A stretch of DNA of 64,000 bases from Hondaea fermentalgiana (lineage: Eukaryota > Sar > Bigyra > Thraustochytrida > Thraustochytriidae). The stretch is taken from the NCBI GenBank assembly GCA_014084085.1, contig NPFB01000048.1, positions 1 through 64,000 of the forward strand, in the 5' to 3' direction. Shown here piece by piece: positions 1-64,000 of this stretch (positions are counted from its first letter, which is position 1; each line of letters begins with the position of its first letter). Below the pieces are notes generated by a model. That model saw nothing but the letters and a program-made list of their open reading frames with translations, did not search any database and had not been told where the DNA came from. The position numbers and the translations under genes are program-made.

Positions 1-1181
1 CCTCGCCGCGCCCTGCGCCGCCGCCGCCGCTGCCGCTCTGCTCGCTCTGCTCGCTCTGCTTTTTCTGCTTGCTCTGCTTTTTCTGCTGCGCCGCGCCTTC
101 TCGCTGCCCGCTCCCTGCTCCTCGCCTGCCTGCCTGCTGCCTTCTCGCTGCCCGCTGCCGCCGCCGCCGCCGCCGCCCCATGCGCGCGCAGCCCCGCCGC
201 CGAGCCGCGCCGCTTTTCCCGCGCGCGGCCTCTCTCGCTGCCCCGCGGCCGCGCTGCTGCGCTCGCGCGGCGTCTGCTCTGCTCTGCTCTGCTCTGCTCT
301 GCTCGCTCTGCTTGCGCTGCTCGCCCTGCGTGCTCGCGGCTCGCCTCGCTTCGACGCCGGCGAGGAGAGGACGGGGAGGAGAGGGAGGGAGGCGGGAGGG
401 AAAAGGAGGGAGGCAAGGAGCCGGAGGGAGGGAGGGAGGGAGGGGAAAAAGGGGACGCGCGGATCCGTCCTGGCGCGTTGCGTGGCGTTGCGTTGCGTTG
501 AGTTGAGTTGAGTTGAGGTGAGGTGAGTTGCGCGGAGCTGGGCTGGGCTGGGTTGAGGTGAGTTGCCTTGGGTGGGATGGAGAGGACATGATGACTTGAA
601 CACATGATGACTTGAGTTGAGGTGCGGTTGACTTGCGTTGACTTGCGTTGAAGTGAGCTGCGTTGAGCCTTATTGGGAGTCGAAGCGGGTCGAAAGGAGC
701 TGATAGTGAGTCGAGGGGAGAAGGAGAGGTATACCATTGATTTGGATTGACATGAGATTGCAGACGGCTGACATTGGCAGGCGAACAACTAAATTGAAGA
801 TACAGGATCTGCATATTGTAGGAGAAGCAACTTATCTGCAAGGGCTACCTAGCTAGAGCTGTAAGCAAATTTCTTCTTGGCGAGAAAGGCCCGAAAACAA
901 CCATGCCACGCTCTGTTACGGTTCTTCTCTACAACATGCTCTTATTACCAACGTTTGACAACAGTCATCTCCATAACCTAACCAAAAAATCGTCTTCGTA
1001 TAACACACTTTACCCGGGCAGGCAAAAAAAAGAGAGGAACGGTAGGAAGAAGAAAATTACAGACAATCAATCCACAACTGTTAGATCTTTGAGAACAGAT
1101 GGAATTGGCCTATTCATTACTTTAAGATTTTCATTGTGGCCAGATCGCGAACAACTACAGACGATAGATTCCCACGCCAGC
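1..1181. other. Intergenic, repeat-rich; no gene supported
   Basis: The first 600 bases are low-complexity: GCC/CTG-rich sequence, a CTCTG pentamer run near 274-304, a purine-rich GGGA/GGAGG stretch near 365-450, and TTGCG/TTGAG/GGTGA pentamers near 478-560. The frames open here give Arg/Ala/Cys-rich translations with no recognisable domain. The remainder, to 1181, is ordinary sequence downstream of the ABCA gene and probably contains its 3' UTR and polyadenylation region. Confidence 0.7.
274..304. repeat. CTCTG pentamer array
   Basis: Six tandem CTCTG units in the GC-rich first 500 bases. Confidence 0.9.
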
Positions 1182-4100
1182 TTACTTCTCAGCTTCGACT
1201 TCAACCTTGACGCCGCGAGCCACACCAGACTCTTCCTCCTGCTGACTTGCAAATAGGTTGAAAATGCTCTCGAGTGAGACTTGCGAGACAGCGTAATCCT
1301 GGATGTGAAGATCCGCCTTGTTCTTCTCCACAAAGGCGAAGACGGAGGCAATGCCAATGTCAGGAAGACTAAAGCGCAACGAGAGATCATGCCGCTCGAC
1401 AATCATGGCTCCAGGAAATGCCTTGGTAATAGCATCAAAGGCGCTTGACTTGGCGTCCTCGATGAGCCACCATTCCACCAGCGCCTCGCACGACACACTG
1501 TGACTCTCATCAAGCTGGTGGCAGAGTGCCCACGCCGCGTCGTCGCGGCCTAGAATAAGGTCGGCACGCGCGGGTTGCCCGAGAACATCGAGGGCGCCCG
1601 CTTCGATATCGTCCCAAGTCACGCGATCCGGCAGATCGCTGTCGACCAAGAGCTTTTGGCAATCGGCGCGGGCAGGGGGCTCGAGCGTTGCCTCGAGGAG
1701 AAGACCGTCGCCGAAACGGTTCTTGAGATGCTGGGCGGAACCAATGCACCGAAAGCGTCCGCCCACCATGATGCCTAGACGCGTGGAAAGCGCTTCGACC
1801 TCCTCCATCGAGTGACTCGTCAACACCAAGGTCGTCTTGTGACCAAGCAGACCGTCGCGCACATCATCCAGGACGTCCCAGATGAATCGCTTGGATACGG
1901 CGTCTACACCTGTGGTGGGCTCATCGAGGAAAATCACGCGAGGCGCGCCAATGAGCGCAATCGCCAAACTCAGCTTGCGCTTGGTTCCACCAGATAGACC
2001 GCGCGTCAGCTTGTGCTCAAAGGGCTCCAGAGTCAAGGTGTGCAAGAGGCGATTGATGTTTGCCTTGAGACGAGCCCCAGAAAGGCCCTTGATACGGCCA
2101 AAGAGCTCGAGATGTTCGCGTACCGTTAGCAAGTCCAAAAGTGCGTCAAATTGAGGACAGTAGCCAATGAGTCTGTGCACGTCACGCGGGCTAGAGGCGA
2201 TAGAGAAACCGCCAATGGAAGCTGAGCCTGATGACACAGGCAGTTCGCCAGTCAACATTTTCAGCGTGGTCGTCTTGCCAGCACCATTCACACCGAGAAG
2301 GCCAAAGGTTTCGCCGGCCTTGATGCCCAGCGTCAGTCCTCGCACAGCCACCTTGCCGGTACCGTACACCTTGGCGATATCCTTGATCACGACTGCGTCG
2401 CCCTCGGCCCCTCCGCTGTGCACTCGCTCTGTCTCAGCTGCCACATCCTCATCAATGGGGTCGTACAGGCCGGCATCGGTCGAGACGTCTGCCGGGTTTC
2501 TAAAACGGCGCAACCTCTTGAGAAGCTTGGGCGCTCGAGAAGAAAAATCGAGCGATTCCCGAACGGACGGGTAGGCTCGGAGATATTCAATAAGAAGAAC
2601 CGCCCCCAGAAAGACGGCAGCCTCAACATAGAGGTACGCGAGCGAGGCTCCAGCAATATCCATGTCGTACGGCGAGGGCAGCACGTACGAGGGTCCCACA
2701 AAGGCAGAGAGCACGTAGATGATACTCAATTGCATGAGCGCGTCACCAAGGCAAAACCCGGGGAAAATGCGGTAAACCCACTTGAGACTGACATTTGCCT
2801 CGTTGACGGCATCATTGTCAATGCTTTCCATAACAAAGGAAGCGATCATGAGAATCAGACCCGTAATGAGGTTGATGAAAAGGGTCATGATCAGCGCCGT
2901 CGTGTGCGTCTTGAACAGGTTGCTCGTCAGGTAAGCAAAGGGAATGACGGCCATGCCGTACCCGAGCAAAAGGAAGACCACCGCAACAATCACGCCATTA
3001 TCAATGTACGTGCGAATGTCAAAAATGAAAATCAAAGCCACGGATCCAACGAGCGGAAAAAGAAAGTTCAAGAGATCAAAGGCGTACAGCGACAGCCAGT
3101 ATGGGATGATTCCCGCTCCAGAGAGAAGTTGAGAAAGTTTCACATTGGCTGTCTCCTCGCGTTCCTGCACAATGTACGAAGCCACCGAAGCAGGCACGAA
3201 CGCAAAGGCGATGAGCGCGAAAATGGCTGCAGTGAAAGCCAAATAACCCGCGATAACCGTCTGGAGCGACGAAGTAATGGGCAGTGGCTGGGTGTTGGTG
3301 CGGATAAATGGATTTGAAGCTGAAACGTTGAGCTCCTTCACCTTTTGCCGCAGCAGGGCAGAATGAATTGCGTTCGCAACGATGGGGGCGCCATGCCGTG
3401 CTGTCGAGTTCACGAGAGCCGTGTATCCATAGCGCCACGGTGCGGGCGGGCACCATTGCATGGTTCCATTGGAAAAGGAATCATCCGTCGCATTGTACTG
3501 AAGCGGATCTAAATCCTCGGCTTCGCAATTACCGCCCGAGCGGCAGCCATCGTTACAAGCTGTGCCATTGCACTCAAAGAGAGCGACATCTTCAAAGGAA
3601 GTCACGTTGCCGAGTAGGGGAACATAAGCGTACTGGCCTTGCGTGAAATCCGACCTGCAGCCCACGGGAGCGCAGAGCGTGCCAATCACGAAAGAAATTT
3701 GCGAAAGCAAACACGTGTCATTCGGATCCGTGCATTCCACAAGCTCGTTTTCGGCGTTGAATATATCCTGGACAACCTCTGTCAGCGCCGCAGCAACCTC
3801 AGGGTCCTCGAGAATTTCTGTGAGGTTAAAATCCTCTGAGAGAGACACGCCATCTGGCAGCACCTCGCTGAGAACCTCTGTCAGATTTGAGTTGCCCGGG
3901 TCCGACAGTGCAGCCAATAATTCTCCCACAACGCCCGGGTTGTCTTCGATGATTGCCGTCAGATTGACTGCATCTGGGTTGATCGAAATGTTCACGAGAT
4001 CTGAAAGAAGAAGAACTTGTTCTCCGTTGAGCTCCACTGTCGAAAGTCCTTCAAGCTGAACGAGATCGACGGTGACATCGCAGATTGCAGCAGTCTCCTC

Positions 4101-7100
4101 GCAGTCGTAACGGGTGCCGTTGGCGAGCGATTCATTAAAGCCAGGAAGAAGACTTTCCACCGCAGCCGTATATGCGGCTGGATCGCTCACGCATGAATCA
4201 AAAACGCAGACTTGCGCCGCGGCAGCATCTGCGGGCTCAAGCGCCACGAACGAGCAGGTGAAGAGCTCGTCATTACAGGTGACGTTCTGCGGATCGCTCG
4301 CATTCACAAGACTTGCCGTATCAAAGTCAACGCTTCCGCCGAGGCCATCCGTGAGATTATTTGCGACGATCAAAACCTCGGTAAGGTTGCCTGTGATGTT
4401 CACGACTTCACCGAGATTGTCTGAAATGGTGAATATCTCCGTGAGATTTAAGGTGAGCGACGAATTTTGGATAAGAGATACCAAGGCCTCGGTGATCACC
4501 TCGTCAATTGTGGAAACGTAGCAATATCCCGTTGCAGGCAGACTCGAAAGTGTCGGGGCCGTTGTAGGAGCAGAGCTTGCGCTTGTGCCATCCCCGGGAT
4601 CCGCGCCCGTGCCGCCAGCTCGCGTCTCATCGCAATAGACAACCTCGCTACCTGAAGCTAGGTAGAGGTCAAATGTCTCTGGGTCGACCTTGTACGCGGT
4701 GAGCTCGTCCGTAATGCAATAGTCTTCCGCCGATGCTCGGCAGACACTGGTGTCAAAAGGGTTTGAAGGGCCCGAGTTACAAAGCGCCCCCTCGCATGTA
4801 ATCACCAATGTTGTTTCCAAAAGCTCTTCCAGCTGCTCCTCCAATTCTTCGGGGGAAGCGGACGTTGCCACGGTGACGCCAAATGCAGACCCAGAAGTGA
4901 CAACCTGAGTGATAGCATCTGACTCGATGAGATTCGAATAACAGCCCACCGGAATGCACGTGCGGGCACCCTGGAACTCGGCTTCGATATATGCGCATGC
5001 AGATCCTTCTCTCGTGCACACTTCGCTCGTGTAGCTCGTAACAAGGCCGGTGTTGAGGTCACCTTCGAAATCAGCAACAAGGCAGCTGTATTCTACTTCC
5101 GCTCGCATGGGCTGAAGGATAGCAGCAGAGTACAAAGATGCTCCGTTGCGGGAAACAGGGGCGTTTATCATTGACTCGGCCAAGTTTAGCACGCCCGTGC
5201 CATGGATGGACGACGGGTTATCGCTGCAATCCATTCTGGCGCACATTTCACTCGTGGGAAGCCCATTCACATAATCACGCTCAAAGATGGTCACGACCTC
5301 GTCGTCGGGATACGGTTCGAGTGTGCGCGGCTCAAGCTCCCAGGAGGGAAAGTTTGCGGCCTGTGCCACACGGGCTGCACTTGCGCCACTGGTGTCAAAC
5401 TCCATGACGGGCAAAGCTGCCTCAGAACTCGCAATGTTTGGATTGTAATCGTCTGTTGAGAGCGTATAGAGAGGATCGTCATCCCCGATGGGGGCCAACC
5501 GAAGAGCGATGAGGCCCACCGCGAAGAGAATGACGGGCAAAATAATGGAGCAACCAAACGAGCCCTTGTCCCGCCGGGCGTAGCGCATGCGCTTGACGAA
5601 GAGCGCTTTAAAGTGCTCGATGGACGAAGGCATCGGCGCATCATCTAGAACCCGAGTTCCGTCTGCTGGCACGATGCTGACGGTGGCTCGCGTCATGTCG
5701 ACGGACGTGTGCTTCGTTCCCGAGCCATCTTTTTCAAAGGTGGCATCGATCTCCTCGGGATCGGCTGACAACGCTGCGGCCCGGCCGACTTGGCGCTTTT
5801 GGTCGTCTGCGCGGGCGACCTGCAAAAAGACCTCCTCAAGCGTAGTCACCGAGACGCCGTACTGTTCGATGGGAAGCGAACTGCTGTCGATTTCTTGAAA
5901 AAGGGCAGGAAACTTTCCGGCCGAGGCGGTCGGAAGCTGAAAGGTAACTTCGGTACCGACGTTGCTCGAGAGAACCGCCTGCGGTACATACTTGGTCACA
6001 ATCATGCGGATTTGCTTCACGTTGGCAGCGTCTTGCGTCGGATCAGCTTCGGGTTTCTTGACCATGGTCAAAACGTAGCCAGCGCCGAAGCGACGCTTGA
6101 GGAAGAGACTCGATCCAAGACACTTGAGCTTTCCCTCTGCCATGATAGCGATTTGATCTCCAAGAACGTCGGCCTCGTCCATAAAGTGCGTCGTGAGCAC
6201 GATGACTCGACCTTCCCGCGCATCCTGAAGAAGTTGCCAGATGAATCGTCGCGACCAAGGGTCTACGCCCGAGGTTGGTTCGTCCACAAAGACAACCTTG
6301 GAGTCGCCCAAGAGCGCAATGGCCACGGACAGTTTTCGTTTCATGCCACCGGAAAGCGCCTTGGTGCGCGTGTGCACCTTTTCCGTGAGCCCAACATGAT
6401 CAACGCTCGCTTTGATTGCTTCCTTGAGCGCGGTGCCAGACAAACCCTTAATACTTCCATAGAACCAAAGGTGCTCTTGGACAGTAAGTGTAGGATAGAG
6501 CACATCGTGCTGTGGGCAAAAGCCAAGACTGCGACGGATTTGCGTCATGTCCGTGTCGATGGAGGCGCCTCCGATGAGGGCTTGGCCACCCGAACTTGGC
6601 AGCATGCCTGAAAGAATTTGAAGGGTCGTGGTCTTGCCTGCGCCGTTATGTCCGAGAAGTGCGAGGATCTCGCCTTCGTACATATCGAGGGAAAGTCCAT
6701 CAACGGCAGTTTTAGGTCCCGATGGCGTGGAAAACACTTTGCGCAGGTCACGGACCTGAACGCGTGGTCGGCGCATCTCCGCAGAGGAGGCGCGCGTCTC
6801 GATATTTTCAGCCACGTCCGGGGAGAACACCAAGGGGGCAAGAGACATCGATTCGTCCGGACGCGAGACGCCAAGCCTGCCGCAAGAGAGGATGGAGATG
6901 GCCCAGCGAGCGGTGCTGATCCAGTACTTGGGCGTGAGACAAAAGTACCCCTTTCTGCGATGGCCAAACTCGCGATAGGGTGACACGATACTGAAGTACG
7001 AGCCGATGAGGGTCCACAAGAAAACGTCAAAGATGATCATGCCAAGCCCTTGGCCGACCGTGAAGCCTGCCGCAGTCTCGCCGAGCGTGGTTGCACTGAT

Positions 7101-8684
7101 ACCGACAGTGCTCGCCTCGAGTGAAGCGATCGATTGAAGTGAGAGCGAAAAGGCCACTTGCGGAATGAAAAGGATGGGAAGTGGCTTAGGGTCCAGCTCC
7201 TCGTCGGTGACGAGGTAAAAGAGAAAGAAACCCATAAAGTAGAGCACCACGCCAACATATGAGGCCGTACGAGCACGCGTAAAGAACGTACTCATGGTGA
7301 AGCAGAGACTGATGATGGCGATGCCGTAAAAAAAGAAGAGCAAGAAGAGAATGAAACTTCCCCCCTGTGAAGAGGCCGAGACCGGAAGCATAATGGAACA
7401 GAGCCCGGTGATAATGATAGAGAGCAGGAGAAAGATGACCACGTACGTGATGTACCAAGAGGTAATGATCAAGGTCTCAGTGACACCCATAATTTTCAGC
7501 ATTTCGTCGACTCGTGTTTCGCGCTCGCGCACGAGGCCTTCAAGGATGAGCGACACAGGATACAGGTAGACGAGTGAGAAGACGAGTGGAAAGATATCGG
7601 CCGTGTAGGAGAAGAACTCGTCGTAGATGTGCTCATACACGGGAAAGGGAATAAATTTGGCGGTAAAAGGCTGCCAGATGTCGTCGTAGGAAGAGACGCC
7701 GCCTACGGTCGAAATAAGCCACGAATCGATGAGGCGTTGAAAGCTTACGAACCCACTGGTGACATACTCTGGATTTTCGGAGCTCGAAACCCAGCGCAGA
7801 GACTGCTCGGTGTTATACGTTGGCCCAAGCGTTGTGCGAGGGGCTTCGAAGAGAGGAGCTCCACTTGTACTGTTTAGACGCAGTGTGTACTCGAACTGCG
7901 CGTTTTCAAAGTCCATGAGGTCAAAGACGAGCGCAACGGCGCACTCGGGGGCCTCTTCGGAAAATGCGGGATTTCCATACTCGGCGGACCGCACGTAGTT
8001 GTTGATTTCTTGAACTGTGCCATTTCCGAGCGTGAAAACAAGGTCGGCAAAGTCACTCTGTGTGCCCTCTGCCGTGCCGACCTCGGCGACCCACGAAATG
8101 AATTGATTGAGGGCCTCGATCTCTCTTGCGGCGCCGGTTGAGGTGGCAATGAAAATGCGGGCGGTCTCGTGTCCAGCCCATCGGCCTCGAAAATTGTTGG
8201 CGAGGAGATCGAATGATGTCGTGTCTGAGATGAAGCGCGAGTACGGAGATGTGCACGTGAGGTTATAAGCATCTTCCGGGACGTCAAAGGAACAGCTCGA
8301 GACGCCTTCTCTGGTCCAGCCTGCGCTCACTCGTGCCACATCGGTGATTCGTTTGATAGCGGCGAAGAGCGCGACGAAGAGCAGCGGTAGAGCGAACTCG
8401 AGGAAGAGTGATCTCGGTGCCTTGCGCTTCAGTTTCCAGTTCTTTTGTAGAAGGACCAGCAGCGCCGAGGTCATCTTGCCTCCCCTACGCCTTCCTCCTC
8501 TTGACGCCGCCGACGCCGAAGCAGGTTTCCTGTTTGCCTTGGCAGCTGCAGCAGGTGCTTCTTCTGTCCCTGCTGCTGCTGTCGTTCTTGTTGGTGGTGG
8601 TGCTGCGGCTGCTGCGAGGCCGTTCGAGGTCTGCTGCGGCTCCGAGTTCGGGTTGGGCCCGCCGTCGCCCAGCATGCGTGTCAC
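1182..8684 (-). CDS. Full-size ABCA-family ABC transporter (2500 aa)
   Basis: Single-exon gene for a complete ABCA-type exporter, a family that moves lipids or sterols across membranes. Order: a short low-complexity N-terminus, a first membrane helix near residues 90-110, extracellular domain 1, a membrane-helix cluster, NBD1 (Walker A GHNGAGKTT near residue 676, signature LSGGMKRKLS near 776), a second membrane half, and NBD2 (Walker A GVNGAGKTT near 2128, signature LSGGTKRKLS near 2229). The second extracellular domain is very large (roughly residues 1040-1830) and carries an unusual run of N-L-T-E-type segments. The family-like start is the internal Met of MTSALLVLLQKNWKLKRK; the first 70 Ala/Pro/Arg-rich residues may be a true extension or UTR. 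The substrate cannot be read from sequence. Family call is secure. Confidence 0.95.
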   Translation of the reverse strand: MTRMLGDGGPNPNSEPQQTSNGLAAAAAPPPTRTTAAAGTEEAPAAAAKANRKPASASAASRGGRRRGGKMTSALLVLLQKNWKLKRKAPRSLFLEFALPLLFVALFAAIKRITDVARVSAGWTREGVSSCSFDVPEDAYNLTCTSPYSRFISDTTSFDLLANNFRGRWAGHETARIFIATSTGAAREIEALNQFISWVAEVGTAEGTQSDFADLVFTLGNGTVQEINNYVRSAEYGNPAFSEEAPECAVALVFDLMDFENAQFEYTLRLNSTSGAPLFEAPRTTLGPTYNTEQSLRWVSSSENPEYVTSGFVSFQRLIDSWLISTVGGVSSYDDIWQPFTAKFIPFPVYEHIYDEFFSYTADIFPLVFSLVYLYPVSLILEGLVRERETRVDEMLKIMGVTETLIITSWYITYVVIFLLLSIIITGLCSIMLPVSASSQGGSFILFLLFFFYGIAIISLCFTMSTFFTRARTASYVGVVLYFMGFFLFYLVTDEELDPKPLPILFIPQVAFSLSLQSIASLEASTVGISATTLGETAAGFTVGQGLGMIIFDVFLWTLIGSYFSIVSPYREFGHRRKGYFCLTPKYWISTARWAISILSCGRLGVSRPDESMSLAPLVFSPDVAENIETRASSAEMRRPRVQVRDLRKVFSTPSGPKTAVDGLSLDMYEGEILALLGHNGAGKTTTLQILSGMLPSSGGQALIGGASIDTDMTQIRRSLGFCPQHDVLYPTLTVQEHLWFYGSIKGLSGTALKEAIKASVDHVGLTEKVHTRTKALSGGMKRKLSVAIALLGDSKVVFVDEPTSGVDPWSRRFIWQLLQDAREGRVIVLTTHFMDEADVLGDQIAIMAEGKLKCLGSSLFLKRRFGAGYVLTMVKKPEADPTQDAANVKQIRMIVTKYVPQAVLSSNVGTEVTFQLPTASAGKFPALFQEIDSSSLPIEQYGVSVTTLEEVFLQVARADDQKRQVGRAAALSADPEEIDATFEKDGSGTKHTSVDMTRATVSIVPADGTRVLDDAPMPSSIEHFKALFVKRMRYARRDKGSFGCSIILPVILFAVGLIALRLAPIGDDDPLYTLSTDDYNPNIASSEAALPVMEFDTSGASAARVAQAANFPSWELEPRTLEPYPDDEVVTIFERDYVNGLPTSEMCARMDCSDNPSSIHGTGVLNLAESMINAPVSRNGASLYSAAILQPMRAEVEYSCLVADFEGDLNTGLVTSYTSEVCTREGSACAYIEAEFQGARTCIPVGCYSNLIESDAITQVVTSGSAFGVTVATSASPEELEEQLEELLETTLVITCEGALCNSGPSNPFDTSVCRASAEDYCITDELTAYKVDPETFDLYLASGSEVVYCDETRAGGTGADPGDGTSASSAPTTAPTLSSLPATGYCYVSTIDEVITEALVSLIQNSSLTLNLTEIFTISDNLGEVVNITGNLTEVLIVANNLTDGLGGSVDFDTASLVNASDPQNVTCNDELFTCSFVALEPADAAAAQVCVFDSCVSDPAAYTAAVESLLPGFNESLANGTRYDCEETAAICDVTVDLVQLEGLSTVELNGEQVLLLSDLVNISINPDAVNLTAIIEDNPGVVGELLAALSDPGNSNLTEVLSEVLPDGVSLSEDFNLTEILEDPEVAAALTEVVQDIFNAENELVECTDPNDTCLLSQISFVIGTLCAPVGCRSDFTQGQYAYVPLLGNVTSFEDVALFECNGTACNDGCRSGGNCEAEDLDPLQYNATDDSFSNGTMQWCPPAPWRYGYTALVNSTARHGAPIVANAIHSALLRQKVKELNVSASNPFIRTNTQPLPITSSLQTVIAGYLAFTAAIFALIAFAFVPASVASYIVQEREETANVKLSQLLSGAGIIPYWLSLYAFDLLNFLFPLVGSVALIFIFDIRTYIDNGVIVAVVFLLLGYGMAVIPFAYLTSNLFKTHTTALIMTLFINLITGLILMIASFVMESIDNDAVNEANVSLKWVYRIFPGFCLGDALMQLSIIYVLSAFVGPSYVLPSPYDMDIAGASLAYLYVEAAVFLGAVLLIEYLRAYPSVRESLDFSSRAPKLLKRLRRFRNPADVSTDAGLYDPIDEDVAAETERVHSGGAEGDAVVIKDIAKVYGTGKVAVRGLTLGIKAGETFGLLGVNGAGKTTTLKMLTGELPVSSGSASIGGFSIASSPRDVHRLIGYCPQFDALLDLLTVREHLELFGRIKGLSGARLKANINRLLHTLTLEPFEHKLTRGLSGGTKRKLSLAIALIGAPRVIFLDEPTTGVDAVSKRFIWDVLDDVRDGLLGHKTTLVLTSHSMEEVEALSTRLGIMVGGRFRCIGSAQHLKNRFGDGLLLEATLEPPARADCQKLLVDSDLPDRVTWDDIEAGALDVLGQPARADLILGRDDAAWALCHQLDESHSVSCEALVEWWLIEDAKSSAFDAITKAFPGAMIVERHDLSLRFSLPDIGIASVFAFVEKNKADLHIQDYAVSQVSLESIFNLFASQQEEESGVARGVKVEVEAEK

Positions 8685-9315
8685 TTCGAGTCGACTCGTC
8701 TGTTTGCCTGTCTGGCCTGGTCTGTGAGCAAGCGGGCTCGCCGCGTACGGCAGCGGCGCGCGCCCTCTTCACTGCTTTACGCGCACACCTCCTGCCAGCG
8801 TGAGGGCGTGCGGACCACTCGCGATCACTGCAAGCTTCTGTGAGACCAGTGGGCCTATGAAAGAAAGAAAGAAAGAAAGCAAGAAAAGGAAGCGGCGCGA
8901 CCAGCGTCCAGCGAGCGCGTGCACAGCGCGGTGCAAGTTCCAGATTCACGAAGTAGGTCTCCTCGTTCGAGTTGCTTTTCTTGTCGGCTTGCTGCAGCCA
9001 CAGCTTGAACACGCCAGCGAGCGAACAGCGAAGATGGGCGATGCGCAGACACGCGAGCCGCTGGTCCACGCGCGGGAGCGCGACGGCCCACCGCGTGGCA
9101 CGGACGAGGCGTGCGCTGCCTTGGAAACTTTCCACAAGAACTTCGAATCCTTCGCCTCGCGGCCTCGCGGCTCCGCAGGGGTCGAACGTGCGTCTGCAGC
9201 TGCGTGCGGCCGCGCGAGCAAGGCCTTTACGGCCCGCGCGCGGCGCAGCCCTCGCAGCTGCCGCCGCTGGCTCGCGCCCGGAAAGGACTCGCAGCCCCTC
9301 TTTTGCCGGCTTTTC

Positions 9316-9366
9316 GAATTTCGAATTTCGAATTTGAATTTGAATTTGAATTCGAATTTGAATTTG
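9316..9366. repeat. GAATTT/CGAATTT short tandem array
   Basis: Six- to seven-base units reading GAATTT or CGAATTT are repeated about eight times. A related but more degenerate array lies at 20812-20862, also upstream of a gene. Confidence 0.85.
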
Positions 9367-9838
9367 CTCGCTCCTCGCGCGCGGGACCTCGCTCTGCCCA
9401 GCCGCGCAGACGCTCTACGTTCTGCCCGCCTGCCGCCGCGCCTCGCCCGGGCTGGACCCGTCGCACGACAGTCGCCTGAGCGCGCGCGAGCGAGCGCGCG
9501 AGCGAGCCAGGGACTCGCCGCAGGCGATCCAAGCCGGAAAGGGCCGCTAAGGGAGGCGGGGCCGCCGTGCGACACAGACAGACCCGCGGAGGGAGCGAGC
9601 GGCCGGCCGGCGACGAGACGCGGGACGCGGGGAGGAACTACGGAGCAGTGCAGTGCTCGGCCGCGACGCCGCCGGGGCGGCAGAGGTGGCCTGTCTCTCT
9701 CTCTCTCTCTGTGTCTGCCGGCCAGCCAGCGATAACCTCCGCTTTATGATTTTGCAAGAGCGAACAAGGCGATGAAGGCTTCAAGCTGAGGGCTTGCCGA
9801 TGCGGATGGCGCGCTGCGTACAATCCTGTCCAGGATGC

Positions 9839-9931
9839 AAGCAACAGCCAGCGACAGCAACGGCAACAGCGACAGCGAAGGCGACAGCAACAGCGAAGGC
9901 GACAGCAAAAGCGACAGGAAACGGCAGTGGA
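9839..9931. repeat. Degenerate GCGACA/GCAACA hexamer array
   Basis: About 15 imperfect copies of the hexamers GCGACA, GCAACA and GCGAAG. A complementary version (GTCGCT/GTTGCT) occurs near 20707-20785. Confidence 0.8.
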
Positions 9932-10734
9932 ATGCACGCCACGACCGATGCTGATAACGCAAGGTCGGAGCTGTGCCCCTGCGAACGACAATCGGGACGG
10001 GTTTCAGAAGAGAAAATAAAATATGTTTACCACCCAACCCTCTTGGCGCTCAAGAGGATGGCCAAAGACTGCATCATCCATGGCATGTGGTGAACGGCGT
10101 CGTATTTTTCGCGCTGCGACATTCGCCAGCGAGAAGATGTCGCTCCCTGCGCCGTCAACAAGAGGAACGGCGTTGGGTCCCTCTATTTATCCCACGCGCA
10201 ACCCTTTTACTGCTGTGCAACCCTTTTTTGCTCTATCCCTTAATCAATCGTTCCGTGTTCCTTTTCCACGAGCGAGGTTCGAAAAGAACGAGCGAGGGTC
10301 GGGAAAATACGGGGAAACTAGCTACGGGGAAAGCAAGAGACGGGGAAAGTAGAGACGCAGATAGATCTTCCGGCAGGCGGCGGTCAAAGAGGGAAAAGAC
10401 ACAAAGGAGAGAGAGGGAAGGCAGACAGATCCTACTTCGCGAGACTCCGGCTTGCGCGCGCCCTCTCCCCTCGCCCTCGCACGCGCAAGCTCGCGCACGC
10501 TCGAGCTCACGCACACGCGCTCGCACGCGCTCGCATAGCCGTCTCCGCGCCGCCGCGTCGAGCCTTGGTGACGCTGCAGGTCGCAGCGTACACGTGAGGC
10601 AAAGAAGAAGAAGAAGAAGAAAAAGAAGCGACCGCTTCGCCAGGTTCGTCGCGCACCCGACCCGTCCCGACGAAGGAGCAGCAGCGCGCGGAACACAGCG
10701 AGAGCGCCCGCTCGCGGATTTCCACTTGACCACG

Positions 10735-11637
10735 ATGATCTTCCTCGAGACCGGCCACCCCATTATCGAGGAGACGATCCGCACGCGTCTTGATCCGGAG
10801 ACCAAGCCAGAGCCCCTCGACATCACCTGCTCAGACTTTGATGATGTCAAGTACCACATCGTTGCGACGTCGAGCAACAAGAACGTGCTCTCTTTTCGAA
10901 TGGCAATGCCGTGCTACTCTTCGCTGGCAAGCATGGGTGCCACGGCTGCACTCGACTCCAAGTACGGCCGCTACCAGTCGCGTGAAAAGGTCGACGGCTA
11001 CGACCTTGTCTTTGAGATCGATGTGAACGAATCAAGTGCGGATAGAGACGCTGTAGCCAAGGACTTTGGTGAGATCAAGCGCAACATCATGGCTGCGCCA
11101 TTCCGTCGCTGCTTTGAGGCCCTGGCCGCCGGCAAGTCCAGCAGCATCAAGCCTATGGTGATTCCCTTCCGACCCAACGAGCGCATTGTTCTCGCTCCGG
11201 GCAACGATCGCGTCATGGTCTTCTTCACCTTTCACTTTGCGGACGTGACGGACCGGGCGCTGGCCAAGGTCTTTCTCCAGGAAATGTCTGAGGCCGGTCG
11301 CAAGGTCCCGCAGGCGCCAGCCGTGACCTTTACAACCGAGATTCCTGGTGATCTTGCCAAGGTCCGCGAGTTCAAGCCGGCCGACAATCTTGTAGGTTAC
11401 GTCATGTTCCAGGTCTTCAAGAGCCACGTTGAAGGAGCCGAAAAGATGGAGAAGATCATTACACTCTTTCAGGGTTTCCGTGCCTACCTCCACTACCACA
11501 TCAAGGCCTCCAAGTCTCACCTTCATTCGCGCATGCGCAACCGCGTCGAGCTCCTGCTCAAGGTTCTCAAGCGCGCTGATCCCACTGCAGGCGATGAGTC
11601 CACCTCAAAGAAGGCCTATCGTACCTACAACAACTAA
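10735..11637 (+). CDS. ARPC2: Arp2/3 complex subunit 2 (ARPC2, p34-Arc)
   Basis: ARPC2 is one of the two central scaffold subunits of the Arp2/3 complex, which nucleates branched actin filaments. The protein is 300 residues, the usual ARPC2 length. It starts MIFLETGHPIIEETI, matching the family N-terminus, has the central FADVTD...KVFLQE segment and ends with the conserved YLHYHIKASKSHLHSRMR helix and a Ser/Lys tail. The frame is open 254 codons further upstream, but that part is Arg-rich low complexity, so the ATG at 10735 is chosen. No intron is visible. The gene converges on cyclin C, whose coding region ends 508 bases away. Confidence 0.95.
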   Translation: MIFLETGHPIIEETIRTRLDPETKPEPLDITCSDFDDVKYHIVATSSNKNVLSFRMAMPCYSSLASMGATAALDSKYGRYQSREKVDGYDLVFEIDVNESSADRDAVAKDFGEIKRNIMAAPFRRCFEALAAGKSSSIKPMVIPFRPNERIVLAPGNDRVMVFFTFHFADVTDRALAKVFLQEMSEAGRKVPQAPAVTFTTEIPGDLAKVREFKPADNLVGYVMFQVFKSHVEGAEKMEKIITLFQGFRAYLHYHIKASKSHLHSRMRNRVELLLKVLKRADPTAGDESTSKKAYRTYNN

Positions 11638-12145
11638 TTTCGAGGCCAGACGAATCACACACAGATGCCAAGGCCCTAGGCCCAGTCTCAACACACAGAG
11701 GCAAGGGATCGAATTCTCTGGTATTGGCTCCTACAATCTCTACTCTGCGAGGTTGAGGTAGAGATGCGCAAGCTCTTTTTACTCTCTCTCTCTTTCTTCC
11801 TCTCTTTCTCTCTCTCTCTCTCACGAGTGTTGCCATGCCGGAATGAAACGTAACACCATCCTTCGAGCCAAGCACATCTTCGTCACGCACTTTTCTTGTG
11901 AGTAAAAATCCAAAAAAGGACACAGTTTCTTGTTTGTTTGTTTGTTTGTTTGTTTGTTTCTTAAGGTTTGTTTGTCTGTTCATTTGTTCGTTTGTTTGTC
12001 TTGGTTCTTGCAAGGATATAAAAAGCTTCGGATCAATTGCGTTTCTCCCTTGCTGCTTCATTGCCGTCAAAATTGATGAACCCATCGCATTCATCTATCT
12101 ATTTCCTTGTGTGCCGTTTCGTTTCCTTTACTTTTTCTTCGCACG
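11638..12145. other. Convergent 3' intergenic region
   Basis: Space between the stop codons of ARPC2 and cyclin C. It contains a TC-rich run (about 11784-11822) and a TTTG array (11931-11959). It presumably carries both 3' UTRs; no gene is seen. Confidence 0.6.
11931..11959. repeat. TTTG tetranucleotide microsatellite
   Basis: About seven tandem TTTG units in the shared 3' region of ARPC2 and cyclin C, followed by more degenerate TTTGTTTG sequence to about 12000. Confidence 0.9.
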
Positions 12146-13042
12146 TCATCGTCTCACCTTCTTTTTTGCATTGCCAGGCTTTTCCTGCTGCTTTTTACGC
12201 TTTAGCTCGTTGGCGCGCTTCTTGTGCTCTTCCTGTTGCATCGCAAAGTTGCTCTCGAACTTGCGATTGACGTCTTCCATCACCTCGGGTCGAATGCGCC
12301 TTTGTCGCTCTGCCACCGCAGCACGACCTTTGTACATGTCAATGATAAGTTGCGCGATTTCGCGCACTACGTCGAGACGAACATTTAGCTGACTGAACCA
12401 CTTCTTCGAGTCCACGTTCGTCTGCACACACGCCATGTAAAATGCTGCAATGGCAATCAGGTACGGTGGATACAAGAGAATCACGTCAGAAAGATACGAG
12501 TCGTTGAGGATACTCCAGGCCGCGTCGACACATATTTGGTCCTCAATCTGCGCGTCACGCACGTACTTGGACAGATACTGGTAGGGATGAAAGACCACCA
12601 AATCAAAGCTCAATGCATCGAGAATGTGAAACTCAAAATCGTGCACATGCTGGTGGCTATACTTTGGAATCTGGAAACCTTCGCGAGATTGCACTTCCTG
12701 CACCTTCTTTAGTAGGTCCCTCAAATTGTACTGTCCAAGCTCTTCGACTTTGGCAGCGAGATAAAGGCAGGTCACCGCGATTAATCGCGGATCGTAGCGT
12801 TCGTCCATGCACGTGACAACGAAGAAGCGTTTATACAAGAGCTTGCTCGTGGCAATGACCGTTTGTCGCCACCCGAGGGATTTGCCCACCAGGTTCATGA
12901 ATCTCATCATTTCGTCATTGAGCACCTGCGCACTTTCTGCTTCCATGAACGTGCAGTGGTAGCGGTCGCGGCGCTCCTTGAGATCGTTTTCGGAAAAGAG
13001 CCAACGCCTGCATTGCGACGACTCCCAAAAACTACTCGCCAT
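12146..13042 (-). CDS. CCNC: Cyclin C (Mediator CDK8-module cyclin)
   Basis: Cyclin C pairs with CDK8 in the Mediator kinase module and regulates RNA polymerase II transcription in the nucleus. The 298-residue protein begins MASSFWESSQCRRWLF, like the characteristic FW-S cyclin C N-terminus, followed by two cyclin boxes. The first has LYKRFFV and CLYLAAKVEE, the second LLYPPYLIAIAAFYMAC. The VFHPYQYLSKYV segment matches the HPY motif typical of cyclin C rather than cyclins H, K or T. The C-terminus is a basic tail rich in Lys/Arg. Single exon. Divergent from SMG9 with a 500-base gap. A second Mediator subunit, MED4, is encoded at 58790. Confidence 0.93.
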   Translation of the reverse strand: MASSFWESSQCRRWLFSENDLKERRDRYHCTFMEAESAQVLNDEMMRFMNLVGKSLGWRQTVIATSKLLYKRFFVVTCMDERYDPRLIAVTCLYLAAKVEELGQYNLRDLLKKVQEVQSREGFQIPKYSHQHVHDFEFHILDALSFDLVVFHPYQYLSKYVRDAQIEDQICVDAAWSILNDSYLSDVILLYPPYLIAIAAFYMACVQTNVDSKKWFSQLNVRLDVVREIAQLIIDMYKGRAAVAERQRRIRPEVMEDVNRKFESNFAMQQEEHKKRANELKRKKQQEKPGNAKKKVRR

Positions 13043-13542
13043 CGTTTCCGCGTCTCACTTGAGATGCTAATGGCGAGCACTCTCTATCCTCGGTTGCTCT
13101 TCTCGTCACGTTCGCTACCTCCGCCGCCCGCCGTCGCAGCCCTCAAAGGCACACCAAAAGTGGTCTTGAGTTGCAAGCTGCGTGCAGCTTCTTTTTTCTC
13201 TGCGCCTCTGTTGCGTCTCTCTCGGCACGGCGGCGTACTTGCTGCGCGAGCAGAATAGCCACCTGCCGCTGTAGACCTCGAGATCTCCACCACCACCGCC
13301 GCAGCGCCGCGCGACGATGCGAGGGCAGGCCGATCGGGTTCTCCTTGCGCTCGCGCCAAGCAGGCCGGGCGCCGCTCGCTGCGTCTCTCTCTCTCTCTGT
13401 TGCCTGCCTGCCTGCTTGTGTTGACAGCGTCTGCCTCGGCCTTTCAAGCTGGACGTTGGCGGAGGAGCGCACAGCGTCCGACTCGTTTCGCGCAGTCAGA
13501 CGCAGAAGGAGAAAAAAAAACAGCAGAGCAAGCCCGCTCGCG
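13043..13542. other. Divergent promoter region of cyclin C and SMG9
   Basis: A 500-base space between two divergent starts, GC-rich, with a CT run near 13385. The SMG9 frame is open through much of it but its translation is low-complexity. No defined promoter element is recognised. Confidence 0.5.
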
Positions 13543-15639
13543 ATGGACGGCCGCCAGGGCGCGTGGCGCACCGCCGTGCTTGAGGGACGCGGAGAAAAGG
13601 AGGACCATGCCAGCAGCAGCAGCAGCAGTAGCAGCAGCGGCGGCAGCGGCAGCGGCACCAGCAGCAGCCACGCCGCAGACGCCCCGCGACCGACGGGAAT
13701 TGCAGCGTTGGCAGCCAAAGTGAAGGCCCAGGAGGAGCAGCAAAAACAGCAAAAACAGCAGCAGCAGCAGCAGCAGCAGCGAGCTTGGCAAACGCGACAA
13801 CAACCGCTGCAGGCCAGAACACCCGCAGTACCTGCGAGCCAGAGCAAAAGGCCCGCGCAGACAGTGCAGCAATCAAACACAAGACTAGCCGCTCCTCTCG
13901 TCTCGCCATGGCAACAGATACAGGCACCACAGCAAGACCAAGTACAATTCAAAGTGAACCAGATCCAGGCGAACCCGGAGCGAGCTCGCCCGCAGCAGAC
14001 AGAAGGGCAGGACTTGTCAAAGAAAAAGAAAACAGCAGCTCCCAAACCCAAAACAAAATCGCTCACCACGGGAAAGCCTCAGCAAGCTTCGCAGCAACAC
14101 CAACACCCAATGCAGGGAAAACGACGCGGCAAGAAGGGTCCCAAGGAACCGACACGTCCCATGGTCATCCTCCCAGCTGGCGCGGACATGACCACAAGAC
14201 CAGTGGCTATATTGAGCGCCAAACGGGACACCGACACCGAGACTGGCGAGAGTCCAAGCGCATCAGCCGCTTCAAGGCGCCCTGCATCAACGTCCGCGAA
14301 GCTACCCGCATCTGTCCCTGCAAAACAAGCCAAAGGCACCTCTACAAAGAAACAACCAGTGAAGGCGGCCAAATCGGTGACGCCCCCAACGAGCAAGCCG
14401 AGTACTCCCGTACCACCATCGCCCACGCCCGTCAAGTCACCCTGGGCACATGAGCTCGTTGACTCGCGCTTTAGCTTTACCGCAACAGGGTCAAGTCTTC
14501 CATCGCCACTGTGGCAAGCTGCCAACACACAATATCGCGTTATTGGCGCACTCGGCACACAGGGCAGCGGCAAGAGTGCTTTGCTCAATGCCCTCACCGT
14601 CTCGACAACCTCGCTCAATCCCGTGGAGCGCGCGCGTCCATTTGTGGAGCGATCCAGGGACGAGAAATGCAGTATTATCCACAAAACGCGTGGCGTAAAG
14701 GCTGCCTTTTGCACTGTTGGAGGAGAGAGAGTTCTCTTGCTCGATGCACAGCCCGTCCTGAGTCCCTCGGTACTCTACGATCTCGTGGAGCGGCAAGCAA
14801 ACTTGAATCTCTGCAGCTCGCACGCCTCGCTTGCCACCCTTCATGACCTTCAGCTTGCAGTCTTTATGCTTTCCGTTTGCGACGCTCTTTTTCTCGTCGA
14901 GAGCGACGAGGATGCCCAGACACGAGGACTCTGGAAGCTATTGCGATTCGCGTATCTTGCCAAGGGCGGCGACGCAATCAAAGATGCGGTGGCAGACCTT
15001 ATCTTGGTCCGCAATGAAATGCCCATGCACAAGATTGATGTAGCGGCGAGCCTCGCTCGCGAGCAGGAACTTTGGATGTCATTCTTTTCGGATATCGTGC
15101 CGCATGCTGCGCCGCACCCACAGCTTTTCTTTTGTCCTCTCGCTTCATACGGTGACTCTGGTCTCGACGCGCAGAGCCCCGAGATGGCCTTTCTCAAGCA
15201 CGTTCTTTTGAATGAGATTTTCTCTTCGACCGAGCACGACCACAAATTGCACGAGCACCAACGTCTCTTCGGATCGAGTGCTGCAACGTTGCACGAGGGT
15301 ACACCATGGTGGCACGCTGCGAGTTTCTCTGACGAAACAGATCCAATTGCAGCAGAAGATTACGATGACTTCCAAAACGCCTCCACCACGCATGACTGGG
15401 ACACCTGTCCAGATGTTGGAGAAGGATTTGCCCATTTGCACGCACTTCTTGCATGTCGTCAACGGCATCCTCTTCTCACTCAAAAAAGTCGCGGCACGAA
15501 ACAGTCCTCGCTTCCGCCTCGGATGAGTGAGACCGAATGGGTCGATTGGGCGGCCCGCCTTTGGTTGCGGGAGATCCCGCATTCGATTCAGCTGCGCGAG
15601 TTTGCGGTCGTGTGTGACGGACTGCTTCTTTCGACATGA
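13543..15639 (+). CDS. SMG9: NMD factor SMG9-like protein
   Basis: SMG9 forms a heterodimer with SMG8 and controls the SMG1 kinase that phosphorylates UPF1 in nonsense-mediated decay. The 698-residue protein has a long disordered N-terminus (poly-Ser, then poly-Gln and Lys/Pro/Thr-rich sequence, about residues 1-300) and a C-terminal G-fold domain. That domain contains the P-loop GTQGSGKSALL near residue 337 and the diagnostic LLLDAQPVLSPSVL stretch, the counterpart of the SMG9 LDTQPILSPS motif, followed by LQLAVFMLSVC. The human protein is about 520 residues; the excess is N-terminal low complexity. The ATG at 13543 follows an A-rich leader; the frame is open further upstream but looks like UTR. 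Confidence 0.88.
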   Translation: MDGRQGAWRTAVLEGRGEKEDHASSSSSSSSSGGSGSGTSSSHAADAPRPTGIAALAAKVKAQEEQQKQQKQQQQQQQQRAWQTRQQPLQARTPAVPASQSKRPAQTVQQSNTRLAAPLVSPWQQIQAPQQDQVQFKVNQIQANPERARPQQTEGQDLSKKKKTAAPKPKTKSLTTGKPQQASQQHQHPMQGKRRGKKGPKEPTRPMVILPAGADMTTRPVAILSAKRDTDTETGESPSASAASRRPASTSAKLPASVPAKQAKGTSTKKQPVKAAKSVTPPTSKPSTPVPPSPTPVKSPWAHELVDSRFSFTATGSSLPSPLWQAANTQYRVIGALGTQGSGKSALLNALTVSTTSLNPVERARPFVERSRDEKCSIIHKTRGVKAAFCTVGGERVLLLDAQPVLSPSVLYDLVERQANLNLCSSHASLATLHDLQLAVFMLSVCDALFLVESDEDAQTRGLWKLLRFAYLAKGGDAIKDAVADLILVRNEMPMHKIDVAASLAREQELWMSFFSDIVPHAAPHPQLFFCPLASYGDSGLDAQSPEMAFLKHVLLNEIFSSTEHDHKLHEHQRLFGSSAATLHEGTPWWHAASFSDETDPIAAEDYDDFQNASTTHDWDTCPDVGEGFAHLHALLACRQRHPLLTQKSRGTKQSSLPPRMSETEWVDWAARLWLREIPHSIQLREFAVVCDGLLLST

Positions 15640-15810
15640 CCATAAACTGCAATTTTTTGGCATTCGTAATCGACGCTTTTCAATTGATGTTGTTGATTGC
15701 GCTTGATATTAGTTCTCGTTGCTGTTACCAAGGTGGTCGTCCGGAAAGGTCTTGAACTTTGTCTACATATTCGAGAATGATTTATTTTTTAAAAATGTGA
15801 AAGGTGTGGC
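15640..15810. other. Short convergent spacer SMG9/fusion gene
   Basis: Only 171 bases separate the stop codons of SMG9 and the purine-catabolism fusion. An A/T-rich tract (TTTATTTTTTAAAAATG near 15780-15797) lies just past the end of the fusion gene; the two 3' UTRs probably overlap. Confidence 0.5.
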
Positions 15811-18800
15811 TCAAATGTTTGCCGAGGGCGGCACGAGCGCAATCATACGCACGCGATTGACGCCTCCATCTGGAAAGACTTTGAGTCGCGCCTGCGAAAT
15901 GTCTGGAACGCTCGAATCAATCTTGATGACTTTGGTGTTGCCCGCAAAGGCTTTGACGGGTGTCAGCTGCACCATCTCGACCCACTTGCCCGCACCTGAC
16001 AATCCTTCGATGCTCACCTCGCGCGGATTGTTGTTGACGAAAAAGGTAAAGTCAAGTTCCACGCGCAAGACCTTGACGGGCATCGCGAGACGAAAGACAA
16101 GCTCTTCGTGATGGTTGTCTTCACGAGAACGCGCACTCTCAAAGCCGTCGTGCATCGACAGCGGGATATAAGGGGAGAAAACTTGGCCCGCAGGCCCATA
16201 GTGCTGGTTCGTGACAGACACGAGCTCGCCTCCGTATGCGAGACTTGCAGCATCAAACTCTTGACCGACGGTGAGCGCTTGGCGGTTCCGCGCAACCTCC
16301 GACGGCGTCGGCTCGTACAAGAGCTGCAGAGGCTTCTTGGTGCTCGGGATTGGATCGGTGCAAGGAATGCACTTGGCCTCAGCAAAGGGAAGAAAGGTGG
16401 ACGCCAGCGCGTCGGGAAGAGAACCGTCTTCAAAAAGCCCGATGCGCGACAGTCCTCCATCAGGAAAGATTTCGATCTGGATTTGGTCCACGCGCAAGGC
16501 CGCCTGAGCGTCATTGAGGACAATGCGTTTCTCTGCATGGCCCTCGAGATGAGTTTTAGCCACGATCTCTACCCACTTTGGAGTGGCGGCAGGCCCTTCT
16601 TCAACAACGCGGGCACTGAGACGCGCGTGCTCGGCCTGGTTGCCCAAGTGGTACTTGGTTGAAAAGACGACGTAGCGAATTTGAGCGGGGCGGACGAGCG
16701 AAAAAATAGCAGTATCGTGCGTCTCCGGGTTGTGGCGGGACGTCTCCCAGCTGTCCATGACTTTACCCATGGGGCAAAAGAGTTCCGGATCAAACTTGGG
16801 CAAATGGTCCGAAGCCAGGTTGCAGGCACGTGCAAAACGCTGGCTCGAGACATGCTCCAGGTTGGCACCAACAAAGACATTCTGGGCTGCGAGCGGATCG
16901 AGAGGGCCGCGGTCCTCAATTCCAGCAGGCAGCGTCGGCTCGAAGGCGACAAAGACCAGATTCTTGTAGCCGTAGTTTACAATTTCCTCCTGTGGAATTT
17001 TCTCGACATCCACAGAGGCAGCAGGAAAACGATCGACGTTGATGCCCTCAATATGCATCACACGGAGGATAGCTTGGCAGGCCTCGGCAATGAAAAACAT
17101 GGCTCGATTGTCGCCGTTGGCAAAGGCGGAGACGCTTTTGCCGGCATCAGGGCCGTCAAAGCAATGAATGTAAATGGCGCGGAACCCATCGTTGGCACCT
17201 TGATGGATCGCGAAGCGATTCGGGCCAGCTTCACCGACAAAGACTCCAAGCCCCATCAGAACCCCCATAAACTCGCGGCAGCCCTTGTCCGTGCCATGCA
17301 GCATGCGCACGGCCGTGTCGTGAGAAATTGGCCCCGAACCATCTTTGCAGCGATACGCCTCGCCGAGCACATCCAGAAAGCGCGTCATGGCGCGCGGGGT
17401 TCCGAGGGCGCCAGCCGCAAAGGACGGGAACATTTTGCGCGTATCCACGATTGCTTGACCCTCATCGTCATACCCGCAAGCAACAGGGGCGTTTTCAGGC
17501 TTGTAGTTGAAGGTGAGCTCGTCGGCGACGCCAATCTGTTCGAGAAAGGGTTTGGTGAGCGCGTCGATACTCTTGCCACCCTCGAGCTGCTCGATGAGGT
17601 GTTGCAGCACAAGAAAACCGCCGCCGCTGTACTGAAAGAGCGTGCCAGGCTTTCCGACAACATCAATGGGCGGGTAGCCATACGTTTCATTGCCTTCAAG
17701 GAAGTCGCGGGTCTCTGGCATGGTCTCGCTCAGAGGGACGCCATTTACATAGTGCATGTTGAGCGCGCTGTGGCTCATGAGATGCCAGAGGAACACCTTG
17801 TCACCGTATTTTGAGTTTTTGATTCGAAAAGTCGACTGCGTCTGCGCCAAGAGGTCATTTACTGGTGCATCGAGCGAAATGCCCCGCGCCGTGAAGTACT
17901 CGATAGCAAAGGCAGATCCAATCGTCTTGGAGAGCGAGGCAATCTCAAACATGGTTTGCGGCTCTACAACTGCCTTGTCGAGGCAGGCCTCGCCTACGCA
18001 CACGGGCTGTCCGCTGAGGCAAAAGCTGGCGCCGGCCACGCCATGCTTGCTGCGAAGGGTTTCGAGTTTGGCAATGAGATCGTCCGTGGCTGCGTCATCC
18101 CCGAGACGTTTGGCGGTGATCTGCCACAAGGCCTCGCGCGCATTTTCTAGCTCTTGCGCGGCGGTGTTGTCAATGCGGCTTTCCAGAACGGCAAGGAGCT
18201 CCTGCGCGGATTTTCCCTTGGCAGAAACGAGAAATTTGACGCCGAACTTGTTGAGATAGACGGCACCGAGATCGCGGAGACGAGTTCGCGCAGCATCTGC
18301 CTCGGCATCCGCAGAAGCAAATACACGAGCCTGCTCGGCGCTCGCGAGCTTATCCAGCTTTCCAGCGCCCTGACCAATGTCGCCGTGGAAGCCGGCAGAC
18401 TCGATGACCTCGGCCAAGTCGAAGCTGTGAATAAGTTCTCGGGCTTGTTTGAGGTCCGTGGCCACCGTCTTGGCCATGGTCCGCGCAAAGCGCATAGCGC
18501 CACAGCGCTCGAAAAAGTAGTGAAAGCGCGCAGCGTAGTTGTCCTGAAAAGAGAACTTGGCTGGCTCATACGCGAGCGCGGTCTCCCAGGGACTCTCGGT
18601 TTCGCGGACGCGGTCCACGGTAAAAGTGAGCAGCAGCTCGGTGACAAAATCGACTGGGCGCGGATCGCAGACGAACTTGAGCAGCAGTTCCATGGCAACC
18701 GGGTACCATTTGGACGAAGTAGAGTTCCAGGTCACGTGGACCGTCTTTCCCTCGCGAGGAATGCCCCGACGAATAGCGTTAAGCTCTTCGTGTGCGATGC

Positions 18801-20586
18801 GAATAAAGTCCTCCAGGGCAAAACGACCATGGTGCACCTCGGCCCAGAGCTCCCAGCGCGATCGCTCAACGGTAGCGAGATCGTCAAGAACAAGGACCTC
18901 GATCCCGTCAACACGTGCCGGGAGACCGACGCAGCCGTTGCCGCCAAGCCAGTCCGCGAGGTACTGCAGAGACTGAAAAATGTTGTAGCGGACCTCGTTT
19001 GCATCGTTGTTAGCAATCTGCTCCGACTCGGGGACATTTGCTACCACGAGGGAGCTCGGGAAACTCGGAGCCTTGATGTCAACAGCGCCGGCCGGGTCCT
19101 CGCCGCGAGCAAAGGCGAGGACTTCCTCCTGGTGCGCTTCGTTGTGCAAAACGCCACGCACGAGCTGCTCAAAGCAGGACGCCGGGGTGTCGGTGCCCGA
19201 ACCTGCGCGCCACGCATGCACTATGGCGGTGGCCACGCGCACGTACCGGGGGTCGGCAAGCCAGAAGCCCTCGAGGCCGCGCCGAAGTTGCGTAATGACG
19301 TCCTTGAAAAGGCCTCGCAGGGCAATCTGCAACGAGGCGTCTGCCGGGTCCCAGGAGAGCGGAAGTACGCCGTACATGCCCCCGATCGCGAGACCGCCGC
19401 GGCCTTTGACAACACGCGCCACGAGTTCATGAGAAGCCTTGACGTGCTTGAGCACAATGGAGGTGTCCGCCTTGACCGGAATTCGAAAGTGCGGGTCTTC
19501 CTTGTACAGGCGCGCGGTCGCGGCAAGGTAGTCGTGCCAACCGAGCGATGCGCCAGCAAAGTATGGGTAGAGTGCGTCGGCGATTTCGTTGGCACGGAAG
19601 ATTGCCCGCGCGTTTTCGAGAACGACAAGGACGCGAACGCTGCCAAGGGTATAAGCAGAGTGCACGGCTTTGACCCGCTTTTCGATTGAGGCAATGAGCG
19701 TGGCCACGTAGCGCGCTTCCTCTTCGTTTTCGAGCTTGGGCACGTAGAAAACAAGCGCCTCGGGCCGAGCCCAGTGTTGCAACACGTGGACAGCGAGCTC
19801 CAGCACATGCATTGGGACAGGTTCACCGTTGGCTCGAAAGACGTACGTGCAAGGCAGCGCTAGTCCTGGAAGACGCTTGAAGGCCTGCGCAAGGTGGGCA
19901 GTGGGCGTATCATGGGTCATTTTCGTGTCGCGCTCGAGACAGGCGCCCAGGTTGGCATCGGCGGCCTCGATTGTCTCGCGCAGCGGGGTCTGCGAGTCTT
20001 CAAAATCGACGCCCCATCGAGGAGGGTGTTGTGTCTTGTTGCCGGCAATGATTTTCTCCACGATCGCCGGCTCATGTGCTAGACGCGCCTCCGCTGCACG
20101 GAGGGATTTGCTGCAGCCCTTGGCATCATCGGCAAGACCAAAAACGGTGACATGTTCACCTTGAAGAAAGCCCGGGAGAGGGGCAATTTTCTCGCCTGCA
20201 GGTTCCGCATAGGGAGCGTCAGGTGCGGCAGGACCTACAACGACGCGGCCATCGGCGTCGCGTTGTCCGAAAATGGTCGCATAGTCGTTGGCTCCGGATT
20301 TGGCGTCGGCGCGACCCAGTTTGGCGTTGAGCTTGGCGACGGCTCGGGTACGCTGATCGATGAAGGCGCGGTCCTTTTGGCGTTGCGCGAGCACGTTCGC
20401 GAGTTCTTGGTGCGTGTCGTCGCAGACGGCGGCGACAAGTTTGACGGCTTCTTCGCTTTGCAGACGCTCGGGCACGGGCGGCACCACGCGCAGGGTACCG
20501 CTCGCGGTCTCGTCTTGCGTTGCAGTGTGCTGCGCCACCGCGCCGAGCTCGGCGGCCAGCTTGCGCGGCAAGTATGCCTCAAACAT
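15811..20586 (-). CDS. Malate synthase / OHCU decarboxylase / serine hydrolase / allantoicase fusion (1591 aa)
   Basis: One uninterrupted frame with four enzyme domains of ureide catabolism. Residues 1-655 are malate synthase A-like: R251, DFEDSQTP at 194-201, candidate Mg ligands E324 and D352, GGMYGVLP, and LDDLATVERSR with D569 in the catalytic-Asp position. Residues 675-830 match OHCU decarboxylase: H734 in HGDIG, SAEQ at 749-752, KFGVKFLVSAKGKS. Residues 835-1175 are a class C beta-lactamase/esterase-fold hydrolase with SLSK (S884, K887), Y986-S987 and HQG (1128-1130). Residues 1235-1591 are the two allantoicase repeats, each ending in an FPDGG motif (1374, 1571). Allantoicase releases ureidoglycolate and urea; malate synthase consumes the resulting glyoxylate. 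No PTS1 is evident (ends ANI). Divergent from the HpxO gene. The serine-hydrolase role is unknown. Domain calls are strong; cooperation is inferred. Confidence 0.92.
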   Translation of the reverse strand: MFEAYLPRKLAAELGAVAQHTATQDETASGTLRVVPPVPERLQSEEAVKLVAAVCDDTHQELANVLAQRQKDRAFIDQRTRAVAKLNAKLGRADAKSGANDYATIFGQRDADGRVVVGPAAPDAPYAEPAGEKIAPLPGFLQGEHVTVFGLADDAKGCSKSLRAAEARLAHEPAIVEKIIAGNKTQHPPRWGVDFEDSQTPLRETIEAADANLGACLERDTKMTHDTPTAHLAQAFKRLPGLALPCTYVFRANGEPVPMHVLELAVHVLQHWARPEALVFYVPKLENEEEARYVATLIASIEKRVKAVHSAYTLGSVRVLVVLENARAIFRANEIADALYPYFAGASLGWHDYLAATARLYKEDPHFRIPVKADTSIVLKHVKASHELVARVVKGRGGLAIGGMYGVLPLSWDPADASLQIALRGLFKDVITQLRRGLEGFWLADPRYVRVATAIVHAWRAGSGTDTPASCFEQLVRGVLHNEAHQEEVLAFARGEDPAGAVDIKAPSFPSSLVVANVPESEQIANNDANEVRYNIFQSLQYLADWLGGNGCVGLPARVDGIEVLVLDDLATVERSRWELWAEVHHGRFALEDFIRIAHEELNAIRRGIPREGKTVHVTWNSTSSKWYPVAMELLLKFVCDPRPVDFVTELLLTFTVDRVRETESPWETALAYEPAKFSFQDNYAARFHYFFERCGAMRFARTMAKTVATDLKQARELIHSFDLAEVIESAGFHGDIGQGAGKLDKLASAEQARVFASADAEADAARTRLRDLGAVYLNKFGVKFLVSAKGKSAQELLAVLESRIDNTAAQELENAREALWQITAKRLGDDAATDDLIAKLETLRSKHGVAGASFCLSGQPVCVGEACLDKAVVEPQTMFEIASLSKTIGSAFAIEYFTARGISLDAPVNDLLAQTQSTFRIKNSKYGDKVFLWHLMSHSALNMHYVNGVPLSETMPETRDFLEGNETYGYPPIDVVGKPGTLFQYSGGGFLVLQHLIEQLEGGKSIDALTKPFLEQIGVADELTFNYKPENAPVACGYDDEGQAIVDTRKMFPSFAAGALGTPRAMTRFLDVLGEAYRCKDGSGPISHDTAVRMLHGTDKGCREFMGVLMGLGVFVGEAGPNRFAIHQGANDGFRAIYIHCFDGPDAGKSVSAFANGDNRAMFFIAEACQAILRVMHIEGINVDRFPAASVDVEKIPQEEIVNYGYKNLVFVAFEPTLPAGIEDRGPLDPLAAQNVFVGANLEHVSSQRFARACNLASDHLPKFDPELFCPMGKVMDSWETSRHNPETHDTAIFSLVRPAQIRYVVFSTKYHLGNQAEHARLSARVVEEGPAATPKWVEIVAKTHLEGHAEKRIVLNDAQAALRVDQIQIEIFPDGGLSRIGLFEDGSLPDALASTFLPFAEAKCIPCTDPIPSTKKPLQLLYEPTPSEVARNRQALTVGQEFDAASLAYGGELVSVTNQHYGPAGQVFSPYIPLSMHDGFESARSREDNHHEELVFRLAMPVKVLRVELDFTFFVNNNPREVSIEGLSGAGKWVEMVQLTPVKAFAGNTKVIKIDSSVPDISQARLKVFPDGGVNRVRMIALVPPSANI

Positions 20587-20706
20587 CTTGTTGTTGCTGC
20601 TTGTCGACGATGAGGGAGGGCGACGTCGAGGTGAGTGAGTACGAGCACGGAGACGGGCACGAATGCAGCAGCAGCAGGAGCGTGCTGCCGGTGCGCCGAC
20701 GCCCTT

Positions 20707-20785
20707 CGCGGTCGCTGTCGCTTGGTGTCGCAGTCGCTGTTGCTGTCACCGTTGTTGTCGTAGTCGCTGTCGCTTCCTCGGCGCT
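20707..20785. repeat. Degenerate GTCGCT/GTTGCT hexamer array
   Basis: Imperfect hexamers based on GTCGCT, GTTGCT and GTTGTC, complementary in type to the array at 9839-9931. Both lie in the upstream region of a divergent gene pair. Confidence 0.7.
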
Positions 20786-20811
20786 TCTCGCGTCGGGGTG
20801 CAATTCGATTC

Positions 20812-20862
20812 GAATTGGAGTTTGAATTGGAGTTTGAATTTGAGTTTGAGAGTTTGAATTCA
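20812..20862. repeat. GAATTY/GAGTTT short tandem array
   Basis: Repeats of TTTGAATT and GGAGTTTGAATT. Similar in core to the array at 9316-9366. Confidence 0.75.
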
Positions 20863-21992
20863 AAACAGCAGCCAGGCGGCTACTGGCTGATCTATCTGCC
20901 TCCAGACCCGGCTACTACTACTGTCACTGCTGCTGCTACGCCAGACTACGACAGTACTACCTTGGCCAACTTGGAGACAGACAGACTGACTGTGCGCAAG
21001 GCAAGCGCGCCCAAACTCGGAGGCGCGTGCGGGGAGGGATGGTGGAGGGGGGGGGGGAAGAAGAAAGCAAGGCGCGAAAGGAGGTGGAGAGGCGGCGACG
21101 TGCTCGCCCAGCCGCGACAGCGACGCTAGCCAGCTCCGTCACGAGAAGCTGTAGCAAAGCAAGCGAGGGGCGACACGAGCAGCTAGGACTCGTCTTCCGC
21201 CGACAGAGACACACGTTCCGCCCACCCGCGCGACGCAAGTGGGAATCCCGCGCAGCCGCACTTGCAGCGCGCCCATACTTCACTTGCGCAGCTGCGGCGG
21301 CGCCCAGGACGCGTCACGCATGTCCCCCTCGTTTTCTTTTTCGATTCCTCGAACGTTGAGAACCCGGGCGCATCTTCCGCCGTGTAGCCTGGAAGTCCTG
21401 GCTTCTTTCCGCCGGAGCGTGCTGGTGTCACCAAGTTGAGGCCCGGGGGCCGCGCTGCGTGGAGTACCCCCCCAAAGCGGTTCCTGCGCGTGCGATGCCA
21501 GCAGATAAGCAGAGGGCGGAAGAAAAGGGGCGAAGATGCCCCGGGTCGGGTGCGGCGCGCCTCCTGGCGGCGGAGCGAGTGCGCGAACACCAGACGCGGT
21601 AGCATTTGGTGCGAGGCGAAAGAAGTGAAAGCAGAGGCGACTGACTTGAGGAAAGAAACTTGAAAGTGAGAGAGACACAAAGAAGAAGGGAAGAGCACGA
21701 GCGCGAGGACGGGCACGCGACAGCAACTGCGACCAGCGCCGGTGACGAGCAGAGGGCGGCGCCCGAGGCTGGCGAACTCGCTGTTGATCGCTCCGCCGGG
21801 ACCCGTCGATCGTGTGACGGAGGTGCAAACCAGAATCGAGCTCGCGAAGGACAGACGGAGCCGGAGACGAAAGGGCGGGCGAAGCCGGCGCGGAAAAGTC
21901 TGTCCATCTATCTACGTTGCGAACGGGGACGACCAGGACAGCAACCTCACAAGCAAGAAAAGCAAAGCAAAGTAGAGTCGAGGAGAGAAAAA

Positions 21993-23210
21993 ATGTTTGA
22001 CCTGGACGTGGTGGTGATCGGCGGCGGCATCGCTGGCTTGAGCACTGCGCTCTTTCTGAAGCGCTTCGGATACAATGTAATCGTGTACGAGCGGGCGCCG
22101 GAGATCTTGCCCGTGGGCGCAGCCATCTCCGTGTGGAGCAACGGCGTCAAGGTCATGAACAGGCTTGGATTCGGAAAGGAAATGATCGAGCTTGGCGGCC
22201 AGATGGACCGCATGATCTACAGGTCCTCCAAGGGCGAGTCCCTTGTGGACATGGACCTCGGACCGGTGTACAAGGAGGTCGGCGAGCGATGCTACCCGGT
22301 GCCGCGTGCCGAATTGCAGCAAATGCTCATGGACAAGTACGTGGCCGAGGGCGGCAAGCTCGTGCTCGGTCGCTCTTGCGTGAGCGTGCATCGCGTCGAC
22401 GAGTCGGACGAGGATAGCAAAATGTATGCCGTCTTTGATGACGGTTCAAAGTCGATGGTCTGCGACGTGCTCGTTGGCGCGGACGGCATTCGATCTCAGG
22501 TTCGAACCCACGTTCTCGAAAAAGAAATGTCCCCAGTGTACCACTACACCAACTGGAATGGTTTGGTGAAGATGGACGCCAAGCTGGGCAAGCCGAATGA
22601 GTGGGTCATGCACGTGGGCGAGGGTAAGCGCGCAAGCGTGATGCCTGTCGGCAACGGCCGCTTTTACTTTTTCATGGGCGCTCCTCTCCCCGAGGACGCT
22701 CCTGCCCCGGAGCGCGGGAGTGAGGCCATGCGCGACGAGCTCAAGGAAATCTTCAAGGGCTGGCCCGCCTCCGTGCAGCATCTCATTGATGCGATCGACG
22801 TGACGCGCTTGAATCGCATTCCCATTTGCGATGTTGATCCGCTGCCTCGTCTTTGGCGTGGGCGTGCCGTCTTGGTCGGCGACTCTGCGCACTCGACGAC
22901 ACCGACGCTGGGCCAGGGCGGTTGCCAGGCGCTCGAGGACGCCGAGGTTTTGTCCTCGTTTCTTACGACCACCAACGTTGGTGTCCAGGACGTTTTTGCC
23001 CGCTACGAGCAGCACCGCAAAGACCGCGTGCACACAATGGTGCTCAAGGCGCGCGAACGCACGGCGCAAATTTACCCTCGCGACGCCGAGGGTGAAAAGG
23101 CCACGCAGCAGTGGTATGAGGAGCTTCGTTCGTCCAAGGACATTGGCTCTAACATTTTGGGTGGCATCACCGCGAACCTGAAGCAGGGGCCGTGGCCGCC
23201 TCGGCTGTAA
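21993..23210 (+). CDS. hpxO: HpxO-type FAD-dependent urate hydroxylase (405 aa)
   Basis: Predicted to hydroxylate urate to 5-hydroxyisourate using FAD, NAD(P)H and O2, doing the job of urate oxidase. It is a group A flavoprotein monooxygenase: GGGIAGL at 10-16, GADGIRS at 162-168 and GDSAHSTTP at 296-304. HpxO-specific segments include PVGAAISVWSNGVK (40-53), YTNWNGLV (185-192) and GEGKRASVMPVGNGRFYFF (209-227). R213 and Y225 correspond to residues I recall as Arg204 and Tyr216 of Klebsiella HpxO. The C-terminal WYEELR and QGP also match. Bacterial HpxO is about 384 residues. It ends PRL, a plausible noncanonical peroxisomal signal. The ATG at 21993 follows an A-rich leader; the open frame upstream is judged UTR. 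Paired head to head with the allantoicase fusion. General aromatic hydroxylase is the alternative, but match to HpxO is close. Confidence 0.9.
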   Translation: MFDLDVVVIGGGIAGLSTALFLKRFGYNVIVYERAPEILPVGAAISVWSNGVKVMNRLGFGKEMIELGGQMDRMIYRSSKGESLVDMDLGPVYKEVGERCYPVPRAELQQMLMDKYVAEGGKLVLGRSCVSVHRVDESDEDSKMYAVFDDGSKSMVCDVLVGADGIRSQVRTHVLEKEMSPVYHYTNWNGLVKMDAKLGKPNEWVMHVGEGKRASVMPVGNGRFYFFMGAPLPEDAPAPERGSEAMRDELKEIFKGWPASVQHLIDAIDVTRLNRIPICDVDPLPRLWRGRAVLVGDSAHSTTPTLGQGGCQALEDAEVLSSFLTTTNVGVQDVFARYEQHRKDRVHTMVLKARERTAQIYPRDAEGEKATQQWYEELRSSKDIGSNILGGITANLKQGPWPPRL

Positions 23211-23834
23211 TATGTCCAACAATTCCTCTTGCTTGGCTGATCGATCAGTCGATGGTTTATCGAAAGATCGATTCTTTCTCTTTAAGGGCTGGCTGCAGCC
23301 AACATGAAGACCAGCCACCATGACCAGCCGGACGAGCCGAGAGGGACGGCATTGCCGATGAGTCTAACCTACGAACCCAACCCAGACAAAGGTGTGATCT
23401 ACCTATACCTATGCGGCGGCTCGAACGCTCCCACATCGCTGATATGAAGCGAAAACATGGCTCGGCGCACGCTGAGCGCTACTATAATACTAATTCTCGA
23501 TCAGGGCCGATTGGCCTAGGCCTAACGTAAAGTCTTTTTACTATCTCTCGCCTTTCCTCCCTCCCCCCCTTTCCCCCCTTTTCACCCCTTATTTGCGCGT
23601 CGACACAGACGGGGCCGGCCGTTTCGATTTCGCGGAAATGTTCTGCCTCCAGCCAGGCAGCCGCAGCAGCAAAAATCCGGATCGCCTCGTGCAATGCATT
23701 ACGTACCCTGCTACACCCCGGACGATCCGCTCTGGCCGGCTTTCGTGTTATTCGCTCTCTCAAAAAACGAATCCTCCTCGTCCTCCGAGTCCCTCGGCTA
23801 GCGAAACCAGTGCAGCAAGGACGTCCAAGCGGCC

Positions 23835-23869
23835 CCGCCACGCCACGCCACGCCACGCCACGCCACGCC
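23835..23869. repeat. CGCCA pentamer array
   Basis: About six tandem CCACG/CGCCA pentamers in intergenic DNA. Confidence 0.85.
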
Positions 23870-24730
23870 TCGGCGCGGCCGTGTGTTCCCAGTCAGCCAG
23901 AGGGTTCGGGAGGGAAGGAAGGAAGGAGGGCCGGCCCGTGGCGGACTCGGATGCGGCCGCGGCCCTCTCCCGGAACCGCCGCGTCCGCAGCCATGCTCAG
24001 CCCGCCTCGCTAAAACTGACTTGAACTCGAGTACTGTAAATAAACAAAGAAATACAAGCGCCGAGCTCTCTCATCACAGTCACATGTCAGTCCACCCGCG
24101 AATTTCGATTTGCGTTGCGCCGGCTGCTTGTATCTTCCTGCAGAGTGACTGTTTTGGCGCGCTTCCTTGTTTCTCCCTTCAGACAAGCTCCTTGCTTGCT
24201 TGCTTGCTTGCTTGGAGGCGGTTCTCCCTCTGCGCGAGGTCACCTGACCTTCTCGCGCTCTCGCCGCATCCGGGAGCCTCGCTTCTTGGAGTTGGAGTTG
24301 GTCATGCCGCCCCCGCCCTGCCTGTCGCGTGAGCGTGCTTTGTTGGTTTATGCTCAGGCTGGTTGCGCAGCATCGCGCGAGCGGGCCGCGGGGAGGGAGG
24401 GCAGAGAAGGGGCCCCTAGCGAGCACGTCGGTCAAGCCGAGAGTTTCGATGGAATGGTCATGAATGGGAACAGGAGGATTCTGGCTGGTTGCTTGGTTGC
24501 CTGGTTGGTTGAATGGTCGGTCAGTGACAGTGAGTGCAAAGCAAGGACGATGTGCTGGGTGATTGATTGATGCAAGTTATCAGTTGCAAGAGAAAGCAGC
24601 TCAGCCGGCTGCGTCCCCAACTTGTCGAACCTGAAGGCGAAGCTTCGAAGAGGAAGCGGAATCATCAGCATCCTCGGCAACCCCTCCTGGATGCCAAGTG
24701 CAGTGTGAGAGAGGGCGGCTTGCGACCGAC

Positions 24731-24760
24731 AGCACTTTGCAGCACTTTGCAGCACTTTGC
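24731..24760. repeat. AGCACTTTGC decamer, three perfect copies
   Basis: Three exact head-to-tail copies of AGCACTTTGC in the HpxO-CBS intergenic region. Confidence 0.95.
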
Positions 24761-25202
24761 AGACGCCCATTTCCTCGCCTGCTACTCCGGATTGCACGAG
24801 GAGTACCTGGCGAGCAAGTGGCCTATGCGTTTGATACGCGAAACCCTAAGCTGGCCGCGACCGACCGGTGTGGAAGCAGGGCAGGACAGGAAGCAAAGCA
24901 AGCACGGACAAGGAAGGAGCTAAAAGGAAAGAAAGAAGGGAAACAAGGGAAAGAAAGAAGCACCTGAGAGAGAGAGAAAACGAGAGGCTCATCCGCCAGG
25001 CAGCCAGAACCGCAACACCGCGAAGGAGATCGAGCGAGCGAGCAAGCGCGCGAGCGGGCGGGCGAGCGGCGGACGAGAGGGCGAGAAGCCCGGCGAGGAG
25101 AAGCCCGGCGAGAAGCCAGGGCCGGCCCCGCGAGAAGAGGCGGGCAACCAAGCAAGCAAGCAAGCAGGGTGTCCGTCCCTCGGGCGTGCTCCGAAGGAGA
25201 CG

Positions 25203-25955
25203 ATGATGCGGGCGGCGGCGACACGTGCAACACGCGCGGCGGCAGCAGCAGGAGCGGCCGCGACGGCGCAGGGAACCGCGGCGACCGCGGCCGCGGCGCC
25301 CGGAGCGGTGCAAGGGAACGGCATGATGGCCGCACGCATCATGGCCGGGACCGCCAGGGCGTACTCGACCCGATTGGACAATTCGCGGATGGCACACGGC
25401 GTCGTGCTGGGCGTGAGCCCCATGGAGGAGCGATCGTCCGTGTTTGGATGGGCACGCGGGCTGACCTCGAGCGTTGACCTCAACGAGCGCCGCGTGAGCG
25501 ATGTCCTCAACATTGCCGATCAGGCTCGCAGAATTCAGGGGTGGACGGTCAGCGGCGACGCCACCGTGCTCGAAGCCACCCGTCTCATGGTCGAGCGCCG
25601 CACCGGCGCGCTCTGCGTGACCGAGGGTGACCAAATCGTCGGCATCATCACGGAGCGCGACTACCTTACCAAGGTCCTCCACGCCGGCAGGACCTCGGAC
25701 AAGACCCCTGTACACGAAATCGCCACCATGGGCAACCACCTCATCGTCGCTACTCCGGATGATGTCATGCAGGATTGCATTGACATCATGGTCATGAAGA
25801 ACATCCGTCATCTTCCCATTGCCGAGCCTGATGGAACCATCGTTGCACTTCTCGACATCAAGGACATTGCCAAAGCCCTTGCGGACGAGCGCACGATCAC
25901 TCTGCACACCCTCGACGAGATCCGGGCCGAGAAGATGCCCATCCATGATGGTTAA
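25203..25955 (+). CDS. Mitochondrial CBS-domain-pair protein (250 aa)
   Basis: A Bateman module (two CBS domains) that usually binds adenosine nucleotides and acts as a regulatory sensor. The N-terminal 55 or so residues are Ala/Arg-rich with almost no acidic residues, a typical mitochondrial presequence. CBS1 runs from about VSDVLNIADQ to GIITERDYLTKVL and CBS2 from VHEIATMGNHLIV to ALLDIKDIAKAL. The GIITERDYL motif and stand-alone layout resemble the plant mitochondrial CBSX3 type and bacterial inosine-free CBS proteins. There is no partner catalytic domain. Two adjacent Met codons (25203, 25206) could each start it. Converges on the NTPase gene. Regulatory target unknown. Confidence 0.88.
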   Translation: MMRAAATRATRAAAAAGAAATAQGTAATAAAAPGAVQGNGMMAARIMAGTARAYSTRLDNSRMAHGVVLGVSPMEERSSVFGWARGLTSSVDLNERRVSDVLNIADQARRIQGWTVSGDATVLEATRLMVERRTGALCVTEGDQIVGIITERDYLTKVLHAGRTSDKTPVHEIATMGNHLIVATPDDVMQDCIDIMVMKNIRHLPIAEPDGTIVALLDIKDIAKALADERTITLHTLDEIRAEKMPIHDG

Positions 25956-26281
25956 CAGGACCTTTTCCTCCTCCCTCTGGCCACTCTCAGCAGTCAATCA
26001 ATCAGCCATGTGCGGCTATCGTCCACGTCACCCGTCGTCTTTCTTTACTTTCTTATATTTTTTTAATCAGGTGGCGGGACGGCGCATCGGCTGGCCCTAC
26101 TCCATCCAATCAACGTCCCAACCAACGTCCCAACCAACCCCATCCACCTCCTTCGCGTGCACTTTTATATATCATGTATCTCGGCTGCTTCTTCAGCCAG
26201 CCGGGCGCACGCTTGCAGTAAATACCGACTATCTAAGCTTATAGCAGAAAATATCTATTCTTATCAGTATTCAGAGTCAAA
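25956..26281. other. Convergent 3' intergenic region
   Basis: About 326 A/T-richer bases between the CBS-protein and NTPase stop codons. Contains a duplicated CCAACCAACGTCC-type segment near 26107-26135. No gene is seen. Confidence 0.5.
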
Positions 26282-26302
26282 TCATGTCGAGTTGTTGCTG
26301 TT

Positions 26303-26335
<33 letters not shown>

Positions 26336-29300
26336 GCTGCTGCCGCTGCTGCTGCTGTTACTGCCCGGAGCAGGCCCAGAGCGCCGCGCTCTCGAACCCC
26401 TTGGCGCGGGCGTTGCGCCTCCCATCCCACGGATCGGCACACGCACGACCCTTCGTTTCGAAGATCGCGAAATCTCGCCGCGAAGCTTCATCTCTTGCTG
26501 CGTCCTCTCCGCCGAAGGTTTCTTACTTCGCTGCCTCCGCACGAACCCCGATTCGCCTTCCCCGCTCAGTTTGCTGAAGAGCGTTCCCTTGCGCGAAATC
26601 TCCTCCACTCGACTTGAAGGGTCGTCCATCGCTCCATACTCAGCAAAAACGGTGTCGGAAAACAGACCGACGTAGTCTCTCTCGTCCACAAGCAGAGAGC
26701 TGCGAAGAAAAGAGAGAACCACGGATGGCGTGCGCCACACATCGGTATTACCGTCATTCTCGGCGAGTTTATGGAACTCGTTCGCCGGGTCGATGGCGCT
26801 TTGCATCAGCGACTTGTGGCTTTCATACATGCCTTGTAAATCGCCAGGACAGTTTGCGCGAGGTCTCATCTGGCAGTACACGAAGCGTTCCTCACGTGCC
26901 CATTTGAAAAAGACGCCTTTCGGGTTCAAAAGCGCGTACGCGCTTCGCGCCAGCGAACGTGGAGTAGGATCCGCAGTCACCTCGGGGCGAATCGATACGC
27001 CCAGTATTACACACGATGACGACGCCGAGGCGTTCTTCCGATCCGCCGCTGCCGCTTCCTCGTCCTCTGCGCCCAAGGACTCTGGCAAAGCCACGAGCAT
27101 ATTGACATGATTCTGCAGGTCAGAAGCATAGCGGAGCACATACGCATGCATGGGCTCCGGCTCCCATGCCGCATCCGTGGGCACGTCAAAGTCTTCCACG
27201 ACAGTCAGACCGTCGAGTCCCAGTCGCACCGGCGTGCGGAAAGCTTGGTACCCGTCGTTCGTTTCCACCGGAGCAGAGTACGGTACGACATCCTCACCCA
27301 AAACGAGATCGCTTAAGCTGGTAGGCAGTCCGCGAGACGTCTGCGAAGCAGCATTCAAATACATGATGAGCGCACCCATGCTACGCTTCGTGCTTGGCGG
27401 GCCCTTTTTCAAAATCTCTTCAGCAGCTCGACCCTCGCTGCTCACATTCACAACCTGGTCAAAACTGGCCAAAAGTCTTGCGAATCCCAGGGGAGGCTCC
27501 TTGAGTCCAAACAATTGGGTCCATATGTATGGCACAATAGGGGCCAGGAAAGGATCGTCAAATGATCCTGTGAGCAAGCCTTGCCGCAAAAGCCGCAACG
27601 TTGCTTCCTCAGTCGCAAAAGGCCGCTTCCGCGCCGACAGCGCCGAAGCCAGCGCCAAGCTGGCGTCGGGACTGTGCACGTTGTATAGCGGCGAGTCTTC
27701 AATCTCTCGCTGCAGTCGAGACGTGGTCATAAGAGCCTTGATGTGATCTAACATGGAGCCCATATGGGGCTTGAGACGGGGCGCTACGATAGACATGAGC
27801 TTGGGCACGCCGGCACACGCAGCAAAGACCTCCATGGCCCCGTCGTCGTGCATCCAGCGAGGCGCCTGCCAAGGCTTCTCCTCGTGGTAAAGTTCCACCG
27901 CCTTGGCCACCGTCTCCCGGGATAGTGGCGCAAGCAAAATTTCTTCCGTAGCCCACGTGCTTCGGGCAACCGCTACGTCCAGCATATGCTGCGACGAGCA
28001 AGCCACCGCAGGGAGCAGCGTGGGCCCTTGTTCGCATGCCTCCGCAATGGCCAGCACCATGACATCAAGAGCATCTTGCTGCATTTTCGCCCCGTCCAAG
28101 ATGTCATCCACGCAGAGGATGATCGTTGGTGTCGCGCCGTCTTCGCCTGCCGGTCGCCGCGCCGCAATGTCAGACTTGATGATGCGAATCGCCCCCGCGA
28201 GACTTGGCAAAGAGTCCGTGTAGATTTGTCCAAGAAACTCCGTGAACGGAGACCCCTGACCAAAGTAGCTATGCAAAACCCGAGTGCATAGGGCATCCTC
28301 TGGCGCGGCCTCGGGGTCAGCATCACGAGAATACTCGCCACGAAAGGAAACGGCGACCCCTGTCGCTCGTCTGAACCGGGCAATAAAGCGCCCATGATCA
28401 GCGTCGCCGGCCGCAAGATCTTGCAGAGCAGCCCATTTAAGTTGGCCGTCCATCAGCGGCTTTTGAACATGCTCAGGCTGCATATGCCAAGCTCTGTCGA
28501 TAGCCTGCACCGGTGCAGCAAGGGCTTCCAAGAATCGCGATTTCCCAATCCCCGAGCCGCCCGCGATATTCAGCAAAGGAATCGGAAGTCGAAAGTGTTC
28601 ACCTTCGCCTTGCTTCGCCCAAGGCGATGTCCCGCTGCACCAGGCGCCGAGGCTCTCTGCGATGGATTCCCTCCGATCGAGCAAAGTTGCCATAAATCCT
28701 GGCAAGGCGAGCTGGAGGACCTCATACGGCCGTTCAAAGCGAAGACTTTGTAACTGCATCGGATCCTGTGGGTTAACTTTGCCGAGAGACCAAGACGCAG
28801 GCGTTTGCACAGGATATGCAAGCGTCCGGGATCGCGTCGCGGCTCCAAAAAGGTTGAGCTCTTCGCGACAGTTTTCGAGCTCGTTTTGCAGCGATGCGAA
28901 CCTCGACCGGACTGTTTCTGCCATTTTCTTGGTGCTGGCCAACTCGCGATCGACTAGGGGAAGCATCATACGTACCGCGACCTCTGACATTTCTGCAAGT
29001 CCCGTTCCACTAATATCAGCAGCCCCATTCTGGGCGTCTGCGAGCGACTCCGTGAATAATCCCTTTTTCGAAAGAAAATCTCGTTCTTGCTCGAGTCGCT
29101 CAATCTTACTCGCGAGCGTAGCGTGCTCCATTTGTGCATCGCGGAGCTTGGCGCTTGCCGCATCGGCACGCTCGCGGCTGCGGTCCATCATGGCCACCAT
29201 TGTTTCTGACCGCGTTCGTTCTTTGGCAGTCGCGCCTGGGGTCGGTGGTCTCACGCTCGGCAAAGCTGCACTTGGCAAAGCTGCGCTCCGCGGTGTTCTG

Positions 29301-29533
29301 TCTGTACGGCTGCCAGAGAGCCCGCGTGCCTGCGTCCACTGCCACGAGGCAGCGCCCGCGCGCCAGCAGCTCGCCACACGTTCCTGGGGCCCGGGCCATG
29401 CCGCCCGGGCCCAGACCCTCGCTGGCGAGTCTGCAGACGTCAGGGCCCGCCGCTGCCTCCGTCGGCCGGCCCCTGCGAGGCGGCCTGCGCCCCCTCGGGC
29501 AAACGTCATGCTGCTCCCCGCGCGCAGAGACAC
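26282..29533 (-). CDS. P-loop NTPase of unassigned family (1083 aa)
   Basis: I do not recognise a named family. A probable coiled-coil segment covers about residues 115-240. A Walker A motif GGSGIGKSRFLEAL lies near residue 322 and a Walker B-like TIILCVDDIL near 470, so it is a P-loop NTPase. The single NTPase domain followed by a long alpha-rich C-terminal part recalls STAND proteins and the NTPase parts of protist Crinkler/RHS-type proteins, but this is only a resemblance. The first 111 residues are Arg/Ala/Ser-rich and may be a mitochondrial presequence or UTR; Met112 (29200) is an alternative start. The C-terminus ends in an Arg-rich stretch and a poly-Asn/Ser tract encoded by a trinucleotide repeat, so the extreme end may be length-variable. 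Confidence 0.6.
26291..26340. repeat. GTT trinucleotide repeat (poly-Asn coding)
   Basis: TTG/GTT triplets repeated about 15 times; on the minus strand they encode the poly-Asn tail of the NTPase gene. Confidence 0.9.
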
Positions 29534-30816
29534 CCCGCCTCGCGCAGCTACGTTTGCCCGTCGCAGTCAGTCCATGGGCCTAAACTAAAAACCAACAGCC
29601 ACAGAAGAAGAAGGCGCCTTCGAGTTCATAACAGAGCAAACTTTGCGATGTGTGGACTGCCGGGAGAGATGAGCGCAACAACATTGCGAAGAGCTCGGAA
29701 GGAAAGCGTGCAGTTGCAAGGCCCGTGGACGGCGACGCCTCGAGATCAGCATGACCAAGCTAGACTAGCTGTTAGTGTTTCGATCAGTGCGACGAGGTGC
29801 ATCAGCGTAGAAAATGCAATACGACGTGAGCAGTCGCAAGCTCGCCAATGCACTTTGAAGACGACGCAGCAGCTGCAGCTGCAGCTCCTGGCAGGCAGAC
29901 GGTTCTAACGAATCTCAGACGATGAAATCCCTGAAAAAGGTCAACGACGAGGTCGGCCATGGCAAGAAAGAGGCCGGCAGCAGCCGCAGCCGCAGCCGCA
30001 TCGAGAGAGGCTTGTTCTGCGAATGCTCCTTCGCCATCCATACATCCATCTATCCCTCCGTGGTACTCTACTCTAACCAGCCAGCATTTCGCCCCCGCTT
30101 ACGGGTCCAGTTCCTTTTTTGACAACGTGTAGCGAGACGCTACGTTGGGGCAACCTCCGCAACACCGTGGGCGCTCTCCGCATCCGACGCCGTGTCCGCG
30201 ACGTTCTTTCATAAAGAGCAAGGAGCAAGGCTGCGAGCAAGCAAGCAACAACGAAACAAGCAAGTCGCCAGAGCGACCATGTGACCAATGAGTCGCATGC
30301 ATGCATGCATGCTCCGATTACACGCATGCCCTGGATGCGACCCAGCTCACCCTGTTCACTTCGCCACGGCATGTCGAGTGGCATTCTACCATAGTATACC
30401 TGGCATTTTTGTGTTGTGAGTTGGCTGCGATTGGCTGCTCTGAGGTTGCACCGATCGGTCGATCGCTCGAGCAACCGGGAGGGTTTCTTGCTTCTGCGCA
30501 GCCGCGCTGGCTGCAACAGGGGCGACGAGCGAGCAGCGGCACTAGCAGCTGCAGATCTGGCAGGTCACGAGCTAGGCGTCGACTCCCAGACAAAACCCGA
30601 ACAGCTGAATAGAGCAGAGCGCACCTCCAACTGGAGATCGCAACACCAGAACTCACAGCCAGCCTCGTCATCGATCCGTCGCAGCGGGGTCGAACGAAAC
30701 CAAGCCAAGCCAAGCCAGCCAAAACAAGCCAAAACAAGCTCGGCTGCAAGCCACCAGGCAAGGCAAGGCAAGGCAAGGCAAGGCAAGGCAAGGCAAGGCG
30801 AGGCGAGGCAGCGAGG
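29534..30816. other. Divergent intergenic region
   Basis: About 1.3 kb between the NTPase and PIN-like carrier starts. It contains a GCAT palindromic run near 30296-30312, and a GGCAA pentamer array (30755-30811) immediately before the carrier start. No gene is supported. Confidence 0.55.
30755..30811. repeat. GGCAA/GGCGA pentamer array abutting a start codon
   Basis: About ten tandem AGGCA pentamers end six bases before the ATG of the PIN-like carrier, so they lie in its 5' UTR or core promoter. Confidence 0.9.
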
Positions 30817-32352
30817 ATGACGGATGTCGGGGACCTCATGTGGACGAGCGCCAAAGCTGTGCTGCCAGTCTTCTTCATCATGATCTTGGGCTCGTGGTTC
30901 GTGCACAAAGGACTTTTGGACGCCAAGGCCGCCGGCGCGCTTTCTTGGCTAGCAAAATATCTGTATTCGCCCTCACTCGTATTTGTGCGCCTTGGCAAAA
31001 GTTTCTCGCTTGAAGTCTTTTCCAGGGTCGGCATTCTTATGCCTATGGGTGTCATTGTTTTGATGTTCAACTTCATCATGGGGGTTCTTATGGTCCCTCT
31101 CGCCAAGCCAACTCGGTCCTTTCGAAAATGGTTCATATTCTCCATCACTTTTCAAAATTCGATGGGTCTTCCTCTCATTTTCATCACCGCAGTTTGTGCA
31201 GGCGGCAGAATCCGAAGGCCTGAAACAGAAATTATTGAATACTCTCTCTCAGGCGAGGACCAATTTTATACAGCAACAGAGTGCACAGAAACAGGTGAGC
31301 TGTATCTCGTCATCTACATGGCAATTCCCTACGTGCTTGTCTTCATCGTCGCTGCAGTCCTCAAGTCATCTGGTCGCCAAGCTCCTCTGCCTGCCAAGCC
31401 TGAGGCAACCACCCTCGAGGACTCCTCCAGTGTCAGCGAGCAAGATGCAACGACTGACAGGACCGCGTCTCTCTCTTCTCAGGCCAGAGATCAAGGACCG
31501 GCGTACACTGCGGGCACGTCAAGCTTTGTCGAAGCACAAGAACCGAGCGTCGAACTCGCGCTTCCCGCACCGGGCGATGACCAAGATCAACTCGAGGCTC
31601 AACAACGCAACCCAGCGATCTCGTCAAACGAAGGCAACACAGCAGAGACCTCGTTTTCGATCTCGCAAGCGAACACCAATGCCAAAGCTCAGCCGTTCCA
31701 GTCGGCAGCAAAACCAACAGAGGGCAACCTTACTCCCGAAGACGAGAAGCGAGAACAAGATCAATCATCACCGCCAAGCGGTTTCTCAAAGTGGGGTCGC
31801 ATCATTTACCAGGCCTTTGCTCAGCCTGCTGTAGTAGCTCAAATCTTTGGGCTCATGGTCGGCTCGCTTCCCAAGCTGCAAGAGTTCATGTTTAACACGA
31901 ATTCGGTGGCGGCTCCCTTTGTGAACGTCTTGACTACCATTGCTCCTGGTCTCGTATCCGTGGTGACCCTGGCTCTCTCCTTGATGATTGGCGTGAAAAT
32001 GACCAAGACCAAGTACAGCGATCTTTTGGGCGGCAACGTGGAGAAAACCGGGATTTCCCGCAGGACTCTCTTTGTGCTCATTTTCGGCCGTATGGTCATT
32101 CTCCCTGGAATTCTTTTCCTGGTCCTCTACCTGTGCATCGACCTCTTCCCCAAGGACCAGCTCTTGCTCATGCTTCTCTTTTTCGAGTCCTTTGTCCCCA
32201 CCGCGAACATGTGCGCCATTTGTGCGCCTCCTGAACAGGGTGCCATCCTCAGTCTCGCTATGATTAATCAGTACCTTATCGGAGTCCTCACTATGACAAT
32301 GTGGTGCTTCATCGGGCTCACCATTAGCACCAATGTTGTCTCTGACGTTTGA
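30817..32352 (+). CDS. PIN-like / auxin efflux carrier family membrane transporter (511 aa)
   Basis: Member of the AEC (PIN/PILS-like) secondary transporter family. Hydrophobic helices cluster at residues 1-190 and again from about 330 to the end, separated by a hydrophilic Ser/Gln/Glu-rich loop (about 190-325). This is the usual two-bundle layout with a central cytosolic loop. Typical features are the N-terminal LPVFFIMILGSWFVHKGLL helix, NSMGLPLIF, and the C-terminal FFESFVPTANMCAICAPPEQGA segment. In plants such proteins move auxin at the plasma membrane or ER; the substrate in a protist is unknown. Single exon. Followed on the same strand by COX10. Confidence 0.88.
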   Translation: MTDVGDLMWTSAKAVLPVFFIMILGSWFVHKGLLDAKAAGALSWLAKYLYSPSLVFVRLGKSFSLEVFSRVGILMPMGVIVLMFNFIMGVLMVPLAKPTRSFRKWFIFSITFQNSMGLPLIFITAVCAGGRIRRPETEIIEYSLSGEDQFYTATECTETGELYLVIYMAIPYVLVFIVAAVLKSSGRQAPLPAKPEATTLEDSSSVSEQDATTDRTASLSSQARDQGPAYTAGTSSFVEAQEPSVELALPAPGDDQDQLEAQQRNPAISSNEGNTAETSFSISQANTNAKAQPFQSAAKPTEGNLTPEDEKREQDQSSPPSGFSKWGRIIYQAFAQPAVVAQIFGLMVGSLPKLQEFMFNTNSVAAPFVNVLTTIAPGLVSVVTLALSLMIGVKMTKTKYSDLLGGNVEKTGISRRTLFVLIFGRMVILPGILFLVLYLCIDLFPKDQLLLMLLFFESFVPTANMCAICAPPEQGAILSLAMINQYLIGVLTMTMWCFIGLTISTNVVSDV

Positions 32353-33010
32353 CTCCGATGACAATGACCCTTTGCTATCACACCATATCGGCCTGGCTGA
32401 CGTTGCACAGTAGTACTAGAGCTAGCACAAGCTAAATCTGTAAACTTATCAAATTTCTTCAAGTTATACTACACCACCAGCTGGATACTTTCTTCTTTCT
32501 TCTTTCTTCTTTGACATGTCCAGCCAGTTGTACATCGATCGGTCTATGCCATGAGCTCTGCGCGCCCTCCCGCCATGGCCACAAGGAACGAAGCAACGAA
32601 CCGCAGCACAGGCACCACTTCGCGGTTGTGCACCATCATAGCCACGCGCCCCGCCTTCCTCATCCCCGAGAGAAAACACCGGCCGCCATGGCCACAGCTC
32701 CAGAGACAATCATCTATACGGAGCTGCGCAAGTCCATCAAATGCCATAACCCATAGCGCGCCGCGCCGGCCTCCACTTGCAGCGGCGCGCGCGGCCGCTG
32801 CCACTGCCCCTGCCCCTGGCTGCTGCCACTGCGCTGCTGCGCCGCGAGCAAAGCGGACGCGACTGCGCACGGCAGCGACGCGGCGGGGTCGGCGGCGCGG
32901 CGCGGCGCGGCTGCCCGGACTCGAGCGGGCGCGGAGGGCGACGACGCGCAGCCCGGGAACAGCAGCAGCAGCAGCGGCGGCGGCGGCGGCGGCGGCGAGT
33001 CGTTGCCATC
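32353..33010. other. Intergenic between PIN-like carrier and COX10
   Basis: About 658 bases including TTCTTTC repeats near 32488-32512 and GC-rich triplet repeats just upstream of COX10. The COX10 frame is open for 78 codons upstream but gives only low-complexity Arg/Ala sequence. Confidence 0.5.
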
Positions 33011-34459
33011 ATGGTCATGGCGCGGCTGGTGCAGCGGACGGTGCTGCCGCTGGCGCAGCTGCAGCACGCGGACGGCGCGCTGTGCGGCCTGACGAGGCTG
33101 GCGCCGAGACAGGCCGCGCGCGTGCAGCAGCACAGGGCTGCCGCGAGCAGCTCCCATGCGGCAGCAGCAGCCGCGGCGACAGCAGCGGGCCCCACGAGGC
33201 TGGAGGAGAGGGCCGAGAGGCAGGCGGCGCGCGCCGCTGCAGGCACCAGCTCCCTGCGCGATCTGGGCAAGGTCTATGCACAGCTGAGCAAGGCCCGGCT
33301 GTCCATGCTTGTCGTCCTCTCCGGCACGGCAGGTTTTCTGTTGGCTGGCGCCCCCGTGGCGGTCGACACGCTGGCCGCCCTCACGGTTGGCACGGCCATG
33401 CATGCCAGCGCGGCCAACACCTTTAATCAGGTCTACGAGCGCAAGACCGACGCGCTCATGAAACGCACGTGCGCCAGGCCACTCCCATCAGGCCGTGTGA
33501 GCACCGCGCACGCGGTCGCCTTTGGCCTTGCAAATACAATTGGCGGGACCGTTGTGCTGGGTACCCTGTGCAACCCGCTTACGGCCGTGCTGGGTCTCGG
33601 TAACGTCTTCTTGTACGCAGGCGTCTACACGCCCATGAAGCGCCTCTCTGAGTGGAACACCTGGGTGGGCGCTCTTGTTGGAGGCATCCCACCTCTCATG
33701 GGTTATGCCGCAGCCACAGGCACCATCTTCAGCGTGGAGGCCGCGCTGGTGAGCTCGGCGCTCGTTCTTTGGCAGTTCCCGCACTTTTTTGCTCTCGCTT
33801 ACATGGCCAAGCGGGATTACGCCGCAGGTGGTCACCAGATGGTCCCGTGCAACGATCCCACCGCTGCGCGCACGGCCAGCCTTATTACGCGTTATTCCGT
33901 CGCCATGGCTACGATTCCTCTTGCAAGCTATTCGCTGGGCGTCACGTCGGCCATGTTTCCTCTCGAAAGCATTGCCTTTAACGGAATTCTGTTGCACGCC
34001 GCCTACAAGTTCAACGAGAACCCGAACATGGGCAACGCGCGAAGGGTTTTCCGTATCTCGCTCTGGTATCTGCCGCTCGTCCTCGCGCTCATGGTCTTTC
34101 ACAAAAATGAATGGGCGGATCCCGAAGGACGTGGCTCGTTCGCCCTGGCGCCTTCATGCCCGGTTCATGCGAGCACGAGCTTGGCGCAGAGCGCCTTTGC
34201 TGAGAAGCAGCTCTCCAATGAGGAGATCACCTCGGCCTCGCGAAGCATCACCCTCGAGGGCGCGCTTCGTTGCGCCAAGGCGCAGCTCCGTGATCTCTGT
34301 CTGCATGAGATCATGGTCCCTCCACTCACGCGTTTGCCCTCAGCGACCAAGCCCTCGGCATCTGATGCCGAGCTCCAGGCTGCCTCGGCGACCGAGCCTG
34401 CTGCGTCATCCACGCCTCTTTGCCCCGTTTCTCAGGTGGCTTCAAAGGCTCTGCGCTAA
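33011..34459 (+). CDS. COX10: Mitochondrial protoheme IX farnesyltransferase (COX10)
   Basis: COX10 farnesylates heme b to heme o, the first step of heme a synthesis for cytochrome c oxidase, in the inner mitochondrial membrane. The 482-residue protein has an Ala/Arg/Gln-rich presequence (about 1-85) and a UbiA prenyltransferase core with several membrane helices. The first prenyl-binding motif is NTFNQVYERKTDALMKRTCARPLP, shortened here to its key residues N, E, D and R; then YTPMKR, NTWVGALVGGIPPLMGY and the second loop around FALAYMAKRDYAAGG. These match COX10 rather than other UbiA enzymes. The C-terminal 100 residues are an Ala/Ser-rich extension. The ATG at 33011 starts the presequence. 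Converges on the glycosyltransferase gene. Confidence 0.94.
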   Translation: MVMARLVQRTVLPLAQLQHADGALCGLTRLAPRQAARVQQHRAAASSSHAAAAAAATAAGPTRLEERAERQAARAAAGTSSLRDLGKVYAQLSKARLSMLVVLSGTAGFLLAGAPVAVDTLAALTVGTAMHASAANTFNQVYERKTDALMKRTCARPLPSGRVSTAHAVAFGLANTIGGTVVLGTLCNPLTAVLGLGNVFLYAGVYTPMKRLSEWNTWVGALVGGIPPLMGYAAATGTIFSVEAALVSSALVLWQFPHFFALAYMAKRDYAAGGHQMVPCNDPTAARTASLITRYSVAMATIPLASYSLGVTSAMFPLESIAFNGILLHAAYKFNENPNMGNARRVFRISLWYLPLVLALMVFHKNEWADPEGRGSFALAPSCPVHASTSLAQSAFAEKQLSNEEITSASRSITLEGALRCAKAQLRDLCLHEIMVPPLTRLPSATKPSASDAELQAASATEPAASSTPLCPVSQVASKALR

Positions 34460-34473
34460 ATGTGAAAAAAGAG

Positions 34474-34505
<32 letters not shown>

Positions 34506-35029
34506 GAAAATTTACCGCAAGCTGTCTGCTCGCGTTCAAGAAAAGAAAAGGCTCGTTTCCTTTTCACGGCAAGGGAGCTAGTTCCATTGCTGCGTCAACG
34601 TGCGTTCAGGCAAGCAAGCCAGGATTCCAACTAGCTAGCTAGCTGGCCAGCCTGCTAGCCAGCCAGCCAGCGAAAAAGGCGGAAACCAATTGGGTCACAA
34701 TTTGCCCCTTCCGCAAACACACTCAATAAAACGAAAAAGATGTGATTGTCCTGTGATGTGCGCGAGAATGAAACGCGACCAAGATTCGCTTTTACTAGAA
34801 TTCTCTCTTATGTCGGTCGGATTATCGGAGGGAGGGCGGAGGGCTTCTTGTTTTCAAAACGGTGCAAAGGACACGCGATGAAGGTGGAAATTGTGTAGAA
34901 AAGGGAAGAAGGTAAAATGGCAACGACAAAAACAAAGCTGCAATGAAAATCGAAAATGCAGACTTTTCAAGAAGTTATCTTTGCTCGAATGAACGCGGTC
35001 ATAACGTGAATCGAATATTAACGAGGTGA
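34460..35029. other. Convergent 3' intergenic region with AAC repeat
   Basis: About 570 bases between COX10 and the glycosyltransferase stop. Includes an AAC array (about 34475-34505), CTAG/CCAG-rich repeats near 34630-34670, and a possible AATAAA signal near 34726. No gene is seen. Confidence 0.55.
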
Positions 35030-38000
35030 CTAGATACCGAGCAACCCGCGCAATCGCGAAGCATGGCGACTGTGGCCCCCAGAGGACGCCTCACTTGAAG
35101 CAGTCACCTTTTCATCCTCTTCTTCTTCTTCTTCTTCAGTAATATTACCCTTTGCAAAGGCGTCGAGAACTTCGTCATCGGCCTGGAAGCTCTCCTCGTT
35201 TATGCCCCTTGCCGACGTTCCCATGGCTTTGGCAGTCGATCCAGGCGGAGCCGCCTCGTACGAGAAAACGGGCGCGTCATCCAACAAGCGGCAAACGGTT
35301 TTCGCATTGATAATGACGCCCGCAGGATCGTCCTCCATGGTGCTCTCGATCTCGCGGCCCACACGCTTGGCATTGGCAGGCCACTCGCTATCATCGGCCA
35401 GCGCCTTGTCAATGAGACTCACGCATTGGCTCTTAAACTTGGAAACGTGCACAGGAAAGGGGCCAATGCCGAGATCGTGGCAACGAGACCCCCAAAATCG
35501 CTGATCAAAGAGCATGACGCCGGTGATAATGACCGGGACTCCGGCCATGATCGCCTCGCCTGTTGTGCCGAGGCCGCCATGGGCCACGATGGCATCCATG
35601 AGCGGAAAGAGACGGCCGAATGGAGCCCCCTTATCCACCAGCAGACGACCCTTGGCCGCATAACCTGCTGCCGCGCCTTCCACATCCGAGTCGTTGCCTG
35701 GGTCGCCAACATGGTCACCAATGAGAGCAAAAATGGAAACCTCCTTTTCGCAGCCGGAAATGATCTTGATGGCGATTCGCAAAATATCGAGGCGTTCCAC
35801 AGGCATAGAGGAGAAAGCAAGAACGACGAGCTTGCGCCCATTGTTACGAGCTTGCTCGATGAAGTCGACGTGCTTGGGGTCGAGAGGGGGCACAGTCTTT
35901 CCACGAAGAAAAATGTAATTGGTGAGGATCGACTTGGGCCCCCAATCCGCCGGTCTTCCGCCAAAAGCGAGCGGGCTAATCGGTACCACCAAAGGGACCT
36001 GTTGCATTTGCAAATCGGTCCATGTATTGCTCTGAATGGCCTGGACAAGACTCGCCTTTCCGGTGAACCGACGAATGGGTCGAAGTCCGCGTTTGGTGCG
36101 CATGCTGTTGAGATGGCCGGTGATTGGGTTGTTTTCCATGAGGACCTTCATACTGCTGAACTCCGAATGCTTGCGGTCTTTTCGTCGCGTCTTTTCCGTC
36201 ATGCGATGATACGAGTGTTCATCCAGCGGAACGAGAGGCGGATATTGCGAAGATGGAAGGCAGGTTGGTTGCAAGATGAAGCCCAAAAGAGGAATCTCGA
36301 GTGCCTCGCTGTATGAAATTTGAAATCGTATTTGTGCCGGACAAAGCCAGTGCAAAGAATTGAATAAAGGACGAGCGCAGGAGTTAGTCGTTCGGCCAAA
36401 ACGTGAATGATTGCCGAAAACAGAAGCGAAAATAAGAGAATGGGTTGCGAACATTCGCGTGCACAATACAAAACGTACCTGATAATCATAGCGATGGCCG
36501 CAAGCGTAAAGCCGAACATCAAATAGTCCGGTTTGATTGTTTTGGCCCAATAAAACAAGGCAGGCTCCGAATCAAAGAACTCGCGCTCCGAAAAGGCAAG
36601 CATAATGTGCTGCATCGTGGAAGAGGAGAGATTGATGGCCCATTTGGAGATCCGCGAGTCGACCCGTTTCTGGGTGTCGCCGCCCGAAATGCGAAAGCGA
36701 ATGCACCCGCGCTCGAGACCGAGCGCTTGTTTTTTAATGTAATCCTTGTAACGGAATTCGGAGCAAATCGTGACCATCCAGTTGAATCGGTTTGCAAGCT
36801 CGCGTGCGAGCGCAAGAAAAGGCTGCACATCGCCGCGCGTTCCACGCGTAATGATCATGACGTGCTTGGGGTAGCCTCTTGAAGCGTATGACTCGTTCAC
36901 GGGCATTGGCCAGGAACGTGGAAGAGCAGATTTGTCGACTCCAATCTTGAGCAGCGTTACATTGTCTTCATTTGAGTCCGTTACGACGCGCGAGGCAGAG
37001 TTGTGGATGACGAGATTGCGAAAGGGTCTGCGCACAAGCTCCCCGACGGAGATCTCGGTTCGGCCAATCTCCTCGTTGCCAATAAGTCGGTGCCGAACCA
37101 AGAGGCGAATATCGAGCAAGGCCTCCGATCCAACGTCTTCGAGCACGAGAACCTCGCCCCAAGTGATGCTGTGGTCCATCCGACGGACCATTGGATTGGT
37201 GGAGGCATGACGCGTGGTGTCGCCAATGTAGACCTTGACAATGTAGTGCGTCTCGCGCAAACCGCGCGAGGACTCTGGCGGGTTGGTGAGGGCCATAACG
37301 ATGATTGGCAAATTGAGTCGATCTGAAGGATCTGGCGACGCCTTGCTCGACGCGATGATCTGCGCAGGCGCCTCAATCGCCTGGTCCAAGAGCTTCTTTT
37401 CGGTCGAGCTCACGCGCTGAGACATGCTCCGAGGCGACAGCCGATCGCGACGTTGGCTCGAGCGATTCGACGCAGCATTGGAAGATTGCGCGCCTGTCTG
37501 AAGAAGGCTGCTTTGGGAGCCTTGGCCTTGCTGCAAGAGCATTTTCCGTCGAGTTGCATCGATTCTCAACGAGCCTGCATTTGAGGAAGTTGCGGACTTG
37601 GCGTTGGAGGCCGAGAGTCCACCAATGCTGTCTGTTGACTTCGCTCGGCGACGTAGCATTACACCGTGCGGGGTTCCCAGCTGCTTTTCACGTTCCTGTT
37701 GCAAAAGGTCTTTTCGTACCATGTACTCCTTGGTGAGCGCTCCGCGCTGGGACTTTTCAAAGAGTTCACGGAAGGCTTTCTTTTCCTTGTGCGCCTTGCG
37801 GCCCCGGATCTTGAGGATGCTGTCTTTGCTGCGCTCTGTGGAATAAGTGAGTTTGGCGTCTCGGAGCTTTTTCAGCCATCGCATCTCGCACTGCATCTCG
37901 TCTTTGGTCTGCACACTGTGCGCAACAAATCCCCATTCCTCTCCATATTTGGAAACAGCTTCAACGAGCGCTTCGTCTTCTTGATGATTCCATACTGCTG

Positions 38001-38688
38001 ACTGGGCGGACAAGGGTTCATCGTCATATTGGGCCTGTCGAAGGTCTACAGGAAGTGTCGCGCTTCGCGTGTGTCCGCCGAGCCTTTGGTTGCCGCTGTT
38101 GCTGCTGCCGGCGAAAGCTCCAGTGGCGGGGGGCAAGGAACCTGGGGCCTCAAGCATACTGGACCAGTCCCCCGAACCTGCGTTTGCGCCTTCGAAATTA
38201 GCGTCTGGATTCGACTCGGAAGGAGGGGTATTGAGCCCACGAATGAAGAGTTCGACGCCGCGTTGCGCGCTTGCCCTTCGCTCCGTGGACCCTGTCGAGT
38301 CGACTTCAGAGATCTCGTCCCACTCTGCCAGTTTCGGCATGCTCGCCGCGGCCGCAGCGCCAGTTGGCATTGCGTCGGTGCCATTCGCGATGCGTGGAGG
38401 CCCGGTCGCAGACCGAGACTCCCCGAACCGGTACAGATTTTCCACCTCGAAAGGGGCGCTTGCAAAAGCCGCAGATTCCACATGCTGTAGCCAGCCTCGA
38501 CGAAGCATAAGTGTGCAAGCAATGTCGGCCTCGGCAGTGCCGCTGACCAGTTCGTGACCGAGTAGCTTGTCATGAAGGTCCTGGCCTGTGAAGGACTCCA
38601 AATACAGGTTGAGACCTACCTTGTACGTTTGCAATTGCACGAGACCTTGGAGCTCTCTGTAGATGCTGGCCAGACGTGCGGCATCCAT
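35030..38688 (-). CDS. DEP-SANT-C2-sterol-glycosyltransferase-like protein (2 exons, 1162 aa)
   Basis: Exon 1 is 38688-36479 and exon 2 is 36308-35030. The splice restores the frame as AIAMIIS-EALEIPLLGF (phase 2), which reads smoothly as family 1 glycosyltransferase. Domains: DEP at about 32-90 (FTGQDLHDKLL...LYRFGE), Myb/SANT-like at about 228-275 (W..EDEALVEAVSKYGEEW...M.WLKKLRD), C2-like at about 457-590, then GT1 from about 610. The GT has TRGDVQPFLALA and the donor-site VAHGGLGTTGEAIMAGVPVI with DQRFWG, as in sterol 3-beta-glucosyltransferases (UGT80/Atg26). Predicted to transfer a sugar from UDP-sugar to a sterol or lipid at a membrane, with DEP and C2 as membrane-targeting parts. Fungal Atg26 uses GRAM/PH instead. 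An acidic tail closes the protein. Confidence 0.88.
36309..36478 (-). other. Intron of the glycosyltransferase gene (170 nt)
   Basis: Donor AG|GTACGT and acceptor CATACAG|CG on the minus strand. Removing it joins two frames of the same glycosyltransferase domain in phase 2; reading through it truncates the conserved domain. Confidence 0.9.
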
Positions 38689-39551
38689 CTTTCTTGTTCA
38701 CTTCCTCTCGACGCTCCGCGCCCCAAATGGCCTCGTCTGAGCGGAGCAGCACGCAGCACGTTAGAAGTTCGCGAGCCTGACGAGCTTTGCTCGGAATCTC
38801 CTGCCCCAAAGTCGTCCTTGGTTCGTGTGGGTGGAGAGACAAGGGAAACGGCGGGCGAGCGGGCTTGCAGGTCTATGCAAGCCCGTGCCGCGTTGCCACG
38901 CGAGCGGGCCTACCTACGTAGGACACAATGCCTCGCGAGCGGTCAGCGCGCAACCCGGCTTGAGCTCTCTCTTTATGGTGTCGAACCAAAAACTTGACTT
39001 GCTGGTGGCTTGGCGAATGAGCTCGTTTCCCGTAGACAGGAGTCAAATTTGGGCCGTTTCATTCCTTTCTTTCTGTTTGTCCCCGGAGTTCGTTCCAGCT
39101 AGATAAATGAAGGTTATCTTCTGTGCGGCATGCAGCAGTGCGCGGTAAGAAGAATGCTGGTGGATGGAATTGTATTTATCCTTGCGTGGTTTTTTTTCTG
39201 CTAGTGGTCATCACCGTTTCGAGCTCTCGACGCCACCGAGCGAGACTCAAATTTTTTTTTAACTTGTAGAATTGAGAACTTTCAAACATCATTTGGGCAG
39301 GCGCCTTCGCCACCAAGACCAAGATACTACACCAAAGGAGGGGAAAAACAGCAAATCCATGTGTGAAGTTTAGTGAAAAAGATACATGTCCTGGGCCTTG
39401 CAATTTGATGTGTGTGCCCCTCCATCGTGATCGTGGATGGGCCATGGGAAGAAAAAGAAGATCTACTCGTTCAACTCGAAGCTGTAAGCTCGCAGCTATA
39501 AGGGTCAAGTAAAACAAACAACAAGAGCACGAGGTCTTTGGGGAGCGACGC
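38689..39551. other. Intergenic; no gene supported
   Basis: About 860 bases between two minus-strand genes: the promoter side of the glycosyltransferase gene and the 3' side of the disordered-protein gene. No domain-bearing frame is seen. Confidence 0.5.
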
Positions 39552-40877
39552 CTAAAAAAGATCTGCAACCCCAAAAAACTTACGACCAGAGGTCACCTCG
39601 CGCTCGACAGCCTCGGTGCCCGAGACTGCGTATTCCCCGGAGTCCGCATAGGTAGCCGGCTCGTCCGAGTAAGCGCCCGGGAAAAACGTGTCAAAGGGAT
39701 CGACCATGTTGGTATGTTCCCGATGACGTTGTATTTCCTGCGATTCCGCCTCTGCGCGCGCAATGAACTCCTCCTCTGCGGCCACGCGCACAAGCATTTC
39801 GCGCCGCAGAGCAGCCGGAAGACGGCCCTCAATCTTGTATCGCTCTTGCGAGATACGCTGCTGCAAAGGGCTCCCCACGCTGTCGGCCGAGCGGCGCCCT
39901 GTGAGTCGTTCTGCTTCAAACGAGTCTACATTGTGAATAATAGACCGCTTGAGTCGCGGGGAGATGCCGATTGGCGGGCCTCCGTCGTTGGGCACGGATG
40001 ACTCGCCAATCGTCACGTGCATCTCGTGGATCTCGACGCTGGAAAACTCGACCCGACGTCGCTTGCTGCTGGAAATGAGCCTCGAGGAGACTCGTCGCCG
40101 CGTTTCACTGCCAACGCCATTCTCAGCCAGAGATGTGGACAGCGAGAGGACGCTCGTTCTTCCAGCTTTTGCGCGCGAAGATCTTGAGGAGGACGAAGCG
40201 GAAGAGGCGAAGGCCGAGGACTTCTTCAGGACGCCCTGAGGAGGCTTCTTCATCTCGGGCCCCGCTTGCTGCTGTTTCCGGAGCGCGAACTTTCGATTGG
40301 TCTCGTGGAGCGGTGTCACGACAGCCTTGCTCGTCTTGTGCTGCACCCGGGGCGCCTTCGCCGCGGGAGGAGACGCCGTGCGCGCGCGCGTCGAGGTTTT
40401 TCCCGTGGCGGTAGGGCTCGAGGCGTTCCTCGCCAGTCGCGCGCTGCGCTTCCGCGCCCTCGTCTGCACGCCGCCCCTGCCTTCCGGGGGCGGCGTGCGG
40501 TGTTCTCGCACTTCGCAGGACTCCTTCGAGGCCTCTTTCCGCGCCATCGTCTCGCCCGCGCAGGCCTCTGGCCGCGCCTCGGCGCCGGTCTTGCCGCGCT
40601 CCTCGAGCGTGGCGGGGTTCGCCATGCCCATGCCCATTGCCATGCCTTGGTCGCTGTTCTCGCGGCCGCCGCCGTCCGCGTCCGCGTCCGCGCGCGCGTT
40701 CCCGCGCGCGGGCTCCTCTGCGGCGGCGGGCGTGGCGACCGTGCCGCGCCGCGTGCTCACCATCGCGCGCGAGCCTGCCGCGCACCCGCCCGCGCGCGAC
40801 CCAACCGGCGCGTGCACTCTCGTGTTTGGTGTTTCCGACGGGCGAACTTGCTTGCCTCGATGAAGAGAATCAATCAA
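39552..40877 (-). CDS. Disordered hypothetical protein with a conserved-looking motif (441 or 403 aa)
   Basis: I do not recognise the protein family. The N-terminal two thirds are disordered and Arg/Ala/Ser/Pro/Lys-rich. One structured-looking stretch stands out: RRRVEFSSVEIHEMHVTIG followed by GGPPIGISPR. I recall similar V-F-x-x-V-x-I-[RH]-E...LG...GGPP-type motifs in many uncharacterised stramenopile proteins, including diatoms. After that there is a helical Glu/Arg-rich segment (RLPAALRREMLVRVAAEEEFIARAE shortened here to its character) and an acidic, Tyr-containing C-terminus. The likely start is Met39 at 40763 (MVSTRRG), because the upstream part looks like UTR. Single exon. Confidence 0.6.
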   Translation of the reverse strand: MIDSLHRGKQVRPSETPNTRVHAPVGSRAGGCAAGSRAMVSTRRGTVATPAAAEEPARGNARADADADGGGRENSDQGMAMGMGMANPATLEERGKTGAEARPEACAGETMARKEASKESCEVREHRTPPPEGRGGVQTRARKRSARLARNASSPTATGKTSTRARTASPPAAKAPRVQHKTSKAVVTPLHETNRKFALRKQQQAGPEMKKPPQGVLKKSSAFASSASSSSRSSRAKAGRTSVLSLSTSLAENGVGSETRRRVSSRLISSSKRRRVEFSSVEIHEMHVTIGESSVPNDGGPPIGISPRLKRSIIHNVDSFEAERLTGRRSADSVGSPLQQRISQERYKIEGRLPAALRREMLVRVAAEEEFIARAEAESQEIQRHREHTNMVDPFDTFFPGAYSDEPATYADSGEYAVSGTEAVEREVTSGRKFFGVADLF

Positions 40878-40978
40878 TCAATCAGCCTAGGCCTGTCAAT
40901 TGATGCCAATGGATGAATGAATCAATGAATCAATCGATCAATCAACCATCAATCAATCAATAAATCAATCAATCATCC
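40868..40978. repeat. ATCA/ATGA tetranucleotide array
   Basis: About 110 bases made largely of CAAT/ATCA and ATGA tetramers, just upstream of the disordered-protein gene. Confidence 0.9.
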
Positions 40979-41016
40979 CGGCATAGGCAATGAGTCTGCC
41001 AAGATGCATCACAGGC

Positions 41017-41018
41017 AA

Positions 41019-41057
<39 letters not shown>
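41017..41057. repeat. GAAA tetranucleotide microsatellite
   Basis: About ten tandem GAAA units. Confidence 0.95.
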
Positions 41058-41140
41058 CCCAACCAAGCGTGGACCGCGTGCCAGGAATCGCCTCAAGACG
41101 AGCCCGACGCAAGGAAGCCAAGCCAGGTCGGCGTCGCCGC

Positions 41141-41172
41141 GAGGGAGGGAGGGAGGGAGGGAGGGAGGGAGA
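41141..41172. repeat. GGGA tetranucleotide microsatellite
   Basis: About eight tandem GGGA units. Confidence 0.95.
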
Positions 41173-41755
41173 GACGGTGGCCATGGCGGGTGGAAGTCGC
41201 TGATGGATCGGTGCGGATGGAGGACCCCGGGATGCAGAGGAGAAGTGGCAGCAGAGAGTCGGCCGCCGGCCGGCTGGGAAGAAGCAGCGGCGGGAGGCGC
41301 CGGGAGCACCTACCTTCCTACCTGTGAGCGACGCGGAAAAAGTCGAAAGGATGAAGTGAGGATGCGACGAAGGCAAAGGAGCGGAGGAGCAAGCGGTGCG
41401 AGAGATAGACCAGGGACATCGGCCAGTAATACAAGAAAAAGGGTGCTAGCTATCTGGCTGCAGCGGGCTGCTGGAGAACGCTATAATTCTAAGACTGGTT
41501 GGGCTTGGCGCGGAGACAAGCAAGCCGTCGATGGAATTTTCAAAAAAATGAATTGCCATCCCACAAAGGCCAACAGCGGATGATGGCGCAAGAATAGTAG
41601 AAGATGCTTGACAATATTTGTCAAGCTCGCGCGACAGAAACCCCTTGGCATGGCTGGAAGGCCAAAGTTTAGAAAAAACAAAGAAAAAGATTGCTTTCAT
41701 TCCGCGTAGTTGCGGTCAGACGACGGATCATCATGACTCGATTGAATGAGACTTC

Positions 41756-42100
41756 TTAGAGCTCCACAGGCATGAGCGTGTAGGTCTGGGTCTCGATCTG
41801 CGAGACACCCTCGATCTCCTTGGCCTTGGAGAGGAAGGTCTCCTCCGGGCCGAAAGAGGTCTCGGCCCACTCCTTGAAGGCGCCGGCCTCGACGCGCACA
41901 ATGAGGCGCAGGTCCTTGCATTCGCCGCACACCATGCGCTGCACGCCCTGGAGGCCCTTGATCTCCTTGAGCGCAGGCTTCACCTCATCGATGAGCTTCT
42001 GGAGTGCCACCAGCGATGCCTTGTCGTTGTCCTCGCTCCACTTCATGCGCCACTCGCGCGCGATGGTGTCAAAGGTCACGCCCTCGCAGATGGTCGTCAT
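41756..42100 (-). CDS. Small conserved-looking hypothetical protein (114 aa)
   Basis: A compact soluble protein of 114 residues starting MTTICEGVTFDTIAREWRMKW. It has balanced composition, unlike the low-complexity spurious frames in this window, and a codon use like the real genes. It contains a C-x-x-C pair (VCGECKDLRL, cysteines near residues 58 and 61) and ends VETQTYTLMP-like (IETQTYTLMPVEL). The alternating strand/helix pattern suggests a small alpha/beta fold, possibly ferredoxin-like, but no function can be named. A CTGG/TTTGCTGA repeat and two identical palindromes lie upstream. Confidence 0.7.
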   Translation of the reverse strand: MTTICEGVTFDTIAREWRMKWSEDNDKASLVALQKLIDEVKPALKEIKGLQGVQRMVCGECKDLRLIVRVEAGAFKEWAETSFGPEETFLSKAKEIEGVSQIETQTYTLMPVEL

Positions 42101-42130
42101 CTTTCCTTTGCTTCGGTAGCTTGCGTGCGT

Positions 42131-42191
42131 AGCTGGCTGGCTGGCTGGCTGGCTGGCTGGTTTGCTGATTTGCTGATTTGCTGATTTGCTT
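42131..42191. repeat. CTGG array followed by TTTGCTGA array
   Basis: Seven GCTG/CTGG tetramers followed directly by about four copies of TTTGCTGA, about 30 bases upstream of the small conserved gene. Confidence 0.9.
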
Positions 42192-42254
42192 GTTTTCTAG
42201 ATTGCGCGTTCGTCGGTGACGATTCGATCTTGGGCGCCTCACAAATCTTTATAT

Positions 42255-42294
42255 TATCGTGCACGATATAGTGGCAACCCTCATCGTGCACGAT
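42255..42294. promoter_or_regulatory. Two copies of the perfect palindrome ATCGTGCACGAT
   Basis: The 12-base palindrome occurs at 42256-42267 (extended to 14 bases, TATCGTGCACGATA, at 42255-42268) and at 42283-42294. Start-to-start spacing is 27 bases. The location between divergent genes and the symmetry suggest a dimeric DNA-binding-protein site. The role is inference. Confidence 0.5.
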
Positions 42295-43228
42295 AAATAA
42301 AAAATGGTCTGTGACAAGCTGTAGCTTTCTGCTTCCCGACGTCAAGGGGATGACATTTGGGATGCAAGCGTAATGCGCAAGAACACAAGCTGCTGGATTA
42401 TTCAGGTACTTCCCTTGAAAGCTTCCTTGCGTGTCTCGTAGTTGAAAAGGAACTGCGAGCAATTGGTTTTTTGTATCTTGTAATCACGATTTCACAGTCA
42501 ATTCAGATTTGCAGCGTATCGAGGCTGTGAAGAAGAGGCGGATGAAGATTCCGGGCGCTCGGTGAAGTTTCAAATTCTTGCACTGCGCTTGCCTTTCCTA
42601 ATACGAAAATTAAAATGGCAATGTGTCGAAGTAAGCGTTTCGTGATCTGCTTCCTTATTCCATTTTCGCTCACGTCGTACATTAGCATTCGTTGTACGTC
42701 GAGCTTCATACTGCCATCTTAGTATAGGCTAGAGCCATCAAGCTGGACGTTAAAAAAAAAAAAAAAGAAATGCAACAGTATAGTATATAAAGGGAAAAGA
42801 AAGTCTACAGTATCTGACGATTATTGCACATTCGCGGACATTCGTGTGAAATCATTGCAATCGCCGTGCCCGCCGACCGCTCGGCGGTGTCTTGGCTAGT
42901 CCCAACGTGTGAAAAACGAGTGCCTTCGCACTTTCTCAAAAAAAGACCACCTTGAACGCAGTCTGAGAAACAACTTTCTGCTTGTCCCAACTTGTGGAAC
43001 AACGAACATGTGGGTCCTTCGCGCCCAAACGAACACGTTGAACTGCCAGAAACAACTTTTGCACAAGAGGCCGGGACGGGCAGATTCGATTCGAAACAGT
43101 CCCTGAACGGCACATCCTCAAGGCGCACGTGCGGTCCTTCAAAGCGCCCTCGCTTTCCCCTCTCCCGCCCGCCCGCCTGCGCGCCCGCCCGGCCCTCGGC
43201 GTACGCTTGCGTCTTTGCACTTGCGAAC

Positions 43229-43415
43229 ATGCTCGGCGAAGGTAGCACAAGAAGTGCCAAGACCGTGCCTGGCCAGGAGAATGCGCAAGCGCAAGAGCAA
43301 GGTCCTGTACAAGGACCTCTCCAAGCGCACGAACCTGAGCAAACGCAGACGCCTGAGCAGGAGCCAATCGCAAAGATAGAACGGGCACAGGAAGATGGCC
43401 GCCAAGGGCCACATT

Positions 43416-43461
<46 letters not shown>

Positions 43462-45509
43462 CGAAGAGCGCCAACAAGGACCGCGCAACAAGCTCGTCAT
43501 GGAGCGCGTCAGCTACACCGTAAACAAAGGCCAAACAACCATTCTAGACAGGGTTTCCGTGAGTGTCGCCAGCGGCGAGCTCGTTGCTGTAATGGGCGCC
43601 AGTGGAAGCGGGAAAACCACGCTTGAAATGCTCATGACAGGCGTTACACCGCAAGCGTCCGGCACCATCTTTCTCAACGGCGTCGTCGTTGGCCAAGCTG
43701 AGCTTCGTCGTGCAGTGGTCTACGTCCCGCAGGACGACCTCTTGCTGCACACCATGACCACCGAAGAAGCCCTCCTCGAGTCTGCAAAGTTCAACAATAC
43801 GACAAACGCAAGCTTGGAGACACTCAAAGCTCGCGTTGAGACGCTCTTAAAGAAGTTCAATCTGCACACTTGCAGACATGTCCGCGTCGGCAGCCCTGAA
43901 ACGAAAAAGGGTCTTTCCGGCGGCCAGCGCAAGCGTCTCAGCATCGCGCTAGAAATGATTGCAAGCAAGGCTTTTCTCGTCCTCGACGAGCCGACTTCCG
44001 GTCTCGACTCGAGCTCGGCGGACGCCGTGGTCGCGCTTCTCCGCGCCACCGCATCCAACGAAGGCACTGGGGTGCTTGCGACCATTCACTCTCCGTCCGC
44101 CGAACTCTTCTTCAGCTTTGACAAAATATTGCTTCTTGTCCAGGGCCGCATGGCCTACTTTGGGCCCACCAAGGAGATGATGAGCTTCTTCAATACAATC
44201 GGTTTTCACTGTCCAGAATACACCAATCCTGCAGACTGGGCAATCAAGCTGCTCACGGTTAATGAGGAGTCTGGTACCGTCGAAGACCAGGAGCGCATTG
44301 ACAAGATCGTGACTGGGGCGAGCAATATTGAGGTCCGAACGTCCAGCATCTTACCACACGTACAAAGCGCTTCCCCTGCAAAGATAGAGGACGACCCGTC
44401 TGTCTTGCCCTCGGAAACTGATCTTGAAAATGGCCCGCAACATGAGATTGATCGCGGTGGGGTTCATTCGGCGATATCCAATTATGAACCTCTTGCCACG
44501 GTCCCGATGCTGCCCCTGGGCTCTCAGATTGCCATTCTCTTGCGGCGCAACATTCGCCATATGAAGCGCGAGCCAGCGCTTGGTCGAGCGCGCATGGGAT
44601 CGCACACTCTTCTTGGCGTCGTCATTGGTATTCTCTTTTACAACCTCGCTCCCAGTGCCTCTTCGATTCCGGATCGAATTGCGCTCAACCTTTTCTGTAT
44701 GGTCTTTCTCATGCTCTCGTGCGCTCTGCCCACAGTCATTACGTTTCTGCCCGAGCGCGCGGTCTTCATCAAGGAGCAGCGCAATCGTCGCTACTCCTCA
44801 GCGGCGTTTTATCTTGCAAAAGCGTTTGCAGATCTGCCCTTGCAGATCATTCCGGCTGCCATCTTCTTCACCATCGTTTTCTTCATGTCCGGCTACGGTG
44901 ATGGAGATGGAGATGGCGGCTCCTTGGGCATTCGTTATGCTTCAATGCTTCTTGCGTTGCTTGTTTTCGTTCTGACCGTACATGCTTGGGCAACCTTTAT
45001 TTCATGCGTTGCCCCAAGTCTCAGCGTTGCTATCTTCATGGTGCCAATGTCATTTGTAAGTTTTGAGACCCAGGCCTACTTGCGACTGAGTTGCTTTCAC
45101 GAGTCGTAGTATCCGACTCGCGCAAGTCATACATGTTTTCTGACGGAGATTTTGCACTCGTTCTGTTGCTTGTGTGATGCAGATGCCAATGCTCTTGCTC
45201 ATGGGCTTTTTCAAGCCGGTCGACGACATCTCGTGGATCTTGCGCTGGGCTAGCTATTTCCCAAACTTTTTCAGTCCGGTGTGGCGCATGATCAACATTG
45301 CTGGCTTTATCAACTTTCAATTTTCAGGAGGCTCGACGTCTGGCACGGGTTTCACCAATGGCAACCAGGTTCTACAAAGCAGGCTTGGCATCGATAGCTC
45401 CTGGAATGCGTACTGGCAAGCTTTTGGAGTCTTGCTTGCCTATCTGGTTTGCGTTCGCATCGCAGCCTTTGTTGCGCTCGTCAAGCTTCACACCAAAGGT
45501 AGCAAATAA
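43229..45509 (+). CDS. ABCG-family half-transporter (2 exons, 717 aa)
   Basis: Exon 1 is 43229-45055 and exon 2 is 45183-45509. N-terminal ABC domain then a membrane domain, the reverse order typical of ABCG/White half-transporters, which dimerise to export lipids, sterols or xenobiotics. The first 90 residues are Gln/Glu-rich with a poly-Gln run coded by CAG repeats. Motifs: Walker A GASGSGKTT, signature LSGGQRKRLSIA, Walker B FLVLDEPTSGLDSS and the H-loop HSPS. The TMD has several hydrophobic helices; the splice joins FMVPMSF to MPMLLLMGFF inside the last helical region. The ATG at 43229 is chosen because the upstream in-frame part has no homologous look. Converges on the kinase gene, 198 bases away. 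Confidence 0.92.
43420..43460. repeat. CAG trinucleotide repeat (poly-Gln coding)
   Basis: About 13 CAG triplets encode a poly-Gln run in the N-terminal part of the ABCG protein. Confidence 0.95.
45056..45182 (+). other. Intron of the ABCG gene (127 nt)
   Basis: Donor TTT|GTAAGT and acceptor TGATGCAG|ATG, phase 0. The unspliced frame stops at 45109 before the last membrane helices; splicing restores them. Confidence 0.9.
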
Positions 45510-45707
45510 GTAAAAGCTCAATTCATCAAAAGGTATAGCATGCCACCAATCAAGTTCGCGTGACAAGGTCGAAGTTTTGAAAAAGGAAGGTTACAGGTTG
45601 ATCTCTATTTTTCGTTACAAACGCATCGAAATCTCAGCGCGAAGTGAAAGATACATAGCACACGCTCCCAGCAAACATGCGAAAGATCTTATCAAGAGAA
45701 CTCAGGC

Positions 45708-48700
45708 CTACTGTGTGTCTGCTTGCGCCTCCGCCTCTACGGCGCCTGCTTCCCCTTGATTTTTCTTGCTGGAACTAGCATCCTGCACAGGCACGACAAC
45801 GGACTGAGGCTCGACTTGAGTCAATGAACGAAGCAAAGAGTTTTGCTGTGATGCTCTTGCGAGAAGCTTAGTTAGTGCTTTGCGAATGGCCTCCACATTG
45901 GGCCGTTCAGCCGGGTTTCCGTTCATGCAGGCCTCCATCAATTGCAAGTAAACAGAGTATTCTTCCTTGTCCACGAACATGGTGTTCTCCAAAGAAGGTG
46001 TCTCCAATTTGACGTTCTCCATGCAGCGGCGCCGGGCAATCGTTGTGAAGTCGAGCCCTGAAAAAGGCTCTTTGACTGCCAAGACTTCCCACATCATCAC
46101 ACCGAAAGCGAAAATGTCAGACTCGGGCAGAAATTCTTCAGCCATAAGGACTTCAGGCGCTGACCATCCCGGTGACCCTAGCTTCTGCTCGCTCTTGGAA
46201 AACACCTTGTGAACAAAGTCAAAGCCAAAGCCACCTAATTTTGCTGTGCAAGCACGATTTGTAACACGCATCGTGCTGCTTCGTGTCTGAGGCTTGAAAA
46301 GGCTGACATTTGAAGCGCGGACATTCTTGTGCACAATTGGCGGTCGCATTGAGTGCAGGGCTCCAAGTGCGGCTGCAGTATCGGATAGAGCTTGCAAGAT
46401 AACACTCCGCGTGTCCACTGGCAGAGCCTCGCTCTCTGCGTTTCCTTCTTGCTTCAAGCGCGAGGTGATAAAGTCCCACAGTGTTCCCATCGTCGGAGCT
46501 TCAACCACAATGGCGACTTTATCCGGCTGCGTCCAGCCACCGCAAGTTCCGACGACGTTCTTGTGCGATATTTGCATGCGAGCATCCATTTCGGTGACAA
46601 ACACCTTCTTTAGATCCGTGCGGGCCCCAAGATCAAAGATTAGCACATTAACTTGGACTTCCTTCCTCGCATCCTCCATGGACATGGGATGCGCAGGTGA
46701 CGGCGCCCCTGCCCCGGGTGACGCAGCCGAGCTTGTGCGTTTACCGCCAAAATGATTTCTTCCTGAAGGGCCACGGCCGGGCAATATAAGCGTGCCGACA
46801 GTGGCTTGCGTCGAAAGAGCGTGTATCTGCCTCCCGCTCGGATTCTTGTTCATATGGCCAAGGACGTCAGGATTCTCGTCAATGGCTTGACTGTGCGTTC
46901 GCAATCTTGATGCAATTGTCTTACCGAGGATCCCCATTCCTTGAGAAGCGCCTCCGTGACCAGGACCCTGACTAGGTGGGCCTTGGCCTGCGCCGAAGTG
47001 CCCAAGGTTTGTGATCATGCCCGTTAACGAAAGCCTTCCGTTGCGCTGACCAATTGTTGTTCGTCGCTGAAATTTGTACGTGTCGCCGACCCATCGGGCC
47101 TCGAATACCCGCCAATAGTCCCCCTCGACAATTGGTTTGCCGAGGTCAATGTACTTTATTGTCGTCTGATAGTTTATGTACCAAGGCTTGTCCGTGTGCT
47201 CCGCAAGCTTTTTCGTCTGTTGTGAGGCCTTTGTGTTTCGCCGACGAAACTGTGCGCTCTTGAGTTTTGATGATAACATATCTGGTGCGCCCGAATCGAT
47301 CCAATCTTGCTGCAGTTCAGTTAGCTCCACTGCCACCTCCGCGAGCGATGGGCGGTCCTTGGGGTTCGTGAGCATGCATCGATGCGCCAAATCTTTGACC
47401 TTAGGTGGACACCTTTCCCCAAACGATGGACGAATTCCCTCATCTACAACTTTGATGGTAACCTCGAAGGGAGCCATGCCCTTGTATGGCTGCTCAAGAC
47501 TCGCAATCTCGGCCATGATCACTCCAAAGCTGAAAACGTCAGCTTTCTCGGTGAAGGGGCCTCCCTCGATGATTTCTGGAGCTGTCCACTGAGGTGTTCC
47601 TGCTCTTTGCGCAGCCGCCGTCTTGAAGGGATCAAACTTGCGCGTGCTTTTCAGCCGAGTATTCGCTTCTCCGCTTCCGCCGCCACTTGGTATATAACTC
47701 AAACCAGATCCACGTAAGTTTGTCTTGACCGTCAGCGCACCTTCACCTCGCTCTGTCGCAGACACCTTGCTGGACCCCGAACCCGAAATGTCCTGTCCCG
47801 GAACTTGCATTGCAGCCTCACTCAAGGCATGCGGCTGCCCTTTCAAGCTCTCCCGACCTCGTCCGCTCACGTCAGCTTTCCATGTCCCTTGGGTGAGCAA
47901 GACCTCGCTCTCTGGCTTTGACGAAGCCTCGTCAGAGCCTCGATACACCCTTTGCACAAAACTTCCACCGAAACGCGAACGTGAAAAGAGTTTGCTCGGC
48001 GTCGAGGTAGCAAAGCTCAGGCGCTGTTTTGGTGATTTCAAGCGATCTGAGCCAGAGTCGCGTCGTATAGGTTTTGCCATTGTTGAATCGAAGAACTCCG
48101 TCGATTTGCGCAAGAGGTTCCGTTTTCGTGACTTTGAGCCCGGTTTGAGTGAGATCATGCCAAAGTCCGCGACCTTGCAGGTGTTATGAGCACCCAAAAG
48201 AAGATTTGGGCTTTTTAGGTCATGGTGCAGCATTCCCATCTCGTGAAGATAGCTCATTCCCAGGCACGCGTCAAGTAGAATAGCCATGCGGTCAAGCCAT
48301 GGCAATTCTCCTGCGAGCACCGTATCAAAGTCTGCAGCATCTTCGGCTGCTTTTGGTCTTTTGGGCATACCAATTCCGGAAGCTTTGGCCTCGGCTTTGT
48401 TTCGAATCGCTTGAATGTAGTCGTACAATGACGCCTTGAGGAGCTCAGTAACAATGCAAAGGCGTGGCTTTTCAAAGCACGCGCCCATAAAAAGGACCAC
48501 GTTGGGGTGCCTTAGCTCTTGCAGAACGGCCACCTCCATGACAAAAGCTGTCACGAGTACGCTCTTGGACTCTTCCTCGTTGAAGATTTTGACGGCAACG
48601 TCTTTGCCATGCCATTTTGCCTTGAATACAATACCGGTCGCACCCTGTCCAAGTTGCTTGGTAATGTGGAGTTCGTTGAACATGATGCGCCACGACTTGG

Positions 48701-50090
48701 TTGGCTGCATCAAATACTGCTGTTTGAGCATGAAGCGATTGTAACCTGCAGCCAGAATCGTGAAAATCAGGCACCCACTGAGTGCAAAAGCGACCTCAAA
48801 AAAAATGGAACCCCAGTCGAATCGCGCCTCCGATACAACTGCTGTAAAGCCCAAAGCCCACGTGGCATTATTCCCATCGGAAGTGACAGTTGTCGCGGCA
48901 ATGCCGAGTAGTACCCCATCGCTCACCAATGTGCTAGCTTCAAGCTGGCCAAGACGCATCGAAGGCGCCATCAAGTGATGCGTGGAGTCCACTGCGCTGT
49001 GCACCTCTGATCCGCGCCACTCGAGTGCCTCCGACATTGACAAGTTGGTCCCTTGCGCATCCAAAAGCATCGTGACTCCGTCAATCGCTCGCTGGGCTTG
49101 TATTGCCATACTTGCATCATCTGCACCCAACGAAGCATTCGCAAATACTGGACTAGCAAGCAACGATGAGAATCGCGCTTCATCCAAGGCAGGAAGAAGC
49201 ATGACGTAAGTATCGTTTGCTTGAACTGTGTTTTTCTCCGGGAATGCAGCTGTCACAAGCGAATTACTCTCGAGCTCGAGCAGAATGTCCGAGGGCTGGA
49301 GCCAAATGATTTGCTGCGCGTCTGTTCGCTCGCGCAAGGACTCCACAAGAGGATTTAATCTTCTAAGCGCGCCTTCGTCGACTGGACAGGGGACAACCCA
49401 AGCTCGTACATGGGGCAGTACCTCGAGCTCTGCCTCTGTTGTGCAGGTATTAACTTCAATCGACGCGCTCTGCAATCCAAAGTATAATGCATGCTCAGCC
49501 TCGCATGACGAAAGTCCAGCGCTTAAGATCCCAACGCTCGTCCATTTAGCGGCCGCCGTTAGTGTTATAAAGGATTCGATGTGTTGCGTCCAAGGCGGCA
49601 TGCTGCTGAATAAGCTCGGCATCTCGATGTTCATGGCCTGCCACGAGTATGAGGCTACGGGAACCTGAAGAGCGCCGAGAACTGCAAGATTTGCATCGGA
49701 CGCTGATTGACATGGCGCAGCGAGTACCAGATCATATGATGCAGCCTTTTCGAGAACCTCCCAGGGAGAACATCGTAAGAGCGCGATTTCTTCCACGATA
49801 ATAAGAGGAGCCTCCGCGGCAAGGTACGAGCGTACGGTTTCGATGACGAGCTCGGCGCTTAAATCTTCGGGATCTCTAAAAATACCCAGGCGACAGGCGT
49901 GCTCTGCCTCGGACTCATTGGTAAGCTTGCAGGCTTCTAGCGGGAGCAAAACATCGCTGCCGTCGCTCAATGTCGCCGAGGCGTGTGCTGCTGCAATGGA
50001 CATGAACAAGCTCAAGCACACGAGTGATCCTGCTGCCCACGCACGCGTGGCAAGACGCATGGTGGAGCGCATGCGCCTGCGCCCGCCCAT
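45708..50090 (-). CDS. Receptor-like TKL kinase with tandem pseudokinase (about 1460 aa)
   Basis: Signal peptide at the N-terminus (RLATRAWAAGSLVCLSLFM), then an extracellular region of about 400 residues with N-glycosylation sites that loosely resembles a periplasmic-binding/ANF-receptor fold. One membrane helix follows near 430-450. Kinase 1 (about 475-927) is TKL-like and looks active: GQGATGIVF, VAVKIF, HHDLKSPN, ADFGM and GTPQWTAPE. It has an unusual insert of about 185 Ser/Arg/Lys-rich residues between DFG and the APE motif. Kinase 2 (about 983-1430) lacks key residues: HKN replaces HRD and GFG replaces DFG, so it is probably a pseudokinase. The start is uncertain: 50129, 50090, 50072 and 50060 are all in frame; 50090 is chosen for the signal peptide. 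Ligand and substrates unknown. Confidence 0.88.
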   Translation of the reverse strand: MGGRRRMRSTMRLATRAWAAGSLVCLSLFMSIAAAHASATLSDGSDVLLPLEACKLTNESEAEHACRLGIFRDPEDLSAELVIETVRSYLAAEAPLIIVEEIALLRCSPWEVLEKAASYDLVLAAPCQSASDANLAVLGALQVPVASYSWQAMNIEMPSLFSSMPPWTQHIESFITLTAAAKWTSVGILSAGLSSCEAEHALYFGLQSASIEVNTCTTEAELEVLPHVRAWVVPCPVDEGALRRLNPLVESLRERTDAQQIIWLQPSDILLELESNSLVTAAFPEKNTVQANDTYVMLLPALDEARFSSLLASPVFANASLGADDASMAIQAQRAIDGVTMLLDAQGTNLSMSEALEWRGSEVHSAVDSTHHLMAPSMRLGQLEASTLVSDGVLLGIAATTVTSDGNNATWALGFTAVVSEARFDWGSIFFEVAFALSGCLIFTILAAGYNRFMLKQQYLMQPTKSWRIMFNELHITKQLGQGATGIVFKAKWHGKDVAVKIFNEEESKSVLVTAFVMEVAVLQELRHPNVVLFMGACFEKPRLCIVTELLKASLYDYIQAIRNKAEAKASGIGMPKRPKAAEDAADFDTVLAGELPWLDRMAILLDACLGMSYLHEMGMLHHDLKSPNLLLGAHNTCKVADFGMISLKPGSKSRKRNLLRKSTEFFDSTMAKPIRRDSGSDRLKSPKQRLSFATSTPSKLFSRSRFGGSFVQRVYRGSDEASSKPESEVLLTQGTWKADVSGRGRESLKGQPHALSEAAMQVPGQDISGSGSSKVSATERGEGALTVKTNLRGSGLSYIPSGGGSGEANTRLKSTRKFDPFKTAAAQRAGTPQWTAPEIIEGGPFTEKADVFSFGVIMAEIASLEQPYKGMAPFEVTIKVVDEGIRPSFGERCPPKVKDLAHRCMLTNPKDRPSLAEVAVELTELQQDWIDSGAPDMLSSKLKSAQFRRRNTKASQQTKKLAEHTDKPWYINYQTTIKYIDLGKPIVEGDYWRVFEARWVGDTYKFQRRTTIGQRNGRLSLTGMITNLGHFGAGQGPPSQGPGHGGASQGMGILGKTIASRLRTHSQAIDENPDVLGHMNKNPSGRQIHALSTQATVGTLILPGRGPSGRNHFGGKRTSSAASPGAGAPSPAHPMSMEDARKEVQVNVLIFDLGARTDLKKVFVTEMDARMQISHKNVVGTCGGWTQPDKVAIVVEAPTMGTLWDFITSRLKQEGNAESEALPVDTRSVILQALSDTAAALGALHSMRPPIVHKNVRASNVSLFKPQTRSSTMRVTNRACTAKLGGFGFDFVHKVFSKSEQKLGSPGWSAPEVLMAEEFLPESDIFAFGVMMWEVLAVKEPFSGLDFTTIARRRCMENVKLETPSLENTMFVDKEEYSVYLQLMEACMNGNPAERPNVEAIRKALTKLLARASQQNSLLRSLTQVEPQSVVVPVQDASSSKKNQGEAGAVEAEAQADTQ

Positions 50091-51161
50091 AGGCTCCTGC
50101 GAGCCAAGCGCTCTCGCGCGCTGCCGCATCAGGAGCAACCCTGCGCGGCGTCGCGGAAACGGAGAGAATTTGATACGCGCGTGTGCGTCTCTACACCTAT
50201 CATGGGTCGTACAGTGTCTCATGCGCTCACCTAAGGTTCTACCAAAAACATGGGTTTTATACAAATCTTGTGCGCCCCTACGTGATGTGATCACATCTTG
50301 TTGAGTGTGCACTACAGCGGTGGCGAATGTGCTCAACGGCACAACCTCACTCATCGTCACATTTATTCCATTGGGACCGATATTTTGTCCGGAACGAAAA
50401 CTTGTTTGGCAAGCTGACTCGAGGGGCATCATGAGCTAGGGAGACGTTGCAACTTCCATACAGTACAGAGCGATAATTTGATTGACAGTCGCTTTTAAGA
50501 CCAGTCCAGTTGCCTTGAGCAAGAGCAATCAAGAATCATCGAGCCCTCTCCGAGTTTTCGACTTTTCCAACGGATCGTCCAGAAGTTGCCGGGTTGGGGG
50601 GGGGGTAAGGTGCGTTCAGATCGCCATCTTAAACCGTTTATCATCCTATTAAGCAGATAAATTTCTACCTATCAACTTCTGCAATGCCCCCCTAAATTGA
50701 TCCGTTGGCCGCACTCTTCGTCCAAAGGCGGCTCGGACCGGAAACGTGCGCGTACGCCGAGGCCGAAGGTTTGGCGACAGCGAGCAAGCAGGCAAGCAAG
50801 CAAGCAAGCGAGCGAGTAAGCAAGTAAGCAAGCACAAGCACGAGCTCCTGCAAGCGCCAAGTTCTCGCCTCGAGCGAGAGCGCGCTCGTGCTCCTGCCGC
50901 TTTCGTAGACTGGCCGGCGGCTGAGGCCGCCTAACCTACCTAGCTAGATCCCGGTCCCCTTTGCTTGCACTTTCGACGCCAACGCCTGCGCGAGGTTGCG
51001 CCAGAACTAGCTTCGACGCGGCGACCAAGCACGCTCGCGCAGCAGTTCGCCTCGGCGTGGCGCAGAGCGGAGCGGGCCCGGCGCGAGCTTGCCCCTGCGC
51101 GCATCCGCCGTTGTGAGCCGGCAGAGTCGAGACGCCGCGAGGGAGAGCAAGGCCGAGCACG
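50091..51161. other. Divergent intergenic region kinase/CFAP45
   Basis: About 1.07 kb. Has a ten-base G run near 50597, a GCAAG array (50778-50833) and GC-rich sequence before CFAP45. The kinase frame is open to 50432 but its translation there is unconvincing. Confidence 0.55.
50778..50833. repeat. GCAA/GCGA/GTAA tetranucleotide array
   Basis: AGCA/AGCG/AGTA tetramers repeated about a dozen times in the upstream region shared by the kinase and CFAP45 genes. Confidence 0.85.
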
Positions 51162-52745
51162 ATGATGGGCGGCGACAGGAGCAGCGTGCGCAGCGGCGGC
51201 TCGCGAGGGTACCGGCGCGTGGGCGGAGGTCGCGACGTGGACGAGACGCTGTTCGCGAGCTCGCACCCAAACAGCGTGAGCCGAATGCAAAAAGCGCGCG
51301 AGGACACTGGGTTCCACAAGGCGAACAGCCTGAAGAGCAGCAAGAGCAGCGGCAGCAACAACAACAACAATAACCAACGCGGACGTGCCGAGTCGAAGCA
51401 GGGTGAAGTCGTGATCTCGCGCAGACAGCTGGAGATGATCAAGGCGCGAGCAAGCATCGTGACTCCCGAGCAGCGAGCCGCCGAAAAGGCTCGCGAGGAG
51501 GACGAGCGCAAGGTGCGCATGGCCAAGGCCCAGGCCCGCAAGGAGCGCATGCTCCAGCTCGAAGAGGAGCGCAAGAAGAAGAAGAACTTGACCGCAGAGG
51601 AAAAGGAAGACGAGCAAAAGACGAACGCGACGCTCGCCCGTGCTGCAGCCATGCGTCTGGAACAAATGGACCAAGTGAAAACCATGCGCCGCAAAGTAAT
51701 GTACGCACAATGCGCCAAGATCCGCGACACCCAAATCCAGGAGAAGGAGCAAAAGGTTGTCGAGGAGAAGGCCTTCGAGGAGAGGCAGGACATTCTGATG
51801 GAGATTGATCGTCTGCGCGATCTGCAACGCGTCGAGGCGCTCAAAAAGACGCGCGAGCACAATCAACGCGAGGATGCCAAACAAATTCGCTATCAGATCG
51901 AAGAGCGCGAGCGTCAGCGCATCGTCGAAGAGGAGCTTCGCGAGCAAGAGAAACAGCAAATGAAGCTCATGATCAAGCGACAGGAAGAGGAGGCCGTCCG
52001 CAAGCGGGAAGCCCATGCCAAGGCGAGCAAGGCTCTTCTCGAAGAAGTCCTCGAGGCCAACGAGATGGCCATCGAGCAGAAGCAGCGGCGGAAGCAAGAA
52101 GAAAAGGAAGAGGACGAGCGCATTCTGCGCTGGCAAGAGGAGAAGCGTCTGCAGGAAGAGGCCATCGAGGCCGAGAAGCTTGCCATTAAGCAGGCCAAGG
52201 ATCGCGAATTCTTCGAGCTGGCATCGCAAATGAAGCGGTCCATGGACAACCGCGCCGAGCAAGACGCCCTTCGCGCCAAGCGTCATCAGCAAGAGCAAGA
52301 GCGCCGCGAGCGCAAAAAGGAGCGTGAGCTTCGCGAAAAGCAGGAGCGACAGCTCGAGGAACTGCGCGTGGCACGGGAGGAGCAGCAGAAGCGCAAGATT
52401 GAGAACATGAAACGCCTCGCCATTGCCGACAAAGAAGAGTGGGTCAAGATCAACCGCGAAAATGCCGAGATCCAGGCCCGTATTGACGCATTCGAGCGCA
52501 AGCAGCAAGAAGCTAACCAGCAGCACCAGCGCGAGCTCCGTGCGCAGATGCAGCAGCGCGAGATTGCAAAGGAGAAGCTTGAGCAGGAGAAGCAGGATGA
52601 GGCCGAGCGTCTTAAGCGTGAGAACGAGCGCTACCTGCGCATGATCGAGAAGAAGAAGCAAGAGATTCTCTCCGAGATGCGAGATAGTGGTATTCCCGAC
52701 AAATATCTTGCCGAGGTCGAGCAGATGAAAGTCACGCTGCAGTAG
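51162..52745 (+). CDS. CFAP45: Flagellar protein CFAP45
   Basis: CFAP45 (CCDC19) is a coiled-coil microtubule inner protein of axonemal doublets. The 527-residue protein is almost all charged alpha helix after a disordered N-terminus with a poly-Asn patch. Family landmarks are ISRRQLEMIKARASIVTPEQ early on, MRLEQMDQVKTM, AKIRDTQIQEKE, EQDALRAKRHQQE in the second half, and a C-terminal GIPDKYLAEVEQ matching the LPEKY motif of animal CFAP45. Length equals the animal protein. Single exon; two adjacent Met codons could start it. It implies that the organism has a flagellated stage. Other TPH-domain proteins are the alternative, but the landmarks favour CFAP45. Confidence 0.9.
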   Translation: MMGGDRSSVRSGGSRGYRRVGGGRDVDETLFASSHPNSVSRMQKAREDTGFHKANSLKSSKSSGSNNNNNNQRGRAESKQGEVVISRRQLEMIKARASIVTPEQRAAEKAREEDERKVRMAKAQARKERMLQLEEERKKKKNLTAEEKEDEQKTNATLARAAAMRLEQMDQVKTMRRKVMYAQCAKIRDTQIQEKEQKVVEEKAFEERQDILMEIDRLRDLQRVEALKKTREHNQREDAKQIRYQIEERERQRIVEEELREQEKQQMKLMIKRQEEEAVRKREAHAKASKALLEEVLEANEMAIEQKQRRKQEEKEEDERILRWQEEKRLQEEAIEAEKLAIKQAKDREFFELASQMKRSMDNRAEQDALRAKRHQQEQERRERKKERELREKQERQLEELRVAREEQQKRKIENMKRLAIADKEEWVKINRENAEIQARIDAFERKQQEANQQHQRELRAQMQQREIAKEKLEQEKQDEAERLKRENERYLRMIEKKKQEILSEMRDSGIPDKYLAEVEQMKVTLQ

Positions 52746-53279
52746 CTTGGGTGTCGCAGAGCAGTTTAACGCACAAAGTCAAATGGGCATACACTTTTTC
52801 TCTTCTTTTCTCAGTCGGTGCGCACGCTGGCAGTGTGTCCTTGACTTTGTCTTTCTTGCCCGAAATGTCCGCTTTTCAAGCCAAATATGAATTGGATGAA
52901 AGTCATTCGTGTTCCTCGCACACATTCATTCTTTGTCGCATCGTGACACACACGGCCTGCATGTTTCATCCGAGAAGAAACCAAAACTTCTTTTGTTTAT
53001 CGATTTTAGTAGCATTTGCTCAAGAAATAAATGGTGAGCCGATATCCCTATTTCAGAGCCCCTGCTTAACTTTGGGTATAAAACTGCGTTCTTTNNNNNN
53101 NNNNNNNNNNNNNNNNNNNNNNNNNNNNNNNNNNNNNNNNNNNNNNNNNNNNNNNNNNNNNNNNNNNNNNNNNNNNNNNNNNNNNNNNNNNNNNGAGCCC
53201 GATTTTGATAGAAATAAGCAGTACTTTGCAGTTAAAACTGCAATGTCATCTGAAATAGGGATATTTTTCTTCTGCGTTT
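52746..53279. other. Convergent 3' region with 100-base assembly gap
   Basis: Between CFAP45 and the SKI3-like gene. Positions 53095-53194 are N. The flanks carry an inverted repeat (see the separate entry). A TATAAA and AATAAATG lie near 53025-53085. Confidence 0.9.
53042..53264. repeat. 16-base inverted repeat flanking the assembly gap
   Basis: The left arm ATATCCCTATTTCAGA at 53042-53057 is the exact reverse complement of 53249-53264. Inside the right flank is a second small hairpin, TTGCAGTT-AA-AACTGCAA, near 53226-53243. The sequence between the arms is partly unknown. Confidence 0.85.
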
Positions 53280-56200
53280 TCACGAGGACGTCGCGTCCTC
53301 TACAGAAGCGACGAGCTCTCGTGCAAATTTCTCGTTGGGGTTGGCGTCCAATGCTTTGCGCAAGGAGACGAGAGCCGCCTTACGGGCCTTTGCATCCGAT
53401 GCCTGGAAAAGCTGCAGCCAACCGCGCACAAGGTGTACGCGTGACTCTCCTGGGAAAATCTTGGCAGCTTTGTTCATGCCTCCAAGGCTACGGCCGACGC
53501 CAAATCTGCTTGCAAGAAATTCGGCTTGTGCCAAACGGAGGAAACACTCCACTTTGGTCGGACCATCGGACTCCTTGGACTCGTCACTCGCAGCTTCCAA
53601 ATCGGAGACCGCTTTCACGAAGCAATCAGCAGCAACATCGTCAACATCCGCACAACTCACCAGCAGAGCCAATTCGACCCAAAAGAGAGGCGCATTCGGC
53701 AGCTTCCCGAGAGCTTCTAGATAAGCTGGCGGGGAACGCTGCGCTCTTGCTGCGAGCAATTCAGCAACAACGCCCAGGTCCGAATCGGAGCCGTCCGCAA
53801 GCTCACGTTTGACAATATCTGCCGCTTCCACTGCAGCTGTAGAATCACCGGCCATGCTCGCCACCTCGACAAAACGTAACAGGTCCAACTTGCTGCGTTG
53901 CGTCGAAGTGGCGAGCATTTTGGCCACTGGCAGTGCGGCGCTCGCCTGTTCTTTCGAGTGTACGCAGCCCACCAAGACTTGTGCCGCACGTCGGCTGTAG
54001 GGCGCTGCATAGTACGCCGCGGCAGCGGAGGAATACGCGCGGGTCGGCTGACCCGCAAGACGGCTTGCGGCTGCTTCAAGAACGAACGAGAGGTCTTTTC
54101 TTGACCCAGGCTGCACAGCACGTGCGGCCTGCATGCAGCGAACGAGAGGCCGACGGTCAAGACGAGGACTTTTGCTCGCTCCGATCTGCACGGCGGGCTG
54201 TGCGCCAAGTTCGAGACGACCTCGTGTTACCCAGCCCACGGGTTCCCATGGCGCAGAATAAATAGCCTCCGAGGTGGATTTGCACGCCGCAAAGAGCTTT
54301 GCTCGAAGCTTTGCAGATTCCACCACGCTTGGATCTATTTTCGTTGGTTCCAGCGCCTCCAAGGCTGCCATTGCATAGCGATCACCCTCAGAGCAGGCTT
54401 GTGGTAAATGTGGAATTGGCTCCTCCGTTGGGTTCGCGCGAAAAGCGAGAATAGGGTCGTCTTGACAAAGATCCTTGGGCAGCGCAGTCACCTTTGCACG
54501 TCCACCTTCCTTTGCTTGTCCCGCGAGCATGGCTCGCGCAAGCTCATTTTCAGACGCAAGCGTGACTTCACGCACGTCAGATGGGAAGGCGTTGAGGGAT
54601 ATGACGCCGAGGGAGACGAGATGGTGGTAGGCCATTCGCAAAGGCGCGAGACGCAGATGATGCGCGATGCGATCGGTCGGCGCATTTCGCGCCTGAAGTG
54701 CGAGTCCCATGCAATAGTGGCCGAGTTTGTGTGTTGGGGACCGTCTAAGGACCCTCCGGGCAACGTCTTCGACATCAGCCCATCCTTGACGGCCCAGCTG
54801 CGTCCAGGCAAGACGGGTAGTAAAGTCAAAATAGCCAATGAGCGCCTCTGTGTCAGAGGTCGTCTCTGAGCCCGGACTTACGCTATCTCGAGCGCATCGC
54901 ATGGTGGCCAAAACCTTTTTCACAGAATCGCCCTGTGCAAGAGCGATGCGGGCCCGAGCTGCCCAGGATACGGCCTTCTCGCGACGACGTCCAGCCTGCG
55001 CTTCAGTAAACGCACGCAACGCCGCTTCAGGCCTTTTTGAACGCTCAAAGAGAAGTCCTAGATTGCACCAGGCCGCTGTGGCCTCTGCGGGGTCGAGCTG
55101 AGCTGCGCGCACTAGACAGTGCTGAGTCAAAAGGCTTGCTTCCTTTGATGTTGCCTGGGTATCGTGCGTGGTCAATGCAGCACGAAGGCCATGCACGGTG
55201 CCAAGAAGCGTCCAGGCTTGCGTGTCGGTGGGGACAAGGGCTACACAGACCTCTGCGCAGCGTTGACCAGCTCTACAGGGCTGTTGTGCATCTACACGTG
55301 ACTCGTCATCTGCGTTAAGCGTTGCCTGTTGCACAGCCCGGACGGCGCATTCCCCCATGGCACGCCAGGTCGCTGCACGCCATGGCTCCGCAGCGAGCAC
55401 CTTGGCGTGATTTCGCATGGCGGAAACGTGAGCCTCGCCTGTGTTGACAGGCAGGGCACTCGCACGAAGGTCGTAAAGACGCGCACGTAGTTGATGGACC
55501 GCCATTGTGCATGAGGTGGACTTGTTTTCTCCTATATCCAAGAGCCCACGCTCGATCTCTTCTGCAGCAGCCTCACCGCGATCGTCAGATATGAGTGATT
55601 CCGCGCGCGCAAGCCGCGCGCGCGCAAGTGTCCAACTCGTGGCCTGGCTTTCGTACATTTGGTTTGCTTTTTCGAGAGCCTCAATGGCTTGGTCGTGCAC
55701 ACCATTCTCCAAGTGCAGTCGCCCAAGACGAAGATAGACGTATGCCTGCCGATCAGCAGGCACGAACGCAGCAGACATGCGCGACACGGCCTCGCTAAGG
55801 GCCATTAGCGCGCCCTCGCGTTTTCCTGTGCGAGCGTATGCATCCCCGAGTCCCTGCCAGGCATCATAGCGCGACTCATCGCCCGCGATGGCCTTTTGAA
55901 AGCTTCGCGCGGCATCTTCAGCTTTCCCGCCGCCTAATTCGAGACGTCCAAGCCGAACCCACGCGTCCGTGTACGCAGCGCGGAATTGTAGCGTGTCGCT
56001 GCCTTTATGTGCAAGATCGTCAACAAATGCAATGACGCGTTTGTAGAGGTCCATCACGGCCGGCACTTGCTTTTGAGCCCAAAGCGCTGCAGCAACGAGA
56101 TGAACAAGCTCCGATTGTGCGGGTTCGAGAGCGAGGCTCTTTTCAAAGCACTTGAGCGCACGGTCATTGTCTCCCTTTTCATCATAAATTTTCCCCAGCA

Positions 56201-58367
56201 GAAAGAAAGTTCGCGCCCACGTTGGATCAAGTTGCGCCGCCTTGAGCAAAAACTTGGCGGCTTGAGTGGCATTGCCGGCACGCCAAAGTGACTCTCCTTG
56301 CAAACAAAGGTACCACGGCAAAACTGGAGTCAAGGAAGGCAACTTGCCTGCGAGGTCGAGACGTGCCAAAAGTGGCTCGGCTGCCTCTGAGAAAGGGGTT
56401 GCTCCGGGGGGCGCACAAGCAATTTTAAGCGCCACAGATGCCTCACCTTGTGCATTCTTTGCGAGCGCAGCGGCAGCTTGCAGCGCAGCAGCGGCGCGTT
56501 TCTCCGTCGGCAAGGTGAGGGCACTGCCCGTAAGTGGTGCAAGATCTGGGACCGTCTGCTCTGTAAAGAACTGAAAGGCAGCTGTTGCGAGCTTTGTGGC
56601 GGGGCTCTCGTCTTGGTCGTTAAGTTGACTTTGACACGCTCGGGCAAGTCGGGTGCCCTCAAGCGGGATTGCATAACTCGCAGCTTCAAGCTGCAAGGCC
56701 GCGAGGCGCGACCGGAGTCGCTCAGCGCGCTCTGCAAAACACAGGCGCTGAGCGTTGTCAGTGTGCTGCATCTCATCGAGAGACCTTGTGCCTTCTTGCG
56801 CGGCCCGCGCGGCCGCACGAGCGTCATAAAGACGGCCTTTGGATCCTTGAACATAGGTGCGAAGAAGCAGGCTGGCGCGCACTTCCCAGAGCTGAGGGCT
56901 CTCACGGAAGAGGACCGCGAGCAAGGTCGACTTTTGCTTTTCGAGATCGCTCTTTCGTGACTGTGGCGTTCCCTTTGCGGGTTCCGCAGCAGCAGCAGCC
57001 ACGGAGCTAAAGGAGATGACTTTTGTTTGCTGTTTAGCAGTGCGCGTCCCTTGACTCGCCACACTCTGCTTTTGGTCAAACGTTTCGCGCGCTCGTCGTA
57101 GTTGAACAAGAGCACGGTCACAGCAGGCGCGTGCCTCCGCGAGCCTGCTGGAAGAAAGAAAGAGTTTTGCAGCGAGGGCCCATGCGCGCCATTTTTGGCC
57201 GTAAGCATCTTCTTCTTCGGAGGTTGCGGCGCGCACAAGGTGCTCGAGGAGAGGGGCGTCTGCTCTGGGATTGAAAAGATATTCGCCATCTTTGCTGTCC
57301 TTGGCGTGGCCTTCGAGTGAGAGAGCCATGAGCAAGGAGGTGGCCAGAGCACAGCTCATCGCATCGGACGTGACCTCGAGGACACGAGTGCAAAACCTTT
57401 CAAGGTCGGATGTTTTGCTGCTAAAGGCTATTTTCACTGCTGCGACCTCCGCGACGGTCTGAGGTTTGAAAAAAGTTTCCCGCATGGCGCCATGGGGAGC
57501 ATGCTGGACGTGTTCTAGGTATTTTAGCGAGAGCGACTCGAGCTCGTCAAGGGGAAGATCCTCGAGAAAGCACTCGTGGTGGATACGCAGCAGTACGTCA
57601 AGCGCGGCAATCATGGCTTCTGCGTCGATTTGCCAGGTAATGGCGCGCAGGAAGATTTCACGGGAAGCCGCGTACTTTTTGGCGCGCCCATAGGCGTGTG
57701 CGGCCTCGAGACCGAACTGTATACTCTTGTCGTCGCTGCCTTTGGCGCTTGCAAGGTCCATTTGTCGATGCCGAACCTCTGCGAACTTGGCAAGCTCTCC
57801 AGTTGCTTCGTAGACCTCAGCAAGTCGCGCTGGTCCAGCCATGAGGGAGTCATCTCTGTGTTTCGATCATTAGTTCTCTCGATTTGGTTTTCTTTGCTTT
57901 CAACATTCTTTTTGAACGTACAGCTGACACGCCTTTACAAGAAGGCTCTCTGCCTGATCAAAATCTTTGAGTCCGAGCGCAGCACGGCCAGCCAAGACAT
58001 GGAGGCGAGCGCTATCTGTTTTTTCGGGTCCAAGAGCGATGGCCTCTTTCGCTGCCTGTAATTATTCAGGCTATTGTTAGACTTCCTGATTGCTTTACAT
58101 CTCTATGTGTTCTGCTCAGTCCTCGAGAAACACGCAACGCCTCGTCCAGATCTCACTGTGACTCGCGTTCACGAATGGCCTTTCGTTGCTCTCGCTTTGG
58201 AGGCGTGCGTGGCCGTCCAAGCTGCGATGGTTTTTCGTCTCTCAACCTCTTCCCGCCCTCTTTGCCTCGCAATTTCCTCTCTGGCGCACGGCCTGACCTA
58301 CCTTGAGGCTAGCGCCAAAGCTCTTCTCCGCGAGCGCATCCTGGCTGGCCTGCACGAGGCGCTTCAT
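53280..58367 (-). CDS. SKI3: SKI3/TTC37-like TPR protein of the Ski complex (3 exons, 1591 aa)
   Basis: Exons 58367-58302, 58055-57922 and 57855-53280. The first two exons restore an N-terminal TPR: KRLVQASQDALAEKSF then AAKEAIALGPEKTDSARLHV, and KACQLDDSLMAGPARLAEVY across the second splice. This matches the SKI3 N-terminus (ARDAIRNKEYKEALKHCK-type). The rest is a long array of TPRs, for example KAAQLDPTWARTFFLLGKIY and HCLVRAAQLDPAEATAAWCN. SKI3 scaffolds the SKI2 helicase and SKI8 to feed mRNA to the cytoplasmic exosome. The human protein is 1564 residues, so length fits. Without these splices only a start at 57842 would be called. Another TPR scaffold is possible but the layout favours SKI3. 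Divergent from MED4. Confidence 0.8.
57856..57921 (-). other. Intron 2 of the SKI3-like gene (66 nt)
   Basis: Donor CT|GTACGT, acceptor ACACAG|A, phase 2 on the minus strand. Splicing joins KACQL to DDSLMAG within a TPR. Confidence 0.85.
58056..58301 (-). other. Intron 1 of the SKI3-like gene (246 nt)
   Basis: Donor AAG|GTAGGT, acceptor AATTACAG|GC, phase 0, with a CTAAC branch-point-like sequence about 20 bases before the acceptor. Confidence 0.82.
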
Positions 58368-58789
58368 GTTCGCGTCCGTCTCCGTCTGTGTCTCTGTCTC
58401 TTGATCGATCGCGATCCTCCTTTGCCTTGCTTCGCCGACTCGCCTTTGCGTGGCCTCTCTCTCCCCCCTTCTCCCCCTTGGGTTTGGCGAGCCCATTCCC
58501 GACTTGCGCGCGCGGCCATTCCCACTTGCGCGGCGCGCATACTGCACTTGCGGCCGCAGCGCCGGCGGAGAGAGCGGCGACGAGCGAGCGGGCGCGGCAG
58601 AGCGCCTTGCGAGCGAGCAGCGCCGCGCCGCGCAGAGCCACGCCGCGCCGCGACCGCGAGCACGAGGGCGCGCCGGCAGCGCCCCGCCCGCCCGCCCGCC
58701 CATCGGTCCGCGTGCCGGGAGCGCGGGCCCGGAGAGGAGGGTCTTGGGAGAAGATAGATTAGATTTGGATTGCTTGGAGCTTCGCGACC
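58368..58789. other. Divergent promoter region SKI3/MED4
   Basis: A 422-base GC-rich space between two divergent starts, with short GCGCGC- and CCCG-type repeats. The shortest divergent intergenic region among the named pairs; no specific element identified. Confidence 0.5.
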
Positions 58790-59857
58790 ATGGCGACGAC
58801 AACAACGGCGGCGGCGACGACGACAGCGGCGAACGGGAGCGACGGCATGGGCGGCGGCGGGGCTGCGCAAAGGGAGAGAGCTTTGCAGCAGCAGGAGGCC
58901 ACGCAGCAGGTCGAGAAGGACCGGCAGGCGAGAGAAGAAGTGCCCGTCCGCACGTTGCTCGAGTCGACGCTGGCGCGCTTCAAGGGCAAGCTCCGGGAGG
59001 TGCTGTCGGTGGCGGCAGAGGCGACGAGTGGCAAGAAACACGCGCCGGGCCAGCGCGCGATCGAAGCTTCGTTTGAAGCGCTTGTTCGGGACAACGTGGA
59101 ATTTCGTGCAGCAGTGCAAGTGCTGCACGCGCACCAAGCCTTTCAAAAGGAGATTATTGCCAAGGAAAACGAGATTAAAGCACGCGAGGAGGACATCTTG
59201 AAGCTGTCGGACACGCTGCGAAGCGTCCAGAATGACGTTGAGCGAGAGATCTTTCTCTCGGCTAAACCACTTTTGGGTCGATCCACCGGCAAGCGCGCCC
59301 TGCACGCGGTGGATAGTGCTGCCGTGCTCAAGTACGCACATCGACTGAGCTATTCGACCTCTGCGCCTCCGGGGTGGCATTTTTCACAAGGCGCAGCGAT
59401 TCCTGTGCCTTTTAAGCCAGCTGCGCCACAAGAAGAGCAGATTCGCAACACGTTTCTCTTTGCAGACTTGGATGCTGTTCTACAAAATCGCATTCGGCAG
59501 GCCTCCGGGGAGGAGGCCGCCGAGGGCAACGAAGACAACGAAGACGAGGAAGAGGCCGCTCGCAAGCGCAAGAATGGCGAAGGCGGCGACGGCTCGCCGT
59601 CAGCAGCGAAACGAGCAAGGGTTGACGGTCCTGGCGGCAAGGCTGCTCGCGATCCAGGCGCGGAGGTCGGCAATGATGAGGAAGATGACGATGACGACGA
59701 CGATGATGATGATGACGACGACGACGATGATAACGATGGATCCGGGAGAGATGATGACGACGACGATGGCGATGACGACGACGATGGCGACGATGACGAC
59801 GACGATGACGATGACGACGATGACGACGGCGGCGAGGGCGATCTCTTTGACTTGTAG
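58790..59857 (+). CDS. MED4: Mediator subunit MED4 with long acidic tail (355 aa)
   Basis: MED4 belongs to the middle module of the Mediator complex. After an Ala/Thr-rich N-terminus and a Gln-rich helix comes a coiled-coil part (LLESTLARFKGKLREVL...). The MED4 signature is next: DSAAVLKYAHRLSYSTSAPPGW near residues 178-200 (the YAHR-S-AP-W motif), with PVPFKPAAPQEEQIRNTFLF after it. The final 110 residues are disordered: Lys/Arg-rich, then a tract of about 50 Asp residues with a few Glu, Gly and Asn, ending DLFDL-like. The family is about 270 residues in animals; the excess is the tail. Cyclin C, another Mediator subunit, is in the same window. Confidence 0.85.
   Translation: MATTTTAAATTTAANGSDGMGGGGAAQRERALQQQEATQQVEKDRQAREEVPVRTLLESTLARFKGKLREVLSVAAEATSGKKHAPGQRAIEASFEALVRDNVEFRAAVQVLHAHQAFQKEIIAKENEIKAREEDILKLSDTLRSVQNDVEREIFLSAKPLLGRSTGKRALHAVDSAAVLKYAHRLSYSTSAPPGWHFSQGAAIPVPFKPAAPQEEQIRNTFLFADLDAVLQNRIRQASGEEAAEGNEDNEDEEEAARKRKNGEGGDGSPSAAKRARVDGPGGKAARDPGAEVGNDEEDDDDDDDDDDDDDDDDNDGSGRDDDDDDGDDDDDGDDDDDDDDDDDDDGGEGDLFDL
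59686..59832. repeat. GAC/GAT trinucleotide repeat (poly-Asp coding)
   Basis: A long run of GAC, GAT and GATGAC triplets, encoding the poly-Asp tail of MED4. Codon mixing indicates an old or selected tract rather than a recent pure expansion. Confidence 0.95.
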
Positions 59858-60026
59858 ACTATTGAAAAGTTACATTGTTACTCTTCGCAGTGCAAGCACA
59901 TTGTCAGATTCTTTTTTCGCGGAGTAGAGTTCTTCCAGAGAGCTGCATGCAGATCTTTGCGAACAGACGCACTTGATCACTTAGATTATTATTATTATAA
60001 TTTTACAAGCAGAGGATTCAATCTCT

Positions 60027-61106
60027 CTACTGTCTTCTTTGGTCATCAGAAACGGTGTTGCCAATGTCAAGCGCAACATCGGCTGCTCTTGCGGCAATGC
60101 ACTCGCAGTAAGGGGACTGACAGCATGCGGATTTGCACTGGTCACTCTTGCACGAAGATGTCTCGGAGAGAACGTTGCTCTTGCAGTTGTTGCAACCTTC
60201 GGTCTGCCCAATATTCCAGCACTGCGCCTTCGAGGTGAGCTCGGCGTTCTGACAGCCAAGCTGCGAGCCACACCACGAGCACTTATAAAAGTCGTTGCCC
60301 GAGTTGACGCATCCGTTGGGCGTGTTTTTGATTGGATTGTTGCAGGGACTCTGGTAGCAGCCTGCACTACTGAAACCACGGGCCGCATTCATTGCCTTGG
60401 TGTACCAAACGCATCGTCCACCTGTATGCTGGATTGTGCACTGTCCGTTGTTGATTCGAAAGCACGGATCCGGGACACACTTTTCGCTTTGACCTTGTTT
60501 GCTTGTCAACGAGCCGGCGAACATATTGGCGATCCACATGCAGCCATCGGTGGTCTTGCAGTCTGTGCGATCGAGCTGGAGGCAGGTTTCACCGTTTTGA
60601 TTGATCATCATGGCCGTCATCGGATTCTCGATGCATTTGCTGAATTGAAGTGAGTCTTCGCGCTCGATCCATTCGTCGTAGATGGCGCGGCACACGGTAC
60701 CTTCCTCGAGGTATTTGGCGTCCTTCTTTTTGATCTTGATTTTCTTGGTCCTGCTTTTGCGGCGGCGGCGGCGGCGGCCAAGTGCTCGTCGTTTCGCCTC
60801 GCTCTTGGTGGGCTCAGTGTGCGTTTGTTCCTCTACTATAATTTCTTTGTCTTCTTTGGATTCTTTGGCTTCTTTGAACTCTCCGTCATTGTGCTGCGAG
60901 GGCTGCTTATTGGTGTTTAGGTCAAACTGGAAAAGGGAGGTGGCAAGTTCGCGAGCCTCATCATCGGAGAGCCTCTTTTCTTTGACAAGAGCATGGACTT
61001 GATCGATAACGTCGTCAATAACGCGGTGACCGCGGAGGTCTTTGCCCTGCGCAAATGCAAGTGCACAAATGAGGCCGACCGTGGCGCAAAGTCTAAAGTA
61101 GCGCAT
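60027..61106 (-). CDS. Secreted cysteine-rich protein with basic cluster (359 aa)
   Basis: I do not recognise the family. A clear signal peptide (MRYFRLCATVGLICALAFAQG) indicates secretion. The next 80 residues are charged and include a RRALGRRRRRRKSRTKK basic block that could be a proprotein-convertase site. The C-terminal 200 residues contain many cysteines in irregular pairs (CKTTDGCMWI, CVWY, KCSWCGSQLGC, CCQSPYCEC), suggesting disulfide-bonded small domains related in style to PSI or EGF-like folds. Single exon. It converges on MED4 with about 170 bases between stops. Possible roles include cell wall or adhesion, but nothing is proven. Confidence 0.75.
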   Translation of the reverse strand: MRYFRLCATVGLICALAFAQGKDLRGHRVIDDVIDQVHALVKEKRLSDDEARELATSLFQFDLNTNKQPSQHNDGEFKEAKESKEDKEIIVEEQTHTEPTKSEAKRRALGRRRRRRKSRTKKIKIKKKDAKYLEEGTVCRAIYDEWIEREDSLQFSKCIENPMTAMMINQNGETCLQLDRTDCKTTDGCMWIANMFAGSLTSKQGQSEKCVPDPCFRINNGQCTIQHTGGRCVWYTKAMNAARGFSSAGCYQSPCNNPIKNTPNGCVNSGNDFYKCSWCGSQLGCQNAELTSKAQCWNIGQTEGCNNCKSNVLSETSSCKSDQCKSACCQSPYCECIAARAADVALDIGNTVSDDQRRQ

Positions 61107-62017
61107 TTTTCTCGCTCACGCTCGAACGCTTGCAGGCTATGATAATGAACTCTTGCGATGTTCAAAGTGTTTGGCGTTTGCTTTGCTGCGAAAACCGAAT
61201 TCATCTTGCCTGGTCTCGTTCGTTCGCTCCTTTTTTCGAGCGGGGACGTGAAAACTGAGCCACGCCGGCCAGGCCGGTCTGGCCGGCCATCCGGGTCCGC
61301 GCCTTGAAAACGGGTCCGCGCGCTCAGAATTGGTTCCAACGCGTCTCTGGTCTGCCGTGACCCTCTTCTTCTCCCTAAAGGCACTCACCGAGAAATGGCG
61401 CGGAGTTTGGAGATTTGGTACTTGACGGTCGGCGCGGAGACCGCATGGAGATATAAATTTTCTTCGCTACCGCCGCGGTGTGCCTAATTTTTTGGCTTAC
61501 GATCACATCGTAACAAACAAAGACAATTGCCCGGACGATTAGTAGTACAAAGAAAGAAGAGAGCCTATTGTCCAGGTTCGCTTTGCGTCCGCCGCGCGCG
61601 GCCGCTCGTTCCGCGCCGTGATGAGCATGAATCCCTGCTGCGGGACAATAGCAAGCAAGCAGATGTGCACCTCCTAGCAGGGAGCTAGCTAGCTGCTTCT
61701 TCGTCCCAAAGACGAGCCTTCCATCCCTGCTTCCTCCTCACAACTTGAGCCCCCTTCTTCTTACTGCTGTTTAGCTCAGCTCCGTAACGGCTATGTATCC
61801 AATAATATCCTCTAAACCTCTACTAAGCCATGATATCCTCTGTTCCCCAATTTAAGACCTTAAAGGGGGACTTCGCCGTCACTTCACTTGCGCCTGATGA
61901 CCGTGAATATTGCTGGCTGGCTCGCTGGCCGACTGGCGAGCCTGCCTGCCTCGCTGGTCGGCTTGCTTGCTTGTTAATTGGCCCTCTCTCTCGTCTCCTG
62001 TCTTTCCTTGGACGTCA

Positions 62018-62077
62018 CGATGCGATGCGATGCGATGCGATGCGATGCGATGCGATGCGATGCGATGCGAGGCGATG
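62018..62077. repeat. GCGAT pentamer array
   Basis: About eleven tandem ATGCG/GCGAT pentamers with one or two variants (GAGGC). Confidence 0.95.
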
Positions 62078-63882
62078 CGATGCGACGCAGGCCAGCGCGG
62101 ATCCCGCGATCTGCCTATTTATTCTTTCTATACTTGGCTATAGTATTACTACTAGGTGAAACGGGCTCCATCCCACGACTTGGCTTGCAAGCACTGGTGA
62201 CTAGAACTCACGTGTAGCGAACGCGCTCTGCTCCGCCGCAGCCAGCCAGTCGATCCGCCGCGATCATCTCTTGCTCGACGCGGGATTTCATTGCAATCGC
62301 CAACCAACGCTATGCGCTCCAAGCCGTGCATGCTCTGCTCCGCAATTTGGGTTGCCCGCGGGAGAGGAGCCGAATCGAGATCGCGGCGAGCTCTCACTCG
62401 AGCGAGAGAGACCACCTTTAGCCGCAGACGGCAGCGGAGTCCACGTTCGTCCCCGTTCCACGCGGGCCGCTCCCCTCCCTCCGCGTCCGTTCACGCGTTC
62501 ATTCCCGTTCACGCGTTCATTCGTTCGACCCGCGGCGGCGCCAGCGACAAGAAGCCTGCGGCACGAGTCGCAGCTGCAGCGCGCGAGGACGCCTCGCCTC
62601 GCGACCGTTGTGCAGCATGTAGACGCGAGGACTCGAGGCGCGACCTGTGATTACCGTGCACGCGCTGCGCCGCACCGTATAGGCCTTCACTGCGTTGCAT
62701 CGTGGCGTAAGTTATAAGATACATCAACAGTGAGAACGTCCGCCTGCTCCTGGTGTGACCCTTCATTTCCACCCTTCCTCCCTCCGCGCGGCGGATCTCG
62801 CTCGCGCAGACCGGACTTCTCTCTGGTCGCTCGGCTCTTCCTTGGCGCGACGAGTTCGAGCGCGCCAAGATCGATCTGCTGCCTCTGCGGCCTGCGAAGC
62901 CGTGTCAGACGTGTCGGGCGGGCCCGGATGAACGGGGGCCGAGGCAGGGCAGCAAGCTAATGTAGGTAATGCCCATCGCAGACCAGGCAGGCATCCTTTC
63001 ATTGTAGAATACGACTTGATGATGAGCGCGCGCCGCGTTCTTCACTAACAGTAAACGCGCGACAGCGACTGCAGCGCGTTCGGTCCTCGGCCGGTTCTCG
63101 TCCGGCTCCCGCGGCGCCGGCGGCGAGAACGAGCGCCGATCATGGCTGCTCATGCAGTATACACGTCTCTCCGTCCCTCTCTCGCCGCCCTCGTCCCCGC
63201 CGCGCTCCTCCCCCGCGGGCTCGCAGTCGCTCGCTCGACCTGTATCTTTCGTTGCTTCCTCGGGTCTCCCTTGCCACCGCCGGGACGCGCGACGCCTGTC
63301 CAGGCGGCCGCCCCTGCTCTGCGCTAACATGCATAGGAACTGCGAGAACCGGGAGGGGTCCTCGCTCGCTCCGAGTCGCTTGCGAGCGCGCGCCGCGGTG
63401 GGCGAAGGCGGCCGGGCCGGGCGAGCGCGCGCCAGAAGCAGTGGCGGCAGCTGCGCGAGAAGGGCGGAGCGAGGACGTGGCGGCCGCGCATACCTTCTGC
63501 GCTGCGATCGCGGGGGCGCGGGCACGGGCCTGCCTGCTGCAGCGCCGGGATTTGGCGCCGGCTCCGGCCGGCCTGCGCGCCCGCTGAGCTATGATTGTGG
63601 ACAGTTGTCCACGTTGCGCCTCCTTCGAGAACCAGCCTCACCTCCAGTGGCACGTGCCGAGTCCTGCGTAGAAAGAGAGAGAAGCAGTGATTGTAGTAGT
63701 AGCAGGCTAGTTTGCTGCACGCGCTGCAGCTGCAGCTGCACGCGCTCGACAGAGACTGCGAGCGATGGATGCCCTCGCTCGACATCACGATCCTGCTGCG
63801 GCTGCTGCTCCTCCTCGCAGCGCAGCTGCACGCGGCGCGGGGGCCGGTCGGCCCGGCGCGGCCGCAGGCAGCTGCGCAGAGC

Positions 63883-63951
63883 CGAGCAGAGCAGAGCGGA
63901 GCAGAGCGGAGCAGAGCGGAGCAGAGCGGAGCAGAGCAGAGCAGAGCAGGC
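63883..63951. repeat. AGCAGAGCGG decamer/pentamer array
   Basis: Four to five copies of AGCAGAGCGG followed by AGCAG pentamers. The unit is the complement of the CTCTG repeat at the opposite end of the window (274-304). Confidence 0.9.
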
Positions 63952-64000
63952 AGGGATGGATCGACTCCACTCCCCGCCTTGGAGGGCGCGACGTTGCTTG

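Follow-up and report, generated by a model that had tools for sequence, protein, structure and literature searches.

A eukaryotic gene fusing malate synthase, OHCU decarboxylase, a serine hydrolase proposed as allantoinase, and allantoicase, next to an HpxO-like gene

To our knowledge, allantoinase activity is known only from metal-dependent amidohydrolases and from PuuE, a polysaccharide-deacetylase-like enzyme. Bacterial proteins of the PRK13797 type are annotated as allantoicase and are joined to OHCU decarboxylase; we know of none that also carries malate synthase or the serine hydrolase described below (SerH). The yeast DAL cluster includes the malate synthase gene DAL7 and ties malate synthase to allantoin degradation through separate genes, whereas in the DNA analysed here the association is found within one polypeptide. 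No account of this fusion or of a serine-hydrolase allantoinase was found among the papers listed in a literature search that was thin on subscription journals. The window (the whole stretch of 64,000 nucleotides analysed, positions 1 to 64,000 of Hondaea fermentalgiana contig NPFB01000048.1) has the following features, with the evidence used for each in brackets.

15811 to 20586, minus strand: fusion gene of malate synthase, OHCU decarboxylase, serine hydrolase (SerH) and allantoicase (open frame, Pfam, relatives).
18517 to 20586, minus strand: malate synthase part, about residues 1-690, boundary approximate (Pfam, 3cuz alignment, invariant residues).
18097 to 18516, minus strand: OHCU decarboxylase part, about residues 691-830 (Pfam 707-828, invariant residues).
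17023 to 18093, minus strand: SerH, residues 832-1188, beta-lactamase/DD-peptidase fold, proposed allantoinase (Pfam, structure model, fold matches).
15814 to 17022, minus strand: allantoicase part, residues 1189-1591, two repeats (Pfam, 1sg3 alignment).
20587 to 21992, no strand: shared upstream region between the divergent genes (gene coordinates).
21993 to 23210, plus strand: HpxO-like FAD-dependent urate hydroxylase, 405 aa (NCBIfam urate_HpxO, start choice, nearest solved chain 3rp6).

The fusion gene starts with ATG and runs through 1591 codons without interruption of the frame. Every domain match exceeds its Pfam gathering score: MS_TIM-barrel at residues 248-455 (5.5e-18; PF01274, 65.3 bits, cut-off 26.4), MS_C at residues 529-651 (PF20659, 35.2 bits, cut-off 23.1), OHCU_decarbox at residues 707-828 (1.3e-17; PF09349, 65.2 bits, cut-off 24), a Beta-lactamase domain at residues 847-1160 (1.5e-17) and two allantoicase repeats in the C-terminal part (2.6e-45; PF03561 in two stretches, 154.4 bits). 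The single four-part gene proposed in the initial annotation is thus borne out by the open frame and the Pfam matches, and its domain assignments hold in profile searches. The domains fall under the NCBIfam equivalog cut-offs (malate synthase A, 88.1 of the 594.5 bits needed; OHCU decarboxylase, 63.5 against 124; allantoicase TIGR02961, 153.9 against 277.9) and are therefore divergent members of their families. The PRK13797 model matches the allantoicase part with 141 bits, far below its cut-off of 814. The malate synthase part can be aligned with structure 3cuz, and the alignment with yeast allantoicase 1sg3 spans both repeats. Residues R238, E324, D352 and D569, which we take to be the catalytic Arg, the two metal-binding acids and the catalytic Asp of malate synthase, are kept in 68/68 full-length bacterial fusions and 37/37 aligned proteins; the same holds for R827, H734 and E751 of the OHCU decarboxylase part, the last two presumably being its catalytic His and Glu. 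A frame artefact was rejected as the source of the fusion, as many sources have the same set of four domains in proteins 1530-1629 aa long. For one of them, P0005 of the MMETSP eukaryote set, there is a complete transcript.

SerH, left without a role in the initial annotation, is to us the most informative part of the fusion. Neither Pfam nor NCBIfam matches an amidohydrolase domain anywhere in the fusion, so that SerH is not a member of the AllB family. Its predicted structure (pLDDT 96.2) and its motifs SLSK (SxxK), YSG (catalytic Tyr) and HQG ([KH]xG; the Q is H in one of the 68 full-length bacterial fusions) identify it as a predicted serine hydrolase of the class C beta-lactamase/DD-peptidase fold. 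This assignment claims no antibiotic role, and the class C beta-lactamase model NF033085 gives SerH only 20.6 bits (cut-off 415). Identity with class C beta-lactamases, the R61 DD-peptidase, D-amino acid amidase and EstB-like hydrolases is only 14-21% among the listed fold matches; unlike them, SerH is fused between purine-pathway domains and would have a small cyclic ureide as substrate. That the same fold also serves esterases and peptidases counts against an allantoinase. A SerH that has no step in the pathway and rides along in the fusion as an accessory peptidase or esterase is very unlikely; such a reading is in line with the nearest solved folds, which are those of esterases, DD-peptidases, LACTB and D-amino acid amidase. 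We regard SerH as a probable pathway enzyme because S884, K887, Y986 and H1128 are invariant (68/68 full-length bacterial fusions, 37/37 aligned proteins), because a two-domain SerH-allantoicase form persists, and because SerH and AllB avoid each other (see below).

The plus-strand gene lies head to head with the fusion, as initially described, the two starts being separated by about 1.4 kb. Its best start is the ATG at 21993, preferred over a TTG at 21660. The earlier naming as HpxO-type urate hydroxylase is supported by homology: urate_HpxO matches across the full model, with 468.7 bits for a curated cut-off of 500 that is not reached, and the best solved relative is Klebsiella HpxO (3rp6, 3rp7, 3rp8; 295 bits). 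Arg204, Tyr216 and Asp293 are presumably active-site residues of the Klebsiella enzyme. All 120 listed relatives, the window protein among them, have equivalents of Arg204 and Tyr216. The position of Asp293 is taken by Thr in 116 of the 120, again with the window protein, by Val in 3 and by Cys in 1. Entries P0003 and P0123 both give a longest contig of 170950 bases, which suggests linkage of fusion and HpxO in one relative, a figure that does not give their orientation.

The genome of the window comprises 36.0 Mb in 238 contigs. Neighbouring genes encode an ABCA-type transporter, p34-Arc and protein kinase domains, and because these genes are eukaryotic, bacterial contamination of the contig was rejected. 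GC and third-position GC are 0.588 and 0.666 for the fusion and 0.601 and 0.766 for HpxO; they are 0.52-0.56 and 0.55-0.71 for five neighbours (p34-Arc by the 3′ part of the gene only), and base composition is no strong test. All four domains are present in each of the 120 listed fusion relatives, the best 120 of 570. Most of those with names are bacterial (Bdellovibrionota, Planctomycetes), which disposes of the fusion as a eukaryotic invention and of its initial presentation as a eukaryotic speciality; eukaryotic relatives are P0002-P0006. The bacterial fusion genes sit in purine operons. Of 35 pattern matches in IMG/VR, not one encodes a relative. A bacterial origin of the purine route of the locus is probable, and we infer transfer of the locus from bacteria.

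The locus would account for most of the oxidative purine-degradation route. HpxO would convert urate to HIU. From HIU, OHCU would be made by an HIU hydrolase of the transthyretin type whose gene lies elsewhere in the genome, and the OHCU decarboxylase part would yield (S)-allantoin. In SerH, Ser884 would attack and open the hydantoin ring, giving allantoate, from which the allantoicase part would release urea, which could pass to the urease of the organism, and ureidoglycolate. The latter would become glyoxylate spontaneously or through allantoicase, and the malate synthase part would join glyoxylate and acetyl-CoA to malate. We give a probability of about 0.7 to this reading as a whole, with a bacterial origin of the locus and SerH as allantoinase. 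The urate-to-malate direction initially proposed holds. The compact two-gene system proposed with it covers most steps but is not self-sufficient: the HIU hydrolase is on another contig (G000:C14), and profile searches of the window genome found no AllB, PuuE or ureidoglycolate lyase. Two steps are thus left with no named enzyme, allantoinase and ureidoglycolate lyase, and SerH could fill either. The position of SerH between OHCU decarboxylase and allantoicase mirrors that of the allantoinase step in the pathway.

The survey was extended to 43 genomes, the window genome and 42 fusion-bearing bacteria, many of them metagenome-assembled. All 43 have a transthyretin-type HIU hydrolase, which rules out SerH as its replacement. 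AllB and PuuE were above cut-off in 0/43 each, and the ureidoglycolate lyase PF04115 was found in 0/43. Among the 68 AllB-like genes under the cut-off, each of the 19 classified is best described as a dihydroorotase or a dihydropyrimidinase. It is highly improbable that known allantoinases are present and were missed, leaving SerH without a needed role: incomplete assemblies or insensitive models could have this effect, and the searches score best candidates only, but the AllB model is above cut-off in E. coli, B. subtilis and 23/368 genomes of one fusion-bearing phylum, the PuuE model is so in Caulobacter and genome G136, and the 42 bacteria with no AllB above cut-off all have HIU hydrolase.

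The 368 genomes from that phylum were surveyed for SerH and AllB. Among the 91 with HIU hydrolase, 61 have SerH only, 21 AllB only, 1 both and 8 neither (avoidance P = 3.8e-13, for genomes that are related and hence not independent). After inspection of contig ends, on our own reading of them, the 91 comprise 65 with SerH or a contig-cut fusion, 25 with AllB (some cut), 1 with PuuE (G136, which has neither SerH nor AllB) and 2 with none, whose HIU hydrolase matches are weak; 2 are counted with both SerH and AllB. Two results count against an allantoinase: the avoidance loses its significance when the full set of 368 is considered (P = 0.094), and no HIU hydrolase is present in the assemblies of 7/69 genomes with SerH. 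An operon in genome G075 is the counterpart of the fusion operon, with AllB at the position of SerH (AllB, allantoicase, OHCU decarboxylase, HIU hydrolase, DUF6986). AllB, a metal-dependent cyclic amidohydrolase, and SerH, with its predicted serine nucleophile, would thus share the conversion of allantoin to allantoate and differ in family. PuuE, as in G136, is another replacement of AllB, from a family unrelated to SerH. This gene replacement argues for an allantoinase activity of SerH.

SerH might instead act downstream of allantoicase, on ureidoglycolate, the opening of allantoin then falling to a promiscuous dihydropyrimidinase or to an enzyme not yet recognised. The absence of PF04115 from the 43 genomes, the presence of dihydropyrimidinases in some fusion genomes and the coexistence of AllB with SerH-allantoicase in G143 and G144 are in its favour. 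Against it, AllB versus SerH separates the two operon types and the lyase does not, no lyase gene being found in the stretch of the G075 operon read. The lone AllB-like genes of several fusion genomes are weak (113-140 bits), and for the one classified (G003 L102) dihydroorotase is the best name, at a score under the cut-offs. A gene resembling ureidoglycolate lyase (100.7 bits against a cut-off of 230) adjoins SerH-allantoicase in G145. Ureidoglycolate is reported to convert spontaneously (PMC6320678). We therefore hold a ureidoglycolate-acting SerH to be unlikely. In favour of an allantoinase, the SerH lineage of G143 and G144 has Phe at Tyr986, against Tyr in 68/68 full-length bacterial fusions, and some two-domain SerH-allantoicase proteins retain Tyr. 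Evidence to the contrary is the AllB of G143 and G144 and the case of G145, which likewise has Phe, with no AllB at E <= 1e-90.

SerH as allantoinase is our preferred reading, and from sequence comparisons it would be a third, unrelated type of this enzyme. The substrate of SerH, the handling of ureidoglycolate and any channelling are what we infer. We favour, with somewhat less assurance than the reading of the locus, a wider class of structurally unrelated allantoinases with a serine nucleophile and beta-lactamase fold, found in one OHCU-to-malate protein in bacteria and this eukaryote and in free-standing forms, some peroxisomal, that would serve the allantoinase step in algae such as haptophytes and chlorarachniophytes. 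If true, a serine-nucleophile class joins allantoinase activity, and a hole in purine nitrogen recycling is filled for Bdellovibrionota, Planctomycetes and some protists with no nameable allantoinase. The fusion is a one-protein test case for ureide degradation coupled to central carbon metabolism. SerH would also be a candidate for the allantoinase step in algae: algal members are present among the free-standing SerH relatives, which include proteins of Amorphochlora and Prymnesium, in a tree whose deep branches are poorly supported and whose root was set at the midpoint. P0360 has SKL at its end, and 9/23 of these relatives end in a PTS1-like C-terminal tripeptide.

The serine hydrolase (SerH) of the four-domain fusion protein is best explained, at sequence level, as a new type of allantoinase because of gene replacement, neighbourhood, domain order and the loss of a catalytic residue beside the classical metal-dependent allantoinase (AllB). 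The worth of the locus lies chiefly in SerH, less in its compactness in a eukaryote. Full-text literature searches returned no listing describing the fusion or a serine-hydrolase allantoinase; term searches matched neither malate nor allantoinase in PMC4562309 (on PuuD), and nothing in PMC12507026. The four-domain frame with a divergent HpxO-like gene reported in the initial annotation stands, as judged by the open frame, the Pfam domains and the HpxO model match:

15811-20586, minus strand: fusion gene for the four-domain protein, open frame of 1591 codons
21993-23210, plus strand: HpxO-like gene (best start 21993), divergent from the fusion gene, full-length match to the HpxO model

The fusion domains (malate synthase, OHCU decarboxylase, the beta-lactamase-like SerH and two allantoicase repeats) each exceed their Pfam cut-offs and all fall below the NCBIfam equivalog cut-offs, which are stricter. 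Genes neighbouring the pair are eukaryotic in a profile scan of the window. The 36.0-Mb window genome has a single fusion match and, at contig C235, a second, separate malate synthase with a higher family score than the fusion's. Two long minus-strand frames of the window (24846-25997 and 26282-29533) have no Pfam match at 1e-6. The HpxO-like protein scores 468.7 bits over the whole NCBIfam HpxO model (cut-off 500). Its nearest solved structure is Klebsiella HpxO, whose active-site residues we take to be Arg204, Tyr216 and Asp293; equivalents of the first two are retained in all 120 HpxO relatives listed, and the Asp293 equivalent is Asp in none of them. This enzyme probably carries out the urate step, to judge from its sequence. 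It ends in PRL; the ending is SKL in two relatives, one of them bearing a Chlorarachnion-type record label.

A protein search (8000 candidates scored) identified 570 fusion relatives at E ≤ 0.001. The 120 listed all combine malate synthase, OHCU decarboxylase, beta-lactamase and allantoicase in precomputed Pfam annotation and, the window's own entry excepted, show 47-72% identity over 96-100% of the query. Named sources among them are Bacteriovoracaceae, Bacteriovorax, Bacteriovoracia, Bdellovibrionales, Bdellovibrio sp. HCB337, Oligoflexus and Planctomycetes. The fusion is no eukaryotic speciality, the named relatives listed being largely bacterial; its invention in eukaryotes is ruled out by bacterial relatives with the same four domains. 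Identity exceeds 51% in five listed relatives (P0002-P0006), one of which (P0005) is a transcript from the MMETSP eukaryote set. These five group with the window protein (P0001; support 0.308) inside the fusion part of a 120-sequence SerH tree. Mainly from the distribution of the fusion, we infer its transfer from bacteria. Proteins with OHCU decarboxylase, SerH and allantoicase are also found under the names of the chytrid Hyaloraphidium curvatum (P0288, 970 aa) and of Ectocarpus fasciculatus (P0273, partial, possibly a contaminant).

A GTDB genome scan yielded 125 tblastn-confirmed stretches with the fusion, the best 80 of which formed the bacterial locus set. ORFs were clustered across these loci and named from one representative per cluster. 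HIU hydrolase, the enzyme preceding OHCU decarboxylase, is present at 62 of the 80 loci, PuuD-type urate oxidase at 49, xanthine dehydrogenase parts at 26-28 and uricase at 10. Where upstream sequence is available (72 loci), HIU hydrolase lies immediately upstream of the fusion on the same strand in 47 cases and divergent from it in 12; PuuD, HIU hydrolase and the fusion are in line at 37. The fusion is a purine-degradation gene. At two loci (L015:4190-4975 and L079:9041-9829) a conserved protein of ~261 aa, without NCBIfam match in the L015 copy, replaces HIU hydrolase upstream of the fusion.

The pathway was searched in 42 fusion-bearing bacterial genomes and the window genome. All 43 have HIU hydrolase; neither AllB nor PuuE (the second, unrelated allantoinase type) scores above cut-off in any of them, and ureidoglycolate lyase was found in none. 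Ureidoglycolate converts spontaneously, according to a passage of the Nephromyces paper (PMC6320678). AllB-like matches below cut-off occur in all 42 bacteria; for the 19 of 68 that were classified, best-scoring first, the best name is always dihydroorotase or dihydropyrimidinase, and 18 exceed a curated cut-off for one of these enzymes. In the window genome AllB gives no match at E ≤ 1e-5, and the six amidohydrolase genes encode urease, guanine deaminase, dihydroorotase, N-acetylglucosamine-6-phosphate deacetylase, a TRZ/ATZ-type hydrolase and one protein without a convincing name. Uricase was not found in this genome and is present in 5 of the 42 bacteria, in 28 of which the fusion's malate synthase is the sole family match. 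A one-chain urease of the window genome (gamma, beta and alpha parts; contig C192, L105) could take up urea from the fusion route.

Replacement was followed in 368 genomes of Bdellovibrionota. SerH is found in 69 (E ≤ 1e-40), 7 of them assemblies without HIU hydrolase, AllB above cut-off in 23 (searched at E ≤ 1e-90), PuuE above cut-off in 1 and HIU hydrolase in 91. Avoidance between SerH and AllB is not significant across all 368 (P = 0.094). It is strong among the 91 HIU-hydrolase genomes (1 both, 61 SerH only, 21 AllB only, 8 neither; P = 3.8e-13), and a recount gave 65 with SerH or fusion, 25 with AllB, 2 with both and 3 with neither, one of these 3 having PuuE (P = 3.4e-16); these P values are too small because the genomes are related. 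The recount takes in contig-cut fusions, AllB fragments or partial matches, and the cut AllB of G144. Among the eight genomes initially with neither, G125, G135 and G210 have a fusion start directly after HIU hydrolase, interrupted by the contig end; an AllB fragment adjoins the operon in G304; G370 has a partial AllB match below cut-off; G136 has PuuE; and HIU hydrolase matches are weak or partial in G079 and G115.

The place of SerH in the fusion set is held by AllB in two sister operons. In G075 (L137), AllB, allantoicase, OHCU decarboxylase, HIU hydrolase and a DUF6986 protein follow one another; G304 (L136) has the first four of these, AllB as a fragment, along with a 445-aa protein. The DUF6986 protein (L137:9011-10354) closes its operon at the position that malate synthase takes in the fusion operon, and is possibly a glyoxylate-using enzyme. 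Genomes G143 and G144, each encoding a SerH-allantoicase protein, are counter-examples to the avoidance: in G143, AllB is fused to OHCU decarboxylase next to HIU hydrolase, and G144 shows the cut end of such a fusion. At L134:5877-7730, AllB and OHCU decarboxylase make up one 617-aa protein, another pathway fusion. In class C enzymes a Tyr serves as general base. Tyr986 of the window fusion is kept in 68 of 68 full-length bacterial fusions; SerH of G144 and G145 has Phe at this site and HHA for HQG, and that of G143 shows HHA, its Tyr site being cut off. If Tyr is the general base in SerH as well, the enzyme looks impaired in genomes with AllB. Two observations speak against this: the Phe of G145 comes with no AllB match at E ≤ 1e-90, and Tyr is retained in other two-domain proteins made of SerH and allantoicase. 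A ureidoglycolate-lyase-like gene (100.7 bits, cut-off 230) adjoins SerH-allantoicase in G145, which speaks against SerH being itself a ureidoglycolate lyase. At L119:7126-8926 and L123:1754-3571, SerH-allantoicase is adjoined by a class V aminotransferase (nearest models glyoxylate and pyruvate aminotransferase, below cut-off) and a single-repeat allantoicase-like protein (166-179 aa), which suggests an alternative handling of ureide products.

The AlphaFold model of SerH (mean pLDDT 96.2, pTM 0.94) matches the folds of IS11 esterase, R61 DD-peptidase, LACTB and D-amino acid amidase; the substrate cannot be read from this common fold. Of 198 relatives of the SerH-allantoicase half, 120 were listed; 23 of these are free-standing SerH proteins (422-462 aa), all retaining the Ser, Lys and Tyr. 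Six bear a eukaryotic name or source label, including Amorphochlora amoebiformis and Prymnesium parvum, whose named proteins lack the peroxisome-type ending [SAC][KRH][LM] carried by 9 of the 23 compared with 3 of 120 fusions listed. In the SerH tree P0335 groups among bacterial fusions, and the other 22 form one clade (support 0.982), with Amorphochlora, Prymnesium, MMETSP or EukProt labels on some members and SKL, SRL, AKL or CRL endings in several:

P0336, P0338-P0342, P0344-P0347, P0349-P0360: free-standing SerH clade, 22 members
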